Below are positions 1 through 64,000 of a stretch of DNA of 64,000 bases, one piece after another. The notes under the pieces are model-generated. The model was given only the letters and a program-made list of their open reading frames with translations. It did not search any database and was not told the origin of the DNA. The first letter of the stretch is position 1. Every line of letters starts with the position of its first letter. The stretch covers positions 62,001 through 126,000 of the forward strand of contig CALHUI010000002.1 of NCBI GenBank assembly GCA_938039675.1, read 5' to 3'. A program made the position numbers and the translations under genes. The stretch comes from an uncultured Cytophagales bacterium (GTDB taxonomy: Bacteria > Bacteroidota > Bacteroidia > Cytophagales > Thermoflexibacteraceae).

Positions 1-955
1 TTCCTTGCGGTACTATCAGGTTGCCTGTATTGGTGAGTTTTTCATCTGGTTTTCCCAAATATGCAGGATAGTCGAGAAACGCAGTAAAATTACTCATGTT
101 AGGGCGCTCTTGTAACTTTAATAAATAGTCCTTAGAGCTGAATCCGGAAGCCTCTATAGAAAAGGGTATGTCTTTTTGTACATTTTTAAAGGTGAATGTA
201 AACTTATTAGCTGTGGCTTTATCCATTTTAATTCTTCTGTCTCCATAGAGTACATAGGCCTCCGATGGAATGGCCGTACCAGTCAATTCTATCTCGAGCC
301 GAAAGTCTTCATTTTTAAATACAAACAGCTGATTTTCAGGTACTTGAAAAGTAAAAGGTGCTTTTGGGACAAAAGTTTTGGAGTAGTAAATCAGGCGCGG
401 AGTTGTTTCTGTAAAAAGTTGCGGAATAGTTGCGGCAAGTAAAAGCAAAACTAAAACGGGAGGCAACACATATCGCAAGTAGCGTTTGTTTTGTGTGTAG
501 TCTATGGCAGTCCGAAAGTCTATGAGAGATATGGCTTGTGCTTTTTGTTCGATGCTTGCCGCAATTAAGTCGGTTTGTGAGGTGCTGAGTTGCCCTAATT
601 GCAGAATATTGAGCAGCCGGTCGCTTACTTCGGGAAAATATTTGCCTATTTGAACGGCAGCTTCTTCATTGGTTAGCGGACGATTGAGATTGAATAATTT
701 CAGTATCGGAATCAATATCCATTGGTAGGTGGCAAAGCCAGCAAAAGAGAGAAAGGAAAAAAATAAGGTAGCACGCACCCACGAATTGAAGTTGCCAACG
801 TATTCAATGCTGTTTACCAACACAAACAACGCAGCCAAAGCACCGGTTGTCAGCATGAGACCTTTCAGAAGCATGTTTTTATAGTACTTCTGTTTATACG
901 CCTTTAATTGCTGCTGAATTTGGTCATATTTATTGGCAGATATCATATCCCTCAT
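1..955 (-). CDS. DUF4175-like large membrane protein (5' part only)
   Basis: An open reading frame starts at 955 (ATG; a second in-frame ATG is at 946) and runs off the left edge after about 318 codons without a stop. The protein has a short basic N-terminus, a membrane segment at about residues 28-47, a second at about 58-80 and a third at about 165-185. A long extracytoplasmic stretch rich in beta-type residues follows. This order matches the N-terminus of the roughly 1100-residue DUF4175 proteins of Bacteroidota, whose function is unknown. No Shine-Dalgarno sequence is visible. The family assignment rests on remembered architecture, not a search. The coding nature is well supported by the long open frame and sensible composition. 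Confidence 0.75.
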   Translation of the reverse strand, partial: MRDMISANKYDQIQQQLKAYKQKYYKNMLLKGLMLTTGALAALFVLVNSIEYVGNFNSWVRATLFFSFLSFAGFATYQWILIPILKLFNLNRPLTNEEAAVQIGKYFPEVSDRLLNILQLGQLSTSQTDLIAASIEQKAQAISLIDFRTAIDYTQNKRYLRYVLPPVLVLLLLAATIPQLFTETTPRLIYYSKTFVPKAPFTFQVPENQLFVFKNEDFRLEIELTGTAIPSEAYVLYGDRRIKMDKATANKFTFTFKNVQKDIPFSIEASGFSSKDYLLKLQERPNMSNFTAFLDYPAYLGKPDEKLTNTGNLIVPQG

Positions 956-1095
956 ACGAAATTTGAAAAATTAAAGTTGCTCTGACATGCTGAAATTTAT
1001 TGATAAATTTATAAAATGCACATATTTCCTCAATTTAAGGAGTGAAATTAAATCCTATTTGACTGAAAAAGCAATTACTTGCCAAATTAGTTCTG

Positions 1096-1103
1096 TAGTT
1101 TTG
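1096..1103 (+). promoter_or_regulatory. -7 element of the SDR gene
   Basis: TAGTTTTG fits the Bacteroidota -7 consensus TAnnTTTG and lies 15 bases before the SDR start codon. A TTG sits 14 bases upstream, closer than the usual 19-20, so only the -7 half is convincing. Confidence 0.5.
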
Positions 1104-1118
1104 CTTTTTTAACAAATC

Positions 1119-1928
1119 ATGAAAGGAAAAGTTGTTGTTATTACTGGCGGTTCTTCCGGCATTGGAAAAGCACTGGCTGAAGTTTTTGGACGCAAAGGCT
1201 CTCATGTTGTCATTACTGGAAGAGATGTAAATGCACTACAAGAAACAGAGCACTATCTTAAAAATCAAGGCATTAGCATAGTTGCTGTTCAGGCCGACGT
1301 TACGCTGCCGGCCGATAATGAGCGCATGGCAAAAGTTGCGATTGAAAAGTTTGGTAAGATAGACATATTAATTAACAACGCCGGTATTTCCATGCGGGCA
1401 CTTTTTGAGGAGGTAGATTTGAACGTTGTTAAAAAGGTGATGGATATTAATTTTTACGGTGCTCTTTATGCCACTCAGGCTTGTCTTCCTTCCATTATTG
1501 CCAATAAAGGTTCTGTAGTAGGTATTTCTTCAATTGCAGGCTATCGCGGGTTGCCCGGCCGCACGGGATATTCTGCTTCCAAGTTTGCCTTACAGGGCTT
1601 TTTGGAGGTTCTGCGTACGGAGATGATACCTAAGGGTGTGCATGTGCTGACGGCTTGTCCCGGTTTTACGACCTCTAATATTCGTATGCGCTCCTTAACA
1701 AAAGACGGCAGCCCGCAGGGAGAGTCTCCGCGCGATGAGTCCAAAATGATGAGTGCAGAGGAATGTGCGGAGCGTATTTACAACGCTGTTGTTAAGCGCA
1801 AAAAAATACTGATACTCACGCTGGTGGGCAAGCTAACGGTATTTATGAACAAATGGTTTCCCGGATGGATGGACACGATTGTGATGAAGTACATGGCTCA
1901 GGAAGCCAATGCTCCGCTCAAAGGTTGA
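1119..1928 (+). CDS. short-chain dehydrogenase/reductase (SDR)
   Basis: A 269-residue classical-size SDR, a cytosolic NAD(P)-dependent oxidoreductase. The nucleotide-binding motif TGGSSGIG is at residues 9-16, NNAG is near residue 88, the catalytic serine lies in the ISS motif near 138, and the YSASK motif puts Tyr151 and Lys155 in place. The arginine after the second beta strand (TGRD) suggests NADPH preference, which is inference. The C-terminus is extended by about 30 mostly hydrophobic or aromatic residues, as in SDRs that act on membrane lipids. The substrate cannot be read from sequence. It is followed by a phosphate transporter with its own -7 box, so the two are probably separate units. 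Confidence 0.9.
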   Translation: MKGKVVVITGGSSGIGKALAEVFGRKGSHVVITGRDVNALQETEHYLKNQGISIVAVQADVTLPADNERMAKVAIEKFGKIDILINNAGISMRALFEEVDLNVVKKVMDINFYGALYATQACLPSIIANKGSVVGISSIAGYRGLPGRTGYSASKFALQGFLEVLRTEMIPKGVHVLTACPGFTTSNIRMRSLTKDGSPQGESPRDESKMMSAEECAERIYNAVVKRKKILILTLVGKLTVFMNKWFPGWMDTIVMKYMAQEANAPLKG

Positions 1929-1966
1929 TTTAACAAAACATTCATATCTCTTACCGAAAAGAAATA

Positions 1967-1974
1967 TAGCTTTG
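1967..1974 (+). promoter_or_regulatory. -7 element of the PiT gene
   Basis: TAGCTTTG matches TAnnTTTG and lies 46 bases before the phosphate transporter start. No TTTG is found 19-20 bases upstream, so the -33 half is weak. Confidence 0.45.
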
Positions 1975-2020
1975 GGGCAAGTTTTTCAGTTGGTGTCGGC
2001 TGTGTACAAACCTCATTTTT

Positions 2021-3430
2021 ATGTTTGGTCTTGAATTTTCTCTGGCAATAGTATTAGTCCTTTGTATACTTTGTGCCCTTGTATTTGAATTTATTAACGG
2101 CTTCCACGATACGGCTAATGCGGTTGCCACTGTAATTTACACAAACTCTTTGCGGCCGATTCCGGCGGTTGTATGGTCTGGTATGTGGAATTTTGTTGGT
2201 GTATTGACAGGCGGTATTTCCGTGGCAATGGCCATTATCAATATCTTACCGATTGATACGATTCTGGATACAGACATAGGCCATAGCGTTGCGTTGGTGC
2301 TGGCCATTTTGCTGACAGCCATTTTCTGGAATTTGGGCACATGGTATCTCGGATTACCTTGTTCCAGCTCGCATGCGTTAATTGGTTCTATCATTGGCGC
2401 GGGGTTTGGCTATTCGCTGCTAAATGCAGATGTTTCAACCGGTGCAGTAAATTGGGGAGAGGCGCAAAAAATAGGCATGGCATTGCTGTTTTCGCCTCTG
2501 CTTGGCTTCAGCTTGACGGTTCTCTTAATGTTTTTACTGCGCTTTGTATTTCGGGCCGACAATAAAATTTTTAAAGAACCCCCCAAAGGCAAAGTTCCTC
2601 CTTGGTGGATTCGCACCATCTTAATTCTGACCTGCACCGGTGTGAGCTACTCTCACGGCTCCAATGACGGCCAAAAAGGGATAGGTTTGGTAATGTTGGT
2701 GCTGGTAAGTTTTGCGCCCGTTTACTTTGCACTCGATGTGAGCAAAGACAGCGTTGAATTGGGTAAAGGCCTTGCGCATTTTCAGCAAACCGTTCGGCAA
2801 ATAGATTTGCAAGAGCTGGCAAGAAGTGACAGTGCCAAACTTGCTGCCATTAACGGAAAACTGACATGGATGCAAGGCGAGCTTATTAAATACGGTTCTT
2901 TGGACAATTTGCCACAGAACGAACGGTTCGAGTTTCGCAAATCTATCTTGCTGGCAGAAAAGTTTTTCCGCGATGCAGAAAAGAACAACATGCCCGGTAT
3001 CAGCAAAGAGCAACTGGCTTCTGTAAAAGCTGATATGAAGCTGATTACGCCGTTTACCAATTATGCACCTGTATGGGTAATTCTTGCAGTAGCGCTGTCG
3101 CTGGGTTTAGGAACTATGGTAGGTTGGAAACGAATCGTAGTTACTATTGGCGAAAAAATAGGTAAACAACACCTCACCTATGCGCAAGGCGCAAGTGCCG
3201 AGATGGTAGCTGCCGGAACCATCGGGCTGGCATCTGCGTTGGGGCTTTCCGTAAGCACCACACAAGTACTTTCTTCGGGCATTGCAGGCTCTATGGTAGC
3301 TTCCAACGGACTTAAAAATCTGCAAGGAGGAACTATTAAAAATATTATGATTGCTTGGCTGCTTACTTTTCCGGTATGTATGGCAGGTGCAGGAACTTTG
3401 TTCTTGATAATCAGATGGTTTATAGATTAG
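2021..3430 (+). CDS. inorganic phosphate transporter, PiT family
   Basis: A 469-residue inner-membrane carrier for phosphate symport of the PiT family. The N-terminal signature is present (FEFINGFHDTANAVATVI, residues about 22-39), and the internal repeat of it appears as SHGSNDGQKGIG near residue 210, the tandem GANDVANA-type signature of the family. The two membrane halves are separated by a hydrophilic loop at about 235-340 that is charged and probably helical. The C-terminal half contains GLASALGLSVSTTQVLSSGIAG, the family's second conserved block. Length fits bacterial PiT proteins with a central loop. A rho-independent terminator follows directly. No PhoU-like partner gene is adjacent, so regulation must come from elsewhere. 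Confidence 0.93.
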   Translation: MFGLEFSLAIVLVLCILCALVFEFINGFHDTANAVATVIYTNSLRPIPAVVWSGMWNFVGVLTGGISVAMAIINILPIDTILDTDIGHSVALVLAILLTAIFWNLGTWYLGLPCSSSHALIGSIIGAGFGYSLLNADVSTGAVNWGEAQKIGMALLFSPLLGFSLTVLLMFLLRFVFRADNKIFKEPPKGKVPPWWIRTILILTCTGVSYSHGSNDGQKGIGLVMLVLVSFAPVYFALDVSKDSVELGKGLAHFQQTVRQIDLQELARSDSAKLAAINGKLTWMQGELIKYGSLDNLPQNERFEFRKSILLAEKFFRDAEKNNMPGISKEQLASVKADMKLITPFTNYAPVWVILAVALSLGLGTMVGWKRIVVTIGEKIGKQHLTYAQGASAEMVAAGTIGLASALGLSVSTTQVLSSGIAGSMVASNGLKNLQGGTIKNIMIAWLLTFPVCMAGAGTLFLIIRWFID

Positions 3431-3451
3431 CCTTTAAAACCATAAAATACG

Positions 3452-3486
3452 GCTGCTCAAACTTGTCTGTTTGGGTAGCTTTTTTT
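3452..3486 (+). terminator. rho-independent terminator after PiT gene
   Basis: An 11-bp stem (GCTGCTCAAAC paired with GTTTGGGTAGC, with G-U pairs) around a 6-base loop, followed by seven T residues, 21 bases after the PiT stop codon. Confidence 0.8.
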
Positions 3487-3533
3487 ATCTTCAACAATGT
3501 AAAATGAAGACCGCAACCTAAGGTTTTTGGGTG

Positions 3534-3541
3534 TATTTTTG
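3534..3541 (+). promoter_or_regulatory. candidate -7 element of nrdA
   Basis: TATTTTTG fits TAnnTTTG about 107 bases before the nrdA start. The -33 half is not obvious. The long leader could hold regulation, but no riboswitch or NrdR-box pair was recognised in it. Confidence 0.35.
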
Positions 3542-3648
3542 CCCATTATTTTAGTTGTATCGTGCTGCCTTAATCCCCAAAATCTAAGTGGCAAGCCTCA
3601 CTTTCACTATATACTGTTACGGCTTAATGTATTAACTATCGCCTAAAT

Positions 3649-6123
3649 ATGCTTGTTACCAAACGCAACGGGACAACCGAAACCGTCAGAATCGAGAAAA
3701 TTACGGCTCGTATTGAAAAGCTTTGCTATGGGCTGGACATGAACTACGTGGATGTATTCCAGATTACACAGCGCGTTATACAAGGAATGTATGACAAAAT
3801 AACAACCGTAGAGCTGGACAATCTGGCAGCAGAGACAGCGGCTTCCATGACAACCCGCCACCCTGACTATGCGGTACTTGCCGCCCGTATTGCGATTTCC
3901 AATTTGCACAAAGAAACCAGTAAGTCTTTTTCAAGCACTGTTAAAAGACTTTACAACTACATTGACCCTAAAACAGGCGAAAATGCGGCACTGATTTCCA
4001 AAGAGGTTTACGAAATAGTTCGGAAGAATGCGGCATTTTTAGATTCTGTCATTATCTACGACCGCGATTTTAATTACGATTATTTCGGATTTAAAACACT
4101 GGAGCGCTCTTATCTGTTGCGCATGGACGGCAAAGTAGTAGAGCGCCCACAGCACATGCTGATGCGCGTGGCCATCGGTATCCATATGAACGACATCGAG
4201 GCTGCCATCGAGACCTACAACTTGATGTCGGAAAAGTGGTTTACCCATGCCACGCCGACGCTATTCAACGCCGGCACGCCAAAACCGCAACTCTCATCTT
4301 GCTTCCTGCTAACTATGCAGGAAGACAGTGTGGACGGTATTTACGATACCTTGAAACAATGTGCCAAAATTTCGCAGTCTGCCGGAGGTATTGGTCTAAG
4401 CATTCATAACATCCGCGCTACGGGAAGCTACATTAAAGGAACGAACGGTACATCTAACGGTATTGTGCCGATGCTCCGCGTATTTAATGATACAGCCCGT
4501 TATATTGACCAAGGAGGCGGTAAGCGCAAAGGTGCTTTTGCTATTTATTTGGAACCTTGGCACGCCGATATATTTGACTTTTTACAACTCAAAAAAAACC
4601 ATGGCAAAGAAGAACTTCGTGCCCGCGACTTGTTCTATGCCTTGTGGATACCTGACCTGTTCATGAAGCGTGTAGAGGCAGATGAAGAATGGTCTCTTTT
4701 TTGCCCCAATGAAGCCCCCGGCTTGTCCGATTGCTACGGAGAAGAATTTGAGCGCCTCTATGAACGGTATGAGCGCGAAGGCCGTGCCCGCAAAGTTGTG
4801 CGTGCGCAGGATTTGTGGTTTGAAATATTGGAAACGCAGACCGAAACCGGTGTGCCTTATATGCTCTACAAAGACCATTGCAACCGCAAAAGCAACCAGA
4901 AAAACTTGGGTACTATCAAGTCCAGCAACCTGTGTACGGAGATTATAGAATATACGTCTAAGGACGAGGTGGCTGTTTGTAACCTTGCTTCGCTGGCACT
5001 TCCCAAGTTTGTTCATGAAGGTAAATTTGACCATCAGAGACTCTATGAGGTTACCAAAGTGGTAACGCGCAACCTAAACAAGGTAATAGATATTAACTAT
5101 TATCCGGTGGAAGAGGCGCGCCGCTCCAACATGCGCCATCGCCCGATTGGCTTGGGGGTACAGGGTTTGGCCGATGTGTTCATCATGCTGCGTATGCCGT
5201 TTGATTCGGAAGAAGCCCGCGGCCTGAACAGAGACATTTTTGAAACTATCTACTACGCTGCCGTAGAAGCATCTATGGAACTTGCTCAGAAATACGGCAC
5301 TTACGAAACCTATCAGGGGTCGCCCATGTCGCAAGGCTTGTTCCAGTTCGATATGTGGGGTGTAACGCCATCTTCTGGCCGCTGGGACTGGGAGGGGCTT
5401 CGCAAAAAAGTGCTGGAGCACGGTGTCCGCAATTCATTGCTGGTAGCACCCATGCCTACGGCTTCTACATCCCAAATTTTGGGCAATAACGAGTGTTTTG
5501 AGCCTTATACTTCAAATATTTACACTCGCCGTGTGCTTTCAGGAGAGTTTATTGTGGTGAACAAACACCTGATGAAAGACCTGATTCGACTTGGTTTGTG
5601 GAATGAAACCATGAAAAATATGATTATTCAGGCCAACGGTTCTATCCAGCAGATTCCGGGGATTCCGCAAAGCCTCAAAGATATTTACCGCACAGTGTGG
5701 GAGATTTCGCAGAAGGCTATTATTGAAATGGCAGCCGACCGCGGCCCTTACATTTGCCAAAGCCAAAGTCTTAACATCCATATTCAGGAGCCCAATTTTG
5801 GTAAGCTGACTTCTATGCACTTTTATGCGTGGAAGAAAGGTCTGAAAACCGGTATGTACTACCTGCGTACACGTCCTGCTGCCGATGCCATTAAGTTTAC
5901 GGTGGACAAGGCTATGCTGCAGCAGGTGCAGGGGCAATTGGAGAGTGTAGCTGCCGGACAACCTGTTACTACTATTACTACTACTTTTTACGAGAAAAAG
6001 TCCGTACCGACCGAGATGCTGCGCGCCACTCCTGCCACAACCAAGGAAGACTACGAGCAAAAGCGTCAGGATATGTCCTGCTCGTTAGACGACCCCGAAA
6101 GTTGTGAAGCCTGCAGCGCATAG
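3649..6123 (+). CDS. nrdA: ribonucleoside-diphosphate reductase, alpha subunit
   Basis: The 824-residue class I large subunit, which reduces ribonucleoside diphosphates to deoxyribonucleotides in the cytosol and needs a radical-generating beta subunit. Residues 1-95 form an ATP-cone, the allosteric activity domain. The redox cysteine lies in QLSSCFLL (Cys218). The active-site loop SSNLCTE holds Asn427, Cys429 and Glu431. [19 protein letters not shown] is the conserved barrel motif. The C-terminal tail ends CEACSA (Cys819, Cys822), the shuttle cysteine pair that is re-reduced by thioredoxin. Everything needed for catalysis is visible. The beta-subunit gene nrdB is not adjacent on either side, which is unusual but not rare in this phylum. 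A strong terminator follows. Confidence 0.97.
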
Positions 6124-6145
6124 ATACTTGCTCAATGAAAACTAC

Positions 6146-6180
6146 AAACCCCGAAGAAAAGCATCGCTCCTTCGGGGTTT
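6146..6180 (+). terminator. terminator between nrdA and the converging gene
   Basis: An 11-bp perfect stem (AAACCCCGAAG with CTTCGGGGTTT) and a 13-base loop, flanked by A- and T-rich sequence. It lies between convergent genes and can serve both. Confidence 0.8.
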
Positions 6181-6219
6181 ATTTTATGACAAATACCTGC
6201 CTATCAGATGCAGATGGGC

Positions 6220-7455
6220 TTACTGCTTTACATCGCCGTTTTTAGATATTTTTACCACTAAATGGTCGGTAGTTTCGCCTTCATTGTAGCCGGCAATAAT
6301 AAAGTCGCCGTTTACATCTTCTGCAATGCCGTAGGCGCGCTGGTCGCCGTTGCCGCCAATAGTTTTTCGCCACAGGGTTTTGCCTTGGTCGTCGAGGAGC
6401 ATAACGAAGGCGTTATTACCTTCTTTACTTGTATTTTCATTGTTGGCATCAGGTACGAATATATCCACATATCCTGCTACAACAATTTTACCGTCCTTTG
6501 TAACCAATAGGTCTAAGGCTTCGTCGGTGCTGGTGGTACCGGTTGTGGTTTCCCATACCTTTGTACCTTTCGCATCGGTCTTTACAACCCATATATCGTG
6601 GCTGCCTTCTTTGGCAAAAGAGTAGGTATAACCGGCAAGCACAAATCCGCCGTCCTGTGTTTGAGCAATGGCATTGGCTTGTTCACCCATTTTGCCGCCA
6701 TAGGTTTGTTCCCATATTTTGAAGCCTTCTTTATCAAGAGCTATCAGCCAGAAGTTCCAAGCCAATTTACCTTGGTGGCGCACTTCTTTGCTGCCTACAA
6801 TCATAAAACCGCCTTCTTTAGTAGTAATTACCTGTGTACCCATTTCGCTATTATTGGGCAACCCAAACTCGCGTTTCCATATCAAATCGCCTTTTTCGTT
6901 GCTTTTGATAAGCATAATGTCAGATTTTCCGGTTGTGATTTTAGTAGCATTGGCAAGAATGACGAAACTTCCGTCTTCCAATTGAATGACAGAACGGGCT
7001 TCATCTATGCTGTCATCGTCGCCAAATATTTTTGCCCATTGGCGGTCGCCGTTTTTGTCTAATTTGATAACCCATACGTCTTTCATGTCAGGGCCGCCGC
7101 CATAGGAGTCGGAAGAGCCAACCACCATAAAGCCGCCATCACGGGTTTCGCAAAGGGCGAAGGCTTCTTCGGTTTCCTGACCGCCATAGTTTTTGTCCCA
7201 TATAACAGAACCGTTATTGTCTAACTTGACGATATTGAAGTTCATATCCATTGAGCCAACACCATAAGAATTGGACCTTCCGGCTACGACCACACCGCTA
7301 CCAGATTTCAACGCCACAATGTCAGCGGATGCATCGTAATTTTTACCTCCAAAAACCTTGTAAAAGGCTGCCAGATGTTGCGGACTGTTCAACAGAACAT
7401 GCCACGGATTGGGAGAGCTCAGCAGCATCAAAGTGAGTAAAACTATTGGCTTCAT
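6220..7455 (-). CDS. secreted repeat protein, probable beta-propeller
   Basis: A 411-residue protein with a hydrophobic N-terminus (residues about 1-20) that looks like a signal peptide. The rest is about six to seven repeats of roughly 50 residues. Each carries a pattern like GGFxVxGxSxSxG...DxWVIKLDxNGxxxWxKxYGG, starting near residue 35 and continuing to the end. Such repeats form propeller-like folds in exported Bacteroidota proteins. No catalytic motif is visible and no type IX sorting domain is present at the C-terminus, since the last repeat ends at the stop codon. The function is unknown; a structural or binding role is inference. Neighbours give no hint: it converges on nrdA and diverges from pdeM. 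Confidence 0.75.
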   Translation of the reverse strand: MKPIVLLTLMLLSSPNPWHVLLNSPQHLAAFYKVFGGKNYDASADIVALKSGSGVVVAGRSNSYGVGSMDMNFNIVKLDNNGSVIWDKNYGGQETEEAFALCETRDGGFMVVGSSDSYGGGPDMKDVWVIKLDKNGDRQWAKIFGDDDSIDEARSVIQLEDGSFVILANATKITTGKSDIMLIKSNEKGDLIWKREFGLPNNSEMGTQVITTKEGGFMIVGSKEVRHQGKLAWNFWLIALDKEGFKIWEQTYGGKMGEQANAIAQTQDGGFVLAGYTYSFAKEGSHDIWVVKTDAKGTKVWETTTGTTSTDEALDLLVTKDGKIVVAGYVDIFVPDANNENTSKEGNNAFVMLLDDQGKTLWRKTIGGNGDQRAYGIAEDVNGDFIIAGYNEGETTDHLVVKISKNGDVKQ

Positions 7456-7561
7456 AAAGGATAGATTGTTGTTCTGATGTTCAAATTATTAATGCGATAA
7501 ACGGGAAAATATTGTGCGTTAATAAGGATGTAATAACTTCACAGGAAAATCCGTCGCAAAA

Positions 7562-8215
7562 ATGGTGTCAAAATCGCTGTGTTATTCACTTTTGGGGCAA
7601 AACTTTCATCTGTTGCCCGAAAAAGCTATCTTCTGGGAGGAAGAACAAACACTGATTTTGTCTGATATTCACTTGGGTAAAGCCGGCCATTTCCGAAAGT
7701 CAGGGTTTGCCGTACCGCAAGGTGTTCACCTGCACGACTTGGTTACGCTGGAAAGCATTATTCAATGCTGGTATCCTGCAAAAGTACTGATTATAGGTGA
7801 CTTATTTCATAGCGAACGGAATGCAGAGTGGTTACTTTTTTCCGATTGGCTCAATCAGTTTACATCTGTTCGGTGGGTACTTGTCAAAGGAAATCATGAT
7901 ATTTTGCCTGCCGCTGCTTATTGGTTAAGTTGCCTGGAAATTGTAGCCGACAAATGGGAGAGTTATCCTTTTGTTTTTACCCATGAACCTGTTGAGCCGG
8001 CGGGCGAATGGTATAATATCAGCGGGCATATCCATCCTGCCGTGCGCCTAACAGGGCGGGGACGACAACATTTGGTATTGCCTTGTTTTTACTTTGGCTG
8101 CCGCAATGGTATCTTACCTGCTTTCGGCAAATTTACCGGTATGGCAACTATTCGGGCAAAAACAGGCGATACGGTATTTGTGATAAGTGCCGGCGGCGTA
8201 ACCCGCGTCTGTTAA
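7562..8215 (+). CDS. pdeM: ligase-associated DNA damage response endonuclease PdeM
   Basis: A 217-residue calcineurin-like metallophosphoesterase. Metal ligands are in place: SDIHLGK (Asp35, His37), GDLFH (Asp80, His83), GNHD (Asn111, His112), then a histidine in FTHEP and SGHIHPA. The spacing and the phrases GKAGHFRKSG and FHSERN are typical of PdeM. This nuclease is usually encoded beside a DEXH helicase and a LigD-like ATP-dependent ligase in DNA repair operons. Here neither partner is adjacent and the gene sits just upstream of gldG with a 21-base gap. The assignment is by family; its DNA repair role is known for the family and inferred here. Confidence 0.88.
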   Translation: MVSKSLCYSLLGQNFHLLPEKAIFWEEEQTLILSDIHLGKAGHFRKSGFAVPQGVHLHDLVTLESIIQCWYPAKVLIIGDLFHSERNAEWLLFSDWLNQFTSVRWVLVKGNHDILPAAAYWLSCLEIVADKWESYPFVFTHEPVEPAGEWYNISGHIHPAVRLTGRGRQHLVLPCFYFGCRNGILPAFGKFTGMATIRAKTGDTVFVISAGGVTRVC

Positions 8216-8223
8216 AATCAGCA

Positions 8224-8231
8224 TAACTTTG
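8224..8231 (+). promoter_or_regulatory. -7 element abutting gldG start
   Basis: TAACTTTG matches TAnnTTTG and ends five bases before the gldG ATG, so transcription would begin at or next to the start codon (leaderless or nearly so). The -33 element is not clear. Confidence 0.5.
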
Positions 8232-8236
8232 CAACC

Positions 8237-9928
8237 ATGAGGAATCGCAAAATCCGCAAATGGGAAGACATCCTGCAATGGGTAGCCGTTGCATTGGGAC
8301 TTTTGTGTATGAATCTGTTTATCAGTAGCTTTTTCTTTCGGCTTGATTTGACAGAAGACAAACGCTATTCCATTGCGCCCGGCACTCGCCAATTGCTCAA
8401 GAATCTGGACAACAACATCTACGTAGAAATATACTTAGCCGGTGAACTGAATGCCGGATTTAAACGCCTGCAAGCTGCTATTCGGGAAACGCTGGAAGAA
8501 TTTAACGCTTACAGCAACAATAAAGTCCAATATCGGTTTATTGACCCCGAGTCGGCAGGTAACCCTGAGCAGCGCGGTGCTTTTCAGCGAGAACTGATTA
8601 ATGCGGGCATTCAGCCAACTAACTTGTTTGAAAATGTGGATGGTAAGCGGATTCAACGCCTGATTTTCCCCGGTGCGATTGTGCGTTCGGGTACGCGGCA
8701 GGGAGCAGTCAATCTGCTCAAAGGTAATTTGGCAGCCTCGGCACAAGAGCGGCTCAACCAATCGGTAGAAAGCGTAGAGTTTGAACTTGCCAATGCTATC
8801 AGAAAAGTTACCCGACAACAAAAACCCCGCATAGCACTTATACAAGGACATTCGGAGCTCAACAGCCTGCCTATAGGAGACCTCAAACTGAGCATGGATG
8901 AACATTTCATTACCGAAGAAGTCCGGTTGGACAATGACAGTGCGCTGGCAAACTATCAGGCGGCTGTTATTATTCAACCGAAAGTGCCTTATACCGAAGC
9001 GGAAAAATTCCGTTTAGACCAATTCATTATGCGCGGCGGCAAAGTGCTGTTCATGCTGGATATGGTACAGATGAATTTAGACAGTATTGCCATTGGTGGC
9101 GCTTATGCTTTCGGCTACGATTTAAATCTGGACGATATGCTATTCCGATATGGGGTGCGTGCCAATATGGATTTGGTACAAGATATGCAAATGGGTACGG
9201 TTATCATCAATGTGGGGCAGTTTGGCAATGCGCCTAACCTGCAACCTGTTCCGTGGCCGTATTACGTATTGGCCAATCAGTTTGGCAAACACCCGATTAC
9301 CCGCAACCTGAATGCGGTTTATACCAAATTTACGAGCAGTATAGATACGGTCAAATCCAAAGGAGAAGTCAAAAAAATTCCTTTGCTGATGACTAACCAG
9401 TATTCCCGTATTCGCCGTGCACCTACGATTGTGAGTTTAGACGAGCTGAAAAATGATGTAGAGCCTGCCAAGTTTAATCAAAGCCATATTCCGTTGGCTT
9501 ATTTGCTGGAAGGCCGTTTTCATTCGCTTTTCCGTAATCGGTTTGCACCCGAAGGCATTGCCGAAGGAACAAAAGTGATTCAAGAAAGCGTCCCTACGCA
9601 GGTGGCAATTATTGCTGACGGGGATGTGGCGGTGAATGAATTAGACCGCCGCTCTCAGCAGCCGCTGCCGCTCGGCTTTGACCCTGTTACCAAGCAGACT
9701 TTTTCCAACAAAGACCTGATTATGAATACTTTAATCTACTTTACCGATGAAGATGGGCTACTCGAGGCAAGGTTGAAGGAAGTACGTATTCGTCCATTGG
9801 ACAAAATCCGTTTGACGGATGAGAAAACGCAATGGCAGGCATTGAATCTTGTTTTACCGTTACTGCTGACAGCTGCTTTGGGGGGGAAGTGGTACTATGT
9901 ACGCAAAAAACGCTATGAGAAAGTTTAA
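8237..9928 (+). CDS. gldG: gliding motility-associated ABC transporter protein GldG
   Basis: A 563-residue GldG protein, required with GldA and GldF for gliding motility in Flavobacterium-type bacteria. A membrane segment near residues 14-36 is followed by the characteristic RLDLTEDKRYSIAPGTRQLL block (about 36-55) and a long extracytoplasmic domain related to ABC-2-associated IFT52/GldG folds. A second membrane helix lies near the C-terminus (about 535-552), followed by a basic tail. Length and both anchors match the family. GldF, which normally precedes GldG or is fused to it, is not in the neighbouring DNA; pdeM is there instead. The stop codon overlaps the start of the next gene, implying translational coupling. 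Confidence 0.92.
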   Translation: MRNRKIRKWEDILQWVAVALGLLCMNLFISSFFFRLDLTEDKRYSIAPGTRQLLKNLDNNIYVEIYLAGELNAGFKRLQAAIRETLEEFNAYSNNKVQYRFIDPESAGNPEQRGAFQRELINAGIQPTNLFENVDGKRIQRLIFPGAIVRSGTRQGAVNLLKGNLAASAQERLNQSVESVEFELANAIRKVTRQQKPRIALIQGHSELNSLPIGDLKLSMDEHFITEEVRLDNDSALANYQAAVIIQPKVPYTEAEKFRLDQFIMRGGKVLFMLDMVQMNLDSIAIGGAYAFGYDLNLDDMLFRYGVRANMDLVQDMQMGTVIINVGQFGNAPNLQPVPWPYYVLANQFGKHPITRNLNAVYTKFTSSIDTVKSKGEVKKIPLLMTNQYSRIRRAPTIVSLDELKNDVEPAKFNQSHIPLAYLLEGRFHSLFRNRFAPEGIAEGTKVIQESVPTQVAIIADGDVAVNELDRRSQQPLPLGFDPVTKQTFSNKDLIMNTLIYFTDEDGLLEARLKEVRIRPLDKIRLTDEKTQWQALNLVLPLLLTAALGGKWYYVRKKRYEKV

Positions 9929-11069
9929 GGGGCTTAGTTTTTTGGGGCTGTGGGTAGCTTTGCTTTGTTGGCAATGCACCCCACAAGAAGACAATCAACC
10001 TATGCCGCCCTTGCCCGATGCGACCAATAATAATATCGACAAAAAAATTGCTTATCTCTCCAAACTTATTCAGGACAATCAGACCAATGCAGAGGTTTTT
10101 TTCCAACGTGCCACGCTGAATTTGTCTATCGGCAAAGAGAATCTGGCCTTGATTGATATTGACCGTGCGCTGGCACTTAAAAGCAATGAACCCAACTACT
10201 ATTGGGTGCGTGCATTGGCCTTAGACCAAAGGTCGGATTTTGCAGGTGCACTGGCGGCTGCGCGTAAGGCCGAAAATATGAATTTGGATAAAGGCATACA
10301 GCCTTCCCCTAACACCTTTAAATTGATGGGCAAATGGCATTATCTGCAAAAAGATACTGCTGCTGCTCGTCGCTACCTTGTTGCTGCGCAGCAATCTTTC
10401 CCCGACCATGCCGAGGTGTACTACTACTTAGGCTTACTGAGTAAAGATGCCGGCGACTCTGTACGCACTGTAAGCAATCTGCGGACTGCCATTGGTTTGC
10501 AATCTAACTATCCCCAAGCCTATATAGCATTGATAGATTTCTACAAAAAACGCGGCAGTCGTCGGTGGGCTACTGCCGTTGCCGCAGAGGCCGTAGAGCA
10601 ATGCCCCAATCAGCCCCAACTGATGGAAACCTATGCAGACCTGCTCATGCTTGGAGAGAAGCGAGAAGTAATTGCTATGCAATGGTATCAGCGGGCAGCC
10701 GACCTGCAACCCGACAATTGGCGGTTGCACTACATCGTCGGTATGTACCATCAGCGCGAGCAACACTACAACGAAGCGGAGAAATACCTTAAAAATGCGC
10801 TTGCCAACAAGCCGGACTTGGAAAAAGCCCTATACAGCCTAGGAACGATTTACGAATACCAACGCAAAAACCTGCCCGATGCTTTGACTCAATACGAACT
10901 TGCAGCAAAAATTACGCCCTACGATACTACCATTACCTATTCGGTGCGGCGTGTGAAAAAGAAAATTGCTTATGAAGAGTATAAACAATCGCCGCAATAT
11001 ATCCTTGACCAAATGCGCAAACGCAAGGAAGAAGATGCTGCCCGACTGCTGCAACAACAGAATCAGTAA
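9915..11069 (+). CDS. TPR-repeat lipoprotein
   Basis: A 384-residue protein. The chosen ATG at 9915 lies inside the last codons of gldG (14-base overlap) and gives a clean signal peptide: MRKF, a hydrophobic stretch, then a Cys at residue 21 (LLCWQC), a plausible though non-canonical lipobox. The mature part holds about eight tetratricopeptide repeats between residues 45 and 350, for example NAEVFFQRATLNLSIGKENL and YYLGLLSKDAGDSV. The last 30 residues are charged and glutamine-rich. TPR proteins bind other proteins. The overlap with gldG suggests a helper of the gliding or envelope machinery, which is inference. The partner is unknown. Confidence 0.82.
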   Translation: MRKFKGLSFLGLWVALLCWQCTPQEDNQPMPPLPDATNNNIDKKIAYLSKLIQDNQTNAEVFFQRATLNLSIGKENLALIDIDRALALKSNEPNYYWVRALALDQRSDFAGALAAARKAENMNLDKGIQPSPNTFKLMGKWHYLQKDTAAARRYLVAAQQSFPDHAEVYYYLGLLSKDAGDSVRTVSNLRTAIGLQSNYPQAYIALIDFYKKRGSRRWATAVAAEAVEQCPNQPQLMETYADLLMLGEKREVIAMQWYQRAADLQPDNWRLHYIVGMYHQREQHYNEAEKYLKNALANKPDLEKALYSLGTIYEYQRKNLPDALTQYELAAKITPYDTTITYSVRRVKKKIAYEEYKQSPQYILDQMRKRKEEDAARLLQQQNQ

Positions 11070-11093
11070 GCTAAGTTTAAGATTTTAAATCTC

Positions 11094-12605
11094 TTATCCT
11101 AATGTTTGCGCCTTTAATACTGATTTTTGCACTTTGCCCATCGCATTGCGCGGCAGTTCGTCTGCAACATGCCATTCGGTCGGTTGTTTGTAGGGCGCTA
11201 ACTGTGTTTTCAGCCATTGCTGAACTTCGGGGAGTGCTGCAGGATTGGTAAGTACGACAAAAGCCACTGCCTGTTCGCCCTTTTCGGGATGTGGTAATCC
11301 AATAACCGCACAGGCTTGCACGGCAGGATGTGCCAAAATTGTATCTTCAATTTCTAAGGCAGAAACTTTATAGCCACTGATTTTCAGAATGTCAGCCGAA
11401 AGCCGCCCCATGATTTTGTAATTGCCGTCTGCATCGCGTTGTGCCATGTCCCCTGTGCGAAACCAGCCGTCGGGCGAGAAACTCTGCGCTGTTGCCTCGG
11501 GACGTTGCCAGTAAGCCCGAAACAGCGTCGGGCTTTTCACCTGAATTTCGCCTATGGCTTCGGCATCGGTCTGAACTTCGCCGTTTTCGTTCACCAAGCG
11601 CACCGATACGCCCGGCAGCGGCTTGCCGACAAAACCCGCCTTGCGTTCACCTACCAGCGGGTTGGAAATGGCCATGCCTATTTCCGTCATACCGTAGCGT
11701 TCCAGCAGGAAATGTCCCGTGATTTCCTGCCAGCGTTGCAGCACGGGCACGGGCAGTGCCGCCGAGCCTGATACCATCAGGCGCAATTTGCGGGCTGCTG
11801 CAGAATATTCGGCCTGTACGTTTTGGGGCGCTTGTTCCCAATACTGAATCAGCCGCTGATAGACCGTTGGTACGGCCATGAACAGTGTCGCCGAAGGCTC
11901 TTTGAACCATTCCCACACTTCCGCCGCATCAAATTTGTTGCGCAAAAGGCAGTGCGCACCGTTCCAAAGTGCACAACAAAGCATGTTTATCAAGCCATGG
12001 ACGTGGTGCAACGGCAATATATTCAAAATTTCATCGTTCGCTTGCCATGCCCATGCTTTGGAAAGGGATTGTATTTGCGCCGCAATACTTGCGTGCGTAT
12101 GTAGTGCACCTTTGGGTTTGCCTGTTGTGCCACTGGTGTAAATCATCAGCGCGGGCGAGTGCTCATCAACAAGATATATATCTGATGCTGTTGTCAGTGT
12201 CTTCACTGACGACGATAATCTACCAATATCTGCCTGCACGACAATTGCAGGCGGATGAGGCAACATCGCCGCCGCTTGGCCAATACCCGATTCGTACTGT
12301 GGATGTATCCAAACCTTTGGACAACCCGTATCGGAAAGCACATAAGCCCACTCTGCAGGCGGATGCGTAATGCACAGCGGCACAGCAATTCCTCCCGACT
12401 GCCATATGCCAAACAGCACCGCCGCATAATCAAAAGATGAGGGATAGAGAAAGCATATTGGCTGGCCTGTTGCATTGCCTAAGCGGCTGCTGACCGCATC
12501 GGCTGCCGCCACAAGTTGTGCATAGGAGTAAGTGCCTTGCGTATCACCCAACGCCTGCCTTTCGGCAAATTGCTGCAATCGGGAAAAGAATCGGAGGGGG
12601 TGCAT
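11094..12605 (-). CDS. acyl-CoA synthetase, malonyl-CoA synthetase (MatB)-like
   Basis: A 503-residue ANL-superfamily adenylate-forming enzyme: it adenylates a carboxylate and transfers it to CoA. The P-loop-like motif YTSGTTGKPKG lies near residues 153-163, RYGMTEIGM near 305-313, and the hinge region GYKVSALEIE near 418-427. The C-terminal catalytic Lys is in PRNAMGKVQK near residue 490. The block GMAISNPLVGERKAGFVG closely follows malonyl/methylmalonyl-CoA synthetases (MatB, human ACSF3) rather than acetyl- or long-chain synthetases, so malonate is the best guess at substrate. It is monocistronic, with a well-formed promoter at 12633-12663. Confidence is high for the superfamily and moderate for malonate. 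Confidence 0.85.
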   Translation of the reverse strand: MHPLRFFSRLQQFAERQALGDTQGTYSYAQLVAAADAVSSRLGNATGQPICFLYPSSFDYAAVLFGIWQSGGIAVPLCITHPPAEWAYVLSDTGCPKVWIHPQYESGIGQAAAMLPHPPAIVVQADIGRLSSSVKTLTTASDIYLVDEHSPALMIYTSGTTGKPKGALHTHASIAAQIQSLSKAWAWQANDEILNILPLHHVHGLINMLCCALWNGAHCLLRNKFDAAEVWEWFKEPSATLFMAVPTVYQRLIQYWEQAPQNVQAEYSAAARKLRLMVSGSAALPVPVLQRWQEITGHFLLERYGMTEIGMAISNPLVGERKAGFVGKPLPGVSVRLVNENGEVQTDAEAIGEIQVKSPTLFRAYWQRPEATAQSFSPDGWFRTGDMAQRDADGNYKIMGRLSADILKISGYKVSALEIEDTILAHPAVQACAVIGLPHPEKGEQAVAFVVLTNPAALPEVQQWLKTQLAPYKQPTEWHVADELPRNAMGKVQKSVLKAQTLG

Positions 12606-12632
12606 ATGGTGGTATTTTGACTATGATACCTG

Positions 12633-12663
12633 CAAAACTATTTTGAGTTACCGTTCAGTCAAA
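12633..12663 (-). promoter_or_regulatory. promoter of the MatB-like gene
   Basis: Read on the minus strand: TTTG (12663-12660), 19 bases, TAGTTTTG (12640-12633), a full match to the Bacteroidota sigma consensus. The start codon follows 27 bases downstream. Confidence 0.75.
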
Positions 12664-12684
12664 CAAAGGCACGCATCATTGTAG

Positions 12685-12692
12685 TATTTTTG
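12685..12692 (+). promoter_or_regulatory. -7 element abutting the VRR-NUC gene
   Basis: TATTTTTG ends two bases before the first ATG and five before the second in-frame ATG (12698). The second ATG would be the leaderless start. No good -33 match. Confidence 0.5.
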
Positions 12693-12694
12693 CT

Positions 12695-14359
12695 ATGATG
12701 GATGCGCCGAAAAACACACCCGAGTTACCGCCCGATTATTACCTGCATTATTTCCACTACGTGCTGGATTTTGTCGGGCAGCGCTATGCAGATTTTGCCG
12801 ATGAAGCAGCACGACGGTTTGAGGCAACTTTTCGGGCTCTTTCCTATGAGGCACAATGCCTCTATGTGCGGATAGCCAACCGAAAGCCTGTCTTTTTCCT
12901 GCCCGAAGACCTTTACTACCCCGAAATCGGCAACCCTGCGGCAGCGCTGGAAGAATTGCACAAAAACAAGTTGATTGAGCGCGTCATGCCGCTTGCCATC
13001 GCCGATGATTTACTGCGAGCCGAGGCATTAAAAAGCCTGACCAAAGCACGATTGGAACAGCTTTGCACTGCCCTTGACGAGCCACTGCCGATTGCACCCA
13101 AAAAAGCCCGCAAAGGTGACTTGCTGAATTTTTTACACAGCTATCAGGGCCGTTTTCAGCCTCATTTTGAATTGATTTGGCAGATTTCAGAACGAGAAGT
13201 TGCTTTCTGGAAGTTTCTGTTTTTCGGTAATCCGGAACAGGAAAATATGTCGCAATTTGTCATCCGCGACCTGGGCAATGCACAGTTTCATGATTGGGAC
13301 GAAACGCAGCTTTCCGCGCTGGCACATTCCGCACAAGAGGCACAGGAGTATTTTGCTGCGCATTGGAACTTCCTCACTTTCAAGCGATTGGTGAAACACG
13401 GCGTTCCGCCACAGGCTGTTTTTGAATGGTTTGATGCCTTGCCCAAGCCTTCATTCTCATTTCCTGTTTTTGATAAGTTTTGCCTGCGGCTGGGCGAGTG
13501 GTTAGAAAAAAACAAACTGCCCGATGAAGCGCTGACGGTTTACCGATATACCGAAAAGCCGCCATCCCGCGAGCGACAGGTGCGCATTCTGCACCGCCGC
13601 AGCGATACCGATGAGGCATTGGCACTTTGTATGTCTATCGCAGAAAATCCGCAAACGGCTGATGAACAGTTATTTGCACAGGATTTTATCCGCCGACACA
13701 CACAGGGCAAAGGCACGTTCCGCAAAACCGTAACGGAGCAGTTACTCAATGCGCCCGCTATTACAGTAGATGCGGCGTACAAAAATTACGTGGAGGGCGG
13801 AGTGGTACAATACTATCGGGAATGGGGTTTTCGGGCCGTTCATAGCGAAAATTACGTATGGCGCGGCCTTTTCGGGCTGATGTTATGGGAGGTGATTTAT
13901 GACGGTCCGCAGTTCTTTCACCACCCTTTGCAGCGCCACCCGACCAACTTGTTCCATGCCGACTTTTACTGCCAAAGGCAAGCGGCGATTCATGCGCAGT
14001 TCAACCGCTTTACCGAAAGTGTCACAGCATGGGCTTATGTGGAACAGCTTTATCATCGGCAGAAAGGCATGGTCAATGCTTTTATCGGCTGGCGTGAGGT
14101 TTTTTTGCCACTGGCCGAATTGTACTTTTCCCGTATGAGCTGGGAGCAAATCCGCGAGGTACTGCTGCAAATTGCCCGCAACCCGAAAGAGAATGCACGC
14201 GGCTTCCCAGATTTGACAGTGTGGAGTGAAACCGACTTTTTCTTTGTGGAAGTCAAATCGGGAAATGACCAACTTTCGGCACGGCAGTATTTCTGGCTAC
14301 AATACTTCAATCGGCTGCAAATTCCTGCGCAAATTTTGCGGGTTTGCTTTTCGGCATAG
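12695..14359 (+). CDS. VRR-NUC domain nuclease, FAN1-like
   Basis: A 554-residue protein ending in a VRR-NUC domain of the PD-(D/E)XK nuclease superfamily. Catalytic residues are visible: GFPDLTVW (Asp506), FVEVKSGND (Glu519, Lys521), and the two glutamines of NDQLSARQ. The N-terminal 490 residues are helical. They contain a SAP-like or winged-helix segment near residues 95-140 (SLTKARLEQLCTALD) and TPR-like helices in the middle. This is the layout of bacterial FAN1 homologues, structure-selective nucleases that process flaps and interstrand crosslinks. No Shine-Dalgarno sequence is seen; the start may be the second ATG at 12698. The gene stands alone between unrelated genes, so its role in crosslink repair is inferred from family only. 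Confidence 0.85.
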   Translation: MMDAPKNTPELPPDYYLHYFHYVLDFVGQRYADFADEAARRFEATFRALSYEAQCLYVRIANRKPVFFLPEDLYYPEIGNPAAALEELHKNKLIERVMPLAIADDLLRAEALKSLTKARLEQLCTALDEPLPIAPKKARKGDLLNFLHSYQGRFQPHFELIWQISEREVAFWKFLFFGNPEQENMSQFVIRDLGNAQFHDWDETQLSALAHSAQEAQEYFAAHWNFLTFKRLVKHGVPPQAVFEWFDALPKPSFSFPVFDKFCLRLGEWLEKNKLPDEALTVYRYTEKPPSRERQVRILHRRSDTDEALALCMSIAENPQTADEQLFAQDFIRRHTQGKGTFRKTVTEQLLNAPAITVDAAYKNYVEGGVVQYYREWGFRAVHSENYVWRGLFGLMLWEVIYDGPQFFHHPLQRHPTNLFHADFYCQRQAAIHAQFNRFTESVTAWAYVEQLYHRQKGMVNAFIGWREVFLPLAELYFSRMSWEQIREVLLQIARNPKENARGFPDLTVWSETDFFFVEVKSGNDQLSARQYFWLQYFNRLQIPAQILRVCFSA

Positions 14360-14431
14360 TCCAATTGACGGCTTTGTCATACTTTTGTGGCTGTATTTCA
14401 ATTTTTTATACTACCACACATCACTTTTTCG

Positions 14432-14439
14432 TAATTTCG
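14432..14439 (+). promoter_or_regulatory. -7-like element abutting trhO
   Basis: TAATTTCG differs from TAnnTTTG at one position and ends four bases before the trhO ATG. Same geometry as at gldG and engB. Confidence 0.35.
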
Positions 14440-14443
14440 CCTT

Positions 14444-15430
14444 ATGGAACAAGCCTATAACATCCTTCTGTATTATTGCTATACGCAGATAGAAGACCCC
14501 GAAACTTTTAGGGACGAGCATCACGAATTGTGCTTGTCGCTCAATCTGCGCGGGCGCATCATTGTAGCTGCCGAGGGGCTGAACGGAACAGTTTCCGGCC
14601 TGAAAGCAGATACAGAACGCTACATGGCAGCAGTAAAGGCTGACCCCCGTTTTGCTCATATTGATTTCAAAGTTGAGCCTTACCACAAACATTCTTTTGC
14701 CAAGTTGCATGTGCGCGTAAAACCCGAAATTGTTCATTCCGATTTGCACCACATCAACCCAAATCAAAGAACAGGCATTCACCTTTCGCCTGCTGAGTTT
14801 AAAAAACTTAAAGATGCGGAAGACGTGGTGATTTTGGATGTTCGTTCAAACTACGAGCACGCCGTGGGTAAGTTCAAAAATGCCGTTACGCTGGATATTG
14901 AAAACTTCCGCGATTTCTCGCAAAAAATCGGTGAGTTAGAGCAATACAAAGGCAAGAAAATCATCACCTATTGTACAGGCGGTATCAAGTGCGAGAAAGC
15001 AAGTGCTTTTTTGTTGGAGCAAGGTTTTGAGAACGTGTATCAGTTGCATGGTGGCATTATCAAGTATGCCCTTGAGGAAGGTGGCGAGGACTTTGAAGGC
15101 AAGTGCTACGTGTTTGACGGGCGCGTAGTTGCAGACGTAAATAAGGTAAATCCCAAAGTGATTTCTACCTGCTACGTTTGCGGCACAGAGTGCGACCGCA
15201 TGGTCAATTGCGCCAATCCGGACTGCAACATTCACGTACCAATTTGCGAAAAATGTGGCTGGGAAATGGAAGGTGCTTGTTCGGCAGAGTGCAAGTCGCA
15301 CCCCAAAAAACGCCCTTACGACGGTACAGGGTACTACCTGAGAGAGTCTAACGGGTACAACCCCTATCTGAATTCTAAACGAGCTAAGAAAAACCAATCC
15401 GCCGCCAACTGCCTTACCGAAGAGGTCTGA
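14444..15430 (+). CDS. trhO: oxygen-dependent tRNA uridine(34) hydroxylase TrhO
   Basis: A 328-residue rhodanese-family protein (YceA type) that forms 5-hydroxyuridine at the wobble position of tRNAs. An N-terminal acylphosphatase-like domain carries VAAEGLNGTVSG (about residues 35-48). The rhodanese domain spans roughly 120-215 with the active-site loop CTGGIKC (Cys177, Cys183). A cysteine-rich C-terminal segment follows (CYVCGTECDRMVNC, CEKCGWEMEGACS), probably metal-binding. The order is that of TrhO and the length is in the normal range (about 300-350). It is monocistronic, followed by a terminator. Confidence 0.93.
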   Translation: MEQAYNILLYYCYTQIEDPETFRDEHHELCLSLNLRGRIIVAAEGLNGTVSGLKADTERYMAAVKADPRFAHIDFKVEPYHKHSFAKLHVRVKPEIVHSDLHHINPNQRTGIHLSPAEFKKLKDAEDVVILDVRSNYEHAVGKFKNAVTLDIENFRDFSQKIGELEQYKGKKIITYCTGGIKCEKASAFLLEQGFENVYQLHGGIIKYALEEGGEDFEGKCYVFDGRVVADVNKVNPKVISTCYVCGTECDRMVNCANPDCNIHVPICEKCGWEMEGACSAECKSHPKKRPYDGTGYYLRESNGYNPYLNSKRAKKNQSAANCLTEEV

Positions 15431-15455
15431 AATCAGTTTTCATAAAGCAATTAAA

Positions 15456-15486
15456 GTCATTCCATGATTTACGGGATGGCTTTTTG
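15456..15486 (+). terminator. terminator after trhO
   Basis: An 8-bp stem (GTCATTCC with GGGATGGC, including G-U pairs) and a T-rich tail, 25 bases after the stop codon and between convergent genes. Confidence 0.65.
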
Positions 15487-15511
15487 TTTAGATATATGCG
15501 CTTTTGAATTT

Positions 15512-16966
15512 CTAAAAATCGGTCATTAGGTTGAAGAAAAAACCTCTGTCTCCTTCTCTGTTTAAAGCATATTCAAAACGCAGCACAGAGGAATTGTACA
15601 ATACAAGGTCTAATCCTGCACCTGCACCTACCAACCATTGGTTGGTCAGGCGTTTGTTTTCCATGCTTACATAGGGATTGTTTACATAGCCTGCATCGGC
15701 AAAAGTTTTCAGATAAACTGCTATCGGAATAGATTTGAACTGTTCCAATGGAATTACATCGCGCAGGAAGTGGTCATTAGCAAGTACCCGCCAGCGCAGC
15801 GTGTTTTTCCAGACACCATAACGAGGCCCATCAACTACATATAAATCGTAGCCGCGCACGAAAGTATTACCGTAGCCAAAACCTCGCATTTCGGCAAAAG
15901 GAACACGCAGCGGAAAAATCAGTTGCCCGCGCAGGCTGGTTGATAAATAGAGTGGTTTAGCCAATTGCAGAAATCGGGCGTAAATAATTTTAAAGTCAAA
16001 CAGATTCAAATCATCGGCAGCGCTTAACCCTTTTTGCAATGCTGTAATTTGCAGATAACGCCCTTTGAGCGGATAATTTGCCATGTCGCGCAGGTCGCGG
16101 TTGAAAATATAGGCAACCTCAAAATAGCGCTGTCGGTTGGCACCATTTAAGAAATATTCAGGATTCAGGCGGGCAATGGTATCGGCAATATGATAGTTGT
16201 GATAACGCAATTCAAAAAAATGCGTATTGTAAAATTGGCTGCGTTTAAAAATCGCAATATCAGCCGTAAAGCGACTGCGCAAAACCTCTTCCGAACGCAC
16301 AAACATGAGTCGGTTATTGGCTGTTCTGTAAGCTATATTTTTATTGTTGTCATATAAAAACCGGAAATTCATACCGGTTGTCTGTTTTTTATCTAAATAA
16401 GGAATATTGTATTCCAGTTCAAACTTGCGGGTAAATCCTAATTGAAAAGTCAGTTTCAAATCTTCATTTCTGCCTCGCACATTTTGCTGAGAGAACCGAA
16501 TCCCGTAAATCAGGCGGTCTAAGTCGCGCCCGCGCTGTTGCCACCATTCGTTAAAATTGCGGTCGGCAAGTTCTATGTAAGGAATGGGATATACATACCA
16601 TTTTTCGATGACCGTTATTATCAGGTCTATGGTATCGCCCGCTACGGGAAAATAAAATACTTCTACCAGCACAAACAAATTGGTATTGAATATTTTACTG
16701 GCCTCTTTTTGTAGGGTAGTCTGGATATTGTGCTTAGCGATTTTATCGCCCGGTTTGTAGGCCAATTCACGTAATATAATGCGGTCAATAGTGCGTTTAT
16801 TGCAATCTACGAATACGTCTCTAATTAGGAAACTGTCTGAAACAGCTGAACTATCGGTAACGGTTGAGTGTGTTTCAAATGGAAGCAAACTATTGTCAGC
16901 CCAAAGTTGATGTATCCTCAAAAAATAACTTAAACCGACTATTAATAATAAAATAATGCGTCTCAT
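15512..16966 (-). CDS. Omp85/BamA-TamA family outer membrane protein
   Basis: A 484-residue protein with a signal peptide (residues 1-23), one POTRA-like domain (about 45-125: IRDVFVDCNKRTIDRIILRE, GDTIDLIITVIEKW) and a C-terminal beta-barrel. The barrel is rich in alternating aromatic and polar strands and ends in phenylalanine (LMTDF), the usual C-terminal signal for barrel insertion. This is short compared with BamA (750 or more) and fits the compact TamA/D15-like proteins of Bacteroidota with a single POTRA domain. It may help export or insert envelope proteins, but no partner is adjacent and the substrate is unknown. Confidence 0.85.
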   Translation of the reverse strand: MRRIILLLIVGLSYFLRIHQLWADNSLLPFETHSTVTDSSAVSDSFLIRDVFVDCNKRTIDRIILRELAYKPGDKIAKHNIQTTLQKEASKIFNTNLFVLVEVFYFPVAGDTIDLIITVIEKWYVYPIPYIELADRNFNEWWQQRGRDLDRLIYGIRFSQQNVRGRNEDLKLTFQLGFTRKFELEYNIPYLDKKQTTGMNFRFLYDNNKNIAYRTANNRLMFVRSEEVLRSRFTADIAIFKRSQFYNTHFFELRYHNYHIADTIARLNPEYFLNGANRQRYFEVAYIFNRDLRDMANYPLKGRYLQITALQKGLSAADDLNLFDFKIIYARFLQLAKPLYLSTSLRGQLIFPLRVPFAEMRGFGYGNTFVRGYDLYVVDGPRYGVWKNTLRWRVLANDHFLRDVIPLEQFKSIPIAVYLKTFADAGYVNNPYVSMENKRLTNQWLVGAGAGLDLVLYNSSVLRFEYALNREGDRGFFFNLMTDF

Positions 16967-17087
16967 CTGAATTTATAGACCATACTCTGCGCAAATTTGC
17001 ATACTTTTATTTACCGTGATGAGGATTTAAGAATAATTAACCCGCGGATTTTGTGTTAATAATAGTGAAAAACAAAGAGAAGGCCAG

Positions 17088-17798
17088 ATGTTTCGCTTCA
17101 AGTTTATAATAGCTTCTGCTGCGATGGGCTTATCGTTAGCTGCTTGTGATACAAGGCCGTTAGAGCCGCTCAACCCGCAAGAAGGGACGGAATATTTTCC
17201 GCTGGAAAAAGGGCGATTTGTGTCCTATAATGTCAGGCAAACCAATTACAGGCTGAACCAACCGCCTGAAGTCATTACTTTTCAGTTAAAAGAAGTCATC
17301 AGTGAACCCTACACAACGCCTGCCGGCGATGAAGCATGGCGATTAGTTCGTTATCGTCGCGCCAACGGACGCGAAAACTGGGAAATCATCAACGTGTGGA
17401 CGGTGCGAAAAACACCGGCTTTTGCCATGCGAACCGAAGAAAATGTGCCTTTTTTGCGGCTGGTATTCCCTGCGCGGGTCGGCGTAACATGGAACGGCAA
17501 CCAGTACAATACGCTCAGCCGTGAAAATTACCGCATTACCGACATCGGTACGCGGCGCGTTTTTGACGGCAGACCCTATAATGAAACTCTGACCGTTTTG
17601 CAGCGCAATGATTCAACGCTGGTTGGCAAAGACAAACGCATGGAAGTGTATGCTCCCAATATCGGGCTTATTTACCGCATTTCAGAGCAGGTAGCCTATT
17701 GCCAAGACAGGACGCAAACCTGTGTCGGTCGGGCAATTATTGAAAGCGGTACTATTATAGAACAGCGCATTTTTGACAGCGGTATAGAGCGCAACTAA
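17088..17798 (+). CDS. lipoprotein of unknown function
   Basis: A 236-residue protein with a signal peptide and lipobox (LAAC, Cys19). The mature part is beta-rich with no catalytic motif that I recognise. Two cysteines near the C-terminus (YCQDRTQTCVG) may form a disulfide. It is encoded 16 bases upstream of ppx and probably shares its transcript. Nothing in its sequence links it to polyphosphate. It could be an outer-membrane-anchored periplasmic protein specific to this lineage. Confidence 0.75.
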   Translation: MFRFKFIIASAAMGLSLAACDTRPLEPLNPQEGTEYFPLEKGRFVSYNVRQTNYRLNQPPEVITFQLKEVISEPYTTPAGDEAWRLVRYRRANGRENWEIINVWTVRKTPAFAMRTEENVPFLRLVFPARVGVTWNGNQYNTLSRENYRITDIGTRRVFDGRPYNETLTVLQRNDSTLVGKDKRMEVYAPNIGLIYRISEQVAYCQDRTQTCVGRAIIESGTIIEQRIFDSGIERN

Positions 17799-17814
17799 CC
17801 AACATTATCCAAAC

Positions 17815-18735
17815 ATGAGAATTGCAGCCATAGATTTAGGAACCAATCAATTTCATTTGCTAGTGGCAGAGCAAACCGCCGAAGGAAAGCTTAATATTTT
17901 AGCCAAAGAAAATCGTTTTGTACGGCTTGGCGAAGGAGGCATTAACGATGCCCTGATTGTTTCAGATGCCATTGAACGCGCACTTGGTGCAATGCACGAC
18001 TTTCAGGCAATCATCCGCCAACACGAGTGCCAAAAGGTAGGTGCAGTGGCTACAAGCGCCGTGCGAAATGCCAAAAACGGCAAGATGCTCATTAACCGCA
18101 TTGCCGAAGCCACAGGTATTCAGGTAGAAGTGATTGACGGCAACCGCGAAGCCGAACTGATTTACGAAGGCATTCGCGCAACCATTCCCATATATGAACT
18201 CTCGCTGATTGCAGATATTGGCGGCGGCAGTGTGGAATTTGTGATTTGCAATGCCGAAAAAATGCTTTGGAAAGCAAGTTTTGAAATAGGTGCACAGCGT
18301 TTATTTTATCGCTTTCATACCATAGACCCTATTCCTGCCGAAAATGTGGTTGCGTTGAACCAGTACCTTTCGCGCACACTGCAACCCCTTACCGAAGCGA
18401 TAGAACAATATCACCCGACTACGATTATCGGCTCATCAGGCTCTTTTAGCACACTCTACAAACTGTATGCAGGTTTAGAGGGCATCGGCTACGAAAAAAA
18501 TCGGCCTGAATACGAACTGCCCGTAGAAGGATATTACAGGGTGCACAAGCAATTATTGCTGAAAAATCGGATAGAACGCAGCGAAATGCCGGGCATGAGG
18601 CCGGAAAGAAAAGATATGATTGTTACAGCTTCCTGCATTGTTTATTTCCTTGTGCGTTTGTTACATTCAGAAAAAATACGTGTGGTTTCGGCTTCTCTTC
18701 GCGAGGGCTTGCTTGCCTCGCTTGCAAACGAATAA
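17815..18735 (+). CDS. ppx: Ppx/GppA family phosphatase
   Basis: A 306-residue member of the ASKHA fold family that hydrolyses polyphosphate or pppGpp in the cytosol. Phosphate loop 1 is AAIDLGTNQFHLLV (residues 3-16). The VATSAVRNAKNG block is at about 81-92 and the second phosphate loop IADIGGGSVEF at about 135-145. The region GSSGSF near 205 is also typical. The length corresponds to the short form without the C-terminal HD-like domain of E. coli Ppx. Whether it prefers polyphosphate or pppGpp cannot be told. It lies between a lipoprotein gene (16-base gap) and recF (75-base gap), all in one direction. Confidence 0.88.
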   Translation: MRIAAIDLGTNQFHLLVAEQTAEGKLNILAKENRFVRLGEGGINDALIVSDAIERALGAMHDFQAIIRQHECQKVGAVATSAVRNAKNGKMLINRIAEATGIQVEVIDGNREAELIYEGIRATIPIYELSLIADIGGGSVEFVICNAEKMLWKASFEIGAQRLFYRFHTIDPIPAENVVALNQYLSRTLQPLTEAIEQYHPTTIIGSSGSFSTLYKLYAGLEGIGYEKNRPEYELPVEGYYRVHKQLLLKNRIERSEMPGMRPERKDMIVTASCIVYFLVRLLHSEKIRVVSASLREGLLASLANE

Positions 18736-18810
18736 AAAATTAAGATTTCCCGAATGTAAAAAGCGTTTCACACAAAACATTACAAAAAATATCAGTACAC
18801 AAATTGCAAA

Positions 18811-19890
18811 ATGCACCTGAGGGAATTACAACTGCACAATTTTAAAAATTACGAAGAAGCAACTTTTACTTTTTCACCCGGCATCAACGGAATTGTAGGA
18901 AAAAACGGAGCGGGAAAAACCAACTTGCTGGACGCTGTTTATTATTTGTGCATGACCAAAAGTGCATTTCAAAATACAGACCAAGCCAATTGGAGATTTG
19001 GTGAAACTTTTTTTACGATAGAAGGCACAATAGAGCACGGCGATGTTCCCGTGCATTTGCATTTGAGTTTCAGCCGCGAGCGCGGCAAAGTTTTAAAACT
19101 CAATAAAAAAGCATATACTAAAGTCAGTGAGCACGTGGGCAAATTTCCCTGCGTGCTCATCACCCCCAACGACAGCGACCTTGCGCGTGAAGGCAGCGAA
19201 CTTCGCCGCCGCTTTTTTGACACAATCCTTTGCCAACTCAACAAAGTTTATTTGGAGCAACTGATGCGCTACAACAGGTTGCTGCAACAGCGCAACAGCC
19301 TGCTCAAACAAATTGCCGAACGGAGGCAAGATGTTTCTATGCTGGAAATTTACAATGAGCAATTGGCTTCTCCTGCGCACTTCATTGCAGAGGAGCGCGC
19401 CAAGTTTACGGAAAAATTTTTGTCTGTTTTTCTGGAAAATTACCGATTCATCAGCTGTTCTAACGAAGTTGTTTCTTTAACTTATCAATCGGCATTGAAC
19501 GAAACTTTGTCTTTTGTGTCGCTGATGCAACAAAATCAGTCCAAAGATTTAGCCTTGCAATACACCTCACAAGGCATCCATCGTGATGATTTTATTTTTG
19601 AAATCAACGGCAATCCGCTGAAAAAATTTGCTTCGCAGGGGCAACAAAAATCTTATACCATTGCTTTGCGACTGGCACAATTTGAAATTTTAACGCAACA
19701 AACAGGCATCAAGCCGTTACTCTTGTTAGATGATATTTTTGATAAGTTGGATGATGAGCGAATTACACAACTCATGTTGCTCATGTCGGGCGGAAGATTC
19801 GGGCAGGTGTTCATCACCGATGCACGCCCCGAACGCACCGAAAAACTGTTTTACAACGATGGCATTCCGATTCACATGATTCGGATATGA
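18811..19890 (+). CDS. recF: DNA replication/repair protein RecF
   Basis: A 359-residue SMC-like ABC ATPase that loads RecA at single-strand gaps with RecO and RecR. The Walker A motif GKNGAGKT is at residues 30-37. The signature-type region FASQGQQKS is near 271-279 and Walker B LLLLDDIFDKLD near 305-316. The N-terminal phrase LRELQLHNFKNY is diagnostic for RecF. Full length. In many bacteria recF follows dnaA-dnaN; here it follows ppx, which is common in Bacteroidota. Confidence 0.95.
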   Translation: MHLRELQLHNFKNYEEATFTFSPGINGIVGKNGAGKTNLLDAVYYLCMTKSAFQNTDQANWRFGETFFTIEGTIEHGDVPVHLHLSFSRERGKVLKLNKKAYTKVSEHVGKFPCVLITPNDSDLAREGSELRRRFFDTILCQLNKVYLEQLMRYNRLLQQRNSLLKQIAERRQDVSMLEIYNEQLASPAHFIAEERAKFTEKFLSVFLENYRFISCSNEVVSLTYQSALNETLSFVSLMQQNQSKDLALQYTSQGIHRDDFIFEINGNPLKKFASQGQQKSYTIALRLAQFEILTQQTGIKPLLLLDDIFDKLDDERITQLMLLMSGGRFGQVFITDARPERTEKLFYNDGIPIHMIRI

Positions 19891-19914
19891 ATTCCGATGA
19901 TATATCTGAATTTA

Positions 19915-19948
19915 AAATCCGACGGGTTTCCGAAGACCTGTCGGATTT
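19915..19948 (+). terminator. terminator after recF
   Basis: A 9-bp stem (AAATCCGAC with GTCGGATTT) with partly paired interior and T-rich sequence after it. The same GACGGGT/ACCTGTC core recurs at 21023-21057 and, in part, at 28558-28588. Confidence 0.7.
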
Positions 19949-19991
19949 GTCTTATTGTTGAATTTGTAAAATCCGTATTTAGAAATTAAAA

Positions 19992-20465
19992 TTAAAGCAG
20001 CTTATAAGCAACTTTTCTTGAGCCTTCTACTTTTTCGGCAGCAACTTTATTTTGCTTTTTCATTTCCGATAAAATGCGATACACATTAGCACCTACTTTT
20101 GGTGCATAGCTTTCATCTAACCCTTGGCTTTCTATGATTTTATTTTGGATGTCAGCTACTTCCAGCGATGCGCCCGCAGCTTCTTGCAGAACTTTCAATA
20201 CCAAACCTTCGTAATCCAATTTAAGATAGCCGCTTGCTTTGCGCTTGCCTGTTGCCGAGGCAGCCTTAGGGCTGCGTTTTTTGCCGCCTTTTTCCGTTGC
20301 CTCAGGCTTTTTTTTCAGTTCACTGCTCAATTCACTGATTTCCGCATCAATTTCTTTAATCTGACTTTGCAGTGCCTTGATTTGCTCTTGAAGTTTGGCT
20401 TTTTTTTCTTCGTAGGCTTTTATGATAACCGGATACATTTCCGGCGTGATGGTGATGGTTTTCAT
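19992..20465 (-). CDS. coiled-coil and winged-helix-like small protein
   Basis: A 157-residue protein with three parts. An N-terminal coiled coil (residues about 10-55, KKAKLQEQIKALQSQIKEID) comes first, then a basic linker rich in Lys, Ala and Ser (about 56-82). A C-terminal domain (about 83-157) follows, with a helix-turn-helix-like pattern ending in a beta hairpin (NKVAAEKVEGSRKVAYKLL). This suggests a small dimeric nucleic-acid-binding protein, perhaps nucleoid-associated, which is inference. I recognise no named family. It converges on recF with a terminator in between. Confidence 0.72.
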   Translation of the reverse strand: MKTITITPEMYPVIIKAYEEKKAKLQEQIKALQSQIKEIDAEISELSSELKKKPEATEKGGKKRSPKAASATGKRKASGYLKLDYEGLVLKVLQEAAGASLEVADIQNKIIESQGLDESYAPKVGANVYRILSEMKKQNKVAAEKVEGSRKVAYKLL

Positions 20466-20566
20466 AAATTCACACGTTTAAATTCTGGGGATAATATGCA
20501 ATATTAAAAATTAAAACCGAATTGTGAAAAAAATGTTATGAATACTGAAACCCGTTTTTAAAAATC

Positions 20567-21004
20567 ATGCAATTTGTTATTCGTACGGATGTGAGTGCCG
20601 ACCTGCAAAAAGTTTGGGCAAACTTTAATGAAAATCTTTTTCAGGCACTTGTACCGCCTTTTCCGCCTATCAATTTATTGCGATTTGACGGCTCTCTGAA
20701 AAATGATGAAGTACATCTGGAACTTAATTTTTTACTTTTCAAACAAGTTTGGATTAGCAAAATTACCGAGCAGGCAGCCAAAGAAAATGAAATTTATTTT
20801 GTGGATGAAGGAATCAGACTGCCTTTTTTTCTGGGCTATTGGCGGCACAAACATTTGATGCAGGCACTGCCCGAGGGCGGCACGCGTATTACGGATGACA
20901 TCACGTTTGAAGCACCTATCAAAGCGTTGAGTTGGCTACTGTTCCCTGCCTTGTATTTGCAGTTTTTGTATCGGAAGCCTGTTTACAAACGGTATTTCAA
21001 ATAG
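20567..21004 (+). CDS. SRPBCC-like ligand-binding protein
   Basis: A 145-residue protein whose pattern fits the START/SRPBCC fold: beta strand, two short helices, a long beta sheet and a C-terminal helix. It opens with FVIRTDVSADLQKVWANFNENLF, and GGTRITDDITFEAP precedes the final helix. Such proteins bind lipids or aromatic ligands; no ligand can be named. It stands alone with a strong terminator 18 bases after the stop codon. Confidence 0.7.
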   Translation: MQFVIRTDVSADLQKVWANFNENLFQALVPPFPPINLLRFDGSLKNDEVHLELNFLLFKQVWISKITEQAAKENEIYFVDEGIRLPFFLGYWRHKHLMQALPEGGTRITDDITFEAPIKALSWLLFPALYLQFLYRKPVYKRYFK

Positions 21005-21022
21005 ATTGGCATCAATAAAATG

Positions 21023-21057
21023 AAAACCCGACAAGTTCAGCAGACCTGTCGGGTTTT
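21023..21057 (+). terminator. terminator after SRPBCC-like gene
   Basis: An 11-bp perfect stem (AAAACCCGACA with TGTCGGGTTTT) with a 13-base loop. It ends five bases before the left edge of the proposed gene cassette. Confidence 0.82.
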
Positions 21058-21147
21058 TCCGGTTGTGCCTCACTGTAAAGAAAAAAACGAGAAATTGAAA
21101 CCAAATCACAAGTAATTACGTTGTAAATACGAAAAACGTAAAATTTG

Positions 21148-21390
21148 ATGAATATGCAAGTTTCAGTAATTCAAGTGGGCAACTCAAAAGGGATTAGATT
21201 AAGCAAAACCCTTTTAGACAAGTACCAAATCACCGACAAGGTAGAACTTGTTTTGGAGGATGATTATATTGTGCTAAAACCTGTTGCCGAACCCCGAAAA
21301 AATTGGGAAGAAGCCTTTGCTGAAATGCACCGTAACCGAGACGACAAATTGCTTATTGACAGTGTGTTTGAAAATGAAAATTGGGACTAA
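21148..21390 (+). CDS. mazE: AbrB/MazE-family antitoxin
   Basis: An 80-residue protein starting at the ATG at 21148; a TTG directly before it is less likely. The AbrB-type swapped-hairpin DNA-binding domain is visible at the N-terminus: VSVIQVGNSKGIRLSKTLL, then VELVLEDDYIVLKPV (about residues 4-50). The tail is acidic and probably unfolded until it binds the toxin. It would bind and neutralise the MazF-type toxin encoded two bases downstream and repress their shared promoter, as known for the family. The pair lies inside a putative attC-bounded cassette. Confidence 0.88.
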   Translation: MNMQVSVIQVGNSKGIRLSKTLLDKYQITDKVELVLEDDYIVLKPVAEPRKNWEEAFAEMHRNRDDKLLIDSVFENENWD

Positions 21391-21392
21391 AA

Positions 21393-21719
21393 ATGACGAC
21401 TTTTTTGCAGTATGAAATTGTTGTTGTCAATTTAGACCCAACAATGGGGAGTGAAATCAAGAAAAAACGACCTTGCCTCATTGTTTCACCCAACGAAATG
21501 AATAAACACTTGGCAACAGTCGTAGTTTGCCCAATAACTTCTCAGTCAAAAAACTATCCGACAAGAGTGAGTTTTGAGTTAGAAGGACAAACGAATTGGA
21601 TAGTGATAGACCAAATTCGCACCATAGACAAGAGCCGACTAACGAAAACGATAGGACATTTGGACGATGAAACCATTGAACAAGTGAAGGCAATCATCAA
21701 AGAAACTTATGTAGACTAA
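21393..21719 (+). CDS. mazF: MazF/PemK-family mRNA interferase toxin
   Basis: A 108-residue protein starting at the ATG at 21393, two bases after the antitoxin stop. An in-frame TTG at 21381 inside mazE is a less likely start. Family features are the opening VVVNLDPTMGSEIKKKRPCLIVS (the GSE..K.RP core of MazF), VVVCPITSQ, and the C-terminal IDQIRTIDKSRLTKTIG. These are the residues around the RNA-binding groove and the catalytic Arg of MazF. It cleaves single-stranded RNA at short sequences in the family; the specificity here cannot be read. Full length, apparently intact. Confidence 0.92.
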   Translation: MTTFLQYEIVVVNLDPTMGSEIKKKRPCLIVSPNEMNKHLATVVVCPITSQSKNYPTRVSFELEGQTNWIVIDQIRTIDKSRLTKTIGHLDDETIEQVKAIIKETYVD

Positions 21720-21731
21720 AAAAACAGCGAA

Positions 21732-21864
21732 GGCACAACATTGGCTTGGCGAAAAGCGGGGCTGAGGTGCTAATCTGTGGGGCAGTGCTTTTTATTTACA
21801 TTTGTGCTTGTGGGAAGTCTGGTGCTGTTAAATCCCCGCCTTCGCCAAGCCCTATTCGTTATAC
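21732..21864 (+). repeat. attC-like recombination site
   Basis: A 133-base imperfect inverted repeat with attC order. R'' is GCACAAC (21733-21739), L'' is GGCTTGGCGAA (21743-21753) and L' is TTCGCCAAGCC (21841-21851, a perfect complement of L''). R' is GTTATAC (21858-21864). The inner GCGGGG/CCCCGC also pairs. R'' and R' pair fully only on the bottom strand, using G-T wobbles, which is the strand that folds in attC recombination. The length resembles long attC sites such as those of Vibrio superintegrons. It starts 13 bases after the mazF stop. Confidence 0.55.
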
Positions 21865-21881
21865 GCCGATTGCAATATGCG

Positions 21882-22382
21882 CTAATTCACTTTTGTATAA
21901 ACGGTTTCTTTTTCGTAAAAGAAACTCAACTTGTCGTTTTCCTGAATGAAACTGCGCAGTGCTGCCGAATTATCAAACTTTTCGCGCACATTTTCGGTAA
22001 CGGGCAGCAGTGTAATTTTATTGCCGTTGGCAGATTGCAATTTAAAAATCAGAAAATCTGCATTAGGTACGGGGTTGGTTCCTTGGCGCGTCATTTTTAC
22101 GTTGAGAAAAGTCAAGTCGCCGATAGTTGAAGTATGCGCCACATAGGTTTTGCGCTCTACCGCACCTTCTATTTTGTGTGTATGTTCTACAATTTGATAG
22201 ATATTTTCATCGACTTTTGAGATGTCGTAAAAATCTTTTCCCGAAACATCTACCTTCCATCTGCCGAGCCATTCTCCTTTTACCGGCTGATTGGGTTCAT
22301 CCACCGGCACGGGTGATTGGTAAGGGCAGGCGGTGCAAAAAAACAAAAGGGCGAGTAAACCAAACAAACTGAACTTTTTCAT
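21882..22382 (-). CDS. lipoprotein of unknown function
   Basis: A 166-residue protein. The start is placed at the ATG at 22382, which gives MKKFSLFG, a hydrophobic core and the lipobox CTAC (Cys19); an upstream in-frame extension adds only a poor N-terminus. The mature protein is predicted mostly beta (GEWLGRWKVDVSGKD, TYVAHTSTIGDLTFLNVKM) and resembles small lipocalin-like lipoproteins of the phylum. No active site was recognised. It is encoded just downstream of an M16 protease gene on the same strand. Confidence 0.72.
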   Translation of the reverse strand: MKKFSLFGLLALLFFCTACPYQSPVPVDEPNQPVKGEWLGRWKVDVSGKDFYDISKVDENIYQIVEHTHKIEGAVERKTYVAHTSTIGDLTFLNVKMTRQGTNPVPNADFLIFKLQSANGNKITLLPVTENVREKFDNSAALRSFIQENDKLSFFYEKETVYTKVN

Positions 22383-22435
22383 GGTCGTCATAAAATTTAG
22401 CTGTAGTAAAAAGCGCAATTGTCACGCCAAAAAAA

Positions 22436-23677
22436 TTATTTATTTTTGGCGTGGTAATACAAAGTTGAACAATTTTCAGGGCACAGCACTTGTTTTGCCA
22501 CTTGGCGAATATCGACGGCAGTAACTGCCTGAATTTTATTCGCCTCTTGGTTGATGAGGTCAGGGTTGCCCAGAACGGCAGCATAAGCCAGTCCTGTGGC
22601 GCGGTTCAGCACTTCCATTTCACCGAAAATGAGCGTAGATTCTGCCTGATTTTTCACTTTTTGCAGCTCGCCTTCGGCAAGCAAATCCGCTTGGACTTCG
22701 GCTATTACTTCGCCGATGGCTTGGTCTGCCTCTTCCAAACTCACGCCTTGCGCGGGTTTAGCCGAAACGGTGAACAGCCCGTTGTCTATGCTGCCCAAAA
22801 TGCTGGCACTTACCGAAGTGAGAATGCGTTGTTCTTCAACCAATTTGTGGTACAGCCTTGAAGATTTGCTACGCCCCAGCACATCACTCAACAGGTCGGT
22901 GGCGTAGTATTCGGGTGCGAGGCGGTCGCACATGTGCCACACTTTGTAGAGCGCACTTACGGGCACATCTGCCTCTACGTGTTGGCTGCGGGCTTCGGTC
23001 TGTTGCGGTTCGCGGGGCAACTGCCGTTGGGGAACGTTCCCCGCAGGAATAGGCCCGAACCACTTGTCGGCAAGGCGCTTTACCTGTTCGGTTGTGGTAT
23101 TGCCCGCTACGACCAGAATGGCATTGTTGGGGCGGTAGTATTTGAAGAAAAATTCCTTCACATCGTCCATCGTAGCGTTTTCTATGTGCGAAATATCCCT
23201 CCCGATGGTTGCCCATTGGTAGGGGTGTACCTTGTATGCCATCGGGCGCAGCCGCAGCCAAACGTCACCGTAAGGTTGATTCAGGTAGCGCTGTTTATAT
23301 TCTTCAATCACCACTTTGCGCTGCACTTCCAACACTTCGGGGTTGAAACTGAGCGACAACATGCGGTCAGACTCTAACCAAAAGCCCGTTTCAACGTTTT
23401 GCGCCGGCAGTGTGAGGTAGTAGTTGGTAATATCGGCACTGGTGAAGGCGTTGTTTTCGCCGCCTGCTCTTTGCAGCGGCTCGTCATATTGCGGAATATT
23501 GGCAGAGCCGCCGAACATCAGGTGTTCAAACAGGTGTGCAAATCCGGTTTTATCGGGACGTTCATCCCGCGAGCCTACATCATACAATAGGTTCAGCACC
23601 ACCGTCGGAACGAAGTGGTCTTCGTGTACTAATACCCGCAAACCGTTATCTAATACAAATGAGTTGTAGTGAATCAT
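22436..23677 (-). CDS. M16 family zinc metallopeptidase
   Basis: A 413-residue peptidase of the pitrilysin family with the inverted zinc motif HLFEH (His48, Glu51, His52) and a downstream glutamate region (KVVIEEYKQR, about 124-133). These supply the catalytic base and the third zinc ligand. The second half is the inactive-type repeat that completes the clam-shell. There is no signal peptide, so it is probably cytosolic. The ATG at 23677 is chosen because a TAACTTTG box ends three bases before it; two codons further upstream is only a TTG. Substrate unknown; in many Bacteroidota two M16 genes are paired, but only one is present here. Confidence 0.9.
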   Translation of the reverse strand: MIHYNSFVLDNGLRVLVHEDHFVPTVVLNLLYDVGSRDERPDKTGFAHLFEHLMFGGSANIPQYDEPLQRAGGENNAFTSADITNYYLTLPAQNVETGFWLESDRMLSLSFNPEVLEVQRKVVIEEYKQRYLNQPYGDVWLRLRPMAYKVHPYQWATIGRDISHIENATMDDVKEFFFKYYRPNNAILVVAGNTTTEQVKRLADKWFGPIPAGNVPQRQLPREPQQTEARSQHVEADVPVSALYKVWHMCDRLAPEYYATDLLSDVLGRSKSSRLYHKLVEEQRILTSVSASILGSIDNGLFTVSAKPAQGVSLEEADQAIGEVIAEVQADLLAEGELQKVKNQAESTLIFGEMEVLNRATGLAYAAVLGNPDLINQEANKIQAVTAVDIRQVAKQVLCPENCSTLYYHAKNK

Positions 23678-23680
23678 ACA

Positions 23681-23688
23681 CAAAGTTA
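23681..23688 (-). promoter_or_regulatory. -7 element abutting the M16 gene
   Basis: On the minus strand TAACTTTG (23688-23681) ends three bases before the ATG at 23677. It gives a leaderless or near-leaderless transcript. No clear -33. Confidence 0.5.
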
Positions 23689-23699
23689 AACAATGCCGT

Positions 23700-24000
23700 G
23701 CCTACGACATCTAAATCTAACAACGTTTTGATACTGATGTAACCAATGTTCACACGTATTAGCCGTCAAAATCCGCGTACTTAATTAAGCAGTTTAAATC
23801 ACAAGTATGTAAAGTCCGCCTACAGAACTTTCAGCCGCTGACGGGGATGAATAACCCTGTAAGCGGTCTTTAGACCCTAACAGCGGTTAAAAAACAACGT
23901 TTCATTTTGCTCACTTACTCATTACTTTTGAATTTGCTTATGCGTTGAACGCCGCCATAAATTTCCCCGCACATATGTAGCTTTTTCCAACCCGTTTCCG
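23700..24000. other. intergenic stretch with hairpins, no gene seen
   Basis: No supported reading frame. Two small dyads lie side by side: CCGCT (23835) with AGCGG (23866) enclosing CGGGG/CCCTG, and GGTCT-TT-AGACC at about 23865-23876. No T-tract follows, so this is not an obvious terminator. A small RNA or protein site is possible but unsupported. Confidence 0.3.
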
Positions 24001-24008
24001 TAAATTTG
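24001..24008 (+). promoter_or_regulatory. -7 element of acyl-CoA dehydrogenase gene
   Basis: TAAATTTG fits TAnnTTTG, 37 bases before the start codon. The -33 region is T-rich but lacks TTTG. Confidence 0.4.
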
Positions 24009-24045
24009 TTATGTATGCATACTATTTTGGAAAAACGGGAAAATT

Positions 24046-25848
24046 ATGGCTAAACACTATGCAAGTATCCGCAACGCTAAGTTCTTAATGCATGAGGTAC
24101 ACGACTTATCCGCGCTGACTAAGTACGAATATTTTGCTCATCACGACCGCGAGTCTTTTGATATGATGATAGATGCTGCGTTCCAACTGGCAGACACGCA
24201 TCTGTTCCCCTACTTCGCCGATATGGACAGTAACGAACCCGAGTTGACAGACGGCGTAGTGAAGGTACACCCCCAAGTGAAAAATATTATTCGCGCAATG
24301 GCAGAGGGCGGCTGGATTAATGCCACCGTTCCTTTGGAACAGGGCGGTATGCAGTTGCCCGAATCTATCAATGCGCTGGGGCAGTTTATTTTTCAGGCTG
24401 CCAACAACAGCGCCATGCCGTTTACGGGACTGACTGCGGGCGCTGCCAACCTTATCCGCACCTTTGGCAGCGACTACCTGAAAAAAACCTACATGGAACG
24501 CATGTATTCGGGCGAGTGGCAGGGCACAATGGCACTCACCGAACCGCAGGCAGGCAGTTCTCTTTCTGATATTGTAACCACAGCCGAACCCGCCGAAGAC
24601 GGTATGTACAAAATCAAAGGACAGAAAATTTTCATTTCCGCAGGCGATTTAGACGCGCTTGATAACGTAGTGCACCTGCTGCTGGCACGCATCAAAGGCG
24701 CACCTGCCGGCACGAAGGGCATTTCGCTGTTCGTAGTGCCCAAAAAGCGCGTAGTAAACGGCACATTGATTGATAACGACGTGCTGCCCGCAGGCATTTA
24801 CCACAAAATGGGGCAAAAAGCCACGCCTGCCATGCACCTGATGATGGGCGAAAACGACAACTGCTACGGCTATCTTGTCGGCGAACCCAACAAAGGGCTT
24901 TCCTACATGTTCCAAATGATGAACGAAGCCCGCATTCTGGTAGGTATTACAGCCGCTGCCATTGCTTCGGCAGCTTATTATGCGTCGTTGGAATATGCCA
25001 AAGAGCGCCCGCAGGGTCGGCGTTTGAACGAAAAGAACCCGCTCAATCCGCCAACGTTAATTATCAATCACCCCGACGTGAAACGGTTGCTGTTGTTCCA
25101 AAAGGCAGTAGTGGAAGGTTCGCTCAGTTTGCTGCTGGAAACTGCTAAATATGCCGATTTGGCGCATATTACCCAAGGCGAAGAAAAGGAAAATAACCTG
25201 CTCATGCTGGAACTGCTCACCCCGATTGCCAAAACCTATCCTTCCGAGGCAGGTATTGCATCGGTAAGCGCAGGTTTGCAGTGTTTGGGCGGCTATGGTT
25301 TCTGCAAAGACTTCCCATTAGAGCAATATCACCGCGACATCCGCATCACGGCAATTTACGAAGGCACAACCGCCATTCAGTCGCTGGACTTGCTGGGGCG
25401 CAAACTGACTATGCAAAACGGCAAAGCGGGCGCATTGTATATGCAAACTGTCGCCAAAACTGTTCAGGAAGCGGCTACTTACGACACGCTGAAAAAATAT
25501 GCAGGCGTTATGGAAAGCCAGATGCGCAACCTGCAAAAAGTTACCGCACACCTGATGGGGCTTGCCCAAAAAGGCGATGCAGAACTGTTCCTTGCCGATG
25601 CAACGCTCTATATGGAACTGTTCAGCCTCAACGCCATTGCCTGGCAGTGGCTTAAACAAGGCATTGCAGCCCACAAAGCACTGCTTGTAGGCGGATTGAG
25701 CGAAACTGAAACCGCCTTCTACGAAAGCAAATTGCAGGCGATGAAGTTCTTCTTCCACTATGAAATCCCGAAAACGCAAGGACTCAGCACTCGCTTGACT
25801 GACAGCGAAATCATCACCATTGCGCAAGATAAGGAAGTACTGGTGTAA
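24046..25848 (+). CDS. acyl-CoA dehydrogenase (long form with C-terminal extension)
   Basis: A 600-residue flavoprotein that introduces the 2,3-double bond into acyl-CoA. The N-terminal alpha domain is followed by the FAD/substrate motif MALTEPQAGSSLSD (about 162-175). The beta domain then contains IKGQKIFISAGD, and a helical domain carries the FAD-binding QCLGGYGFCKDFPLEQYHRDIRITAIYEGTT-type segment (about 410-445), including the conserved glutamate region before GTT. About 150 further C-terminal helical residues match the long FadE-like family found in proteobacteria and Bacteroidota. Its chain-length preference is not evident. It is monocistronic and no electron-transfer flavoprotein genes are adjacent. 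Confidence 0.93.
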   Translation: MAKHYASIRNAKFLMHEVHDLSALTKYEYFAHHDRESFDMMIDAAFQLADTHLFPYFADMDSNEPELTDGVVKVHPQVKNIIRAMAEGGWINATVPLEQGGMQLPESINALGQFIFQAANNSAMPFTGLTAGAANLIRTFGSDYLKKTYMERMYSGEWQGTMALTEPQAGSSLSDIVTTAEPAEDGMYKIKGQKIFISAGDLDALDNVVHLLLARIKGAPAGTKGISLFVVPKKRVVNGTLIDNDVLPAGIYHKMGQKATPAMHLMMGENDNCYGYLVGEPNKGLSYMFQMMNEARILVGITAAAIASAAYYASLEYAKERPQGRRLNEKNPLNPPTLIINHPDVKRLLLFQKAVVEGSLSLLLETAKYADLAHITQGEEKENNLLMLELLTPIAKTYPSEAGIASVSAGLQCLGGYGFCKDFPLEQYHRDIRITAIYEGTTAIQSLDLLGRKLTMQNGKAGALYMQTVAKTVQEAATYDTLKKYAGVMESQMRNLQKVTAHLMGLAQKGDAELFLADATLYMELFSLNAIAWQWLKQGIAAHKALLVGGLSETETAFYESKLQAMKFFFHYEIPKTQGLSTRLTDSEIITIAQDKEVLV

Positions 25849-25942
25849 TCCGCTAATTTGGCCGACGGGCATGGGTTTTCAGGAAAAAACTTTTGCAAAG
25901 CCTATGCTTGTTTTTTATCGGCAGCAGAGGTGATGCCATTTA

Positions 25943-26746
25943 CTATTGAGGTTCTGCAACAAAACCTGTAGTCAATAATGTTATCTGTTGTGCGATGGTT
26001 TGCTGTTGAGGCATTAAGTGTTTGATGAGCCTATGCAGGGCTTCTTTTGCAGAGGGCGTTTGTTTGGCATTTATTTGCTGTTTAAAACTTTGTATCATGG
26101 CATGGCAATCATGCCATTTGCCTAACAGTTCTTGCAGTTCGGCAATTTTCTCTGGTTGCCATTGGTCGGTTGTAAAACCCGTACAGGCAGTCAGGTAGTT
26201 GTGGACTTTCAGCTGCTTTCTGACTTCGTGCCAATCAGCGGCTTTTTCGGGCAGTTGCTTGATTTTTTGCAACAACTTGCAGCTTTTGTGCTGCATCCAC
26301 TCTTTGACTTTCTTTTTGTCCAATTGTGTCAAACAGGCAGAGAGTTTGTCTGAAAGTTGCCCGATAGAGTGCAGCAAGTCGTGATTAATAAGTTGCCGAA
26401 ATTCGACTTTTTGAGCAATTTCCGTTTCTTCTAACTGCAACAACAGCAACGTTTTACTCTTATCTTCATCTTCAGATAAAATAGACGACTGAACAAATGC
26501 CGATTCTATTTGCTTTTCGCGGATGATGCCTGCGCTTTTGAAAACTTGGCGCAAGGGGCGGCGGTATTTTTTGGGCGGCAGACAGTTGGGGTTCAACTTT
26601 CCGACAAGCACCATTACGGCTCTGATTTTTTTGATTTCTACTCGCAGCAAATGAAAGGTTTCCGGCTCAAACTCTGGCGGCGGCAACTGCAAAATTGCCA
26701 TGAGTTTTTCTTTGCGTTGTTCCATATAGGCAACCGCTTTTTTCAT
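25943..26746 (-). CDS. CHAD domain-containing protein
   Basis: A 267-residue helical protein in which the CHAD pattern is clear. Conserved histidines and basic residues recur along helices: FHLLRVEIKKIRAVMVLV near residues 31-48, then WHEVRKQLKVHNYLT and GKWHDCHAMIQ. CHAD domains bind polyphosphate through their basic surface and often occur near polyphosphate enzymes. Here ppx is about 8 kb away and not in the same unit. The residue composition is rich in Lys and Gln. Function in polyphosphate binding is family knowledge, not shown here. Confidence 0.85.
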   Translation of the reverse strand: MKKAVAYMEQRKEKLMAILQLPPPEFEPETFHLLRVEIKKIRAVMVLVGKLNPNCLPPKKYRRPLRQVFKSAGIIREKQIESAFVQSSILSEDEDKSKTLLLLQLEETEIAQKVEFRQLINHDLLHSIGQLSDKLSACLTQLDKKKVKEWMQHKSCKLLQKIKQLPEKAADWHEVRKQLKVHNYLTACTGFTTDQWQPEKIAELQELLGKWHDCHAMIQSFKQQINAKQTPSAKEALHRLIKHLMPQQQTIAQQITLLTTGFVAEPQ

Positions 26747-26778
26747 ATGCTGCCGTGGGGTTGGTGTGTTTCGTAAAT

Positions 26779-27564
26779 TTACGGATTCATCTCAAATATT
26801 TGTACCCCATCGGACAGCAAGAGAATGACCCACCGCCCGTTCATGACAAAAAACACATCTTCAGCAAAGCCTTTTGCTTGCTGTGTAAGGGTTGCCTGCG
26901 CTACCATTTTACCTGTTGCTGCATCGCAAGCCAGCCATTGCAGCCCTTTTGAAGCCGTATCATAGGCAAAAAGCATATGGTGTTCGTTTTCCAAATAGTG
27001 AACGGCTGAAATTGGCTTTTCACCTGTCAGCCCTTTTAAATAATCAGCAATCACCTCAAAATGAGGTGATTGCTTGTCATAAATAGTGGGTGTAATAATC
27101 TTTTGGGTTGATATATTTTCTTCGATGTTGTCAGCGTCAGGCTGCCATGCCTGCCCTGTATTTGGGTCAAGGCGGCGGCGAACTATTTCGCCCTGTTCTA
27201 TCCTGTACGTATGCAAGGTGCGGTCGGTAACTTTAGTCAGGTAGTCATCGGGTTGTTGCCAGCGCAGTGATGCGGTTGCCATTTCCCAAGCCCGGATGCC
27301 GCGCGGGTCGGGGTAGCGGTTGCCTTGTTGTTGGTACAGTAACAACAAATCCGAAGTTAAACCTGCCAAGTGATAAGTCAGCGGCTGTTTGGGTGGCTGC
27401 CAATCGTCCATCAGTAAACTGCCATCGCTGAGGTTTAGCACGCCGAATGCCACGCCGTCGGGCTTGCGAAACTCCATCGCCAGCAAATCGGGGATATTTT
27501 CAGGGTTACAAGCAATGCGAAACAAACGCATTTCCGGATAGCGGTATTCCAAATATTCGGTCAT
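26779..27564 (-). CDS. DUF4905-like protein
   Basis: A 261-residue protein starting at the ATG at 27564. A TACCTTTG box ends three bases before this start, and the in-frame TTG two codons upstream lies inside the box. The sequence is beta-rich with repeated W and Y positions, for example DGSLLMDDWQPP and HLAGLTSDLLLLYQQQG, and probably forms a propeller-like fold. It resembles the DUF4905 family of Bacteroidota from memory; that assignment needs a profile search. There is no signal peptide. Its stop codon lies 32 bases before the CHAD gene's start region on the same strand, so the two may be cotranscribed. Confidence 0.65.
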   Translation of the reverse strand: MTEYLEYRYPEMRLFRIACNPENIPDLLAMEFRKPDGVAFGVLNLSDGSLLMDDWQPPKQPLTYHLAGLTSDLLLLYQQQGNRYPDPRGIRAWEMATASLRWQQPDDYLTKVTDRTLHTYRIEQGEIVRRRLDPNTGQAWQPDADNIEENISTQKIITPTIYDKQSPHFEVIADYLKGLTGEKPISAVHYLENEHHMLFAYDTASKGLQWLACDAATGKMVAQATLTQQAKGFAEDVFFVMNGRWVILLLSDGVQIFEMNP

Positions 27565-27567
27565 GTG

Positions 27568-27575
27568 CAAAGGTA
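27568..27575 (-). promoter_or_regulatory. -7 element abutting DUF4905-like gene
   Basis: On the minus strand TACCTTTG (27575-27568) ends three bases before the ATG at 27564. It is another near-leaderless geometry and supports the chosen start. Confidence 0.5.
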
Positions 27576-27749
27576 GTGTTCTTAACGAATGAAATTTTTA
27601 CCGCAAGGTGCGCCAAGTGAAAGTCGTTATTCACCTTACCTGAAAACCACGCCGAAACTAATAGGCGTTAATTCCGGTCCTCTATTGGCGGCGAAGAGGT
27701 TGCTTGCGCACGCGGAAAAACTTTGCCTCGGCACAAAACCGTAACCAAC

Positions 27750-28553
27750 TCAAAACAACTCTGTTTTTGCCGCTTCATCTGCCATTTCCTCAGAGGCTTT
27801 GTCGCCAAGGTAAGACTTGATGGCAAAGTGCATGATATACAGCAAAGGAATCATGATAAGGGCAATGGCAAATTTGTAGATGTAGTTGATGATGCCGACG
27901 GAAATGACTTGCTCAAACGTCCAGCGCGGGTTGCCGAATACGTAGAATGCAATGCCCAATACGATAAAACTGTCAATCAGTTGGCTGACCAAAGTGGAAC
28001 CTGTTGCCCGCAGCCAGATGATGCGGCTACCCGTCAGGCGGCGAATCCACTGAAACGTAACAGCATCCAGCAACTGCCCGACCAAAAATGCCACCAATGA
28101 ACCGATGATAATGCCCAAACTTTGCAGAAAAATGCGGTTGAAGGCTTCGTTAATATTCAGCGGGTTACCTGCGCTGTCGGTGCTGTTGATGCTCAGCCAG
28201 AAGTCGGCAGGTACTAACTGTGTAGCCGAGTAAATCATCAGGAAGGCATAGCTGATAAAGGCAGCAGTGAGCAGGGAAATTTTGCGCACGCCTGCCTTGC
28301 CGAAGTATTCGTTGATAATATCGCTGGTGATGAACACCACAGGCCACAACACCACACCTGCCGTCAAATTAAAATCCAGCACGAAATCGCCTAAAAGAGG
28401 GATTTGTGCAGGTGGAAAATTCAAGGTTTTTTCCAGCGAAAAAATTTTGGTGCCTACCATTTCGGCAACCAAGGCATTGGTCAAAAAAAGTCCGCCGAGG
28501 ACAAAAAACAGGGTGTTTTTCTTCTGTTGCAGTTGAGTCATAGCCTCATCCAT
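27750..28553 (-). CDS. queuosine precursor transporter (YhhQ/VUT family)
   Basis: A 267-residue inner-membrane protein of the vitamin-uptake-transporter family that imports queuosine precursors such as preQ0 or preQ1. Six to seven membrane segments can be seen. Conserved family phrases are MVGTKIFSL, VFITSDIINEYFG (about 78-90) and, near residues 185-200, STLVSQLIDSFIVLGIAFY. An alternative start at the fifth codon (Met5, 28541) would place more leader between the preceding terminator and the start. The gene is separated from ridA upstream by a strong hairpin, so it needs its own promoter in a very short gap; none was found. Confidence 0.88.
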   Translation of the reverse strand: MDEAMTQLQQKKNTLFFVLGGLFLTNALVAEMVGTKIFSLEKTLNFPPAQIPLLGDFVLDFNLTAGVVLWPVVFITSDIINEYFGKAGVRKISLLTAAFISYAFLMIYSATQLVPADFWLSINSTDSAGNPLNINEAFNRIFLQSLGIIIGSLVAFLVGQLLDAVTFQWIRRLTGSRIIWLRATGSTLVSQLIDSFIVLGIAFYVFGNPRWTFEQVISVGIINYIYKFAIALIMIPLLYIMHFAIKSYLGDKASEEMADEAAKTELF

Positions 28554-28557
28554 GAGA

Positions 28558-28588
28558 AACCCGACGGCTCTTCAAAATCCGTCGGGTT
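28558..28588 (-). terminator. terminator downstream of ridA
   Basis: A 10-bp perfect stem (AACCCGACGG with CCGTCGGGTT) and an 11-base loop between ridA and the queuosine transporter gene. It shares its CCGAC/GTCGG core with 19915-19948 and 21023-21057. Confidence 0.72.
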
Positions 28589-28614
28589 ATGTAAAATCCG
28601 TGTTTTGCTGCTGC

Positions 28615-29157
28615 TTATTGTGCTACGGCAATGCAGGAAATTTCCACGCCTACATCTTTGGGCAGGCGGGCAACCTGTACCGTTTCGCGGGCAGGGAAAT
28701 GTGAAATAAAATATTGCCCGTAAATGTTGTTCACGGTGGCAAAATCGTTCATGTCGCGCAGGAAGATGGTACACTTTACCACGTTGCGGAAGCCCATGCC
28801 CGCCTCGTGCAAAATGAACTCTAAATTGCGCATCACCTGATGCGTTTCAGAAGCAATGTCGCCTGTTACCATTTCGCCTGTTTCGCGGTTGATGGCTATC
28901 TGACCTGAAACGTACAGGGTATTACCTGCGCGCACTGCCTGATTGTAAGGCCCGATAGGTTCGGGGGCGCGGTTGCTGTTGATGATTTGATGCATGGCTG
29001 TTGATTGGTTTTCGGTTGCCAAAGATAAAGTATCGGATGGGATTTTTGCTGTTTCGGCGGGCTGACGGGGGCCTAAGTTGAACATCAGATACAATAATAT
29101 GCCCAACACGACCAGGAGCATAAAAGCAGAAAGAAAAAGCAGGTTGGTTTTATTCAT
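28615..29157 (-). CDS. ridA: RidA family protein with N-terminal membrane anchor
   Basis: A 180-residue reading frame. Residues 1-30 (MNKTNLLFLSAFMLLVVLGI and following) form one membrane helix, residues 31-54 a linker, and residues 55-180 a complete RidA/YjgF enamine deaminase domain. The domain has the GPYNQAVRAGNTLYVSGQ start, the substrate-binding arginine in NVVKCTIFLRDMNDFATVN, and the ending RLPKDVGVEISCIAV. Ordinary RidA is cytosolic and would begin at Met55 (28995). A TATCTTTG box lies 24 bases upstream of that methionine, inside the frame, so a second, soluble product is possible. The long start overlaps the upstream gene's end by eight bases, which argues that the anchored form is also made. 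Confidence 0.8.
   Translation of the reverse strand: MNKTNLLFLSAFMLLVVLGILLYLMFNLGPRQPAETAKIPSDTLSLATENQSTAMHQIINSNRAPEPIGPYNQAVRAGNTLYVSGQIAINRETGEMVTGDIASETHQVMRNLEFILHEAGMGFRNVVKCTIFLRDMNDFATVNNIYGQYFISHFPARETVQVARLPKDVGVEISCIAVAQ
29020..29027 (-). promoter_or_regulatory. internal -7 element within ridA frame
   Basis: On the minus strand TATCTTTG (29027-29020) lies inside the linker codons, 24 bases before the internal ATG at 28995 that would start a normal soluble RidA. No -33 match. Confidence 0.35.
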
Positions 29158-29758
29158 GGTTTTCTCTGTCAGAATTGTTTTGCGCACGCTCACCGTAAGG
29201 GAAGCCTTCGGCAAGGAAGCGATAGCGGTCAAAAATAGCACGAACCGGTCGTTTCAACATTTTTTCGCTGGCAAAAAGTGCATTGCCAAAGATACCCGAA
29301 GCGTAACCTTGCCAAACGGTTCGCTGTTGTTTGCCATCAAAAAACAAGATAAGCAGCGTACCTTGCCGCAGGTTGTACTTAATAGGGTCGTATTTTTCCT
29401 TTTCGTCTTCGTAGCGCACCCACTCTTCAATATCGGGCTGGTTGAAGCCCGTAAAACGCAAGTCGTCAAAGAAGATGCGATAGGAAACCAGCAGGTCGGG
29501 CTTTTTGTCGGTTTGTTTGTAGCCAATCAAGCCCATGCGAAAGCGGATTTCATCCTCAATGATACGGCTTTGCGGGTCGTCTTCCAATCGGTTGGGGTTC
29601 ATGTCTTTCACAAAGTCAAAAGACTTGTATTTTTTGAATTTACCGTGATAGCTGTAATCGGACTCTACTTTGATTTTTTGCGAAGTAGAGCAATTGGTAA
29701 AGAAGAGCGCAACTGTCATCAGCATGGCAGTGTAGGTAAAAGTTCGGAAAAGATTCAT
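29150..29758 (-). CDS. DUF4136-type lipoprotein
   Basis: A 202-residue protein when started at the ATG at 29758 (MNLFRTFTYTAML), which gives a signal peptide and lipobox TNCS (Cys22). Another ATG four codons upstream (29770) is possible. The sequence after the lipobox, KVESDYSYHGKFKKYKSFDFV, and the later DLLVSYRIFF and GTLLILFFDGKQQRTVWQGYASG blocks are those of DUF4136, a periplasmic lipoprotein domain of unknown function that is abundant in Bacteroidota. It overlaps the anchored ridA frame by eight bases, implying translational coupling and a shared envelope location. Confidence 0.82.
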   Translation of the reverse strand: MNLFRTFTYTAMLMTVALFFTNCSTSQKIKVESDYSYHGKFKKYKSFDFVKDMNPNRLEDDPQSRIIEDEIRFRMGLIGYKQTDKKPDLLVSYRIFFDDLRFTGFNQPDIEEWVRYEDEKEKYDPIKYNLRQGTLLILFFDGKQQRTVWQGYASGIFGNALFASEKMLKRPVRAIFDRYRFLAEGFPYGERAQNNSDRENHE

Positions 29759-29759
29759 C

Positions 29760-30142
29760 AATCGCTGCATACGTTTCAGGATAGATTGGATTGGAAAAAC
29801 AGGAAAGACTTTGTTGTTGGAAGAAACAGGTAGGTATGAGCCTTTGATAACTATAAAACTAAGTGAAAAAAGTCTGCTTTGCAAAAAAATAAATAAGGAA
29901 TGTGCCATTCGTTTTTATTACAAACGGAGTGATTTTTATGTGGCAGCAAACCGCTGTTTTGAGCAGCCTCTGCCGTTGTGATTCAGACAGTTGGCAATAA
30001 ATGCGACAAAAAAATTAAGCAGTTCAGCAACTGAAAGCACATGGCATAAGCACGTCAATTGCGGCAGATGACACAGATGAACGCCGGCTAAGATGTTTTA
30101 GACAAGAGAAAAACGAAATTCAGCATCCGAATTTTTTTCAAC
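29760..30142. other. intergenic stretch, no gene seen
   Basis: No supported coding frame on either strand and no complete promoter. It holds the leader of the DUF4136 gene and ends at a terminator. Confidence 0.4.
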
Positions 30143-30178
30143 AAAAAAAGGCCATCATTTGAAAGATGACCTTTTTTT
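30143..30178 (-). terminator. bidirectional-looking terminator
   Basis: A-run, GGCCATC, 8-base loop, GATGACC, T-run: a 7-bp stem with one mismatch. It sits 19 bases after the stop of the membrane protein gene at 30197-31408 (minus strand). Confidence 0.65.
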
Positions 30179-30196
30179 AAGTTGAGTAAATCGGAG

Positions 30197-31408
30197 TTAA
30201 ACTATTTCCGGTGTATTCATTTTGCTACTTTTTCTGATGAGTGCGGCCATGGGTGGAGAAAGTAATCGCAACTTGCGCTTGGCACCGTCGGTCAGGTATT
30301 GCACTTGCTCGGTGAGCATTGTGTTTGCAACAGTCAGCTTACCTGTGCCAAGGTTAGATACAGTCCCTAAAACAGCCAGTGCAGTTCCGTAAATCCCCCC
30401 ATTCATATACGCATAAATCAGTGTGGCTATCATGAGCAGCGTGGGTAAATAAGCTATCACATGATTAACCGATACATGCAAAAATACATTGTAAACAATT
30501 CGTCGTGCGGGACGGTTGAGCAAATACTCCATATAGCTTTTGGCTGCTTTTTGGTAAATTTTCTCCAAACTGCCTGCCACATAACCTGTGGCGATAGCTA
30601 TCCACCAAAGTCGTGCCAACCGGCCGGCGGTATATTCCCTGCCGTTTTTCACCCAGTTGGCAGGGAAGATGGTTTCAACCAGCCATTGTGCCAGCAGCAT
30701 GAGCAATAAAGCTGCTGCAAGGCCTGCTGCCAATGTGAGCAAACCTTGACGGTTGCTGCAACTATCGGTCAGGTATGCCGGCAAAAGCGCAATACAAACA
30801 CTTCCAATACCATAAATCAATGGTACAAAAACAGGTGCATATGCAAGGCGTGTTGTTTGAAAGGCGCTGACGTTTATGAGTGTGATTCCAAGAAAAGCGG
30901 CTGCCACTACTGCGGCAGCAAAAATGTGGATGTATTCCTGCTCAATGGCGAAGTGAGGCTTTACATTGGCTGAACGGTGTTCCAGAAGCAAATTAGCCAG
31001 CAACCACGTAACCGAAGTGCCTGCTGCAAAGCCCAAAGAGGCATAAGCAAAAGAGGTAAAAACCGAATCTTCACCGGTTGCGGTAAGGAATTGCCATACG
31101 ACAGCAAGCGTAAAACCAAGTGAAGCCAGTAAAGGAGTACCTAACGATACGACAGGACGCGGGATAAAAATCAACTGCCACCATTTTTGAACAGTAACGT
31201 ATCTTGGCAACATCCGCGTGAAAACGACAACCAAAAGTGCTTGTGTTAAACCGATAACCACTGCCCGTTGAATGGCCGAAAGAGCGATTTCAAAATACAG
31301 AATACTGAAAGCAGCGGCGGTAAGTATGAAAAGAGGGGCAAAATTGCGTTGAATGATGTACTTAAAACTATAACTGGGTAACATGAAGGTTTTGTTTGGT
31401 ACAACCAT
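30197..31408 (-). CDS. membrane protein resembling half of an H+-pumping pyrophosphatase
   Basis: A 403-residue protein with about ten membrane segments. Start at 31408, or at Met9 (31384). The C-terminal half has the order of the C-terminal part of membrane pyrophosphatases: an ATGYVAGSLEKIY helix, then a glycine/alanine helix (YLPTLLMIATLIYAYMNGG), then GIYGTALAVLGTVSNLGTGKLTVANT. Pyrophosphatases have G.YG.A..AVGMLST.G...A.DAYGP at that point. The acidic catalytic motifs of pyrophosphatases are missing, and the length is about half of the usual 700. Either it is a degenerate relative or the likeness is superficial. A complete promoter lies about 150 bases upstream. Confidence 0.6.
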   Translation of the reverse strand: MVVPNKTFMLPSYSFKYIIQRNFAPLFILTAAAFSILYFEIALSAIQRAVVIGLTQALLVVVFTRMLPRYVTVQKWWQLIFIPRPVVSLGTPLLASLGFTLAVVWQFLTATGEDSVFTSFAYASLGFAAGTSVTWLLANLLLEHRSANVKPHFAIEQEYIHIFAAAVVAAAFLGITLINVSAFQTTRLAYAPVFVPLIYGIGSVCIALLPAYLTDSCSNRQGLLTLAAGLAAALLLMLLAQWLVETIFPANWVKNGREYTAGRLARLWWIAIATGYVAGSLEKIYQKAAKSYMEYLLNRPARRIVYNVFLHVSVNHVIAYLPTLLMIATLIYAYMNGGIYGTALAVLGTVSNLGTGKLTVANTMLTEQVQYLTDGAKRKLRLLSPPMAALIRKSSKMNTPEIV

Positions 31409-31552
31409 GCATCAGGCACAAACTGCTAAGCTGTAACCTGAAGGCTGAGGGCTTTCCTCAACAAAGCCAACCAATTGTTTGTCGGTTAGTTAAGCTTTCT
31501 GTGTTTAACCGCATCAGACAAGAAGATTATCTTTCGCAGCAAAACGCAACCG

Positions 31553-31583
31553 CAAAACTAATACTTTTCCCCCTATTTCCAAA
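31553..31583 (-). promoter_or_regulatory. promoter of the 403-residue membrane protein gene
   Basis: On the minus strand TTTG (31583-31580), 19 bases, TAGTTTTG (31560-31553). It leaves a leader of about 140-165 bases before the start codon, long for this genome. The rest of 31409-31747 shows no gene. Confidence 0.7.
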
Positions 31584-31747
31584 TTTATTGGCCTAAAACA
31601 GCATATAAACAAAATGTCTGTTCGCAAAAGGCAAGCGGAGACATGAAAAAAATCAGGTTTGAAAAGTCGGTAAAAATCGGGTTATCCTATTAAGCGGGTT
31701 AGAATAATGAGTAGAAGTCAAATTAAATTCACCGATGAACGGGTTGG

Positions 31748-32350
31748 TTAAGCCGCCAAGTATTCTGCTGCCACACTGTTTTTCTCCATGGCACGGCGCA
31801 AGTTCAATAACGCATAACGCATACGTCCCAGTGCAGTATTGATGCTTACGTTAGTAATATCGGCAATTTCCTGAAAACTCATTTTCATGTAATGACGCAT
31901 CATGAGCACTTCTTTCTGATTTTCAGGCAACAGGTGAATATAGCTTTTCAGTTGGCGAAATGTTTCGGACTGAATCTGAGTAGTTTCAATAGAGGCTTCT
32001 GACAGTTCAATGGTATTGTAAAGTGCAGAACCCTCTTTAATGCGCATATTAGGATAACGCTTTTGCTTGCGGAAAAAGTCAATTGCCATATTGCGGGCAA
32101 TGCGCGCAATCCAAGGTAAAAACTTGCCCTCATCGTTATATCGGTCAGAACGAATAGTATCCAGCGCTTTAATCATGGTTTCCTGTAGCAGGTCTTCGGC
32201 TGTTTCCGCGTCTTTCACGATGTTATAAATAATGGCGAATAAACACTGACGATGACGGCTGAAAAGCAGGTTGAAGGCATTCTCGTTGCCGTTACGGAAA
32301 CTTACTATTAATTCGCTGTCATTGGCGGAGGTGAGGGCTACAGTTTTCAT
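31748..32350 (-). CDS. ECF-type RNA polymerase sigma factor
   Basis: A 200-residue sigma-70 family factor of the extracytoplasmic-function class. Region 2 covers about residues 20-95, including DAETAEDLLQETMIKA and the core-binding/-10 segment FLPWIARIARNMAIDFFRKQKR. Region 4 covers about 130-190, with LPENQKEVLMMRHYMKMSFQEIADITNVSINTALGRMRYALLNLR as its helix-turn-helix. Regions 1 and 3 are absent, as expected. No anti-sigma factor gene is adjacent, so it may be controlled transcriptionally. It has a well-formed housekeeping promoter of its own. Confidence 0.94.
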   Translation of the reverse strand: MKTVALTSANDSELIVSFRNGNENAFNLLFSRHRQCLFAIIYNIVKDAETAEDLLQETMIKALDTIRSDRYNDEGKFLPWIARIARNMAIDFFRKQKRYPNMRIKEGSALYNTIELSEASIETTQIQSETFRQLKSYIHLLPENQKEVLMMRHYMKMSFQEIADITNVSINTALGRMRYALLNLRRAMEKNSVAAEYLAA

Positions 32351-32411
32351 GGCGCTTCAAAGTTTAATATTGATTTGAATTTATTTTCGGTGAAATGCTT
32401 GGTTTCTTAGA

Positions 32412-32442
32412 CAAAAGTAGTAATACAATCGACAAAACCAAA
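32412..32442 (-). promoter_or_regulatory. promoter of the ECF sigma gene
   Basis: On the minus strand TTTG (32442-32439), 19 bases, TACTTTTG (32419-32412); the start codon is about 60 bases further on. A complete match to the phylum consensus. Confidence 0.72.
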
Positions 32443-32652
32443 GTAGCCGATAAAAATTTGCCGATTGCCGAAAGGCTTATTTGATGCTTCGTCAATACTT
32501 TGTTGCTGTATGTAATTGATAATCAATTTATTATGTTTAAAGCTGCAACGAGTTTTATGTAAGTTTTGTGTAAGTAAATCTATTGTATTGATTGTCTTAT
32601 TTTAATATTTTTTAACTTTTTATTTGCTGATTGCTTGATTTTTTTCGGTGAA

Positions 32653-32695
32653 AAAACAAAAAAGCACCCGCCGAACAGGGGTGCTTTTTTGTTTT
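32653..32695 (-). terminator. terminator after DUF5606 gene
   Basis: A 17-bp stem: A-rich arm ending GCACCC, a 9-base loop, GGGTGC and a T-rich arm. It is 16 bases beyond the stop of the leftward DUF5606-like gene and can also act in the other direction. Confidence 0.8.
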
Positions 32696-32711
32696 CGTCG
32701 ATGAAAATATG

Positions 32712-33131
32712 TTATTCGTCGATATTTTTGGGTGCTTCTTCGGCTAAAAACAAATCCGGTTCGTACTTGGACAGGATATTGAACCAAGTGATGAGCTTTT
32801 TAATATCGGAAGCATAAACTTTTTCACGGTCAAAGTCTGGCAGAATTTCAGCCAGAAAAGCCGTCAATTCTTGGGCTGGAGCATTTGGCGAAGGGATTTC
32901 GCCTTGCCATTGATGCATGGAACGAAATACATCGGTCAGTGGCACGCTGCCCTCCGCATTATAAGCATAAATGGCCACTTCTTTCAATACGGAAACTCGG
33001 CTGTTCATGCCAACGGCAAAGCGTGTACGCTTCTCGTCAATGCTTTCCAGAATAACTCCTGTACGTGTCGGTTTAATTACACGATATAGGCCGGGCTTTC
33101 CCGCCACGGCTGCAATATTGGTCAGATTCAT
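32712..33131 (-). CDS. DUF5606-like protein
   Basis: A 139-residue protein. The start is placed at the ATG at 33131 (MNLTNIAAVAGKPGLYRVI) because family members begin this way; 12 upstream in-frame codons look non-coding. The N-terminal 60 residues are a small beta barrel (TRTGVILESIDEKRTRFAVG) and the rest is helical. It matches from memory the DUF5606 family, which is nearly confined to Bacteroidota and has unknown function. It lies directly downstream of engB (48-base gap) and is probably cotranscribed with it. Confidence 0.78.
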   Translation of the reverse strand: MNLTNIAAVAGKPGLYRVIKPTRTGVILESIDEKRTRFAVGMNSRVSVLKEVAIYAYNAEGSVPLTDVFRSMHQWQGEIPSPNAPAQELTAFLAEILPDFDREKVYASDIKKLITWFNILSKYEPDLFLAEEAPKNIDE

Positions 33132-33179
33132 GCTGTTGATTTTTTGCTTGCATAAGGCAGCACGCAAATGAGTAGGCTG

Positions 33180-33788
33180 CTATTTATTTTGTTTCGATAA
33201 TTGATTTAATGACCCGATGTAGGACAGAATCTCTTCACGCCCCTGCCCCGTTTGGGAAGAACTGATAAATAACGGCGGCATTTCTGCCCAATATTGTAGG
33301 GCAATTTCAGTATAGTGTGCCACAGCTTTGGCTACTGCAGTCTTCGATAATTTATCGGCTTTGGTGAAAATCATGGCAAACGGCAGTTGTTGCTCTAACA
33401 TCCAGCCCATAAAATCCATGTCATTGGTTTGCGGCTCGTGCCGGATGTCAATCAGTATAAATGTGCAAACCAGATTGCTGCGCTGTTGCAGGTATCTTTC
33501 AATCATTGCAGAAAAACGCGCACGACTGGCTTGGCTTACTTTGGCATAACCGTAACCGGGCAAATCGACCAGATACCAGTTATCATTGATGATAAAATGA
33601 TTGATAACCTGCGTTTTGCCGGGTGTGGCTGAGGTTTTTGCCAGCCCTTTGCGTGCAGTCAGCATGTTGATGAGTGATGACTTGCCTACGTTAGACCTGC
33701 CAATAAAAGCATATTCGGGCAAATGCCCTGACGGACACTTGGCTACTTCCGAATTGCTGCTGACGAATTTGGCACTGTGAATTTGCAC
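33180..33788 (-). CDS. engB: ribosome biogenesis GTPase EngB (YihA/YsxC)
   Basis: A 202-residue TRAFAC-class GTPase needed for assembly of the large ribosomal subunit. G1 is GRSNVGKS (residues 30-37). The G2 region is the conserved Thr in SATPGKTQ, G3 is DLPGYGYA (about 75-82), and G4 is FTKADKL (about 140-146). Full length. The start codon is GTG at 33788: no ATG fits, and a TAACTTTG box ends four bases before it, so the transcript would be nearly leaderless. DUF5606 follows. Confidence 0.95.
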   Translation of the reverse strand: MQIHSAKFVSSNSEVAKCPSGHLPEYAFIGRSNVGKSSLINMLTARKGLAKTSATPGKTQVINHFIINDNWYLVDLPGYGYAKVSQASRARFSAMIERYLQQRSNLVCTFILIDIRHEPQTNDMDFMGWMLEQQLPFAMIFTKADKLSKTAVAKAVAHYTEIALQYWAEMPPLFISSSQTGQGREEILSYIGSLNQLSKQNK

Positions 33789-33792
33789 GGCG

Positions 33793-33800
33793 CAAAGTTA
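33793..33800 (-). promoter_or_regulatory. -7 element abutting engB
   Basis: On the minus strand TAACTTTG (33800-33793) ends four bases before the GTG start of engB. No clear -33. Confidence 0.5.
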
Positions 33801-33819
33801 GAATATTCTGCCATACGTG

Positions 33820-34599
33820 CTATCGTCCGGTAAACTTTGCCTCGCGCTTCTCTAAGAATGCCTGTGTGCCTTCTTTGAAATCGTGTGTTTGGCAGCAGAC
33901 AGCAAAGGCTTCGGCTTCCACTTCGTAGCCGTCTATGGGCAGAAAGGCAGCATCGGCAGCGCGGATGGTTTGTGCAACGGCTACGGGGCCTTTCTTCATA
34001 ATTTTATGTAGAATTTCACGGCTTTTTTCCAAAAGGGCTTCCTGTGAGGTGGTTACATGGTTCACTAAACCCAGTTGCAGGGCTTCGGCGGCGCTAATCA
34101 TATCGGCAGTAAGCATGAGTTCTAGTGCTTTGCCGCGACCAATTAAACGACTGAGGCGCTGCGTACCGCCATAGCCCGGGATAATGCCTAAGTTTACCTC
34201 CGGCTGGCCGAATTTGGCATTTTCAACAGCTACGCGCATGTGGCAAGCCATCGCAAGCTCGCAACCGCCACCCAATGCAAAACCATTTACTGCTGCAATA
34301 ACAGGTTTGCCGCAGGTTTCTATCATGCGGAATATATGCTGTCCTTTTACGGCAAAAGCACGTGCTTGTTCTGCATCTAAATTGGTGATTTCGGAAATGT
34401 CGGCACCTGCTACAAATGCCTTATCGCCGGCACCTGTCAGGATAACGGCGCGTATGGATTCATCGGTTTGCACCAACTGAAAGGCGGCCTCAATTTCCTG
34501 CATCGTGCGGATATTAAGCGCATTGCGCTTTTCAGGACGATTGATGGTGATGGTCAGGATGCCGTTTTCATTCACCAGCAAAAGGTTCTCAAACATCAT
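33820..34599 (-). CDS. enoyl-CoA hydratase/isomerase (crotonase family)
   Basis: A 259-residue crotonase-fold protein. The N-terminal ITINRPEKRNALN is at about residues 17-29 and the oxyanion-hole segments are FVAGADISE (about 63-71) and ALGGGCELAMACHMRVA (about 107-123). The catalytic glutamates of true hydratases fit FGQPEVNLGIIPGYGGTQRL (about 132-151), since both Glu115 (GGGCELA) and Glu136 (QPEVNLG) are present. It probably hydrates crotonyl-CoA or related short-chain substrates. Two ATGs start the frame (34599, 34596). It stands alone, so the pathway (fatty acid or amino acid breakdown) is not fixed by context. Confidence 0.92.
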   Translation of the reverse strand: MMFENLLLVNENGILTITINRPEKRNALNIRTMQEIEAAFQLVQTDESIRAVILTGAGDKAFVAGADISEITNLDAEQARAFAVKGQHIFRMIETCGKPVIAAVNGFALGGGCELAMACHMRVAVENAKFGQPEVNLGIIPGYGGTQRLSRLIGRGKALELMLTADMISAAEALQLGLVNHVTTSQEALLEKSREILHKIMKKGPVAVAQTIRAADAAFLPIDGYEVEAEAFAVCCQTHDFKEGTQAFLEKREAKFTGR

Positions 34600-34669
34600 A
34601 TCAGTAAAAAATCGGTAGTTACGAGCAGCAAGTTATGGATTTGCTTATATTTACCCAAACGAATAAGGT

Positions 34670-35371
34670 ATGGAACTCTCAAACAAGACCGCCCGGGAAA
34701 TTTATTACGAAATAAAAGCCAATCCACAGCGGGCTAAATTTGGTTTTGGTAAGCGCCCTGCCATTGTCAATATTGATTTGCAGCGTGCTTACACCGATAC
34801 GGCAACTTTTAAAACCGCCTACGAAACCGATTTGCGACAAATTGAATACATCAACGAAATTAACCGCATTGCCCGCAGTAAAAATGTCCCTGTTATATTC
34901 ACCTATGTAGCCTATATGGACAGCGGCGAAGATGCAGGCGTATGGGGAACGCGCACCAATACGCCCGATTCGCTGCAAAACATCAAATTCGGTTCAGAGC
35001 GCGCCGAGTTTGACAAACGGTTAGTTGTGGATGCCAAAAGCGATGTGATTTATTGCAAAAAAATGCCTTCGCCGTTTTTTGAAACGCCGCTTGGCTCGTT
35101 GCTGACATGGCATCAGGTAGATACCGTGATTATTACGGGAGGCAGCACTTCGGGCTGCGTGCGTGCTGCAGCTGTGGACAGCCTTTCGCGAGGGTATCGC
35201 ACCATTGTCCCCGAAGAATGTGTGGCCGACAAGCACGAAAGCTATCACTTCGCCAACCTAACCGACATGCTGCTCAAATATGCCGATGTAGAGCCGGTGC
35301 AGGCGGTGATAGACTACTTGAACAGGCTGCCCGTTTTGGAAAAACGCATCAATGAGTTTTTAAATCGCTGA
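34670..35371 (+). CDS. isochorismatase-like cysteine hydrolase
   Basis: A 233-residue hydrolase of the isochorismatase/nicotinamidase superfamily. The catalytic triad is visible: Asp36 (VNIDLQRAY), Lys130 (YCKKMPSPF) and Cys163 (GGSTSGCVRAAAVD), with the cis-peptide region before the cysteine. The phrases SGCVRAAAVDSLSRGY and PEECVADKHESYHFANL are typical of N-carbamoylsarcosine amidase-like members, so an amide or ureido substrate is likely. The next gene is a PuuE-like deacetylase in the same direction, 62 bases away. The pair looks like part of a purine- or amide-nitrogen degradation step, which is inference. Confidence 0.88.
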   Translation: MELSNKTAREIYYEIKANPQRAKFGFGKRPAIVNIDLQRAYTDTATFKTAYETDLRQIEYINEINRIARSKNVPVIFTYVAYMDSGEDAGVWGTRTNTPDSLQNIKFGSERAEFDKRLVVDAKSDVIYCKKMPSPFFETPLGSLLTWHQVDTVIITGGSTSGCVRAAAVDSLSRGYRTIVPEECVADKHESYHFANLTDMLLKYADVEPVQAVIDYLNRLPVLEKRINEFLNR

Positions 35372-35433
35372 TAGTCAAAATACTTAAAACCTCAATCAAT
35401 ATATACCCGTTCACTGCCAATCTTACCGATTTT

Positions 35434-36333
35434 ATGCTACGCGACCCTAAACTGTACAGCTACTGGCCTTACCAAAACCGCCCGAAAATCCGTTGGAAAA
35501 ACGGGTCAAAAATTGCTTTTTGGGTAGCGCCCAATATTGAGTTTTATGAGTTAGACCCGCCGCAAAACCCTATGCGCAAGCCTTGGGCAAGGCCGCATCC
35601 GGATGTGCGCGGCTATTCCATGCGCGACTACGGCAACCGTGTCGGGCATTACCGCATGATGGAGGCGATGGACAAATACGGCGTGCGTGGCAGCGTGTCG
35701 CTGTCGGTAGCCATGTGCCAGCATCACCCTGAAATTATTCAGGCCTGTGTGGAGCGCAATTGGGAATTTTTTTCGCATGGCATCTACAATACGCGTTATA
35801 CCTATGGGATGAGCGAAGAGCAAGAGCGCGCGATTATTCAGGATTCATTCCGAACCGTTCGCGAAGCTACGGGACAAACCATTAAAGGATGGCTTGCACC
35901 TGCACTGACGCATACGGAGCGCACCTTTGACCTGATTGCAGAAGCCGGTATTATCTATACCTGCGATTTGTTTCAGGATGACCAGCCACAGCCGCTGAAA
36001 GTCCGTTCGGGTAAGCTCATTTCCATGCCTTACTCGTTGGAAGTAAACGATGTGATTTGCTACAACAGCTATTTTCACAGCCCGCGCCACTATGCCGACG
36101 TGCTAAAGCGGCAGTTTGATACACTCTATCGTGAAGGCGAAGAAAGCGGTACTGTCATGTGTATTCCGCTTCATGCGTATTTGGTAGGGCATCCGCACCG
36201 CATCAAACCGTTTGAGGAAGCACTTGCTTACATTACTTCGCACCCCGATGTGTGGGTTACTACTGCTGCCGAAATAGCAGAATATTACTACGAACACTAT
36301 TATGATATTGTGCTTCAGGCAATTGAGGCATAA
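35434..36333 (+). CDS. polysaccharide deacetylase family protein, PuuE-like
   Basis: A 299-residue NodB-fold protein. The first catalytic position, normally Asp-Asp in peptidoglycan deacetylases, is replaced by a segment containing Glu (APNIEFYEL, about 29-37). The HG metal/substrate motif FFSHGIYNTRY is at about 112-122. Further family blocks are GWLAPALTHTERTFDL (about 151-166) and, near the end, CIPLHAYLVGHPHRI. This pattern is that of PuuE-type allantoinases and related cyclic-amidase homologues rather than sugar deacetylases. There is no signal peptide, so it acts in the cytosol. Encoded after an amidase-like gene, it may act on a ureide. The exact substrate is unknown. Confidence 0.85.
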   Translation: MLRDPKLYSYWPYQNRPKIRWKNGSKIAFWVAPNIEFYELDPPQNPMRKPWARPHPDVRGYSMRDYGNRVGHYRMMEAMDKYGVRGSVSLSVAMCQHHPEIIQACVERNWEFFSHGIYNTRYTYGMSEEQERAIIQDSFRTVREATGQTIKGWLAPALTHTERTFDLIAEAGIIYTCDLFQDDQPQPLKVRSGKLISMPYSLEVNDVICYNSYFHSPRHYADVLKRQFDTLYREGEESGTVMCIPLHAYLVGHPHRIKPFEEALAYITSHPDVWVTTAAEIAEYYYEHYYDIVLQAIEA

Positions 36334-36335
36334 AA

Positions 36336-36359
36336 AAGGCAGCTCAATCGGGCTGCCTT
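36336..36359 (+). terminator. terminator between convergent genes
   Basis: An 8-bp stem AAGGCAGC/GCTGCCTT with an 8-base loop, flanked by A-run and T-rich sequence. It begins just after the deacetylase stop and serves the DUF4442 gene from the other side. Confidence 0.75.
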
Positions 36360-36364
36360 CGTTT

Positions 36365-36844
36365 TTATTTCTTTTTCGGAATCCAAGCCCAGAGCATTTC
36401 GCAGACAACGGGCTGCTCGCCGCTTTCATCGGTTACGTTAACAGGCACGTAAAGTTCGCCTTTGTGTGTATTGCGAATCTTTTCCTGTTGCTCGGGAGTC
36501 AGCGTAGCAACGGCGCGCATAGCCACTTGCGAGCGCCTCACAAAATCCGATTTGATGGATTTGATGAGTGGAAGGCAGTCATCAGGTACGTTCATACCGA
36601 CAATTATACCTGTTGCGGTTTCTGCCGGCAAAATCATGGCTGCCGCATGAATCTGCCCAATGTGGTTGCCTGTTTTGCGGCGGTTTTTCAGGTACAGAAT
36701 CACCTCATTTTCAGTCAGTTTTTCAAAATGAATACCGGCAGTACCCACTAAGGGAACAGCATGACCGACTGCCCATGAAAGTACACTCTTGGGATATTTA
36801 CTTAAACGTTTGGCATAAGTTGCCAGACGATTGGTTGAAGACAT
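36365..36844 (-). CDS. DUF4442 hotdog-fold protein
   Basis: A 159-residue protein of the hotdog superfamily (thioesterase-like). The central helix block NHIGQIHAAAMILPAETATGIIVG (about 60-83) carries the conserved Asn-His-X-Gly and Glu positions found in DUF4442/PaaI-like proteins. The beta strands IHFEKLTENEVILYLKNRRKTGN and VNVTDESGEQPVVCEMLWAWIP flank it. It may hydrolyse or bind acyl-CoA thioesters; no substrate is implied by context. Single gene, terminator shared with the converging deacetylase gene. Confidence 0.82.
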   Translation of the reverse strand: MSSTNRLATYAKRLSKYPKSVLSWAVGHAVPLVGTAGIHFEKLTENEVILYLKNRRKTGNHIGQIHAAAMILPAETATGIIVGMNVPDDCLPLIKSIKSDFVRRSQVAMRAVATLTPEQQEKIRNTHKGELYVPVNVTDESGEQPVVCEMLWAWIPKKK

Positions 36845-37052
36845 AATACTTCAATCAATTGCTACAAATTTTTTGTGTTCTCTGCGGCAAACTTTTGCGG
36901 TAAAAAAGACCAACCGCAGTGTATGCCGAGGCTCAAATGCAAAATGTATAGCACTGCACCAGCAGCTAATAAAAGCGCAAGAGGTTTTACAAAAAATGTT
37001 TCACGTAAATTACTGAAAGTCAAATGTTTAAACCTGTCATGTTTAAATACAA

Positions 37053-38693
37053 CTACCAGAAAATAATGTACAGCGCGGCAATTGCGCCTGCAATAAGCAT
37101 GGCGCCGATGTTGAAAGTCGGGCTGGTCCGCAAGAGTGCAGCATCGACGGTAATGCCCTTCTGATTGTCTTTGCTGCGGCTGTCCATCAGGCTGATAATG
37201 ATGATGCCGACTGCCAGTACGAGGAAAACAACCCCCATGCGGTCAATGAAGGGCAGGGCAGGCAGCAATTGTTTCAGCAGTGCCGACAGCGGAATGGTCG
37301 TGATAGCTGCAAACAGGGCAGCATTGGCGGTGGTGCGTTTCCAGAAGAACCCAAACAAGAAAATTGCCACAACACCCGGCGATACGAAGCCTGTATATTC
37401 CTGAATGAATTGGAAGGCTTGGTCTAACGCACCCAAGGCTGGTGCAACAATTGCCGCAATGGCAAAAGCAGCAAATGCAACAATGCGTCCCGTTTTTACC
37501 AGATTGGCCTCCGATGCCTTTGGATTGATAAAGTTTTTATACAAATCCATGGTGAAAATAGTAGCAGTACTATTAGCCATAGAGGCAAGTGATGAAACGA
37601 TAGCCGCCGCCAATGCCGCAAAAGCCACGCCTTTGAGTCCTACGGGTAACAGGTTTAGCAATGCGGGATAGGCTTTATCCGACTTTACAATACCCGTTGC
37701 CGCGTCGGTCATGGCGGTGGTGAATGTACCTGCGCCCCCTTCCTGCATTACAACTACGTAGGCTGCAATGCCCGGCACAACAACAATCATAGGCATGAGC
37801 AATTTGAGGAAGCCCGCGAAGATGACACCTTTTTGCGCCTCGTCTAAACTCTTGGCTGCCAGTGCACGTTGTGTAATGTATTGGTTGCAGCCCCAATAGT
37901 TCAGGTTGGCAATCCACATGCCGCCAATGAGTACGCTCAAACCGGGCAAGTCCAAATAAGCATCTTTTTTTCCGCCTGCCCCATCAGGAATCATCATTTG
38001 CCCTTCAGAGAAAATCATGTGGAAATGTTCGGGAGCTTTTTGGCGCAATGCTGCCAGTCCTGCCAATACGTCGCCACCGCCTACCAAGTCAAGGGCGAGG
38101 TAGGTGGTGGCCAGCCCGCCCGTAACAAGAAATACCACTTGTACAACGTCTGTCCATGCCACTGCCATCAGGCCGCCGTAAATGGAATAAACAATGGCAA
38201 GTACCGAAAGCCCGATAACAGCGTAAATCATCGGTACATCCAGCACGGTATGCAGCGTAAGTGCGCCCAGATAAAGCACTGAAGTCAGGTTTACAAACAC
38301 GTAAACCAACAGCCAGAAAACGGCCATTGTCGTCCGCACGCGGCTGTCGTAGCGCGCTTCCAAAAACTGCGGCATGGTGTAGATGCCTGTTTTGAGGAAT
38401 ACGGGCAGAAAGAATTTACCTACTACCAGCAGCGTAGCGGCAGCCATCCACTCATAGGTAGAGATAGCCAAACCCATCGCAAAACCCGACCCCGACATGC
38501 CGATAAACTGCTCGGCAGAGATGTTGGACGCAATCAGCGACGCGCCAATTGCCCACCAAGGCAGCGATTGGCTTGCCAGAAAGTAATCCTTAGAATCTTT
38601 TTCATGCCCCTTTTTTTCGCGGGACACCCACAGACCGATAGCTATAATAGTGATGCAATAGCTGATAAAAACGATGTAATCAAGTTTTGTCAT
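37053..38693 (-). CDS. sodium/solute symporter (SSS family, SGLT-like)
   Basis: A 546-residue inner-membrane symporter of the LeuT-fold SSS family with about 14 membrane helices. The N-terminus (YFLASQSLPWWAIGASLIASNISAEQFIGMSGSG) and the NYWGCNQYITQRALAAKSL motif (about 273-291) follow sodium-sugar cotransporters of the vSGLT type. The sodium-site serine/alanine helix (FAALAAAIVSSLASMANSTATIFT) is intact. Sugar or a related polyol is the likely cargo, which is inference from the family. A TATATTTG box (38772-38765) lies upstream. It stands between the heme locus and the DUF4442 gene and is unlikely to belong to either. Confidence 0.9.
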   Translation of the reverse strand: MTKLDYIVFISYCITIIAIGLWVSREKKGHEKDSKDYFLASQSLPWWAIGASLIASNISAEQFIGMSGSGFAMGLAISTYEWMAAATLLVVGKFFLPVFLKTGIYTMPQFLEARYDSRVRTTMAVFWLLVYVFVNLTSVLYLGALTLHTVLDVPMIYAVIGLSVLAIVYSIYGGLMAVAWTDVVQVVFLVTGGLATTYLALDLVGGGDVLAGLAALRQKAPEHFHMIFSEGQMMIPDGAGGKKDAYLDLPGLSVLIGGMWIANLNYWGCNQYITQRALAAKSLDEAQKGVIFAGFLKLLMPMIVVVPGIAAYVVVMQEGGAGTFTTAMTDAATGIVKSDKAYPALLNLLPVGLKGVAFAALAAAIVSSLASMANSTATIFTMDLYKNFINPKASEANLVKTGRIVAFAAFAIAAIVAPALGALDQAFQFIQEYTGFVSPGVVAIFLFGFFWKRTTANAALFAAITTIPLSALLKQLLPALPFIDRMGVVFLVLAVGIIIISLMDSRSKDNQKGITVDAALLRTSPTFNIGAMLIAGAIAALYIIFW

Positions 38694-38764
38694 AGCATGA
38701 TGTGAAGTTGAAACGTTTTTTCATTTCTGTACTTCACAACAATACGAACTTTTCATTTGGCAGG

Positions 38765-38772
38765 CAAATATA
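38765..38772 (-). promoter_or_regulatory. -7 element of the SSS symporter gene
   Basis: On the minus strand TATATTTG (38772-38765), 71 bases before the start codon. A TTTG at 38799-38796 is 23 bases upstream, longer than the usual 19-20. Confidence 0.4.
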
Positions 38773-38826
38773 GTTACCATGAGTACACAAGAATACAAAC
38801 GGCTTTTGTACTTATGGTGAGTAATA

Positions 38827-39864
38827 TTATACATACAGCGGCCCGGCTTCCTGCGCCACAATATCGCGCCAGAGTTGCTGTTCAGGAATACCGGGCTTGC
38901 GCTTGCCAAACATGAGGATGATGTTTTGCCCTTTGTGGTCGTATAGCTCAATGCCTGTAACGATACCGTCTTCGGTGGGTTTGCGTACTACCCACGCTGA
39001 GGCGACGGCTTCGTCTTTCAGGTGTAGATTAAATTCGGGGTCAAGTACGTTGAACCAACCGTTCATCGGCACGATGTTGCGTGCAAGCCCCGTATGGATT
39101 TGAATGCAGCCGCGATTACCCGCAAAAATCATAATCGGGCACTGCTGTTCTGATACGGCAGCGAATACCCGCTTGACCTGCTCAAAGGAAATTTCCCATG
39201 CGTATCCATCGGGGGCTAAGCGCAGCCCTTGCGTGCGGCTGACTTTATACTTTCTCAGCATTCCGAAAAATTCGTGTGTGTCTTTCATGTTTAGCCATGC
39301 CTTGCGGAATCCGACGATGTCAATCGTTTCATCGGGTTGCGGGGCTTCGGGTGCGGCGTAGGTGCTTGTTTCCATCGGTGCGTAGGGGGCTGCGGCACGG
39401 TATTTTTCTGCCAATGCTTCAAATGCTTCGCGGTTACTTTTTTCGTTCAGGTAAATTTTATGGACTGCCTCACCGCTTTTGTCAAAAAATTGCAGGCTGA
39501 GGCGTTCATTTTCATTCACGGCAAAACCAAAAGCCCAGTGCATCATAAACAGGCGCAGGTCAATATCGTCGCCCAGTACCAACCCGACGTGGTTATCAAA
39601 GGACACTTGTTCATAAATGCCTTTGCGCTCATGCACAACGTGGTCGTTGCGGGTAAGTGCCATCACGTAGCCCAATGAGGGCACATCTTTGAGTATTTCG
39701 CGGAAATCACCTTGCAGGCGGATGGCAGTTTCGCCAATGCCGCAGGCAACCAATTCGGCTTCGCTTACTCCTAATTGCTTCGCCGCTTCGCGAATGCGGA
39801 CTTTCGGATGTTCAGCCTTGAAGGCTTCGTAGCGTTCTTTGAGGGTTTTAAGAAAGGTTTGCAT
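38827..39864 (-). CDS. hmuS: hemin-degrading factor HmuS/HemS
   Basis: A 345-residue cytosolic heme-handling protein of the HmuS/HemS/ChuS family that accepts imported heme and, in several homologues, opens the porphyrin ring. The two-domain duplication is visible: RIREAAKQLGVSEAELVACGIG opens domain 1 (about 23-44) and QGDFREILKDVPSLGYVMALTRNDHVVHERKG follows. MNGWFNVLDPEFNLHLK and AWVVRKPTEDGIVTGIELYDHKGQNI belong to domain 2. Full length. It is the last gene of the leftward heme import operon, 117 bases after hmuV. Confidence 0.92.
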   Translation of the reverse strand: MQTFLKTLKERYEAFKAEHPKVRIREAAKQLGVSEAELVACGIGETAIRLQGDFREILKDVPSLGYVMALTRNDHVVHERKGIYEQVSFDNHVGLVLGDDIDLRLFMMHWAFGFAVNENERLSLQFFDKSGEAVHKIYLNEKSNREAFEALAEKYRAAAPYAPMETSTYAAPEAPQPDETIDIVGFRKAWLNMKDTHEFFGMLRKYKVSRTQGLRLAPDGYAWEISFEQVKRVFAAVSEQQCPIMIFAGNRGCIQIHTGLARNIVPMNGWFNVLDPEFNLHLKDEAVASAWVVRKPTEDGIVTGIELYDHKGQNIILMFGKRKPGIPEQQLWRDIVAQEAGPLYV

Positions 39865-39981
39865 AACGTTTGAAGGGTTTTTAAATGATGAATGATGATG
39901 GAATCTTAGGGAATGTCAGCATAGGCGGCTTGCACGGATAAATGCGGAAGTTGATAAAGGAAAAAACAGCGCAAATCCGTG

Positions 39982-40833
39982 TTATCCACCAACAATCTGC
40001 GTTCTAACAGATGTTGCACATGCCTGCCTGCGCACATTCACGATGAATGGGCAGCCCAACTCAGGATGCTGCATCAGGTTGACCTCCACGCCAAACACGC
40101 GATGGATATTTTCGCAAGTCATGACCTCTTGCGGGCTGCCTGCCGCTATGACCTTACCTTTTTTGAGCATAATCAGATGGTCGGCGTATTGTGCGGCAAG
40201 ATTCAAATCGTGCAGGACTGCCACCACGCAATAGCCTTTTTGTGCCAATCGGCGGGCAAGGTCTAAGGTGTGATATTGATGCAGCAGGTCTAAACCCGTA
40301 ATCGGTTCGTCCAGAAATAAATATTTGGGCGTAGCAATAGGCATTTGCGGGGCTTGCATTTCGCTGCGGTCGGTAATTTGTGCCAGCACACGCGCCAACT
40401 GCACGCGCTGTTGTTCACCGCCGGAAAGCGTTTGATATGTCCTGCCTTTCAAATGCTGCGTATCTGTCTGTTGCATGGCAAAATCAACAATTGCACGGTC
40501 GGTCGGGGTCGGATGCCCGTTGAAATGCGGATAGCGTCCCATTAGTACCAATTCTTCGCATACAAATGGCAGAGAAAGTTGCTGTTGTTGCGAAAGCACG
40601 GCACGCATTTGTGCCATTTGCATTGCCGAAAAACTGTTCAACGGCTTGCCGTGAAAATACACGCTGCCCTGCTGCAAGGGATAGTCGCGGCAAAGCACTT
40701 TGAGCAAGGTAGATTTACCCGCACCGTTAGCACCGACAATGGCGGTGAAAGCACCCATTTGCGCTTCCAGCGAAACATCGGACAGCAACTGTTTTGTCCC
40801 GATTCGGTAGCTGAGATGTGAAACCTGAATCAT
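39982..40833 (-). CDS. hmuV: heme ABC transporter ATP-binding protein
   Basis: A 283-residue ATPase of the FecCD/BtuCD class importer. Walker A is GANGAGKST (about 34-42), the signature TLSGGEQQRVQLAR (about 135-148), Walker B KYLFLDEPITGLD (about 170-182), and the switch histidine is in VVAVLHDLNLAAQYAD. All catalytic residues are present. The start overlaps the end of hmuU by four bases (ATG inside the stop region), showing translational coupling. It energises import of heme across the inner membrane. Confidence 0.93.
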   Translation of the reverse strand: MIQVSHLSYRIGTKQLLSDVSLEAQMGAFTAIVGANGAGKSTLLKVLCRDYPLQQGSVYFHGKPLNSFSAMQMAQMRAVLSQQQQLSLPFVCEELVLMGRYPHFNGHPTPTDRAIVDFAMQQTDTQHLKGRTYQTLSGGEQQRVQLARVLAQITDRSEMQAPQMPIATPKYLFLDEPITGLDLLHQYHTLDLARRLAQKGYCVVAVLHDLNLAAQYADHLIMLKKGKVIAAGSPQEVMTCENIHRVFGVEVNLMQHPELGCPFIVNVRRQACATSVRTQIVGG

Positions 40834-41870
40834 ATGGTGGTCATGCGGTGTTTTTCTTTTATCAGAATCCAGAGGAAAAAGGGCGTACCAAGCATCGCAG
40901 TGATGATGCCGATGGGTAATTCGGAAGGTGCAACCGCCGTGCGCGAAATCAAATCGGACGCAGTCAGGACGGCAGCACCCAGCAGCACCGAAGCGGGCAG
41001 AATCAGTTTATGGTCTGCCCCTGCAAACAGTCGCAGCAGGTGTGGAATCACCAGCCCGATAAAGCCGATGGTTCCGGCAACGGCAACAGATGTACCCACT
41101 GCCATGGTTGCCCACAAAATGACCTGCCGTTTGAGCGATTTGACGTTAATACCCAGATAAGCCGCCTCACTTTCGCCTAATGCCAGCGCATTGAGGGCTT
41201 TTGAGAGGCGCGGCAGTGCAATCATCGGCAGCAGCATGAACGGCGCGACGGCGGCTACGCTTTCCCAACTTGCCCCGCCCAAACTGCCCAAACCCCAGAA
41301 TACGATGCTGCGCAATTGCGCGTCGGTGGCGGTATAGGTCAGTAGCCCCGTAAGTGCCCCCGCAAGTGCGTTAATGGCAATGCCTGCCAGCAACATGGTA
41401 GCGACAACGGCTTTGCCGCCCGTTTTGGAAAGTCGGTAAACGGTCAGCGTAGTTATCACCGCACCGCCAAAGGCAAAGACCGACAGCGCATAGAAACCCA
41501 GCAACCCCGAAAGCGCGGTAAATACTTTGATTTCCAGCACAATCATCACCACTGCAAAAAGTGAGGCTCCGGCAGAAACGCCAATCAGTCCGGGGTCTGC
41601 CAGTGGGTTGCGGAACAAGCCTTGCATGGAAGCCCCTGCCACTGCCAATGAAGCCCCTACCAATACGCCCAATAACACACGCGGTAGGCGGATAATCCAA
41701 AATACAGCCTCTTGCTGCGGCTCAAACCCGGCAGCTTCGCCGCCAAAGCGATAGCTGACGATTGCCAACAGTTCGCGCCCGCTGATAGCTACCGCCCCGA
41801 TGCAAACCGAGCAAACGACTACTGCCAACAATAAGGCAATCAGTACCGAAATAATAAGCGTTTGTTTCAT
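40830..41870 (-). CDS. hmuU: heme ABC transporter permease (FecCD family)
   Basis: A 346-residue inner-membrane permease with about ten helices. Family signatures are LPRVLLGVLVGASLAVAGASMQGLFRNPLADPGLIGVSAGASL (about 59-101), GESEAAYLGINVK (the loop contacting the ATPase, about 232-244) and IGFIGLVIPHLLRLFAGADHK (about 270-290). It works as a dimer with HmuV and receives heme from HmuT. It starts two bases after the hmuT stop and overlaps hmuV at its end. The heme specificity comes from context (hmuS, hmuY), since this family also carries B12 and siderophores. Confidence 0.92.
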   Translation of the reverse strand: MKQTLIISVLIALLLAVVVCSVCIGAVAISGRELLAIVSYRFGGEAAGFEPQQEAVFWIIRLPRVLLGVLVGASLAVAGASMQGLFRNPLADPGLIGVSAGASLFAVVMIVLEIKVFTALSGLLGFYALSVFAFGGAVITTLTVYRLSKTGGKAVVATMLLAGIAINALAGALTGLLTYTATDAQLRSIVFWGLGSLGGASWESVAAVAPFMLLPMIALPRLSKALNALALGESEAAYLGINVKSLKRQVILWATMAVGTSVAVAGTIGFIGLVIPHLLRLFAGADHKLILPASVLLGAAVLTASDLISRTAVAPSELPIGIITAMLGTPFFLWILIKEKHRMTTI

Positions 41871-41872
41871 GG

Positions 41873-42712
41873 TCAGCGGATTTTATCGGCTAATTCCTGT
41901 AAGGCTTTGCCCAATCGGGGGCTGAATCCGGTGAGCAGTTGCCCGTCCATTTCCACAATTTTGCGGTTTTTGCCTGCATTGGTCTGGGCGATGCCCTGTA
42001 TCTGCAAAAGCCCGTTGATGCCGCCCAGACTTTGCAAACCGCTGGTAAACAGCAAAATGACATCAGGATTAGCGAGCAGCAGCGACTCTGCGGTAAGCGG
42101 TTTGAAGTCCGTGAAGTCATTGGCGGCATTTTGCCCGCCTGCCAGTTCTATGGCCTGCGCTACGCTTGTGTTTTTGCCCGCTACCATCAGCGAACCCGCG
42201 CCGCGAGCGTAGATGAACAGTACTTTTTTGCGGGTAGCAGGTTTTTTAAGTGCGGCTACTTCTTTGCCCACACGCTCAGCGATGCTGTTGCCCTGTGCCG
42301 CCAAACTGAAATCTGCCGCTACCTGCCGGATGAGTTTTTGCGTGCCTTGCAGTGAGTGTTCGGGTTCGTAGAGCAACACTTTCACGTTGGCTGTTTTGAG
42401 TTGCTGTTCCAATCCAGGCGGTAATTGGCTGCGGATGCCGACAAAAACTGTCGGGCGAAGTGCCAGAATACCCTCTGCCGAAATATTGCGGTTATGCCCA
42501 ATCTTCGGCACTTTTTCTAAGCTTTCGGGGTAGGTGCTGGTTACGTCCACGCCTGCCAGATTCTTTTCCAGCCCTATCTCACATAAAATTTCACTGATTG
42601 TACCGCTTGCCGATACAATTCTTTCCGTATTTGTCTGCGCCTGCATCAGGGTAGCAAAGCAGGTGAACAGCAGCAGTTGAAGGATTAATTGACGCATAGT
42701 CTTTTCTGTCAT
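41873..42712 (-). CDS. hmuT: heme ABC transporter substrate-binding protein
   Basis: A 279-residue periplasmic binding protein of the FecB/BtuF/HmuT class. A signal peptide follows Met6 (MRQLILQLLLFTCFATLMQA), so Met6 (42697) is an equally good start. The mature domain opens RIVSASGTISEILCEIGLEKNLAGVDVTSTYPESLEKVPKIGH, the standard pattern of this class. The tyrosine in VTSTYPES is at the position of the heme-ligand tyrosine of HmuT/ShuT-type proteins. It is first in the leftward hmuTUVS operon, whose promoter carries a Fur-like dyad. Confidence 0.9.
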   Translation of the reverse strand: MTEKTMRQLILQLLLFTCFATLMQAQTNTERIVSASGTISEILCEIGLEKNLAGVDVTSTYPESLEKVPKIGHNRNISAEGILALRPTVFVGIRSQLPPGLEQQLKTANVKVLLYEPEHSLQGTQKLIRQVAADFSLAAQGNSIAERVGKEVAALKKPATRKKVLFIYARGAGSLMVAGKNTSVAQAIELAGGQNAANDFTDFKPLTAESLLLANPDVILLFTSGLQSLGGINGLLQIQGIAQTNAGKNRKIVEMDGQLLTGFSPRLGKALQELADKIR

Positions 42713-42731
42713 GGATGATTTTTCGGATATG

Positions 42732-42763
42732 CAAAGATTTAATTTATTTAGACTAATTCCAAA
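42732..42763 (-). promoter_or_regulatory. promoter of hmuTUVS
   Basis: On the minus strand TTTG (42763-42760), 20 bases, AATCTTTG (42739-42732), one base off TAnnTTTG. The -33 lies inside dyad 1. The hmuT start is 19 bases after the -7. Confidence 0.65.
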
Positions 42764-42764
42764 T
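42746..42764. promoter_or_regulatory. Fur-family-like operator, dyad 1
   Basis: ATTTAGACTAATTCCAAAT is a 19-bp dyad with 14 of 18 positions symmetric. The idealised form, shared with dyad 2, is ATTTAGAATnATTCTAAAT, a 7-1-7 arrangement like Fur/PerR boxes. It overlaps the -33 of the leftward hmuT promoter, so binding would repress it. Repressor identity is inferred. Confidence 0.65.
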
Positions 42765-42777
42765 TATTGCTCAAATT

Positions 42778-42796
42778 ATTTGGAATCATTCTAAAT
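42778..42796. promoter_or_regulatory. Fur-family-like operator, dyad 2
   Basis: ATTTGGAATCATTCTAAAT, 16 of 18 positions symmetric, has its centre 32 bp from dyad 1 (three helical turns). It overlaps the -33 TTTG of the rightward receptor promoter and ends six bases before its -7. The two dyads are mirror images around position 42771. Confidence 0.7.
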
Positions 42797-42810
42797 AAGC
42801 CATAGATTTG
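42779..42810 (+). promoter_or_regulatory. promoter of the TonB receptor operon
   Basis: TTTG (42779-42782), 20 bases, TAGATTTG (42803-42810): a full match to the phylum consensus. The start codon is 22 bases further on. Confidence 0.8.
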
Positions 42811-42832
42811 CATCGTCAAACAAGCAGTCGCC

Positions 42833-44917
42833 ATGAAATCCACACTTACTGTATGCCTAATCAAATTATTGATAATCAGTCAAATGCAGGCATTTTCACA
42901 AAATGACAGCCTGAAAATGCGCGAATTAGACGAATTGGTCATCACCGCTACCCGTACCGAAAAAATGGTGTCGGTGCTGCCCATGCCTGTTACCGTCATT
43001 TCGCAAAAACAAATGCAGCAGATGGGCAGCCTGCGACTGAATGAAGTTTTGCAAGAGCAAACCGGACTTGCTATTGTTACCAATCACGGGCAGGGTTTGC
43101 AGGTGCAGGGCTTCAACCCTGAATATACCCTGATTCTGATTGATGGGGAACCGCTCATTGGGCGTACGGCAGGTACGCTGGAACTTTCGCGCATCGCCGT
43201 AGGCAACATCAAACAGATTGAAATCGTCAAAGGTCCGAGTTCCAGCCTGTACGGCTCAGAAGCGCTGGCAGGCGTAGTGAATATCATCACGGAAAACCCG
43301 ACAGCCAACCGCGCTGCTTTTTCCGCGCGCTACGGCAGCAATCGCACGTTGGATTTAACCTCTAATCTGCAATGGAAGAAAGAGCGCACCTCTGCTTCGT
43401 TGTTCCTCAATCGGTACAGCACGGCGGGCTACGATTTTTCGCCTGAAACTTTTGGGCAAACCATAGAGCCGTTTCACAACTATACGCTGCAAGGCAAAGC
43501 CGAACATCGCTTTTCCGATGTGTGGCGGCTGAGTCTTTCCGCACGGTACTTTACCGAAAATCAGGATAGAAATTTTGAGACGGGAACGGCGCAGCTTTCC
43601 AATCCGGCGAGCGGCAAAGGCAGGATTCAGGACATGAATGTTAACCCTGTACTGAATTTCAAAGCATCGGGTAAATTTTGTGGGCGCGTTAGTTTATATC
43701 ATTCCAAGTACCGCACCGATGCTTCCAGCCGTTACCTGAGCAATGGCAGTCTGTTTGATGAAAGTTTTTTCAACCAGACATTCCTGCGCCCCGAAACCCA
43801 GCTGATTTGGCTGTTTTCACCCAAGCACAATACTACGTTTGGTTCGGGCATGGTGCAGGAAAGTGTTGAGGCAACCCGTTACACACAACGGCAACAATCC
43901 CATACCGTTTATGCCTTTGCCCAACACGAGTGGCTGCCTGCCGAAAAATGGCACATCATTACAGGGGGGCGTTTTGACAGCCATAGTGTGTATGGTTCGC
44001 AGTTCAGCCCCAAAATTTCGGCACAGTACCAGCTTACACCCAAAATTGCCCTTCGCGCTTCGGGCGGCGTAGGCTTCAAGGCACCCGATTTTCGGCAGTT
44101 ATATCTCAATTTCATCAACAATGCGGCGGGCTATTCAGTGTTTGGAACAGAGGAAGTCGTTCGGCTGATTCAGGAATTGCAGGTACAAGGACAAATCGGC
44201 GAGGTGCTGTTCAACCCTGATGCAGCAGGCAGCCTTCGCGCCGAGCGTTCACTTTCGTGGAACTTCGGGGGTAAATGGAAGCCTACGGAACGCACGCTAT
44301 TCAACGTCAACTTTTTCCGCAATGATATTCAGGATTTGATTGAATCGCAGGTATTTGCGCGGCGCACCAACGGACAGAATATTTTCAGCTACCGCAACCT
44401 GAGCCGCGTATTTACGCAGGGTGTAGAAATTGACGGTACGCACCAGCTTTCCGATAAAATCAGCCTTTCGGCAGGTTATCAGCTGTTGCTCACGGGCGAC
44501 AAGTCGGCAATTGAACGGATTAACAATGGCGAAATTTTCCGCCGCGACCCTGTTACGCTCATCACTACCCGCCTGAGTCGCAGCGACTACGGGGGGCTGT
44601 TCGGGCGCAGCCGCCACATGGCAAACGCCAAAATATTCTACGAAAACAAAGCCAAAGGCTGGACTGCCAACCTGCGGGCTATCTATCGCGGTAGCTACGG
44701 CTTAGGCGACCGCAACGGCAACTTAGTCTTAGATGACCCTTCGGAATACGTAAACGGCTTTGTAACCCTGAACGCCGCGGCAAGCAAAACTTTCTTCGGT
44801 GGAAAACTCAGGCTGCAAGTCGGGGCAGACAATCTGCTCAATTTTACCGACCCGACGGCGATTCCCAACATGCCCGGTTGCCTCCTCTGGACAAGTCTTC
44901 ATTTCCAAATCCGATAA
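42833..44917 (+). CDS. hmuR: TonB-dependent outer membrane receptor, probably for heme
   Basis: A 694-residue outer-membrane receptor. It has a signal peptide (about 1-22), then a TonB-box-like stretch and plug domain with ELDELVITATRTEKMVSVLP (about 31-50) and EIVKGPSSSLYGSEALAGVVNIIT (about 131-154). A 22-strand barrel follows, ending in aromatic HFQIR. In the barrel, GFKAPDFRQLYLNF and, after an insertion, FNPDAAGSLRAERSLSW stand where heme receptors carry the FRAP and NPNL boxes. The match is partial, but the neighbours (HmuY, hmuTUVS) make heme the best cargo. It needs TonB-ExbBD energy supplied from elsewhere. Expression should rise when the repressor leaves dyad 2. Confidence 0.85.
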   Translation: MKSTLTVCLIKLLIISQMQAFSQNDSLKMRELDELVITATRTEKMVSVLPMPVTVISQKQMQQMGSLRLNEVLQEQTGLAIVTNHGQGLQVQGFNPEYTLILIDGEPLIGRTAGTLELSRIAVGNIKQIEIVKGPSSSLYGSEALAGVVNIITENPTANRAAFSARYGSNRTLDLTSNLQWKKERTSASLFLNRYSTAGYDFSPETFGQTIEPFHNYTLQGKAEHRFSDVWRLSLSARYFTENQDRNFETGTAQLSNPASGKGRIQDMNVNPVLNFKASGKFCGRVSLYHSKYRTDASSRYLSNGSLFDESFFNQTFLRPETQLIWLFSPKHNTTFGSGMVQESVEATRYTQRQQSHTVYAFAQHEWLPAEKWHIITGGRFDSHSVYGSQFSPKISAQYQLTPKIALRASGGVGFKAPDFRQLYLNFINNAAGYSVFGTEEVVRLIQELQVQGQIGEVLFNPDAAGSLRAERSLSWNFGGKWKPTERTLFNVNFFRNDIQDLIESQVFARRTNGQNIFSYRNLSRVFTQGVEIDGTHQLSDKISLSAGYQLLLTGDKSAIERINNGEIFRRDPVTLITTRLSRSDYGGLFGRSRHMANAKIFYENKAKGWTANLRAIYRGSYGLGDRNGNLVLDDPSEYVNGFVTLNAAASKTFFGGKLRLQVGADNLLNFTDPTAIPNMPGCLLWTSLHFQIR

Positions 44918-44941
44918 ACTCAACCGACAAACAAACTTGCC

Positions 44942-45271
44942 ATGTGCACCGGTTACATTCTGTTTCATCACGAGTCGGGATTTGCCGCTTATTGCCAAAA
45001 GTGCGGCTGCGTGCGGTTTGCTTTCGGAACAACCGCTGTTTATTTCACCGAGTCTCAGTTCAGGTTGTTTTGCGAGTACATCTTAGATTTTTACCCGCAC
45101 TATGACCCTGCGAGCCTGATGAAAAACGTCTGGATTCCTTTGGGCAAACAAAATACTTACCTGATTCTCAGCGGGAAAGAGTTGTATCGGCTCAAAAAAT
45201 CGCTGCGCACCGCATTAAATAGGCTGCATATCCGCCGACTTGCCGAAACGGCATGTGAACAACTCAACTGA
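44942..45271 (+). CDS. small cysteine-containing protein, DUF6686-like
   Basis: A 109-residue cytosolic protein. The N-terminus, MCTGYILFHHESGFAAYCQKCG, contains a CxxC pair with a further Cys nearby (YCQKCGC, about 17-23) and several histidines. The remainder is helical and basic (ELYRLKKSLRTALNRLHIRRL). From memory this resembles a small Bacteroidota family (DUF6686) often found beside iron or heme receptors. It might sense or bind iron or heme through the Cys and His residues, which is speculation. It lies 24 bases after the receptor gene and 70 bases before the hmuY-like gene, in the same direction. Confidence 0.72.
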   Translation: MCTGYILFHHESGFAAYCQKCGCVRFAFGTTAVYFTESQFRLFCEYILDFYPHYDPASLMKNVWIPLGKQNTYLILSGKELYRLKKSLRTALNRLHIRRLAETACEQLN

Positions 45272-45341
45272 CGGATTTCATTAAATCCGCCGTCTGTTTT
45301 TCAAAATTCCAAATTTCAAACAAACCCAAACCTTTTTTACC

Positions 45342-45971
45342 ATGAAAAACTTCGCTGTTTTACTTGCCAGCGCGGTACTATTGCTGCCTGCGCTCACATC
45401 TTGCAAAGATGACAACGTAAGCCCCGTACAAACCGTTGTAACGGAAACCGTCCGCGACCTGGCTGCCGACCCGGTACGCATAGACCCTGCAACAGGTCGT
45501 CCGCTGGGCGGAACGAATCGCTTCACCCTGTACAGTCTCCGCGAAAACCGCATCGTTGCCAATTCGGACAGTGCGACTAACAAGTGGGACATTGGTTTCA
45601 GAGGAACGATGCTTATTGTCAATGGTGGCGCAATTCGCAGCGGGCAGGGCGGCGCCTACATCTCCACGGGACTTTTTGACGAACTGAAAGAAATTCCCGC
45701 AACGGCAGAGTTCCGCACCGACCAAAGCCCGACGAGCCTTGCCATTCCGAATGCTTCGGGGCAGGGTTGGTACAACTACAATACGCAAACACACCTGATT
45801 ACGCCTATTCCCGGGCGGGTGATTGTGTTGCGCACAGGCGACGGTAAATTTGCCAAAATGGAAATCCTGAGCTATTACAGAGGCGCACCTGCTACACCCA
45901 CCCAAACCTCAGAGGCGCGGTACTACACTTTCCGTTTCAGCTTCCAACCCGACGGCAGCCGTAGATTTTAG
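45342..45971 (+). CDS. hmuY: HmuY-family heme-binding lipoprotein
   Basis: A 209-residue lipoprotein (signal peptide, lipobox TSC, Cys21). The mature domain follows the HmuY pattern of Bacteroidota: FTLYSLRENRIV, then KWDIGFRGTMLIVNGGAIRSGQGGAY (about 82-107) and GQGWYNYNTQTHLITPIPGRVIVLRTGDGKFAKMEILSYY (about 145-184). It ends in YYTFRFSFQPDG. HmuY-type proteins capture heme at the cell surface and pass it to the TonB receptor. Which residues ligate heme here is not certain. It is last in the rightward receptor operon, closed by a terminator. Confidence 0.85.
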   Translation: MKNFAVLLASAVLLLPALTSCKDDNVSPVQTVVTETVRDLAADPVRIDPATGRPLGGTNRFTLYSLRENRIVANSDSATNKWDIGFRGTMLIVNGGAIRSGQGGAYISTGLFDELKEIPATAEFRTDQSPTSLAIPNASGQGWYNYNTQTHLITPIPGRVIVLRTGDGKFAKMEILSYYRGAPATPTQTSEARYYTFRFSFQPDGSRRF

Positions 45972-46026
45972 TTTTTTGTGTTTAAAATAGATTGCTGAGA
46001 CATCGCAATAGTCTTGTTTAAGATTG

Positions 46027-46061
46027 AAACAGCCTCCGGTTACCCCGGTTGGAGGCTGTTT
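46027..46061 (+). terminator. terminator of the receptor-hmuY operon
   Basis: An 11-bp perfect stem (AAACAGCCTCC with GGAGGCTGTTT), a 13-base loop and a T-rich tail. It is 56 bases after the hmuY stop and 34 before the end of the converging gene. Confidence 0.82.
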
Positions 46062-46094
46062 TGCTTTATTAGTTTTTATTTTTTGCCGTGCTGC

Positions 46095-46883
46095 CTAATT
46101 TTTATATTCTGCCTGATTGAGCAGCGAATTGTAAAATGCGATAGCAGCCGCCAGTTGCTGAGGGCTGTCAAAATCGGGTTTGTTTGTATCTAAGTATGCT
46201 TCAAAATCCTTGCTAGGAGGCAGTGCTTTCAATAGGCTTTTACGGTTCTTTCTAAGTTTTATCAGCGACTTATCGGGTGCTACCAGATAGTATTCTACGT
46301 GCGAGGTGAATTTATCATAATAGCGCCCTGTGCTTTGGGCTTTTCCAATGTCAGATGCTAAGAATCCGCGGGTATGATATACCAGCAGGCCATATGCGCC
46401 CTCGTGTAGCACTTCGCAGAATCGGGGCGCATTTTTATCGCCTACGGGAAAGCGTTTAAAAATGTGTTTGTTTTTTTGCAGCGTGTCTTCCATAACGAAA
46501 TATTCCACTGCCGTAGCATCCACAATCAGCGAATCGCCTGTGTCTTTGCGCCATATCATTAGTTTTTGTGCCTGATACACGTCTAACTTGGCAGGGATAT
46601 TTTTTACCACATAGCCATCCTTCATATGGATGTTGGTCGGCATCCATTGCGGGAATATGTAAGGCGAGCCTTCATATCCTTTGGCGCGGTTGTCAAAGGT
46701 GCGCATCATCATGTTGGTGCCGCGGTTCAGCGTGCCGTCGTTGCTAAACAGTTTGCGCAAATCGTTGTCTAAACTGATTGCCTGAACAGCTTGTTTGCTT
46801 TGTTCGGGCTTGGTTTGGGCGAACCCGCTGGCTGCCGGCAAAAAGCAGAGCGCTGCTATTGCCATTAAAAAATAACCTTTCAT
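46095..46883 (-). CDS. secreted protein of unknown function
   Basis: A 262-residue protein with a signal peptide (MKGYFLMAIAALCFLPAASGFAQ, cleavage after about residue 22). The mature part begins with a glutamine-rich stretch and then a domain resembling the periplasmic proteins of Bacteroidota that open GSPYIFPQWMPTNIHMKDGYVV and continue with WRKDTGDSLIVDATAVEYFV. Many basic residues occur near the C-terminus (KSLIKLRKNRKSLLKAL). No enzyme motif was recognised. It lies just downstream of a decayed lipoprotein gene but has its own signal peptide and an intact frame. Confidence 0.75.
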   Translation of the reverse strand: MKGYFLMAIAALCFLPAASGFAQTKPEQSKQAVQAISLDNDLRKLFSNDGTLNRGTNMMMRTFDNRAKGYEGSPYIFPQWMPTNIHMKDGYVVKNIPAKLDVYQAQKLMIWRKDTGDSLIVDATAVEYFVMEDTLQKNKHIFKRFPVGDKNAPRFCEVLHEGAYGLLVYHTRGFLASDIGKAQSTGRYYDKFTSHVEYYLVAPDKSLIKLRKNRKSLLKALPPSKDFEAYLDTNKPDFDSPQQLAAAIAFYNSLLNQAEYKN

Positions 46884-46934
46884 ATAACTTGATTTTCAGG
46901 AGTTTGCAATTTACGAAAGCTGTACAACAGCCTG

Positions 46935-48520
46935 TTACATTTGCAATGCCTTTTTCAATTCTTTGCGGGTTTTAATCGGATTGCTGTCTTTTTTCAGAGA
47001 AAAGGTATGATTCTTTGTCTGTTGTAAACGATACCAGTCTAACTTTAGCCACTCTTCCACCGGAAAGTAGGCAATGGAGTAATCCGGCATCACGGCAAAG
47101 ATGTGCCTAGTTTGTTCGGGTGCAAGATAGATATTTTTCCAGTTGTCTTTTGTGCGTTCTACTACGGTGGACTGTTCTACATTGATGTAGTAGATTTTTT
47201 CGGGCTGCTCCTGTTGCAAGCGAAAGTCTGCCATAATTTCAACTGCACCGGGGAGTTTCATGATTTTGTCAAAGTTGAAAACGCCAAACTTGCTAATACT
47301 TACGGGGCGAAAAACTTCGGCAATCTCATCTATTTTACGGCTTTGGTCATTCACAGTCTGTACCAACTGTTCATACTCCTTAAACAGGTTGTCGGGTTTG
47401 CGGCGCAAAAATTCGCTGATACGCATATAGGGGTGTGCGCGGAAACTGAACTTGTTCACCACCTTGTCTTCATAAACGGTTTTCCGGCCATAAACCGTGC
47501 GTTGTTCAATTTTACCCACCCGACGCTGTTTGGTGCGTAAATGCACCTGCCAGGTAGTATCATATTTGGTAAAAGAGTGACGCACCTGTTTGGTTTTGCG
47601 GCACTGGATGTTCAGCTTGTACGAGCCGTCTTTTTGCATGTCGGCAGCAGAGGTGATATAGAAATATTCATAGGTACTGCTGTTATTGCTCGTATATCTC
47701 AATTGCTCATTTAGCCATTGGGGAGGTTATACGTCCTCCAACTTTTGCCATACCAATGTGTAGGCAGGGTAATAACTTTTTTTGCCCAACTTCACAGGTG
47801 TATTGATGTCCAGATTTTCATAAACGGAAATACCGTAGGTATCCGGCAAGCGGCGGAAGTTGGCTTGCAAATTTTTGTCGTATACCTTATTGTATTGATA
47901 GTTGAAATAGACAACCAAGGCCTCGCCAAAGTGCAATATCATCAAGTCTTTGGGGTTTACGGCATGCACCGATTCCGGTGAATCTTTCATGCGCTTTTTG
48001 GTTGTATCAGGCTTTACAGCGCGCGCTTCTCTTTTATTTAAATACCCACTTGCCTGCTTTTTCATCCCACTCATAAAAACTGTAATCATCGCCTTTTTGA
48101 TAGGAAGCAAAGATTATATCTATTTCTTTACCCGAAGCGACAGAGAGTTCTCGGTCGCCCTGTTGTGCCGAAATATCCATCATGCCTGCGGTTTGGAACT
48201 GATAGGTAGTACCCGCACTGTCGTAGCCAAGCAATAGGCCTGCTGCGAAGGCATCTATTGCGCCGTGCAGTTCGCGGTATTTCAGGGCTACTTTGCCTTT
48301 GACAAGGTTGCCATCCTCATCGGTAAGCGCTTCGGGCGGCACAATAATCTGCGTACCACTTGGGTGGTTGATGAGTGCGCCTTCCTCCGCCGCAAATTCA
48401 TAAGTAGTGTAAGGAACATCAAGTGCGGGAATCGGCGGTTGAAAGGCCTGCTTTTTTTCCGGTGCATTGCCAGCCGCTCAGAGCTGTGAGGGCAGGCAGA
48501 ATGAATGGGAGAGTTTTCAT
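46935..48520 (-). pseudogene. decayed lipoprotein gene of a Bacteroidota surface family
   Basis: One ancestral gene of about 528 codons can be rebuilt from four pieces. The start at 48520 gives MKTLPFILPALTALSGWQC, a lipoprotein signal. A frameshift lies at or near a run of seven T (48452-48458, one base too many). The frame then runs on as NHPSGTQIIVPPEALTDEDG and YREL...SAGTTYQFQTAGMMDI, typical of a family of large Bacteroidota lipoproteins, to WVFK. A second one-base shift follows near 48034-48045 and then a TAA stop at 47727-47729. The open remainder (from about 47702 to 46935, 255 residues) continues in the same frame as the piece before the stop. Three lesions make expression of the full protein unlikely, unless some are sequencing errors. 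Confidence 0.75.
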
Positions 48521-48553
48521 GAGTATGTTGGATGGGAGTTGATTTTTAAACGA

Positions 48554-48980
48554 TTAACCGCGCTCTATGTGTTTCTTTCGTATATCTATGAACAGTTTTT
48601 GTTTTTCTTCTTCGCTAAGTGAAATGCCGTGGACAGCCAAAAGGCGAATGGCTTGGATAGTGCCGTTCTTATCTCGGTAGTACATCACGATATCGTATTG
48701 CTGTTTGCTTTTCAGTAACGTCAGGCTTGGGAAAGTTGCCAGCGAAGCAATCAGAAACAACCAGCAGTTGCCAAGGCCGATGGTTAGTGCTCACAGCAAC
48801 GCAACTCCTGACATCAACAAAAAAGGGAACGACCATTGACAGGTATCCTATGTTGTAGTTCTCTACCTGAATAATATCTTGCCAGTAGTATTCTGTCCTG
48901 TCTATTATCAGGCGAGAAGAAACGAGTAGGATTTTGCTTGAACGACTTATAAGGTGAACAGATAGTTTTAATGCTTAATA
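48554..48980 (-). pseudogene. probable remnant of a small membrane protein gene
   Basis: The last 68 residues are open (48760-48554): a hydrophobic helix (LFLIASLATFPSLTLL) followed by a soluble tail, YDIVMYYRDKNGTIQAIRLL and LSEEEKQKLFIDIRKKHIERG. Upstream, a different frame reads sensibly from about 48970 (SSKILLVSSRLIIDRTEYYW and DIIQVENYNIGYLSMVVPFF) but lacks a start codon and leaves the frame of the tail near 48775. This suggests a broken gene, possibly for a protein with a PH-like domain. The evidence is compositional only. Confidence 0.4.
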
Positions 48981-49100
48981 CCGCTGATTATTCCTGTATT
49001 CCCTGTTTTTTTTAAAAAATTCTTGGAAAAGCTATATCGTTTGATGCTTTTACGGTATCCCCTTGACAATCAGGGCAAATCGTCCGAACTTTGTATCACT

Positions 49101-50252
49101 ATGTTTACACCTGCACAAGCGGAGCGTTTCGCTGCCATGGAAACGCCCTTTTTCTACTATGACCTATCGCTGCTCAAAAAAACCATTGATATGGCAGCGT
49201 CATGTGCCCGCAAGCATAAGTTTGATATCCATTATGCGCTGAAAGCCAATGTGAACTGGGAAATTTTACAACCGATTGCCGCGGCAGGCTTCGGTGCGGA
49301 CTGTGTGAGCGGCAATGAAGTCCTGCGCGCCTTAGAGGCCGGTTTTTCTCCTGATAAAGTGGTTTTTGCAGGCGTTGGCAAATCCGACAAGGAAATCTGC
49401 ACAGCATTGGCACATGATATCTTTTGTTTCAATGTGGAGTCAGTAGAGGAATTACAAGTAATTAACAAACTGGCGGCACAGGCAGGCAAAACGGCTACGG
49501 TTGCCTTGCGTGTAAACCCTTTGGTAGAGGTAAATACACACCACTACATTACCACGGGGACAGCTGAAAATAAGTTTGGTATTCCCCCGCGCGACTTTGA
49601 CGCGTTGCTGCAACTGTTGCCGCAATTGTCCCATGTGAAAGTGATAGGTCTGCATACGCATATTGGCTCGCAGATTTGCGACATGGATAATTTTAAAAAT
49701 ACCTGCCTGAAATTCAACGAAATACGCCGATGGTTTGAGCAACACGCATTGCAATTTACCGACCTGAACGTAGGTGGCGGCTTAGGCGTGGACTACAAAC
49801 AACCCGATAAACACCCGATTCCTGATTTTGAAAGCTATTTTGATACAGTGAGTCGCTATTTGGAGCGCACACCACAGCAGCGGGTACATTTTGAATTAGG
49901 CCGTTCTATCGTAGCCCAATGCGGCAGCCTGATTACCCGTGTGCTGTACACCAAGCAAGGGGAAGTCAAGCGTTTTGCGATTGTAGATGCAGGCATGACC
50001 GAGCTTATTCGCCCCGCCCTCTATCAGGCATATCACAAGATAGAAGCGGTGGGTGTTGTGGCTGCCGAGTCTTATTCATACGATGTGGTAGGCCCGATTT
50101 GTGAATCTTCCGATTTTTTTGGGAAAGAAGTAGTACTGCCCGCGCTCAAACGCGGCGATTTGCTGGCTGTTCGCACAGCGGGTGCTTACGGGGAAGTGAT
50201 GACTTCATTCTACAATTTGCGTGAAAAAGCCCCTGCGGTTTATGAAAATTGA
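49101..50252 (+). CDS. lysA: diaminopimelate decarboxylase
   Basis: A 383-residue PLP enzyme that makes lysine from meso-diaminopimelate in the last step of the pathway. The ATG at 49101 is chosen: family proteins begin just before TPFFYYDLSLL, and the 26 in-frame codons upstream look non-coding. The PLP lysine is Lys48 (HYALKANVN). VGLHTHIGSQI, the glycine loop LNVGGGLGVDY, ELGRSIVAQCGSL and the partner-subunit cysteine motif GPICESSDFFGK (about 328-339) are all present, followed by AVRTAGAYGEVMTSFYN. A GAACTTTG box lies nine bases before the start. The gene stands alone. Confidence 0.95.
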   Translation: MFTPAQAERFAAMETPFFYYDLSLLKKTIDMAASCARKHKFDIHYALKANVNWEILQPIAAAGFGADCVSGNEVLRALEAGFSPDKVVFAGVGKSDKEICTALAHDIFCFNVESVEELQVINKLAAQAGKTATVALRVNPLVEVNTHHYITTGTAENKFGIPPRDFDALLQLLPQLSHVKVIGLHTHIGSQICDMDNFKNTCLKFNEIRRWFEQHALQFTDLNVGGGLGVDYKQPDKHPIPDFESYFDTVSRYLERTPQQRVHFELGRSIVAQCGSLITRVLYTKQGEVKRFAIVDAGMTELIRPALYQAYHKIEAVGVVAAESYSYDVVGPICESSDFFGKEVVLPALKRGDLLAVRTAGAYGEVMTSFYNLREKAPAVYEN

Positions 50253-50279
50253 ACGCAGCAACTTGCTGTCCTATCCATA

Positions 50280-50422
50280 GCAAAGGATTTGCACGTCATT
50301 TTTTTAATGATTGAAAAACAGTCATTTAAGCCTGATGGCTCTCAGAGGGCTGTCAGGTTTTGGTTTATATCTAACCCCCAGCAAAGGATTTGCAGCTCCT
50401 TTGATACAGACAAATCCTTTGC
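50280..50422. repeat. three copies of GCAAAGGATTTG between lysA and GH31
   Basis: GCAAAGGATTTGC occurs at 50280-50292 and 50381-50393 as direct repeats, and its 12-base reverse complement CAAATCCTTTGC at 50411-50422. The last two can form a 12-bp hairpin with an 18-base loop. No T-tract follows it. It may be a protein-binding array or an mRNA structure upstream of the GH31 gene. Confidence 0.6.
50331..50364 (+). terminator. weak terminator after lysA
   Basis: CCTGATGGCTC and GGGCTGTCAGG form an imperfect stem (50331-50357) followed by TTTTGGTTT, 78 bases after the lysA stop. Confidence 0.45.
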
Positions 50423-50473
50423 TACAGATAGCTTCCGATTTTGTAACTTCAAACCCGCAACAAACTTGATTTT

Positions 50474-52882
50474 ATGCGCAGCAAATCACTTGGCAAATTG
50501 CTCAATACAGAGCGCACCGAACGAGGTGCCGTACTGACAGCCGACTTCGGCATGCTTGCCGTTACTTTTCATGCGCCCAACACCGTGCGCGTGCAGGCAT
50601 GGCAAGCCGACACCGAACGCGAAACTTTTTCCTACGCACTTGCAGACCGACCAACCGCGCCTTTCACCGTTCAATGGGACGAGCAGGCGGACATACTGCA
50701 ACTCAAAAGCGACGAACTCACCTTGCACGTCTATAAAAACCCCGTGCGCCTGCAATTTTTTGACGCAACAGGCACGCTGCTCAACGAAGATGAGCCTGCT
50801 TTCGGCATCTCATGGATAGGGCATCAGGCAACCGCCTACAAAACCCTGCAACCCGACGAGCGATTTATAGGCATGGGCGAAAAAACGGGCAACTTAGACC
50901 GCCGAGGCAGCGGCTTTTCGCATTGGAACACCGACTTTTTCGGCTACGGCACCGAAAGTGACCCGATTTATGCGTCACTGCCTTTCTATATCGGCATTTT
51001 GCCGCGCAGCGGGCGGTGCTATGGCATTTTTATGGACAGCCCCGTAAAGTCGCATTTTAATTTTGGTGCTTCCAACGACCGTTTCGCCTCATTCACCGTA
51101 GAAGAAGGCGAAATGAACTACTACTTCTTTGCCGGAGCAACCGTTGCCGATATCGTTAAAGCCTATTGCCGCCTTACGGGAACGATGCCGCTGCCGCCCA
51201 AGTGGAGTTTGGGTTTTCATCAAAGCCGTTACAGCTACTACCCGCACCATGAAGTGCGCACGCTGGCGCAAACTTTCCGCGACAAGCAAATTCCTGCGGA
51301 TGTCATCCATTTAGACATCCACTACATGGACAAATACAAAATTTTCAGTTGGGACAAAGAGCGTTTCCCTACGCACCGCCAACTGATTGCCGATTTGAAA
51401 GACATGGGCTTTCAGGTCGTGGTTATTTGCGACCCGGGCATCAAAGTAGAGGAAGGCTACGAACCGCACGACGACGGAGTGGCAAAAGACGTGTTCATCA
51501 AATACCCCGACGGCACGTACTACCGCGGGCAGGTTTGGCCCGGCTGGTGCTATTTCCCCGATTTCACCGATAAAAAAGCCCGCCAATGGTGGGGCGAAAA
51601 GTTCGTTGAGTATGTCCAAAGCGGCATAGAGGGCTTCTGGAACGATATGAACGAACCTGCCACATGGGGGCAAAAATTCCCCGATTTGGTGGAGTTCAGC
51701 TACGAGGGGCAAACCGCAACCGCCCGCAAAGCCCGTAACGTGTACGGCATGCAAATGGCACGGGCAACCTACGAAGGCACAAAAAAACTGATGAACGGCA
51801 AGCGCCCGTTCGTGCTGACAAGGGCTGCCTATGCGGGCGCACAGCGCTATACCGCCCTCTGGACGGGCGACAACACTTCATCGGACGAGCATATGCTGCT
51901 GGGGGCGCGCTTGGTGAGCAGTATCGGGCTTACGGGCATTCCCTTTGTGGGCTACGACGTGGGCGGATTTGTAGGCGAACCTTCCGTTGCGCTTTTTGCC
52001 CGATGGATTGCGCAAGGGGCATTCGCACCATTTTTCCGCTGCCACAGCATGATTAACACCCGCGACCAAGAGCCTTGGAGCTTCGGCGAAGAAGCGGAAG
52101 CCATTTCGCGCAACTACATCAGCCTTCGCTATCGCCTGATGCCTTATATCTATTCGGTTTTCTACGAAGCCTCACAAAGCGGGTTGCCCGTAGCGCGTTC
52201 GCTGGCATTAGACCACCCCTACGACGACCGCGTGTACAACACCAACTATCAGAACGAATACCTCTTCGGTCCCGGTTTGCTGGTTTGTCCGACCGAAAGC
52301 ACCCGTACCATCACGAAGGTATTTCTGCCCCAAGGAAAGTGGTATTACCTCTACAATAATCAGCTTTACGAGGGCAACAGCGAGGTGCCGGTGGAAAGCC
52401 CCTTAGAGTTTCTGCCCGTGTTTGCCAAAGCAGGTGCAATTATCCCGATGCAAAGTTTGGTGCAGTCCACCCAAGAGGCGCACGACGGCACGCTTTACCT
52501 GCACGTGTACCGACACGGCGGCAGTTCCGATTTTGTACTCTATGAAGACGACGGGCAAAGCTACGACTACGAACGGGGCGTTTATCACCGCCGCGTCATT
52601 GTATATCAGGGCGCATCGCGCGAGTTGATTTTGGAAACTGCCGAAGGAAGTTTTGCAAGCACCTTTACCGACCTGAAACTTATCTTGCACGGCTTTGAAG
52701 AGGAAATCGGCGATGAGGTGTTGCTCAACGGGCAGCCGCTGGCAACTGCCGACGATGAGTTGGCACTCTTAGACCCGCTGCCTAATTTTGACCCCTTAGG
52801 CAAACCGATTTTGCGGGTTGTGCAACAAAATAAAACAATCACTTGCCCGTTAGTGAACCAACGGATGGTGTTTAGATGGTAA
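50474..52882 (+). CDS. glycoside hydrolase family 31 (alpha-glucosidase type)
   Basis: An 802-residue GH31 enzyme with an N-terminal beta domain. In the TIM barrel the nucleophile aspartate is in GFWNDMNEPATWG (Asp391) and the acid/base aspartate in LWTGDNTSS (Asp466). GIPFVGYDVGGFVGEPS and the RYRLMPYIYSVFYEASQSGLPV helix complete the family signature, and two C-terminal beta domains follow. There is no signal peptide, so it is cytosolic and probably cleaves terminal alpha-linked glucose from oligosaccharides. Its last seven bases overlap the next gene, an unusual partner (nucleotide-sugar dehydratase). Confidence 0.94.
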   Translation: MRSKSLGKLLNTERTERGAVLTADFGMLAVTFHAPNTVRVQAWQADTERETFSYALADRPTAPFTVQWDEQADILQLKSDELTLHVYKNPVRLQFFDATGTLLNEDEPAFGISWIGHQATAYKTLQPDERFIGMGEKTGNLDRRGSGFSHWNTDFFGYGTESDPIYASLPFYIGILPRSGRCYGIFMDSPVKSHFNFGASNDRFASFTVEEGEMNYYFFAGATVADIVKAYCRLTGTMPLPPKWSLGFHQSRYSYYPHHEVRTLAQTFRDKQIPADVIHLDIHYMDKYKIFSWDKERFPTHRQLIADLKDMGFQVVVICDPGIKVEEGYEPHDDGVAKDVFIKYPDGTYYRGQVWPGWCYFPDFTDKKARQWWGEKFVEYVQSGIEGFWNDMNEPATWGQKFPDLVEFSYEGQTATARKARNVYGMQMARATYEGTKKLMNGKRPFVLTRAAYAGAQRYTALWTGDNTSSDEHMLLGARLVSSIGLTGIPFVGYDVGGFVGEPSVALFARWIAQGAFAPFFRCHSMINTRDQEPWSFGEEAEAISRNYISLRYRLMPYIYSVFYEASQSGLPVARSLALDHPYDDRVYNTNYQNEYLFGPGLLVCPTESTRTITKVFLPQGKWYYLYNNQLYEGNSEVPVESPLEFLPVFAKAGAIIPMQSLVQSTQEAHDGTLYLHVYRHGGSSDFVLYEDDGQSYDYERGVYHRRVIVYQGASRELILETAEGSFASTFTDLKLILHGFEEEIGDEVLLNGQPLATADDELALLDPLPNFDPLGKPILRVVQQNKTITCPLVNQRMVFRW

Positions 52883-54789
52883 AAAAACGGCTTCGCCAAT
52901 ACGCTAACCGCGCCGCATTCAACAAATTGCTGTTGCTGGCAACCGACCTTTTGCTGGGGGCGGTCGCCTTTGTTTTGTCTTTGCTTTTGTTTGAAGAGCT
53001 AACCCCCGTTGCCTTAGGGCAAACTGCTGCCCTTGCCCTTGTGCTGCGATTGGCGGCATTTTTCGTTTTCAAAACCTACGCCGTCGTTATTCGCTTCATC
53101 CACCTGCGCGACATGGCAAAACTCACGCTGTCGCTGGTGCTGTCCGATAGCGTTTTGGGTGTGCTTTCCTATGCCTTTTGGGGCAAATTTTCCGCTGCCA
53201 TCGGCATTGCTTACTTCACCCTGTCGCTGATGGCGCTGGCGGGCTATCGGGCATTGGTGCGCTATTTTAGTTGGGGCAACGATGCCGCCGACGAACATCC
53301 GCCCGTTCGCTTGCTCATTTTCGGGGCGGGCAGCGCGGGACTCATCACCAAGCACGTGTTGGAACATGCCCCCGGGCTTTCTTACAAAGTCGTTGCCTTT
53401 TTTGACGACGACCCGATGAAAAGCGGCAAAACCATTGAAGGCGTGCGCGTGTTCAACGTAGCCGAACATTTCAAAGACATTATCCGAAAAAACGGCGTGC
53501 AAAAAGCCGTCATTGCCATTCATCACCTTTCGCCCGAACGCAGGCAACAGTTTATAGAATGGTGTTTGGAAGCGGAAGTTCCCGTGATGAAAGTGCCGCC
53601 GTTAAGCCAATGGTACGAAGGCGGATTCAACCCTGCACAATTAGAGAATGTGCGCATAGAAGACCTTTTGGAGCGCGAACCCATCCGCATGGAGTCGCCG
53701 CACGTGCGCCAAACGTTCAGCGATAAAATTGTGCTGGTTACGGGTGCTGCGGGCTCTATCGGGCGCGAACTTTGCCGCCAATTGGCACGCTACCGTCCGC
53801 GACAATTGTTGTTGTTGGACAAAGCCGAGTCAGCCTTGCACGAGTTGCACCTGTCGCTTTTGGAAGAGGAGCACTACCCCGATGCGCTGCCCGTTCTGGC
53901 AGACGTTACCGATGCGGCAGGCATAGCGCAAATCTTTGACCGACATCGCCCGCAAACCGTTTTGCACGCTGCCGCCTATAAGCACGTACCGATGATGGAA
54001 AACTACCCGCAGCAGGCAGTCAAAGTCAATATTTTCGGGACAAAACACGTGGCAGATGCTGCTGTTCGTTACGGCGCGGAAAAGTTCATTCTGGTTTCTA
54101 CCGATAAAGCCGTAAACCCGACCAACGTAATGGGCGCATCCAAGCGCATTGCCGAGTTGTACGTACAAGCATTGCACATGCAGGGCAGCGCGACCACCTT
54201 TGCCATTACACGCTTCGGCAACGTTTTGGGTTCGGATGGGTCGGTCATTCCGCGTTTCAAAAAGCAAATTCAGGCGGGCGGGCCCGTAACGGTAACTTCG
54301 CCCGATATTGTGCGCTATTTCATGACCATTCCCGAAGCGGCGCAGCTCATTTTGGAAGCGGGCGCAATGGGCAGTCAGGCGGAAATTTTTCTGTTTGACA
54401 TGGGGCAACCCGTGCGCATCGCCGACTTAGCCCGCAAAATGATACGGCTGGCAGGTTTGCAGCCCGACAAAGACATCATCATCCAATTCACCGGCTTGCG
54501 CCCCGGCGAAAAACTCATGGAAGAACTCTTGCTGCAGCAGGAAAACACGCTGCCGACCTATCACCCCAAAATCCGCATTGCCAAAAATATTCCGCTGATT
54601 AACATGCAGGAGATAGATTTTTCATTGCAAGAATTTCAACATAAAACTGCAGAAAATGCCGACGATACGGAAATTGTACAGCTAATGATGCGCTTAGTAC
54701 CCGAGTTTCAAAGCACAAATCCTAAGTTTGCAGCCATCGACGTGGAAAAAATCTGTAACAATCGGAACTTTTCTTCGTTTCCTACATAA
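52876..54789 (+). CDS. membrane nucleotide-sugar dehydratase (CapD/WbpM/PglF type)
   Basis: A 637-residue inner-membrane enzyme of the UDP-GlcNAc 4,6-dehydratase group. Four membrane helices span about residues 15-130. A degenerate Rossmann domain follows (LLIFGAGSAGLITKHVLE, about 145-162), then a catalytic SDR domain with TGAAGSIG at residues 289-296. The active site has the modified triad of this group: STDKAVNP with Thr409, then VMGASKR with Met419 and Lys423, where the usual Tyr is Met. It makes 4-keto-6-deoxy sugars for surface glycans. The start overlaps the GH31 stop region by seven bases. No glycan cluster surrounds it. Confidence 0.92.
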   Translation: MVKKRLRQYANRAAFNKLLLLATDLLLGAVAFVLSLLLFEELTPVALGQTAALALVLRLAAFFVFKTYAVVIRFIHLRDMAKLTLSLVLSDSVLGVLSYAFWGKFSAAIGIAYFTLSLMALAGYRALVRYFSWGNDAADEHPPVRLLIFGAGSAGLITKHVLEHAPGLSYKVVAFFDDDPMKSGKTIEGVRVFNVAEHFKDIIRKNGVQKAVIAIHHLSPERRQQFIEWCLEAEVPVMKVPPLSQWYEGGFNPAQLENVRIEDLLEREPIRMESPHVRQTFSDKIVLVTGAAGSIGRELCRQLARYRPRQLLLLDKAESALHELHLSLLEEEHYPDALPVLADVTDAAGIAQIFDRHRPQTVLHAAAYKHVPMMENYPQQAVKVNIFGTKHVADAAVRYGAEKFILVSTDKAVNPTNVMGASKRIAELYVQALHMQGSATTFAITRFGNVLGSDGSVIPRFKKQIQAGGPVTVTSPDIVRYFMTIPEAAQLILEAGAMGSQAEIFLFDMGQPVRIADLARKMIRLAGLQPDKDIIIQFTGLRPGEKLMEELLLQQENTLPTYHPKIRIAKNIPLINMQEIDFSLQEFQHKTAENADDTEIVQLMMRLVPEFQSTNPKFAAIDVEKICNNRNFSSFPT

Positions 54790-54883
54790 AGTAAGCACAA
54801 GGCGTGAAACTCTTTTCTGTGCTGTTGTGCCAATCGATGATAAAACATACAACCCAATCTAACCGTCAACCTTTGAATGACTG

Positions 54884-57490
54884 ATGCCGAAGAACCTTGT
54901 CATAGTAGAGTCGCCCGCTAAGGCAAAAACTATTGAGGGCTATCTGGGAAAAGAATACACTGTCAAGTCAAGCTATGGGCATGTGCGCGATTTGCCCAAA
55001 ACAGACGATGCTATTGACATCAAAAACAACTTCACACCGCGCTATGAAATTTCGGAAGACAAGCGCGAGATAGTTGCTCAACTCTCTAAACTTGCCAAAG
55101 AGTCCGACGTGGTGTGGCTGGCAACGGACGACGACCGCGAAGGAGAAGCCATTTCATGGCACTTGTACGAAGCGCTGCGCTTAGACCGCAAGGATACTCG
55201 ACGCATTGTTTTCCGCGAAATTACTAAGTCGGCTATTCAAAAGGCGATTCAGCAGCCGCGCAGCATTGATATTGACCTTGTCAATGCCCAACAGGCACGC
55301 CGCATTTTAGACCGCTTGGTAGGTTTTGAACTGTCGCCAATTTTGTGGAAAAAAATCAAAGGCGGACTTTCCGCAGGGCGCGTGCAGTCGGTTGCCGTAC
55401 GGCTCATCGTAGAACGCGAGCGCGAAATCATCCGTTTCAAATCCGAATCGGAATACAAAATTACTGCCGTTTTCACCTTAGACAAAGGCAAAGAATTACA
55501 AGCCGAGCTTCCTAAGCGATTTAAAACCGAATCAGAAGCCGAAGCGTTTTTGCAACGCTGTATTGGAGCAACCTTTACAATTGCCAATCTGGAAAAGAGA
55601 CCTGCCAAAAAATCCCCCGCACCGCCGTTTACAACCTCTACTTTGCAGCAGGAGGCAAGCAATAAGTTGCGTTTTGGTGTATCGCAAACTATGCGATTGG
55701 CACAGAAACTCTATGAAGCAGGGCATATTTCCTACATGCGTACCGATTCGGTAAACCTTTCCGACGAGGCAATGGAAGCCGCTGCCAACGCCATTAAAAA
55801 GGAGTACGGCGAAACCTACCATCAGCCGCGCCGCTACAAAACCAAGTCGGAAAGTGCGCAGGAAGCCCACGAAGCCATTCGCCCGACTGACTTTTCGCGT
55901 AAAGTGGCAGGCGACGACCGCAACGAGCAGCGACTCTACGAATTGATTTGGAAACGCACCATCGCTTCGCAAATGGCAGATGCCAAATTGGAGCGCACTA
56001 CGGCAAGCATCGGCATTTCCACTGCGCCCGAAATTCTGGAAGCAACGGGCGAAGTCATCCTTTTTGACGGTTTTTTGAAAGTTTATTTGGAATTCAACGG
56101 CGAGGAGGAAGACGAAGAACAAAAGGGTATGTTGCCGCCGCTGCAAGTGGGGCAAGTGCTGGATTTGAAACATCTGAGAGCCACCGAGCGATTCAGCCGC
56201 CCGCCTGCCCGCTATACGGAAGCAAGTTTGGTGAAAAAGTTGGAAGAATTAGGCATCGGCAGACCTTCCACCTACGCCCCGACCATCACTACGATTCAAG
56301 AGCGCGGCTACGTGGTCAAAGAATCACGCGAGGGCAGAGAGCGCGCCTACACCGAACTCACTTTGCAGCAAAACAATATCAGCAAAGCACAAAAAACAGA
56401 AAACACGGGTGCGGAAAGCATGAAACTGTTTCCGACCGACCTTGCCATGCAGGTCAATGATTTTCTGTTAGCACATTTCCCGAACATCATTGACTACTCA
56501 TTCACTGCCAAAGTAGAGGAAGAGTTTGACCACATTGCCGAAGGCAAAACTGAGTGGCAGAAGATGCTGGAAAGTTTCTACAAAGGCTTTCACCATCAGG
56601 TAGAGGACACGCAGAACAATACAGACCGTGCTTCAACTACCCGCAAAATCGGCATTGACCCGACCACCGGCAAGGAAATAATCGCCCGCTTGGGCAAATA
56701 CGGGCCTTACGTGCAGTTGGGCAGCGAGGAAGACGGTACCGAAAAGCCGCAATTTGCAAGCCTGCGCAAAGGGCAGTTCATAGAAAACCTCACTTTGGAG
56801 GAGGCGCTGGAATTGCTGGCAACCCCGCGCGAAGGGCGTTTGCTGGGGCATCACCCTGAAAACGGTAAAGAAATGATTGTCCGCATCGGCAAGTACGGAC
56901 CCTATGTGCAGTTAGGCGGCGATGAGGAAGGCGTAAAACCGCAATATGCGAGCCTGCGCAAAGGGCAATCACCTGAAAAAATCACGTTGGAAGAGGCATT
57001 AGAGCTTTTCAAACTGCCGCGTGAGGTCGGTCAGATAGACGGCAAACCCGTTGTAGCCGCCATCGGCAGGTTTGGTCCGTATGTGAGCTACGACAAGCAG
57101 TTTTTTTCATTGCCCAAAACCTTAGACCCGCTAACCGTTACGCTGGATGAAGCCAAAGAAGTGATTGAAAAAAAGCGCAAAGCAGACGCGGAAAAAGTCA
57201 TTAAAGTATTCCCCGAAGATGCAAGCATCCGCATCCTGAACGGACGCTGGGGTCCTTACATTGAGGCAGGCAAGAAAAACTTCAAACTGCCCAAAGGAAC
57301 GGAGCCGGCCTTGCTTTCCTTTGACGAGGTAAAAGCAATGGTCGCCGCAGAAGCCCCGAAAACAGAGGCAAAAGCAAGTACAAAAACAGCAGCGACTGCC
57401 GCAGCCAAAGCAACTACCAAAAAGGCATCGGCAGCCAAGACAACCAAGGCGACTGCCGCCAAAAAAAACACAACAACTAAAAAGAAATGA
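54884..57490 (+). CDS. topA: DNA topoisomerase I
   Basis: An 868-residue type IA topoisomerase that relaxes negative supercoils. It has a TOPRIM domain at the N-terminus (NLVIVESPAKAKTIEGYLG, then ATDDDREGEAISWHL at about 83-97). The catalytic tyrosine is Tyr284 in GHISYMRTDS. The C-terminal region has no four-cysteine zinc fingers; instead it has repeats of G+YGPYVQLG type (about 601-745). The final 45 residues are a tail made almost only of Lys, Ala and Thr (KATTKKASAAKTTKATAAKK), like histone H1 tails. Full length and intact. Confidence 0.96.
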   Translation: MPKNLVIVESPAKAKTIEGYLGKEYTVKSSYGHVRDLPKTDDAIDIKNNFTPRYEISEDKREIVAQLSKLAKESDVVWLATDDDREGEAISWHLYEALRLDRKDTRRIVFREITKSAIQKAIQQPRSIDIDLVNAQQARRILDRLVGFELSPILWKKIKGGLSAGRVQSVAVRLIVEREREIIRFKSESEYKITAVFTLDKGKELQAELPKRFKTESEAEAFLQRCIGATFTIANLEKRPAKKSPAPPFTTSTLQQEASNKLRFGVSQTMRLAQKLYEAGHISYMRTDSVNLSDEAMEAAANAIKKEYGETYHQPRRYKTKSESAQEAHEAIRPTDFSRKVAGDDRNEQRLYELIWKRTIASQMADAKLERTTASIGISTAPEILEATGEVILFDGFLKVYLEFNGEEEDEEQKGMLPPLQVGQVLDLKHLRATERFSRPPARYTEASLVKKLEELGIGRPSTYAPTITTIQERGYVVKESREGRERAYTELTLQQNNISKAQKTENTGAESMKLFPTDLAMQVNDFLLAHFPNIIDYSFTAKVEEEFDHIAEGKTEWQKMLESFYKGFHHQVEDTQNNTDRASTTRKIGIDPTTGKEIIARLGKYGPYVQLGSEEDGTEKPQFASLRKGQFIENLTLEEALELLATPREGRLLGHHPENGKEMIVRIGKYGPYVQLGGDEEGVKPQYASLRKGQSPEKITLEEALELFKLPREVGQIDGKPVVAAIGRFGPYVSYDKQFFSLPKTLDPLTVTLDEAKEVIEKKRKADAEKVIKVFPEDASIRILNGRWGPYIEAGKKNFKLPKGTEPALLSFDEVKAMVAAEAPKTEAKASTKTAATAAAKATTKKASAAKTTKATAAKKNTTTKKK

Positions 57491-58215
57491 GAACTTTTAC
57501 ATACCTGATGGGATTGCTGGCAACAGCAATCCTGTTTTCGGCTTGTCAGAATACCGACGAACAATTTGCCACCAAAGCCCGCGAACTGTTAGCCAAGCAA
57601 GATTACAACGCAGTAGTTACCCTGCTGGCACCTAGAAAAGCGGCTTTACAAGATGCGGATGCGGTCAATATGCTGGGGTTCGCCTACATGGAACTGCGCC
57701 AAACCGACTCGGCAATGTCTTGCTTTAATCAAGCCATTAAATTGAACAATCAGAACTACAAATATTTTTACAACCGCGGCAATGCTTTCTGGCAAATGGG
57801 AATGCCCGAAGAAGCCCTCAAAGACTTTGACCGTGCGCTGGAATTAGACCAAACCGTGTATGAGTTGTATCTAAATCGTGGGGCAATGTTGGCAGCCATG
57901 GGGCGGCACAAAGAAGCAATTGCCGATTTTAACCGTGCTGCTGATATGAACAAAAGCGACCGCAATATTTTCTTCAATCGCGCACAGAGTCATCTGGCAT
58001 TGAAAGAGTTTGATAAAGCCGCCGAAGACCTGCAATATTGCACCGAAATAGCACCCGATTTTGCCCGCGCCTATTACATGCTGGGTTTGGTGGTTTATGC
58101 CCGACTGCCCGAAACTGCCAAAAACGACCCTCAAGGCTGCGAATACCTGCAAAAAGCCGTCAGCCTCGGTATGCCCGAAGCGCGCGATTTGCTCTACGAA
58201 AAATGCGGGCAGTAG
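57487..58215 (+). CDS. TPR-repeat lipoprotein
   Basis: A 242-residue protein with a signal peptide and lipobox (FSAC, Cys20). Five to six TPR units follow from about residue 30 to 225, for example ADAVNMLGFAYMELRQTDSAM and YFYNRGNAFWQMGMPEEALKDF. It would be an envelope scaffold that binds another protein. The start overlaps the topA stop by four bases, a strong sign of translational coupling with topA. Biological connection to topoisomerase is not evident. Confidence 0.85.
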   Translation: MRTFTYLMGLLATAILFSACQNTDEQFATKARELLAKQDYNAVVTLLAPRKAALQDADAVNMLGFAYMELRQTDSAMSCFNQAIKLNNQNYKYFYNRGNAFWQMGMPEEALKDFDRALELDQTVYELYLNRGAMLAAMGRHKEAIADFNRAADMNKSDRNIFFNRAQSHLALKEFDKAAEDLQYCTEIAPDFARAYYMLGLVVYARLPETAKNDPQGCEYLQKAVSLGMPEARDLLYEKCGQ

Positions 58216-58285
58216 ATGACTAAGGTCATCGTTGGTGACGTTGGTTGTTGTTATCTTGCAGCCGTTTCACAAACCGACAATAACC

Positions 58286-58948
58286 ATGAGATACCGCTGC
58301 CTTTTCATCCTTGGCATTTGCCTGCATGTGGCATGTGCTGCGAAGGATTCCTTGCAAACATCTTTGCAACGTTTTGGCGGAGGGGGATATTTCAAAATCG
58401 GTTACGGGGCAATTGCGACAGAGGGGATTCCCGCCGTACTGAACAGCCGCAGCACCTTCGCCCCCGATGTGCTCACCGTAGGCGGTGGTGGTTTTGCTTA
58501 TCTGAACCGCGTGGTAATCGGTGGCAACGGATTTGGTATGGCAGGCAGCCGACACGGCGATACGCTTATTACGCACGGCGGCGGAGGATTTGAGTTCGGT
58601 TATGACCTGCTCAACGGAGCTAACCGCCAATTGCTGGCAACCGTCATGCTGGGCGGCAGAAGTACGACCATCAACATAACCAATCGCAACAATGGGCCCG
58701 TGTTTATGTCGGGCAGCATCATGGCAGGAATTAACCTGCATCTGCTGCAATATATATTTTTATCCCCCAAAGCATCAGAGGCCTCGGGGGGCATCCATTT
58801 CGGGCTGCAGCTCTGTGCATGGACAAGTTTAGGTGGCGGCACTTGGGAGCGGGATGGCAGAAAAATAGCGGGTTCCGGCAACTATCAGCCGCAGGGTATC
58901 ATACTTTCTGCTACGTTTGGCGGTGCAGGTTTTGGCAGTAGGCGATAG
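58286..58948 (+). CDS. glycine-rich outer membrane beta-barrel-like protein
   Basis: A 220-residue protein. The start at 58286 gives a signal peptide (MRYRCLFILGICLHVACA). The mature part is rich in glycine and in alternating hydrophobic stretches: GGGGYFKIGYGAIATEGIPA, GGGGFAYLNRVVIGGNGFG and GGGGFEFGYDLLNGANRQLL. It ends with LSATFGGAGFGSRR. This suggests a small beta-barrel or an amphipathic repeat. Function unknown. It lies 70 bases after the TPR lipoprotein gene in the same direction and converges on the export operon. Confidence 0.65.
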   Translation: MRYRCLFILGICLHVACAAKDSLQTSLQRFGGGGYFKIGYGAIATEGIPAVLNSRSTFAPDVLTVGGGGFAYLNRVVIGGNGFGMAGSRHGDTLITHGGGGFEFGYDLLNGANRQLLATVMLGGRSTTINITNRNNGPVFMSGSIMAGINLHLLQYIFLSPKASEASGGIHFGLQLCAWTSLGGGTWERDGRKIAGSGNYQPQGIILSATFGGAGFGSRR

Positions 58949-58956
58949 TTTTGTGC

Positions 58957-60390
58957 CTATTCCATGATATCTCCTGCCGGGTTGCGGCCTGCTGCCCACA
59001 GCAGTTCAGCAAACGACTTGGCGTATTTAAACTGGAAGTCCACTAATTTCTGTTCGCCTTCCAACAGCTTGGCTTCCCGACTATTTACCAAAAACAGGGA
59101 ACTCTCGCCATTGAGAAACTTAATCTGTTCGCCGTTCAGAAGAACCTGATAGTTATTTACCATCTGTTCCTGTAAGCGCAGTTGGGTGCGTAAATTTTGC
59201 AAATCGTTATATACGGCGCTGATGTCGTTCAAAATTTCGCGGTTCAATTGCGATAACTCAAATCGGCTTTGTTTAATCTTGATATTGGTTTGTGCCAATT
59301 TTGCCCGCTCTTTGCGCAAAAACAAAGGAAAGGAAAAATCAATTCCGTATTTGTAATTATTGCGGAAGAATGCGCCGGAATTGGCTTCATCAAAGAACGG
59401 CGACTGCCCTAAGAAGTTGTAGTTCAGATTAATAACCGGTTTGAGCATTTCTATGGCAAGCCTGCGCCCTACTTCCAATTGTTTGATTTTAAAATCCAAT
59501 TTGAGCAATTCGGGGTGGTTCTCACGGGCGTATTGCAGCAAAGTTTCCAATTGGTCGCTTTCGCCAAGCTCGTGCAGGTTATTTGTAGGCAGGGCATTGT
59601 CGGGCAACTCCAATGGTTGGCTGTCTTCGTCCCACAGGTGATTGGAAAGTATCAGGCGTGTATTATTCCAGAAAACAGAACTGTTGTTAAATGCTACTTC
59701 GCGCTCTTGCAGGGTGATTTTTGCCTCAACAGAGTCAATAGCGGCCAAATCACCTTGCAGGATGCGGGCTTTGACTGCTTCGTAGCGGATTTTAGCCAAA
59801 TCTACCCCTTTGCGTGCAATTTGTAATTGTTTGTGTGCAGCATACCACTGCCAGTAGTCTTTGGTTGCCTGCAACACAATTTTGTTAATGGCTTTTATCC
59901 GTTCGGCTTCCAACATGCGGTTCATGTATTGAGCCTGTTGTAAAACGGCGCGCCGTTCGTCAAACAGTAAACCTTGTGCAACAGGCAAAATAATACCGGC
60001 ATAGAGTAAACCCGAGCTTGGCGTACTTTCTTTCGGGTTCAGGTAGGTGCCCGAGTTTTGCTCGAAGCCTACTTTAAAATCCGGCCCGAAGACGGTCGGA
60101 ATTTTCATTTCGGCATTCCATGTGTTGAAATAATTCTGCTTTTTGAAATCCTTAAATTCGTGGCTGGCTGCCATTTTGGGGTCAAAAAAGCCGCGTGCCA
60201 AGCGAATTTCCTGCTTGCCCATTTCCGAAAGCAAATTGGCCTGCTTCACTATCGGGTGGCCGACAGCCAATTGCCGATAGAAGTCTTTAATACCGAATAT
60301 GGTCATATCATTGCCGGCTTTGAGTTTGTCTTCGGGGTAGAAGGCAAAGAAAGCCACAATAATGGATACTCTTGATAAAATACGCTTCAT
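58957..60390 (-). CDS. TolC family outer membrane efflux protein
   Basis: A 477-residue protein with a signal peptide and two copies of the outer-membrane efflux domain. The domain is made of long heptad-like helices such as LEAERIKAINKIVLQATKDYWQW and IRYEAVKARILQGDLAAIDSVEAKITLQEREVAFN. A homotrimeric TolC-type channel is expected. The C-terminus ends LLWAAGRNPAGDI, where the beta and coil tail lies. It is the last gene of the leftward operon (ABC, HlyD, TolC), 30 bases after the HlyD-type gene. Confidence 0.9.
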   Translation of the reverse strand: MKRILSRVSIIVAFFAFYPEDKLKAGNDMTIFGIKDFYRQLAVGHPIVKQANLLSEMGKQEIRLARGFFDPKMAASHEFKDFKKQNYFNTWNAEMKIPTVFGPDFKVGFEQNSGTYLNPKESTPSSGLLYAGIILPVAQGLLFDERRAVLQQAQYMNRMLEAERIKAINKIVLQATKDYWQWYAAHKQLQIARKGVDLAKIRYEAVKARILQGDLAAIDSVEAKITLQEREVAFNNSSVFWNNTRLILSNHLWDEDSQPLELPDNALPTNNLHELGESDQLETLLQYARENHPELLKLDFKIKQLEVGRRLAIEMLKPVINLNYNFLGQSPFFDEANSGAFFRNNYKYGIDFSFPLFLRKERAKLAQTNIKIKQSRFELSQLNREILNDISAVYNDLQNLRTQLRLQEQMVNNYQVLLNGEQIKFLNGESSLFLVNSREAKLLEGEQKLVDFQFKYAKSFAELLWAAGRNPAGDIME

Positions 60391-60420
60391 GCTGTCATGC
60401 CTGTTTCTTGCTCACGTGAA

Positions 60421-61788
60421 TTACTTTTTCTTCTTATCGCTATTCCATTCTGCATCTTCAGGGGCTTCTTTCAGGCTTGGCGGGAAGCCGTTCAACTGCC
60501 GCCATATTTCGTACCATACAGGCACGTCATCAAGCATCGCCCAGCCCAATACGCCGGAACCTTGGCGCAGTTGTTTTGGCCATGGGTCATCTTGGGGGTC
60601 GGGTTTTACCAGAATGCGATATTTACCCGCTTTGCTGTCCACCACCGCATCTATTACAGCTATCTCGCCGCCAAAAGTACCCACGGCTACGCTTGGCCAT
60701 CCTGAAAACTGAATGGCAGGCCAGCCATCAAACTCTAAGCGTACTTTTCTGCCGACTGAAAGCAGGGGAACGTCCATGGGTTTGATGTACAACTCCACGG
60801 CAACCTCGGGGTTGGCGGGCATGATGGTAACAACGGCTTCTTGTTCCTTGATGGTTTCACCGATACCTGCTTTGAGGGCTTTTACAACCATCCCGTCCTG
60901 AGGGGCGCGACAAACGTATTGCTCATTGCGAATTTTCATGTTGGCATACTCATTTTTGAGTTTTGCCAAATCTGCCTGCGCATTGGCAAGTCCTGAGATG
61001 GCATCGTTCAGGTCTGAACGGGCTTTGGATATCTTTTCCAGATATTCGGCACGTTTGGCATTGAGCTCGATTTGCATGTTGACAAATTCTTGTTGTGATT
61101 GCAGGTATTTGTTTTCAGCCGATACGATTTTAGCATTGGATTCCTGCAATTTGCTGCGCCGCGATTCAAGCGTAATCAGTGCTATAAGCCCCTGTTTTTC
61201 CAGTACTTCGCCTGCTTCATATTGTCTCTTTGAAATCAGCAGGTTTACTTTTTCTGCTTCCAAGTCGGCGCTGTCAATGGATACTTTGAGCCGTGTTTGC
61301 TTGATTTTGTTGTTTTGCTGCGCCAGATTGAGGTCTAAGGCTTGTTGCAAAGCACTAATTTGTGCTTGATAACTCTCTATTTTTCCTCGATAGCCAATAA
61401 TTGCATCTTCCTTACTTTTAATTTGCTCTTGTAAACGAAGCAATAGTTCAGGGTCAAAGAACTTTTCTTTTACTTCTTCTAATATCAGAATTGTATCTCC
61501 GGCTTTGACAAATTGTCCTTCGCGCACGTGCCAAGAGCGGATACGCCCCGCAATAGCCGACTCTACTGTTTGCGGGCGGTCTTGCGGAGTTAAGGCCGTT
61601 ACGTTGCCGTCTGCCATAATATTCTGCTGCCAAGGCAGAAAGAGAACAATAAAGAAGATAGTGCCGATGCCTGCCAACCAATAAGCAAGTACTTTGGCGG
61701 CCTTGGGCATGAGTAATACATCGGAGGTGCTCAGAAATTTTTTGGCGATGTTTTCATCTATTTCCTTATTGCTTGAAATACCTAACAT
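60421..61788 (-). CDS. HlyD family periplasmic adaptor
   Basis: A 455-residue membrane-fusion protein. One membrane helix lies near residues 32-50 after a cytosolic N-terminus (MLGISSNKEIDENIAKKFLS). Then comes a biotinyl/lipoyl-like half (AGRIRSWHVREGQFVKAGDTILIL), a long coiled-coil hairpin (about 105-285, SKEDAIIGYRGKIESYQAQIS and further) and the second lipoyl half (QYVCRAPQDGMVVKALKAG). A C-terminal beta domain has EVAVELYIKPMDVPLLSVG. It would link the inner-membrane ABC protein to the TolC-like channel. It starts 18 bases after the ABC gene stop. Confidence 0.92.
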   Translation of the reverse strand: MLGISSNKEIDENIAKKFLSTSDVLLMPKAAKVLAYWLAGIGTIFFIVLFLPWQQNIMADGNVTALTPQDRPQTVESAIAGRIRSWHVREGQFVKAGDTILILEEVKEKFFDPELLLRLQEQIKSKEDAIIGYRGKIESYQAQISALQQALDLNLAQQNNKIKQTRLKVSIDSADLEAEKVNLLISKRQYEAGEVLEKQGLIALITLESRRSKLQESNAKIVSAENKYLQSQQEFVNMQIELNAKRAEYLEKISKARSDLNDAISGLANAQADLAKLKNEYANMKIRNEQYVCRAPQDGMVVKALKAGIGETIKEQEAVVTIMPANPEVAVELYIKPMDVPLLSVGRKVRLEFDGWPAIQFSGWPSVAVGTFGGEIAVIDAVVDSKAGKYRILVKPDPQDDPWPKQLRQGSGVLGWAMLDDVPVWYEIWRQLNGFPPSLKEAPEDAEWNSDKKKK

Positions 61789-61806
61789 ATAATCAGATTT
61801 TTTGAT

Positions 61807-63993
61807 TTAACAATTCAATACTACTTGCTGATACTCGGGGTGCTGTTTCAGTTCGCTGAATGTGCCTTGCAGATGTACTTTCCCTTCTTTGAGAATGATA
61901 TTTCGGTCGCAGGCTTCCATCAGCACAGGGTCATTGGAGATAAGCAACAATGTCCATGGGTTGGAGCGGTCGGTAAGGAAGTTAAGCAGTTTGCGTTTTT
62001 CGTCTTTCTGCAATACCGAAAAGAAATCGTTCAAAATGAGTAGTTGCGGGCGTTCTGCTATGCAACGGGCAAGTGTCAGTCGCACGTGAATACTGCTTGG
62101 CCATGATTTAGCACCTGCTATCACCTCTGTTTGCAAGCCGTTGGGAAGTTCATTGACAAAATCGGAAAGGCCGACTTTTTCCAAAGCCCAGATGACATCA
62201 TCCAGTGCAACAGAGGTCTTGCCCATTGTAATATTGTCCAGAATCGTTCCTTCAAAAATGTTGTCAATGGCGAAGTTGGATGCTACCATATCGCGGAGGG
62301 TATTCAGGTTAATATCGCGCAGTGAGATATTGTTGAAGGCCACTACTCCTTCATAGTTGTCCAGAATACCAGAGAGCACGCGTACCAGCGTATCCTTGCC
62401 GGAGCTATTAAAACCCGACAAACAGACTCTTTCGCCGGAGGCAATGTCTAAGTTGATGCCGTTGAGTACCGATTTATGGCTGTTCGGGTATTGGTATTTG
62501 AGGTCTTTGATGCGAATGGACAAACCGGTACTGATGGTATGTGGCAGGGCAATACCTGTTTGCCGCTCAATGGGCAGGTCGGTTACATGGCCTACCTTAT
62601 CGGTAGCCGTCAGCATGTCGTACACCGTGCTCATGCTCAGAATGACTTTTTCTACGGCTGCCAAAATCAGGATGATTACAATTTCGGAAGCTACGAATTG
62701 TCCTATCAGAATTTGGCGGTTGATAACTAACGAAACCCCGATGATGAGCAAGCCGCCCGTTACGATTGTTTTGAAGCCTACAATATTGCCGAACTGTGTC
62801 ATCAGTACTTTGAAGTGCTTTTTGCGGTAGTACAGGTAGTTGTTCACCAAGTTTTCCGTTTTGTTGAGAGGTAGTGTGGTATGGCCTGCCAATTTGAATG
62901 CCTCTACGCTGCGGGCAAGCTCCTCGAGCCAGTGTACTACTTTGTATTTATATTTGGATTCAATGATGCTGGTGCGAAGCCCCTCAGGGCCGGTGAAGTA
63001 GAAAATAGCAGCCAAAATGCCGATTAAAGCGACCCCGAAAATAAGGAATGCGGGGTGATAGAACGAAAGGAGCAGTATGCCAAATGTAATTTGCAATGCA
63101 GAGCTCGCCAAGTCTATCAACAGCTTGGGAAGACTTTTTTGAATCGTGAGAATGTCAAAAAAGCGGTTCATGAGTTCGGGTGTATAGTACTGGGTTACAG
63201 CTTCGGTGCGCACATTGGGTATGCGATAGCTGAACTCGAAGGCCGCTTTAACAAAAATCCGTCGCTGAATAACCTCTACAATGTGGTATTGCAAAATCTG
63301 CAATACGCCTGAGGCAATCACACCGATAATAACAAAGGCAATAATGAGTACAATTGAACTGAAAATAACACCGCCCGATACAAGTTCCATAATGGCCTGT
63401 ACGCCCAGAGGCAGCGTAAGGCTGATTGCGGCAATAATGACGGCGTAAAAGTAAAAGTACCATATATCACGTTGCTCGAGCCGCAGCAGCCGAAACATGC
63501 GTTGCATCGGGGAAAGATGGTGGGCTTCTTCATAACTTTTTTCACGTTCCGACAGTAGGGAAATACGCGGAAAAGCTAACAGATAAATAACGTTGCCGTT
63601 TTTATCAGTGCCAAAAGTAAAGTTTTCAACGTTGGGTATTTCTTCCAAATAAACTTCCCGACCGTCTGACTCGTAGTAGTAGCCCTCAAAAAAGCCTGCT
63701 TTGTTCTTACATACAATCAGCGGCTGCCAAGCGTCATTTTGACGGATAAACACGAGTATCGGGACGTTGGCCGATTTGAGCAACAAGCCGATTTTGTCCT
63801 TAGGCAATACGTTTCGGAGTAGTGCCATTTCTATTTGCTCGCTTTTGTCGCTCAGTAAATCGATAAATCGGTCTAAATCGGAATCACAGTCCAGAACATT
63901 GGCATAACGGTCGTTAAAATTAAATAGTTTGTTGCCATGGTTGGTTAGTTCGGCAAGTCGTTTGATTATTGGTACGAATTGAGTTGAATTCAT
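61807..63993 (-). CDS. type I secretion-like ABC protein with degenerate ATPase motifs
   Basis: A 728-residue ABC protein. Residues 1-170 form a soluble domain of unknown type, about 175-460 hold five to six membrane helices, and about 490-728 form the nucleotide-binding domain. Its motifs are altered throughout. Walker A reads GFNSSGKDT (527-535), with Asp instead of Ser/Thr after Lys533. The LSGGQ signature is replaced by WPSSI (631-635). Walker B is LLILNDFF, with Asn655 where the Asp and Asp656 where the catalytic Glu should be. The switch His is Asn687 (LISND). The Q-loop Gln is not found. ATP hydrolysis looks impaired. The frame begins seven bases before the right window edge; its HlyD and TolC partners follow downstream. 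Confidence 0.85.
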   Translation of the reverse strand: MNSTQFVPIIKRLAELTNHGNKLFNFNDRYANVLDCDSDLDRFIDLLSDKSEQIEMALLRNVLPKDKIGLLLKSANVPILVFIRQNDAWQPLIVCKNKAGFFEGYYYESDGREVYLEEIPNVENFTFGTDKNGNVIYLLAFPRISLLSEREKSYEEAHHLSPMQRMFRLLRLEQRDIWYFYFYAVIIAAISLTLPLGVQAIMELVSGGVIFSSIVLIIAFVIIGVIASGVLQILQYHIVEVIQRRIFVKAAFEFSYRIPNVRTEAVTQYYTPELMNRFFDILTIQKSLPKLLIDLASSALQITFGILLLSFYHPAFLIFGVALIGILAAIFYFTGPEGLRTSIIESKYKYKVVHWLEELARSVEAFKLAGHTTLPLNKTENLVNNYLYYRKKHFKVLMTQFGNIVGFKTIVTGGLLIIGVSLVINRQILIGQFVASEIVIILILAAVEKVILSMSTVYDMLTATDKVGHVTDLPIERQTGIALPHTISTGLSIRIKDLKYQYPNSHKSVLNGINLDIASGERVCLSGFNSSGKDTLVRVLSGILDNYEGVVAFNNISLRDINLNTLRDMVASNFAIDNIFEGTILDNITMGKTSVALDDVIWALEKVGLSDFVNELPNGLQTEVIAGAKSWPSSIHVRLTLARCIAERPQLLILNDFFSVLQKDEKRKLLNFLTDRSNPWTLLLISNDPVLMEACDRNIILKEGKVHLQGTFSELKQHPEYQQVVLNC

Positions 63994-64000
63994 GTTACAT

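Follow-up and report, generated by a model that had tools for sequence, protein, structure and literature searches.

The closest described counterparts of the locus reported here are integrons, built from the integrase IntI, an attI site and attC sites and found also in sedentary chromosomal form, and the elements called CALINs, lone attC sites (SALINs) and attG insertions, terms that are reportedly connected with Loot et al. 2024. Bacteroidota are named among the integron-bearing phyla in passages of two papers (PMC8618304, PMC9668308), so parts of the arrays described below may already be on record as CALINs. A section of the IntegronFinder 2.0 paper names one complete Bacteroidetes integron, that of Salinibacter ruber (PMC9024848). 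According to excerpts of a recombinase survey, the IntI insertion is essential, yet not fully conserved in an integron-like subgroup (PMC8138268), and some of the array enzymes may therefore have been binned in that subgroup. An excerpt of a further paper states that the I2 domain was not identified outside IntI, presents it as the solution for handling attC and calls its origin a chicken-and-egg problem (PMC4792948). Among the papers listed by our literature searches, there is no account of an integron run by a recombinase with HARP-like repeats.

We analysed a stretch of 64,000 nucleotides (the window) from an uncultured Cytophagales bacterium. It contains a 796-bp segment (21063–21858, forward strand) that is missing in the relatives G002 and G003 and has a near-identical copy in G025; very probably, this segment is a lone gene cassette that belongs to an integron-like capture system found in Bacteroidota, one with a non-IntI recombinase. 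The system seems to be a widespread means of gene capture that is an integron in appearance and is run by another kind of recombinase. The segment encodes a MazF/PemK-family toxin of 107 aa (21396–21719, forward strand; PF02452, 4.7e-33, 114 bits against a cut-off of 23.1), preceded by an ORF for a candidate MazE-like antitoxin of 78 aa (21154–21390, forward strand). Of the mazE–mazF pair named in an earlier note on this DNA, the toxin is borne out by the 114-bit match; the 78-aa protein has no Pfam match at 1e-3, so its label 'mazE' rests on position. Judged from sequence, the toxin-antitoxin pair is one that entered the chromosome as a mobile gene cassette. Contig C4 of the same genome holds a diverged match to the mazE-like ORF, with no attC or mazF seen beside it. 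The mazEF relatives in G010, G008, G006 and G031 were not counted as the same cassette because their match is limited to the coding part and does not extend to the attC.

We then compared the insertion locus with that of related genomes. In G002, which belongs to the same genus, the locus is free of the cassette, and window positions 20500–21064 (97%) and 21855–22450 (95%) align to adjoining DNA. The two flank alignments meet there with a 3-base overlap in GTT, which forms the left junction at 21062–21064 and the right junction at 21858–21860 of the window (both on the forward strand), and the sequence from TT onwards at the right junction (TTATACGCC) is host DNA. Since the flanks meet at GTT in G002, the 796 bp were inserted at G^TT. 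As far as aligned genomes can show it, the crossover fell within GTT; the exact bond, G^TT, is placed by analogy and would follow the G. This is the empty site in a relative that had been suggested as a check, and it supports the earlier reading of a single mobile cassette inserted at G^TT, the bond within GTT being the conditional part. No target duplication beyond the shared GTT is seen at the insertion in this comparison. The host ORF on the 5' side encodes 145 aa (20567–21004, forward strand) and is kept beside the G002 empty site, and the one on the 3' side encodes 178 aa (21882–22418, reverse strand) and is 95% identical there. Between the 5' ORF and the cassette we read a terminator-like hairpin followed by a T run (21023–21057, forward strand), which is also present in the cassette-free G002 and ends five bases before the insertion point. 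The insertion point thus lies immediately 3' of this hairpin (window 21023–21062), and the hairpin with its T run bears a loose resemblance to the stem-TTTTCC-GTT half of R1-type attC sites (the family defined below).

The locus in G003 is without the cassette too, with a diverged intergenic stretch, and in G001 the two flanks sit on separate contigs. A copy of the cassette occurs in G025, from another family of the same order, with 94% DNA identity over query positions 506–1291, the attC included; its neighbour there is a further attC, and the junction holds a short repeat element. This short element, with the ends GTCAGTCTGTCCAAAA and TTTTGGACAGACTGAC, lies at the junction before mazEF on the reverse strand of contig C6 (locus L228, about 4761–5095). 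On contig C1 of the same genome (L063, from position 1842), a second mazEF cassette keeps the gene part and R'' and has a different attC hairpin, of the ATGTTTGCGAA type, as if hairpins had been exchanged.

The attachment site closes the cassette. An inverted repeat in attC order had been described behind mazF, and its motifs are where the earlier note put them: GTTGTGCC from 21062, the R'' sequence GGCACAAC at 21732–21739 and GTTATAC from 21858. On the forward strand, the R'' arm (AGGCACAAC, 21731–21739) is followed by the L'' arm GGCTTGGCGAA (21743–21753) and the L' arm TTCGCCAAGCC (21841–21851). The attC-like site as modelled, from AAC to GTT (21737–21860, forward strand), scores 115.7 bits with our covariance model R1, which was built from 32 sites, this one among them. 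The 5' end of the cassette, TTGTGCCT (21063–21070, forward strand), is complementary to its own R'' at all of 9 bases when the G at 21062 is taken as the first. The cassette start had indeed been recognised as the reverse complement of R''; the match covers 9 nt (GTTGTGCCT), and pairing resumes past a bulge. The further statement that the two arms pair fully on the bottom strand only was right in kind: with the host R', the pairs are G-T wobbles on the bottom strand and A-C on the top strand. Folded alone, the window site does not stand out from shuffled sequence: z is -1.3 on one strand and -1.4 on the other, and 18 of 200 shuffles fold as well on each. The support is comparative and comes from the 32 related sites. 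An Rfam search gave six sub-threshold matches, which we take as chance. In the attC loop of the aligned sites (window 21754–21840), GTGC recurs every 18–19 nt or so (34 of 64 spacings); a site has 3.0 copies on average, and a shuffled one 0.5.

The 32 sites, collected from the cassette's own genome and its relatives and including the window site, for the most part share one geometry. From the 5' end, AAC and a short spacer (usually 3 bases) lead into a stem of some 11 bp, which a mismatch or small bulge separates from an inner stem of some 6 bp. The long loop follows, and beyond it come the return arms, a second spacer, in most cases 6 bases in length, and the closing GTT. Of the stem cells, 96.2% are paired, and 63 cells are changed on both sides, against a shuffled mean of 18.2 and with none of 500 shuffles as high, for a structure that came from these same sequences; sliding the structure abolishes the signal. 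With R1, 228 of the 390 order genomes, from 95 of 129 genera, have a match at E <= 1e-3; in the phylum sample, which partly overlaps with that of the order, 118 of 296 genomes, from 70 of 140 genera, have one at E <= 1e-5. The covariance-model search proposed earlier was thus carried out with a model of our own, and at E <= 0.01 it found nine matches in the own genome, the window site and eight more, so that the cassette is no isolated oddity. None of the other eight is farther than 1.6 kb from a contig end, so assembly gaps may conceal arrays; two of the eight are consecutive cassettes on contig C10. The window hairpin itself recurs in the genome at 90% identity; we disregarded two further DNA matches, on contigs C31 and C33, which cover the terminator-like hairpin. 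On the 177-kb contig of the window (C2), the window site is the sole R1 match at E <= 0.01, as for a lone cassette (SALIN).

We then investigated which recombinase accompanies these sites. The IntI model TIGR02249 has no match over its cut-off in any of the 390 genomes of the order, and some of its strongest matches under that cut-off are tyrosine recombinases that neighbour R1 arrays. Of the first 37 recombinase loci by rank among these matches, 18 are followed downstream by R1 sites (E <= 1e-3). Ten of the 37 contigs end within 1.1 kb past the gene, a cut chosen afterwards, and the other 27 loci include all 18 positives; no R1 site at that threshold was found in the remaining 9 of the 27, where either the sites or the function of the recombinase differ. 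As many as 60 of 61 sites lie downstream of the recombinase and on its strand. Around other Xer-like recombinases (14 loci with 12 genes, 65 kb), there were no sites, in flanks of mostly 1.5 kb that are shorter than those of the test loci. G002 possesses a non-IntI recombinase on contig C27, ahead of an array of eight sites. The window's own assembly yielded neither such an array-type recombinase nor an integrase of the integron type, in agreement with the earlier remark that none lies near the cassette and extending it to the rest of the assembly.

The linkage is also seen in named genomes. We scanned the best 80 of more than 590 relatives, many of these 80 being other recombinases or short contigs, and found R1 sites (E <= 0.01) in 14 of the 80 loci, 12 of them with sites downstream on the recombinase strand and 2 on the other strand. 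The 12 include Flavobacterium aciduliphilum DSM 25663, Algoriphagus ornithinivorans DSM 15282, Winogradskyella ursingii, Algibacter onchidii, Zunongwangia mangrovi and Aquiflexum sp. TKW24L. On a Chryseobacterium plasmid (NZ_CP041688), five sites follow a recombinase that shares 44% identity with that of G004. Similar N-terminal stretches occur in recombinases of Undinarchaeales, Spirochaetota and Firmicutes MAGs (L259, L268 and L266), possibly from related systems with other sites; R1 has no match at E <= 0.01 in these loci.

The array recombinases contain the domains PF00589 and PF13495. For the two proteins scanned, from G006 and G004, the best NCBIfam match is the XerA-like family NF040815 (204 and 216 bits, cut-off 220), and TIGR02249 (cut-off 265) gives them 197 and 193 bits, split over two stretches. 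Residues 182–246 are passed over in the alignment to IntI4 (2a3v), and the top fold matches are XerA (5hxy) and IntI4 (2a3v). The spacing from KGxKDR to HxLRH is 58–63 aa in 40 of the 42 loci of the array set (it is not measurable in the other 2), against 100–101 aa in IntI1 and a Vibrio phage IntI, the two of four reference IntI in which it is measurable by motif; by this spacing, the array enzymes have no IntI insertion. In a tree of 57 rows, 23 recombinases beside R1 sites cluster together (92/96) and five IntI cluster apart (100/99), and a single clade of R1-linked recombinases and these five IntI is rejected (p-AU 0.009). The IntI rows are IntI1, three sequences from phage records and one from a MAG (L307) that was assigned by its spacing of 100 and a preliminary tree; a plasmid search with IntI1 gave only IntI1 among the matches listed. 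Since the deep branches are weak, an origin of the array recombinases independent of IntI is likely on this tree, not proven. IS91-linked recombinases of Pseudomonadota, 36–38% identical to the G004 recombinase, were considered as kin and rejected, as they fall in another clade.

At the N-terminus, 17 aligned recombinases share a stretch with the pattern F..d..l...k...g..Ws...k.W..p, which is kept loosely in L164 and L152 and is present, by eye, in up to three repeats. Several comparisons weakly support a likeness of these repeats to HARP (compare the HARP domain of SMARCAL1). The HARP family PF07443 scores 22.0 bits on the G175 protein (curated cut-off 25), and a Pfam HARP match of 1.2e-4 was obtained on one protein; among 22 N-termini, four match HARP at E <= 0.1 (best 4.7e-7) and 18 are without a match. 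A profile search matches SMARCAL1 HARP (PDB 4o66) with E 0.024, and Foldseek places HARP at ranks 1 and 2, with 4o66 first, at E 0.5. VIA-align of the N-terminal model was uninformative (best Z 4.6), with no HARP chain among the 50 rows listed.

An array of such cassettes is predicted to have, after the GTT of site n, bases complementary to those before the AAC of site n+1. We examined 74 consecutive pairs of scored sites in 18 chosen arrays, loci picked because sites were known there. Beyond GTT, 42 of the 74 junctions match at 6 of 6 bases, 7 at 5 of 6 and 25 at four or fewer, while perfect matches make up 1.2% of 7858 cross-locus control pairs. A site's own R'' and R' match on average at 2.8 of 6 bases, and random pairs at 2.3. 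The eight sites in series on G002 contig C27 give perfect matches at 7 of 7 junctions; weak junctions are found in the Chryseobacterium plasmid (1 of 4 close) and in G006 (0 of 3). We suspect that many of the failures reflect unscored sites or inserted repeats, a point checked for G025 C6 alone and noticed in G006 too. Three of the four attC sites of G006 have behind them a repeat with inverted ends, about 150 bp long (L068, about 5180–5332, 7391–7535 and 8809–8961). Arrays run to as many as 11 sites (L162, G357); L162–L164 were added to the array set because sites were already visible there.

In 48 cassettes matching at 8 or more of 9 bases, base 11 of the cassette start is always A (48 of 48) and stands opposite C in 40, which is an A-C mismatch on the top strand and a G-T wobble on the bottom strand. 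A like mismatch in the inner stem was found in 15 of the 21 sites (of 80) scorable by a simple rule. The bottom strand folds more stably in 40 of 48 re-joined circles, against 27 of 80 control windows, and in 30 of 48 in-array forms, with a small advantage in mean energy (-30.5 against -27.9 kcal/mol on the top strand); the window's own circle has no such strand difference (-30.5 and -30.2 kcal/mol). Circles are more stable than in-array forms in 45 of 48 cases. A spacer, mostly of 3/6 nt, is present, with one extra A in some sites, the window site included. Of the 25 loci in which a site lies downstream of a recombinase, 18 arrays were examined. In 17 of them, a GTT between the recombinase gene and the first attC marks a start of the first cassette, and of the 7 bases that follow this GTT at least 6 are complementary to the first R'', so that the region looks like an attI site in its sequence. 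A dyad like ACGCAA-TTGCGTnTATA precedes the first cassette clearly in about 7 of the 17 and is not evident in at least 4.

An ssb-like gene, like that of G004, is found in 16 of the 44 loci of the array set (for example, L214:12597–12932, L078:2562–2894 and L134:14396–14671). In 12 cases it lies directly behind the recombinase gene and in 2 just before it, once it is fused (G167), and once it is 1.7 kb away. It was found in none of the 80 named-genome loci and none of 13 control loci. Ten proteins of the G002 array (L214, C27) were scanned, and they match defence models of the PD-T4-10 (weakly for one of two genes), OLD/Gabija-like, caspase-type and AbiLi (297 bits) kinds, as well as GNAT, pentapeptide and other families. 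The array is thus rich in matches to anti-phage defence genes, and the MazEF pair of the window fits such cargo.

Comparison of genomes demonstrates, within the reach of sequence evidence, the cassette boundaries, the array logic, the linkage to the recombinase, the conserved stem and the empty site. The proposed platform would consist of four parts: a tyrosine recombinase in which HARP-like repeats, one to three in number, stand at the N-terminus, together with a SAM-like core-binding domain and a catalytic domain that lacks the IntI insertion; an ssb gene adjoining the recombinase in several families; an attI-like site ahead of the first cassette; and a cassette array, each cassette being closed by an attC hairpin some 130 nt long. 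No classical IntI is part of it. On leaving the array, a cassette would form a circle with full pairing between R'' and R', and the recombinase would bind the folded site on the bottom strand through its two arms. The usual target of insertion would be attI and the rarer one a chromosomal GTT, in this case a secondary GTT just past a host terminator, and the joining may have taken place in a cell or ancestor that carried the platform, which the sister genome G002 has. The covariation and the adjacent ssb genes are suggestive of recombination of a single-stranded, folded attC. Once inserted, the MazEF pair would help to retain the cassette through post-segregational killing, or may act in phage defence.

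Other origins of the segment can be weighed against this evidence. The earlier note had read it as an integron cassette, and what stands of that is the lone cassette, the attC-like site, G^TT and the empty site; its assignment to an ordinary (IntI) integron is not supported. An ordinary integron cassette could have been put into an attG-type site by a classical IntI that the cell carried for a time, perhaps on a plasmid, and the G^TT crossover, the R''/R' logic, the hairpin and the lone insertion are the products expected of IntI. One passage also reports that a class 1 integron takes distant (archaeal) attC sites (PMC9668308). However, no genome among the 390 of the order passes the IntI cut-off, the attC family is physically linked to another recombinase clade, and the platform is present in the sister genome G002; we consider an ordinary IntI origin, which the earlier reading implied, unlikely.

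The own genome does have two XerC/D-like genes, and hairpin integration by XerCD is described in an excerpt of the literature (PMC4792948), so that the host XerCD might have inserted a hairpin-bearing element, as with CTX-type phages. Yet none of the 12 Xer-like genes examined has an R1 site nearby and the hairpins track the recombinase with HARP-like repeats, which makes this origin highly improbable. The recurrence of the hairpin in the genome at 90% identity, together with MITE-like repeats beside some sites in relatives, might instead recall a MITE or transposon end with mazEF as its passenger. This is scarcely credible, for there is no target duplication beyond the shared GTT, the sites pair with their own cassette start and not as terminal repeats, the stems covary, and the arrays lie on one strand behind a recombinase. 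The lone cassette of a non-IntI capture system is thus the reading we prefer.

More broadly, we put forward, at about even odds, that integrons arose twice. A XerA-like recombinase of Bacteroidota would read the folded, single-stranded attC through HARP-like repeats (of the fork or annealing type) and not through the IntI insertion, with a dedicated SSB in some lineages; G-T/A-C marks in both arms would set the strand, and the mazEF of the window would be an off-target insertion. Searches based on IntI would overlook such a platform, which is found in a sizeable part of a major phylum and also on a plasmid of Chryseobacterium. An attI-like/attC platform with another recombinase would be a natural experiment on the evolution of hairpin recombination, and it would be a route for defence genes and toxin-antitoxin pairs through Bacteroidota.

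Compared with known systems, the window pair resembles type II toxin-antitoxin pairs of the MazEF/PemIK kind in having a PF02452 toxin after a small ORF, but it travels as a mobile cassette. With the XerA-like family NF040815 ('site-specific tyrosine recombinase/integron integrase'), the two array recombinases scanned share the best NCBIfam match over the whole catalytic part, whereas they stay below its cut-off of 220; the array recombinases also have an extra N-terminal domain and are linked to cassette arrays. Like CALINs, SALINs and attG insertions, the window holds a single attC cassette outside arrays, with no adjacent integrase, at GTT; its mother platform, unlike theirs, would be a HARP-recombinase system and not IntI. 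With integrons, the sedentary chromosomal ones included, the Bacteroidota system shares a tyrosine recombinase, an attI-like site and a one-strand array, the G^TT crossover and a cassette start complementary to its own R'', and the same kinds of cargo, namely defence genes (G002 array) and a toxin-antitoxin pair (window). Among the features of a strict integron, an attI-like site, attC hairpins in one orientation and insertion at GTT, by analogy at G^TT, are found in these sequences. The recombinase, in contrast, falls outside the IntI clade, lacks the IntI insertion and has HARP-like repeats; its gene points toward the array and has an ssb partner in several families. The hairpins differ too: their spacers mostly measure 3 and 6 nt, each arm has A-C/G-T marks, and the long loop repeats GTGC every 18–19 nt. 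By these predicted features, the system works like an integron, with an integrase from outside the IntI family.
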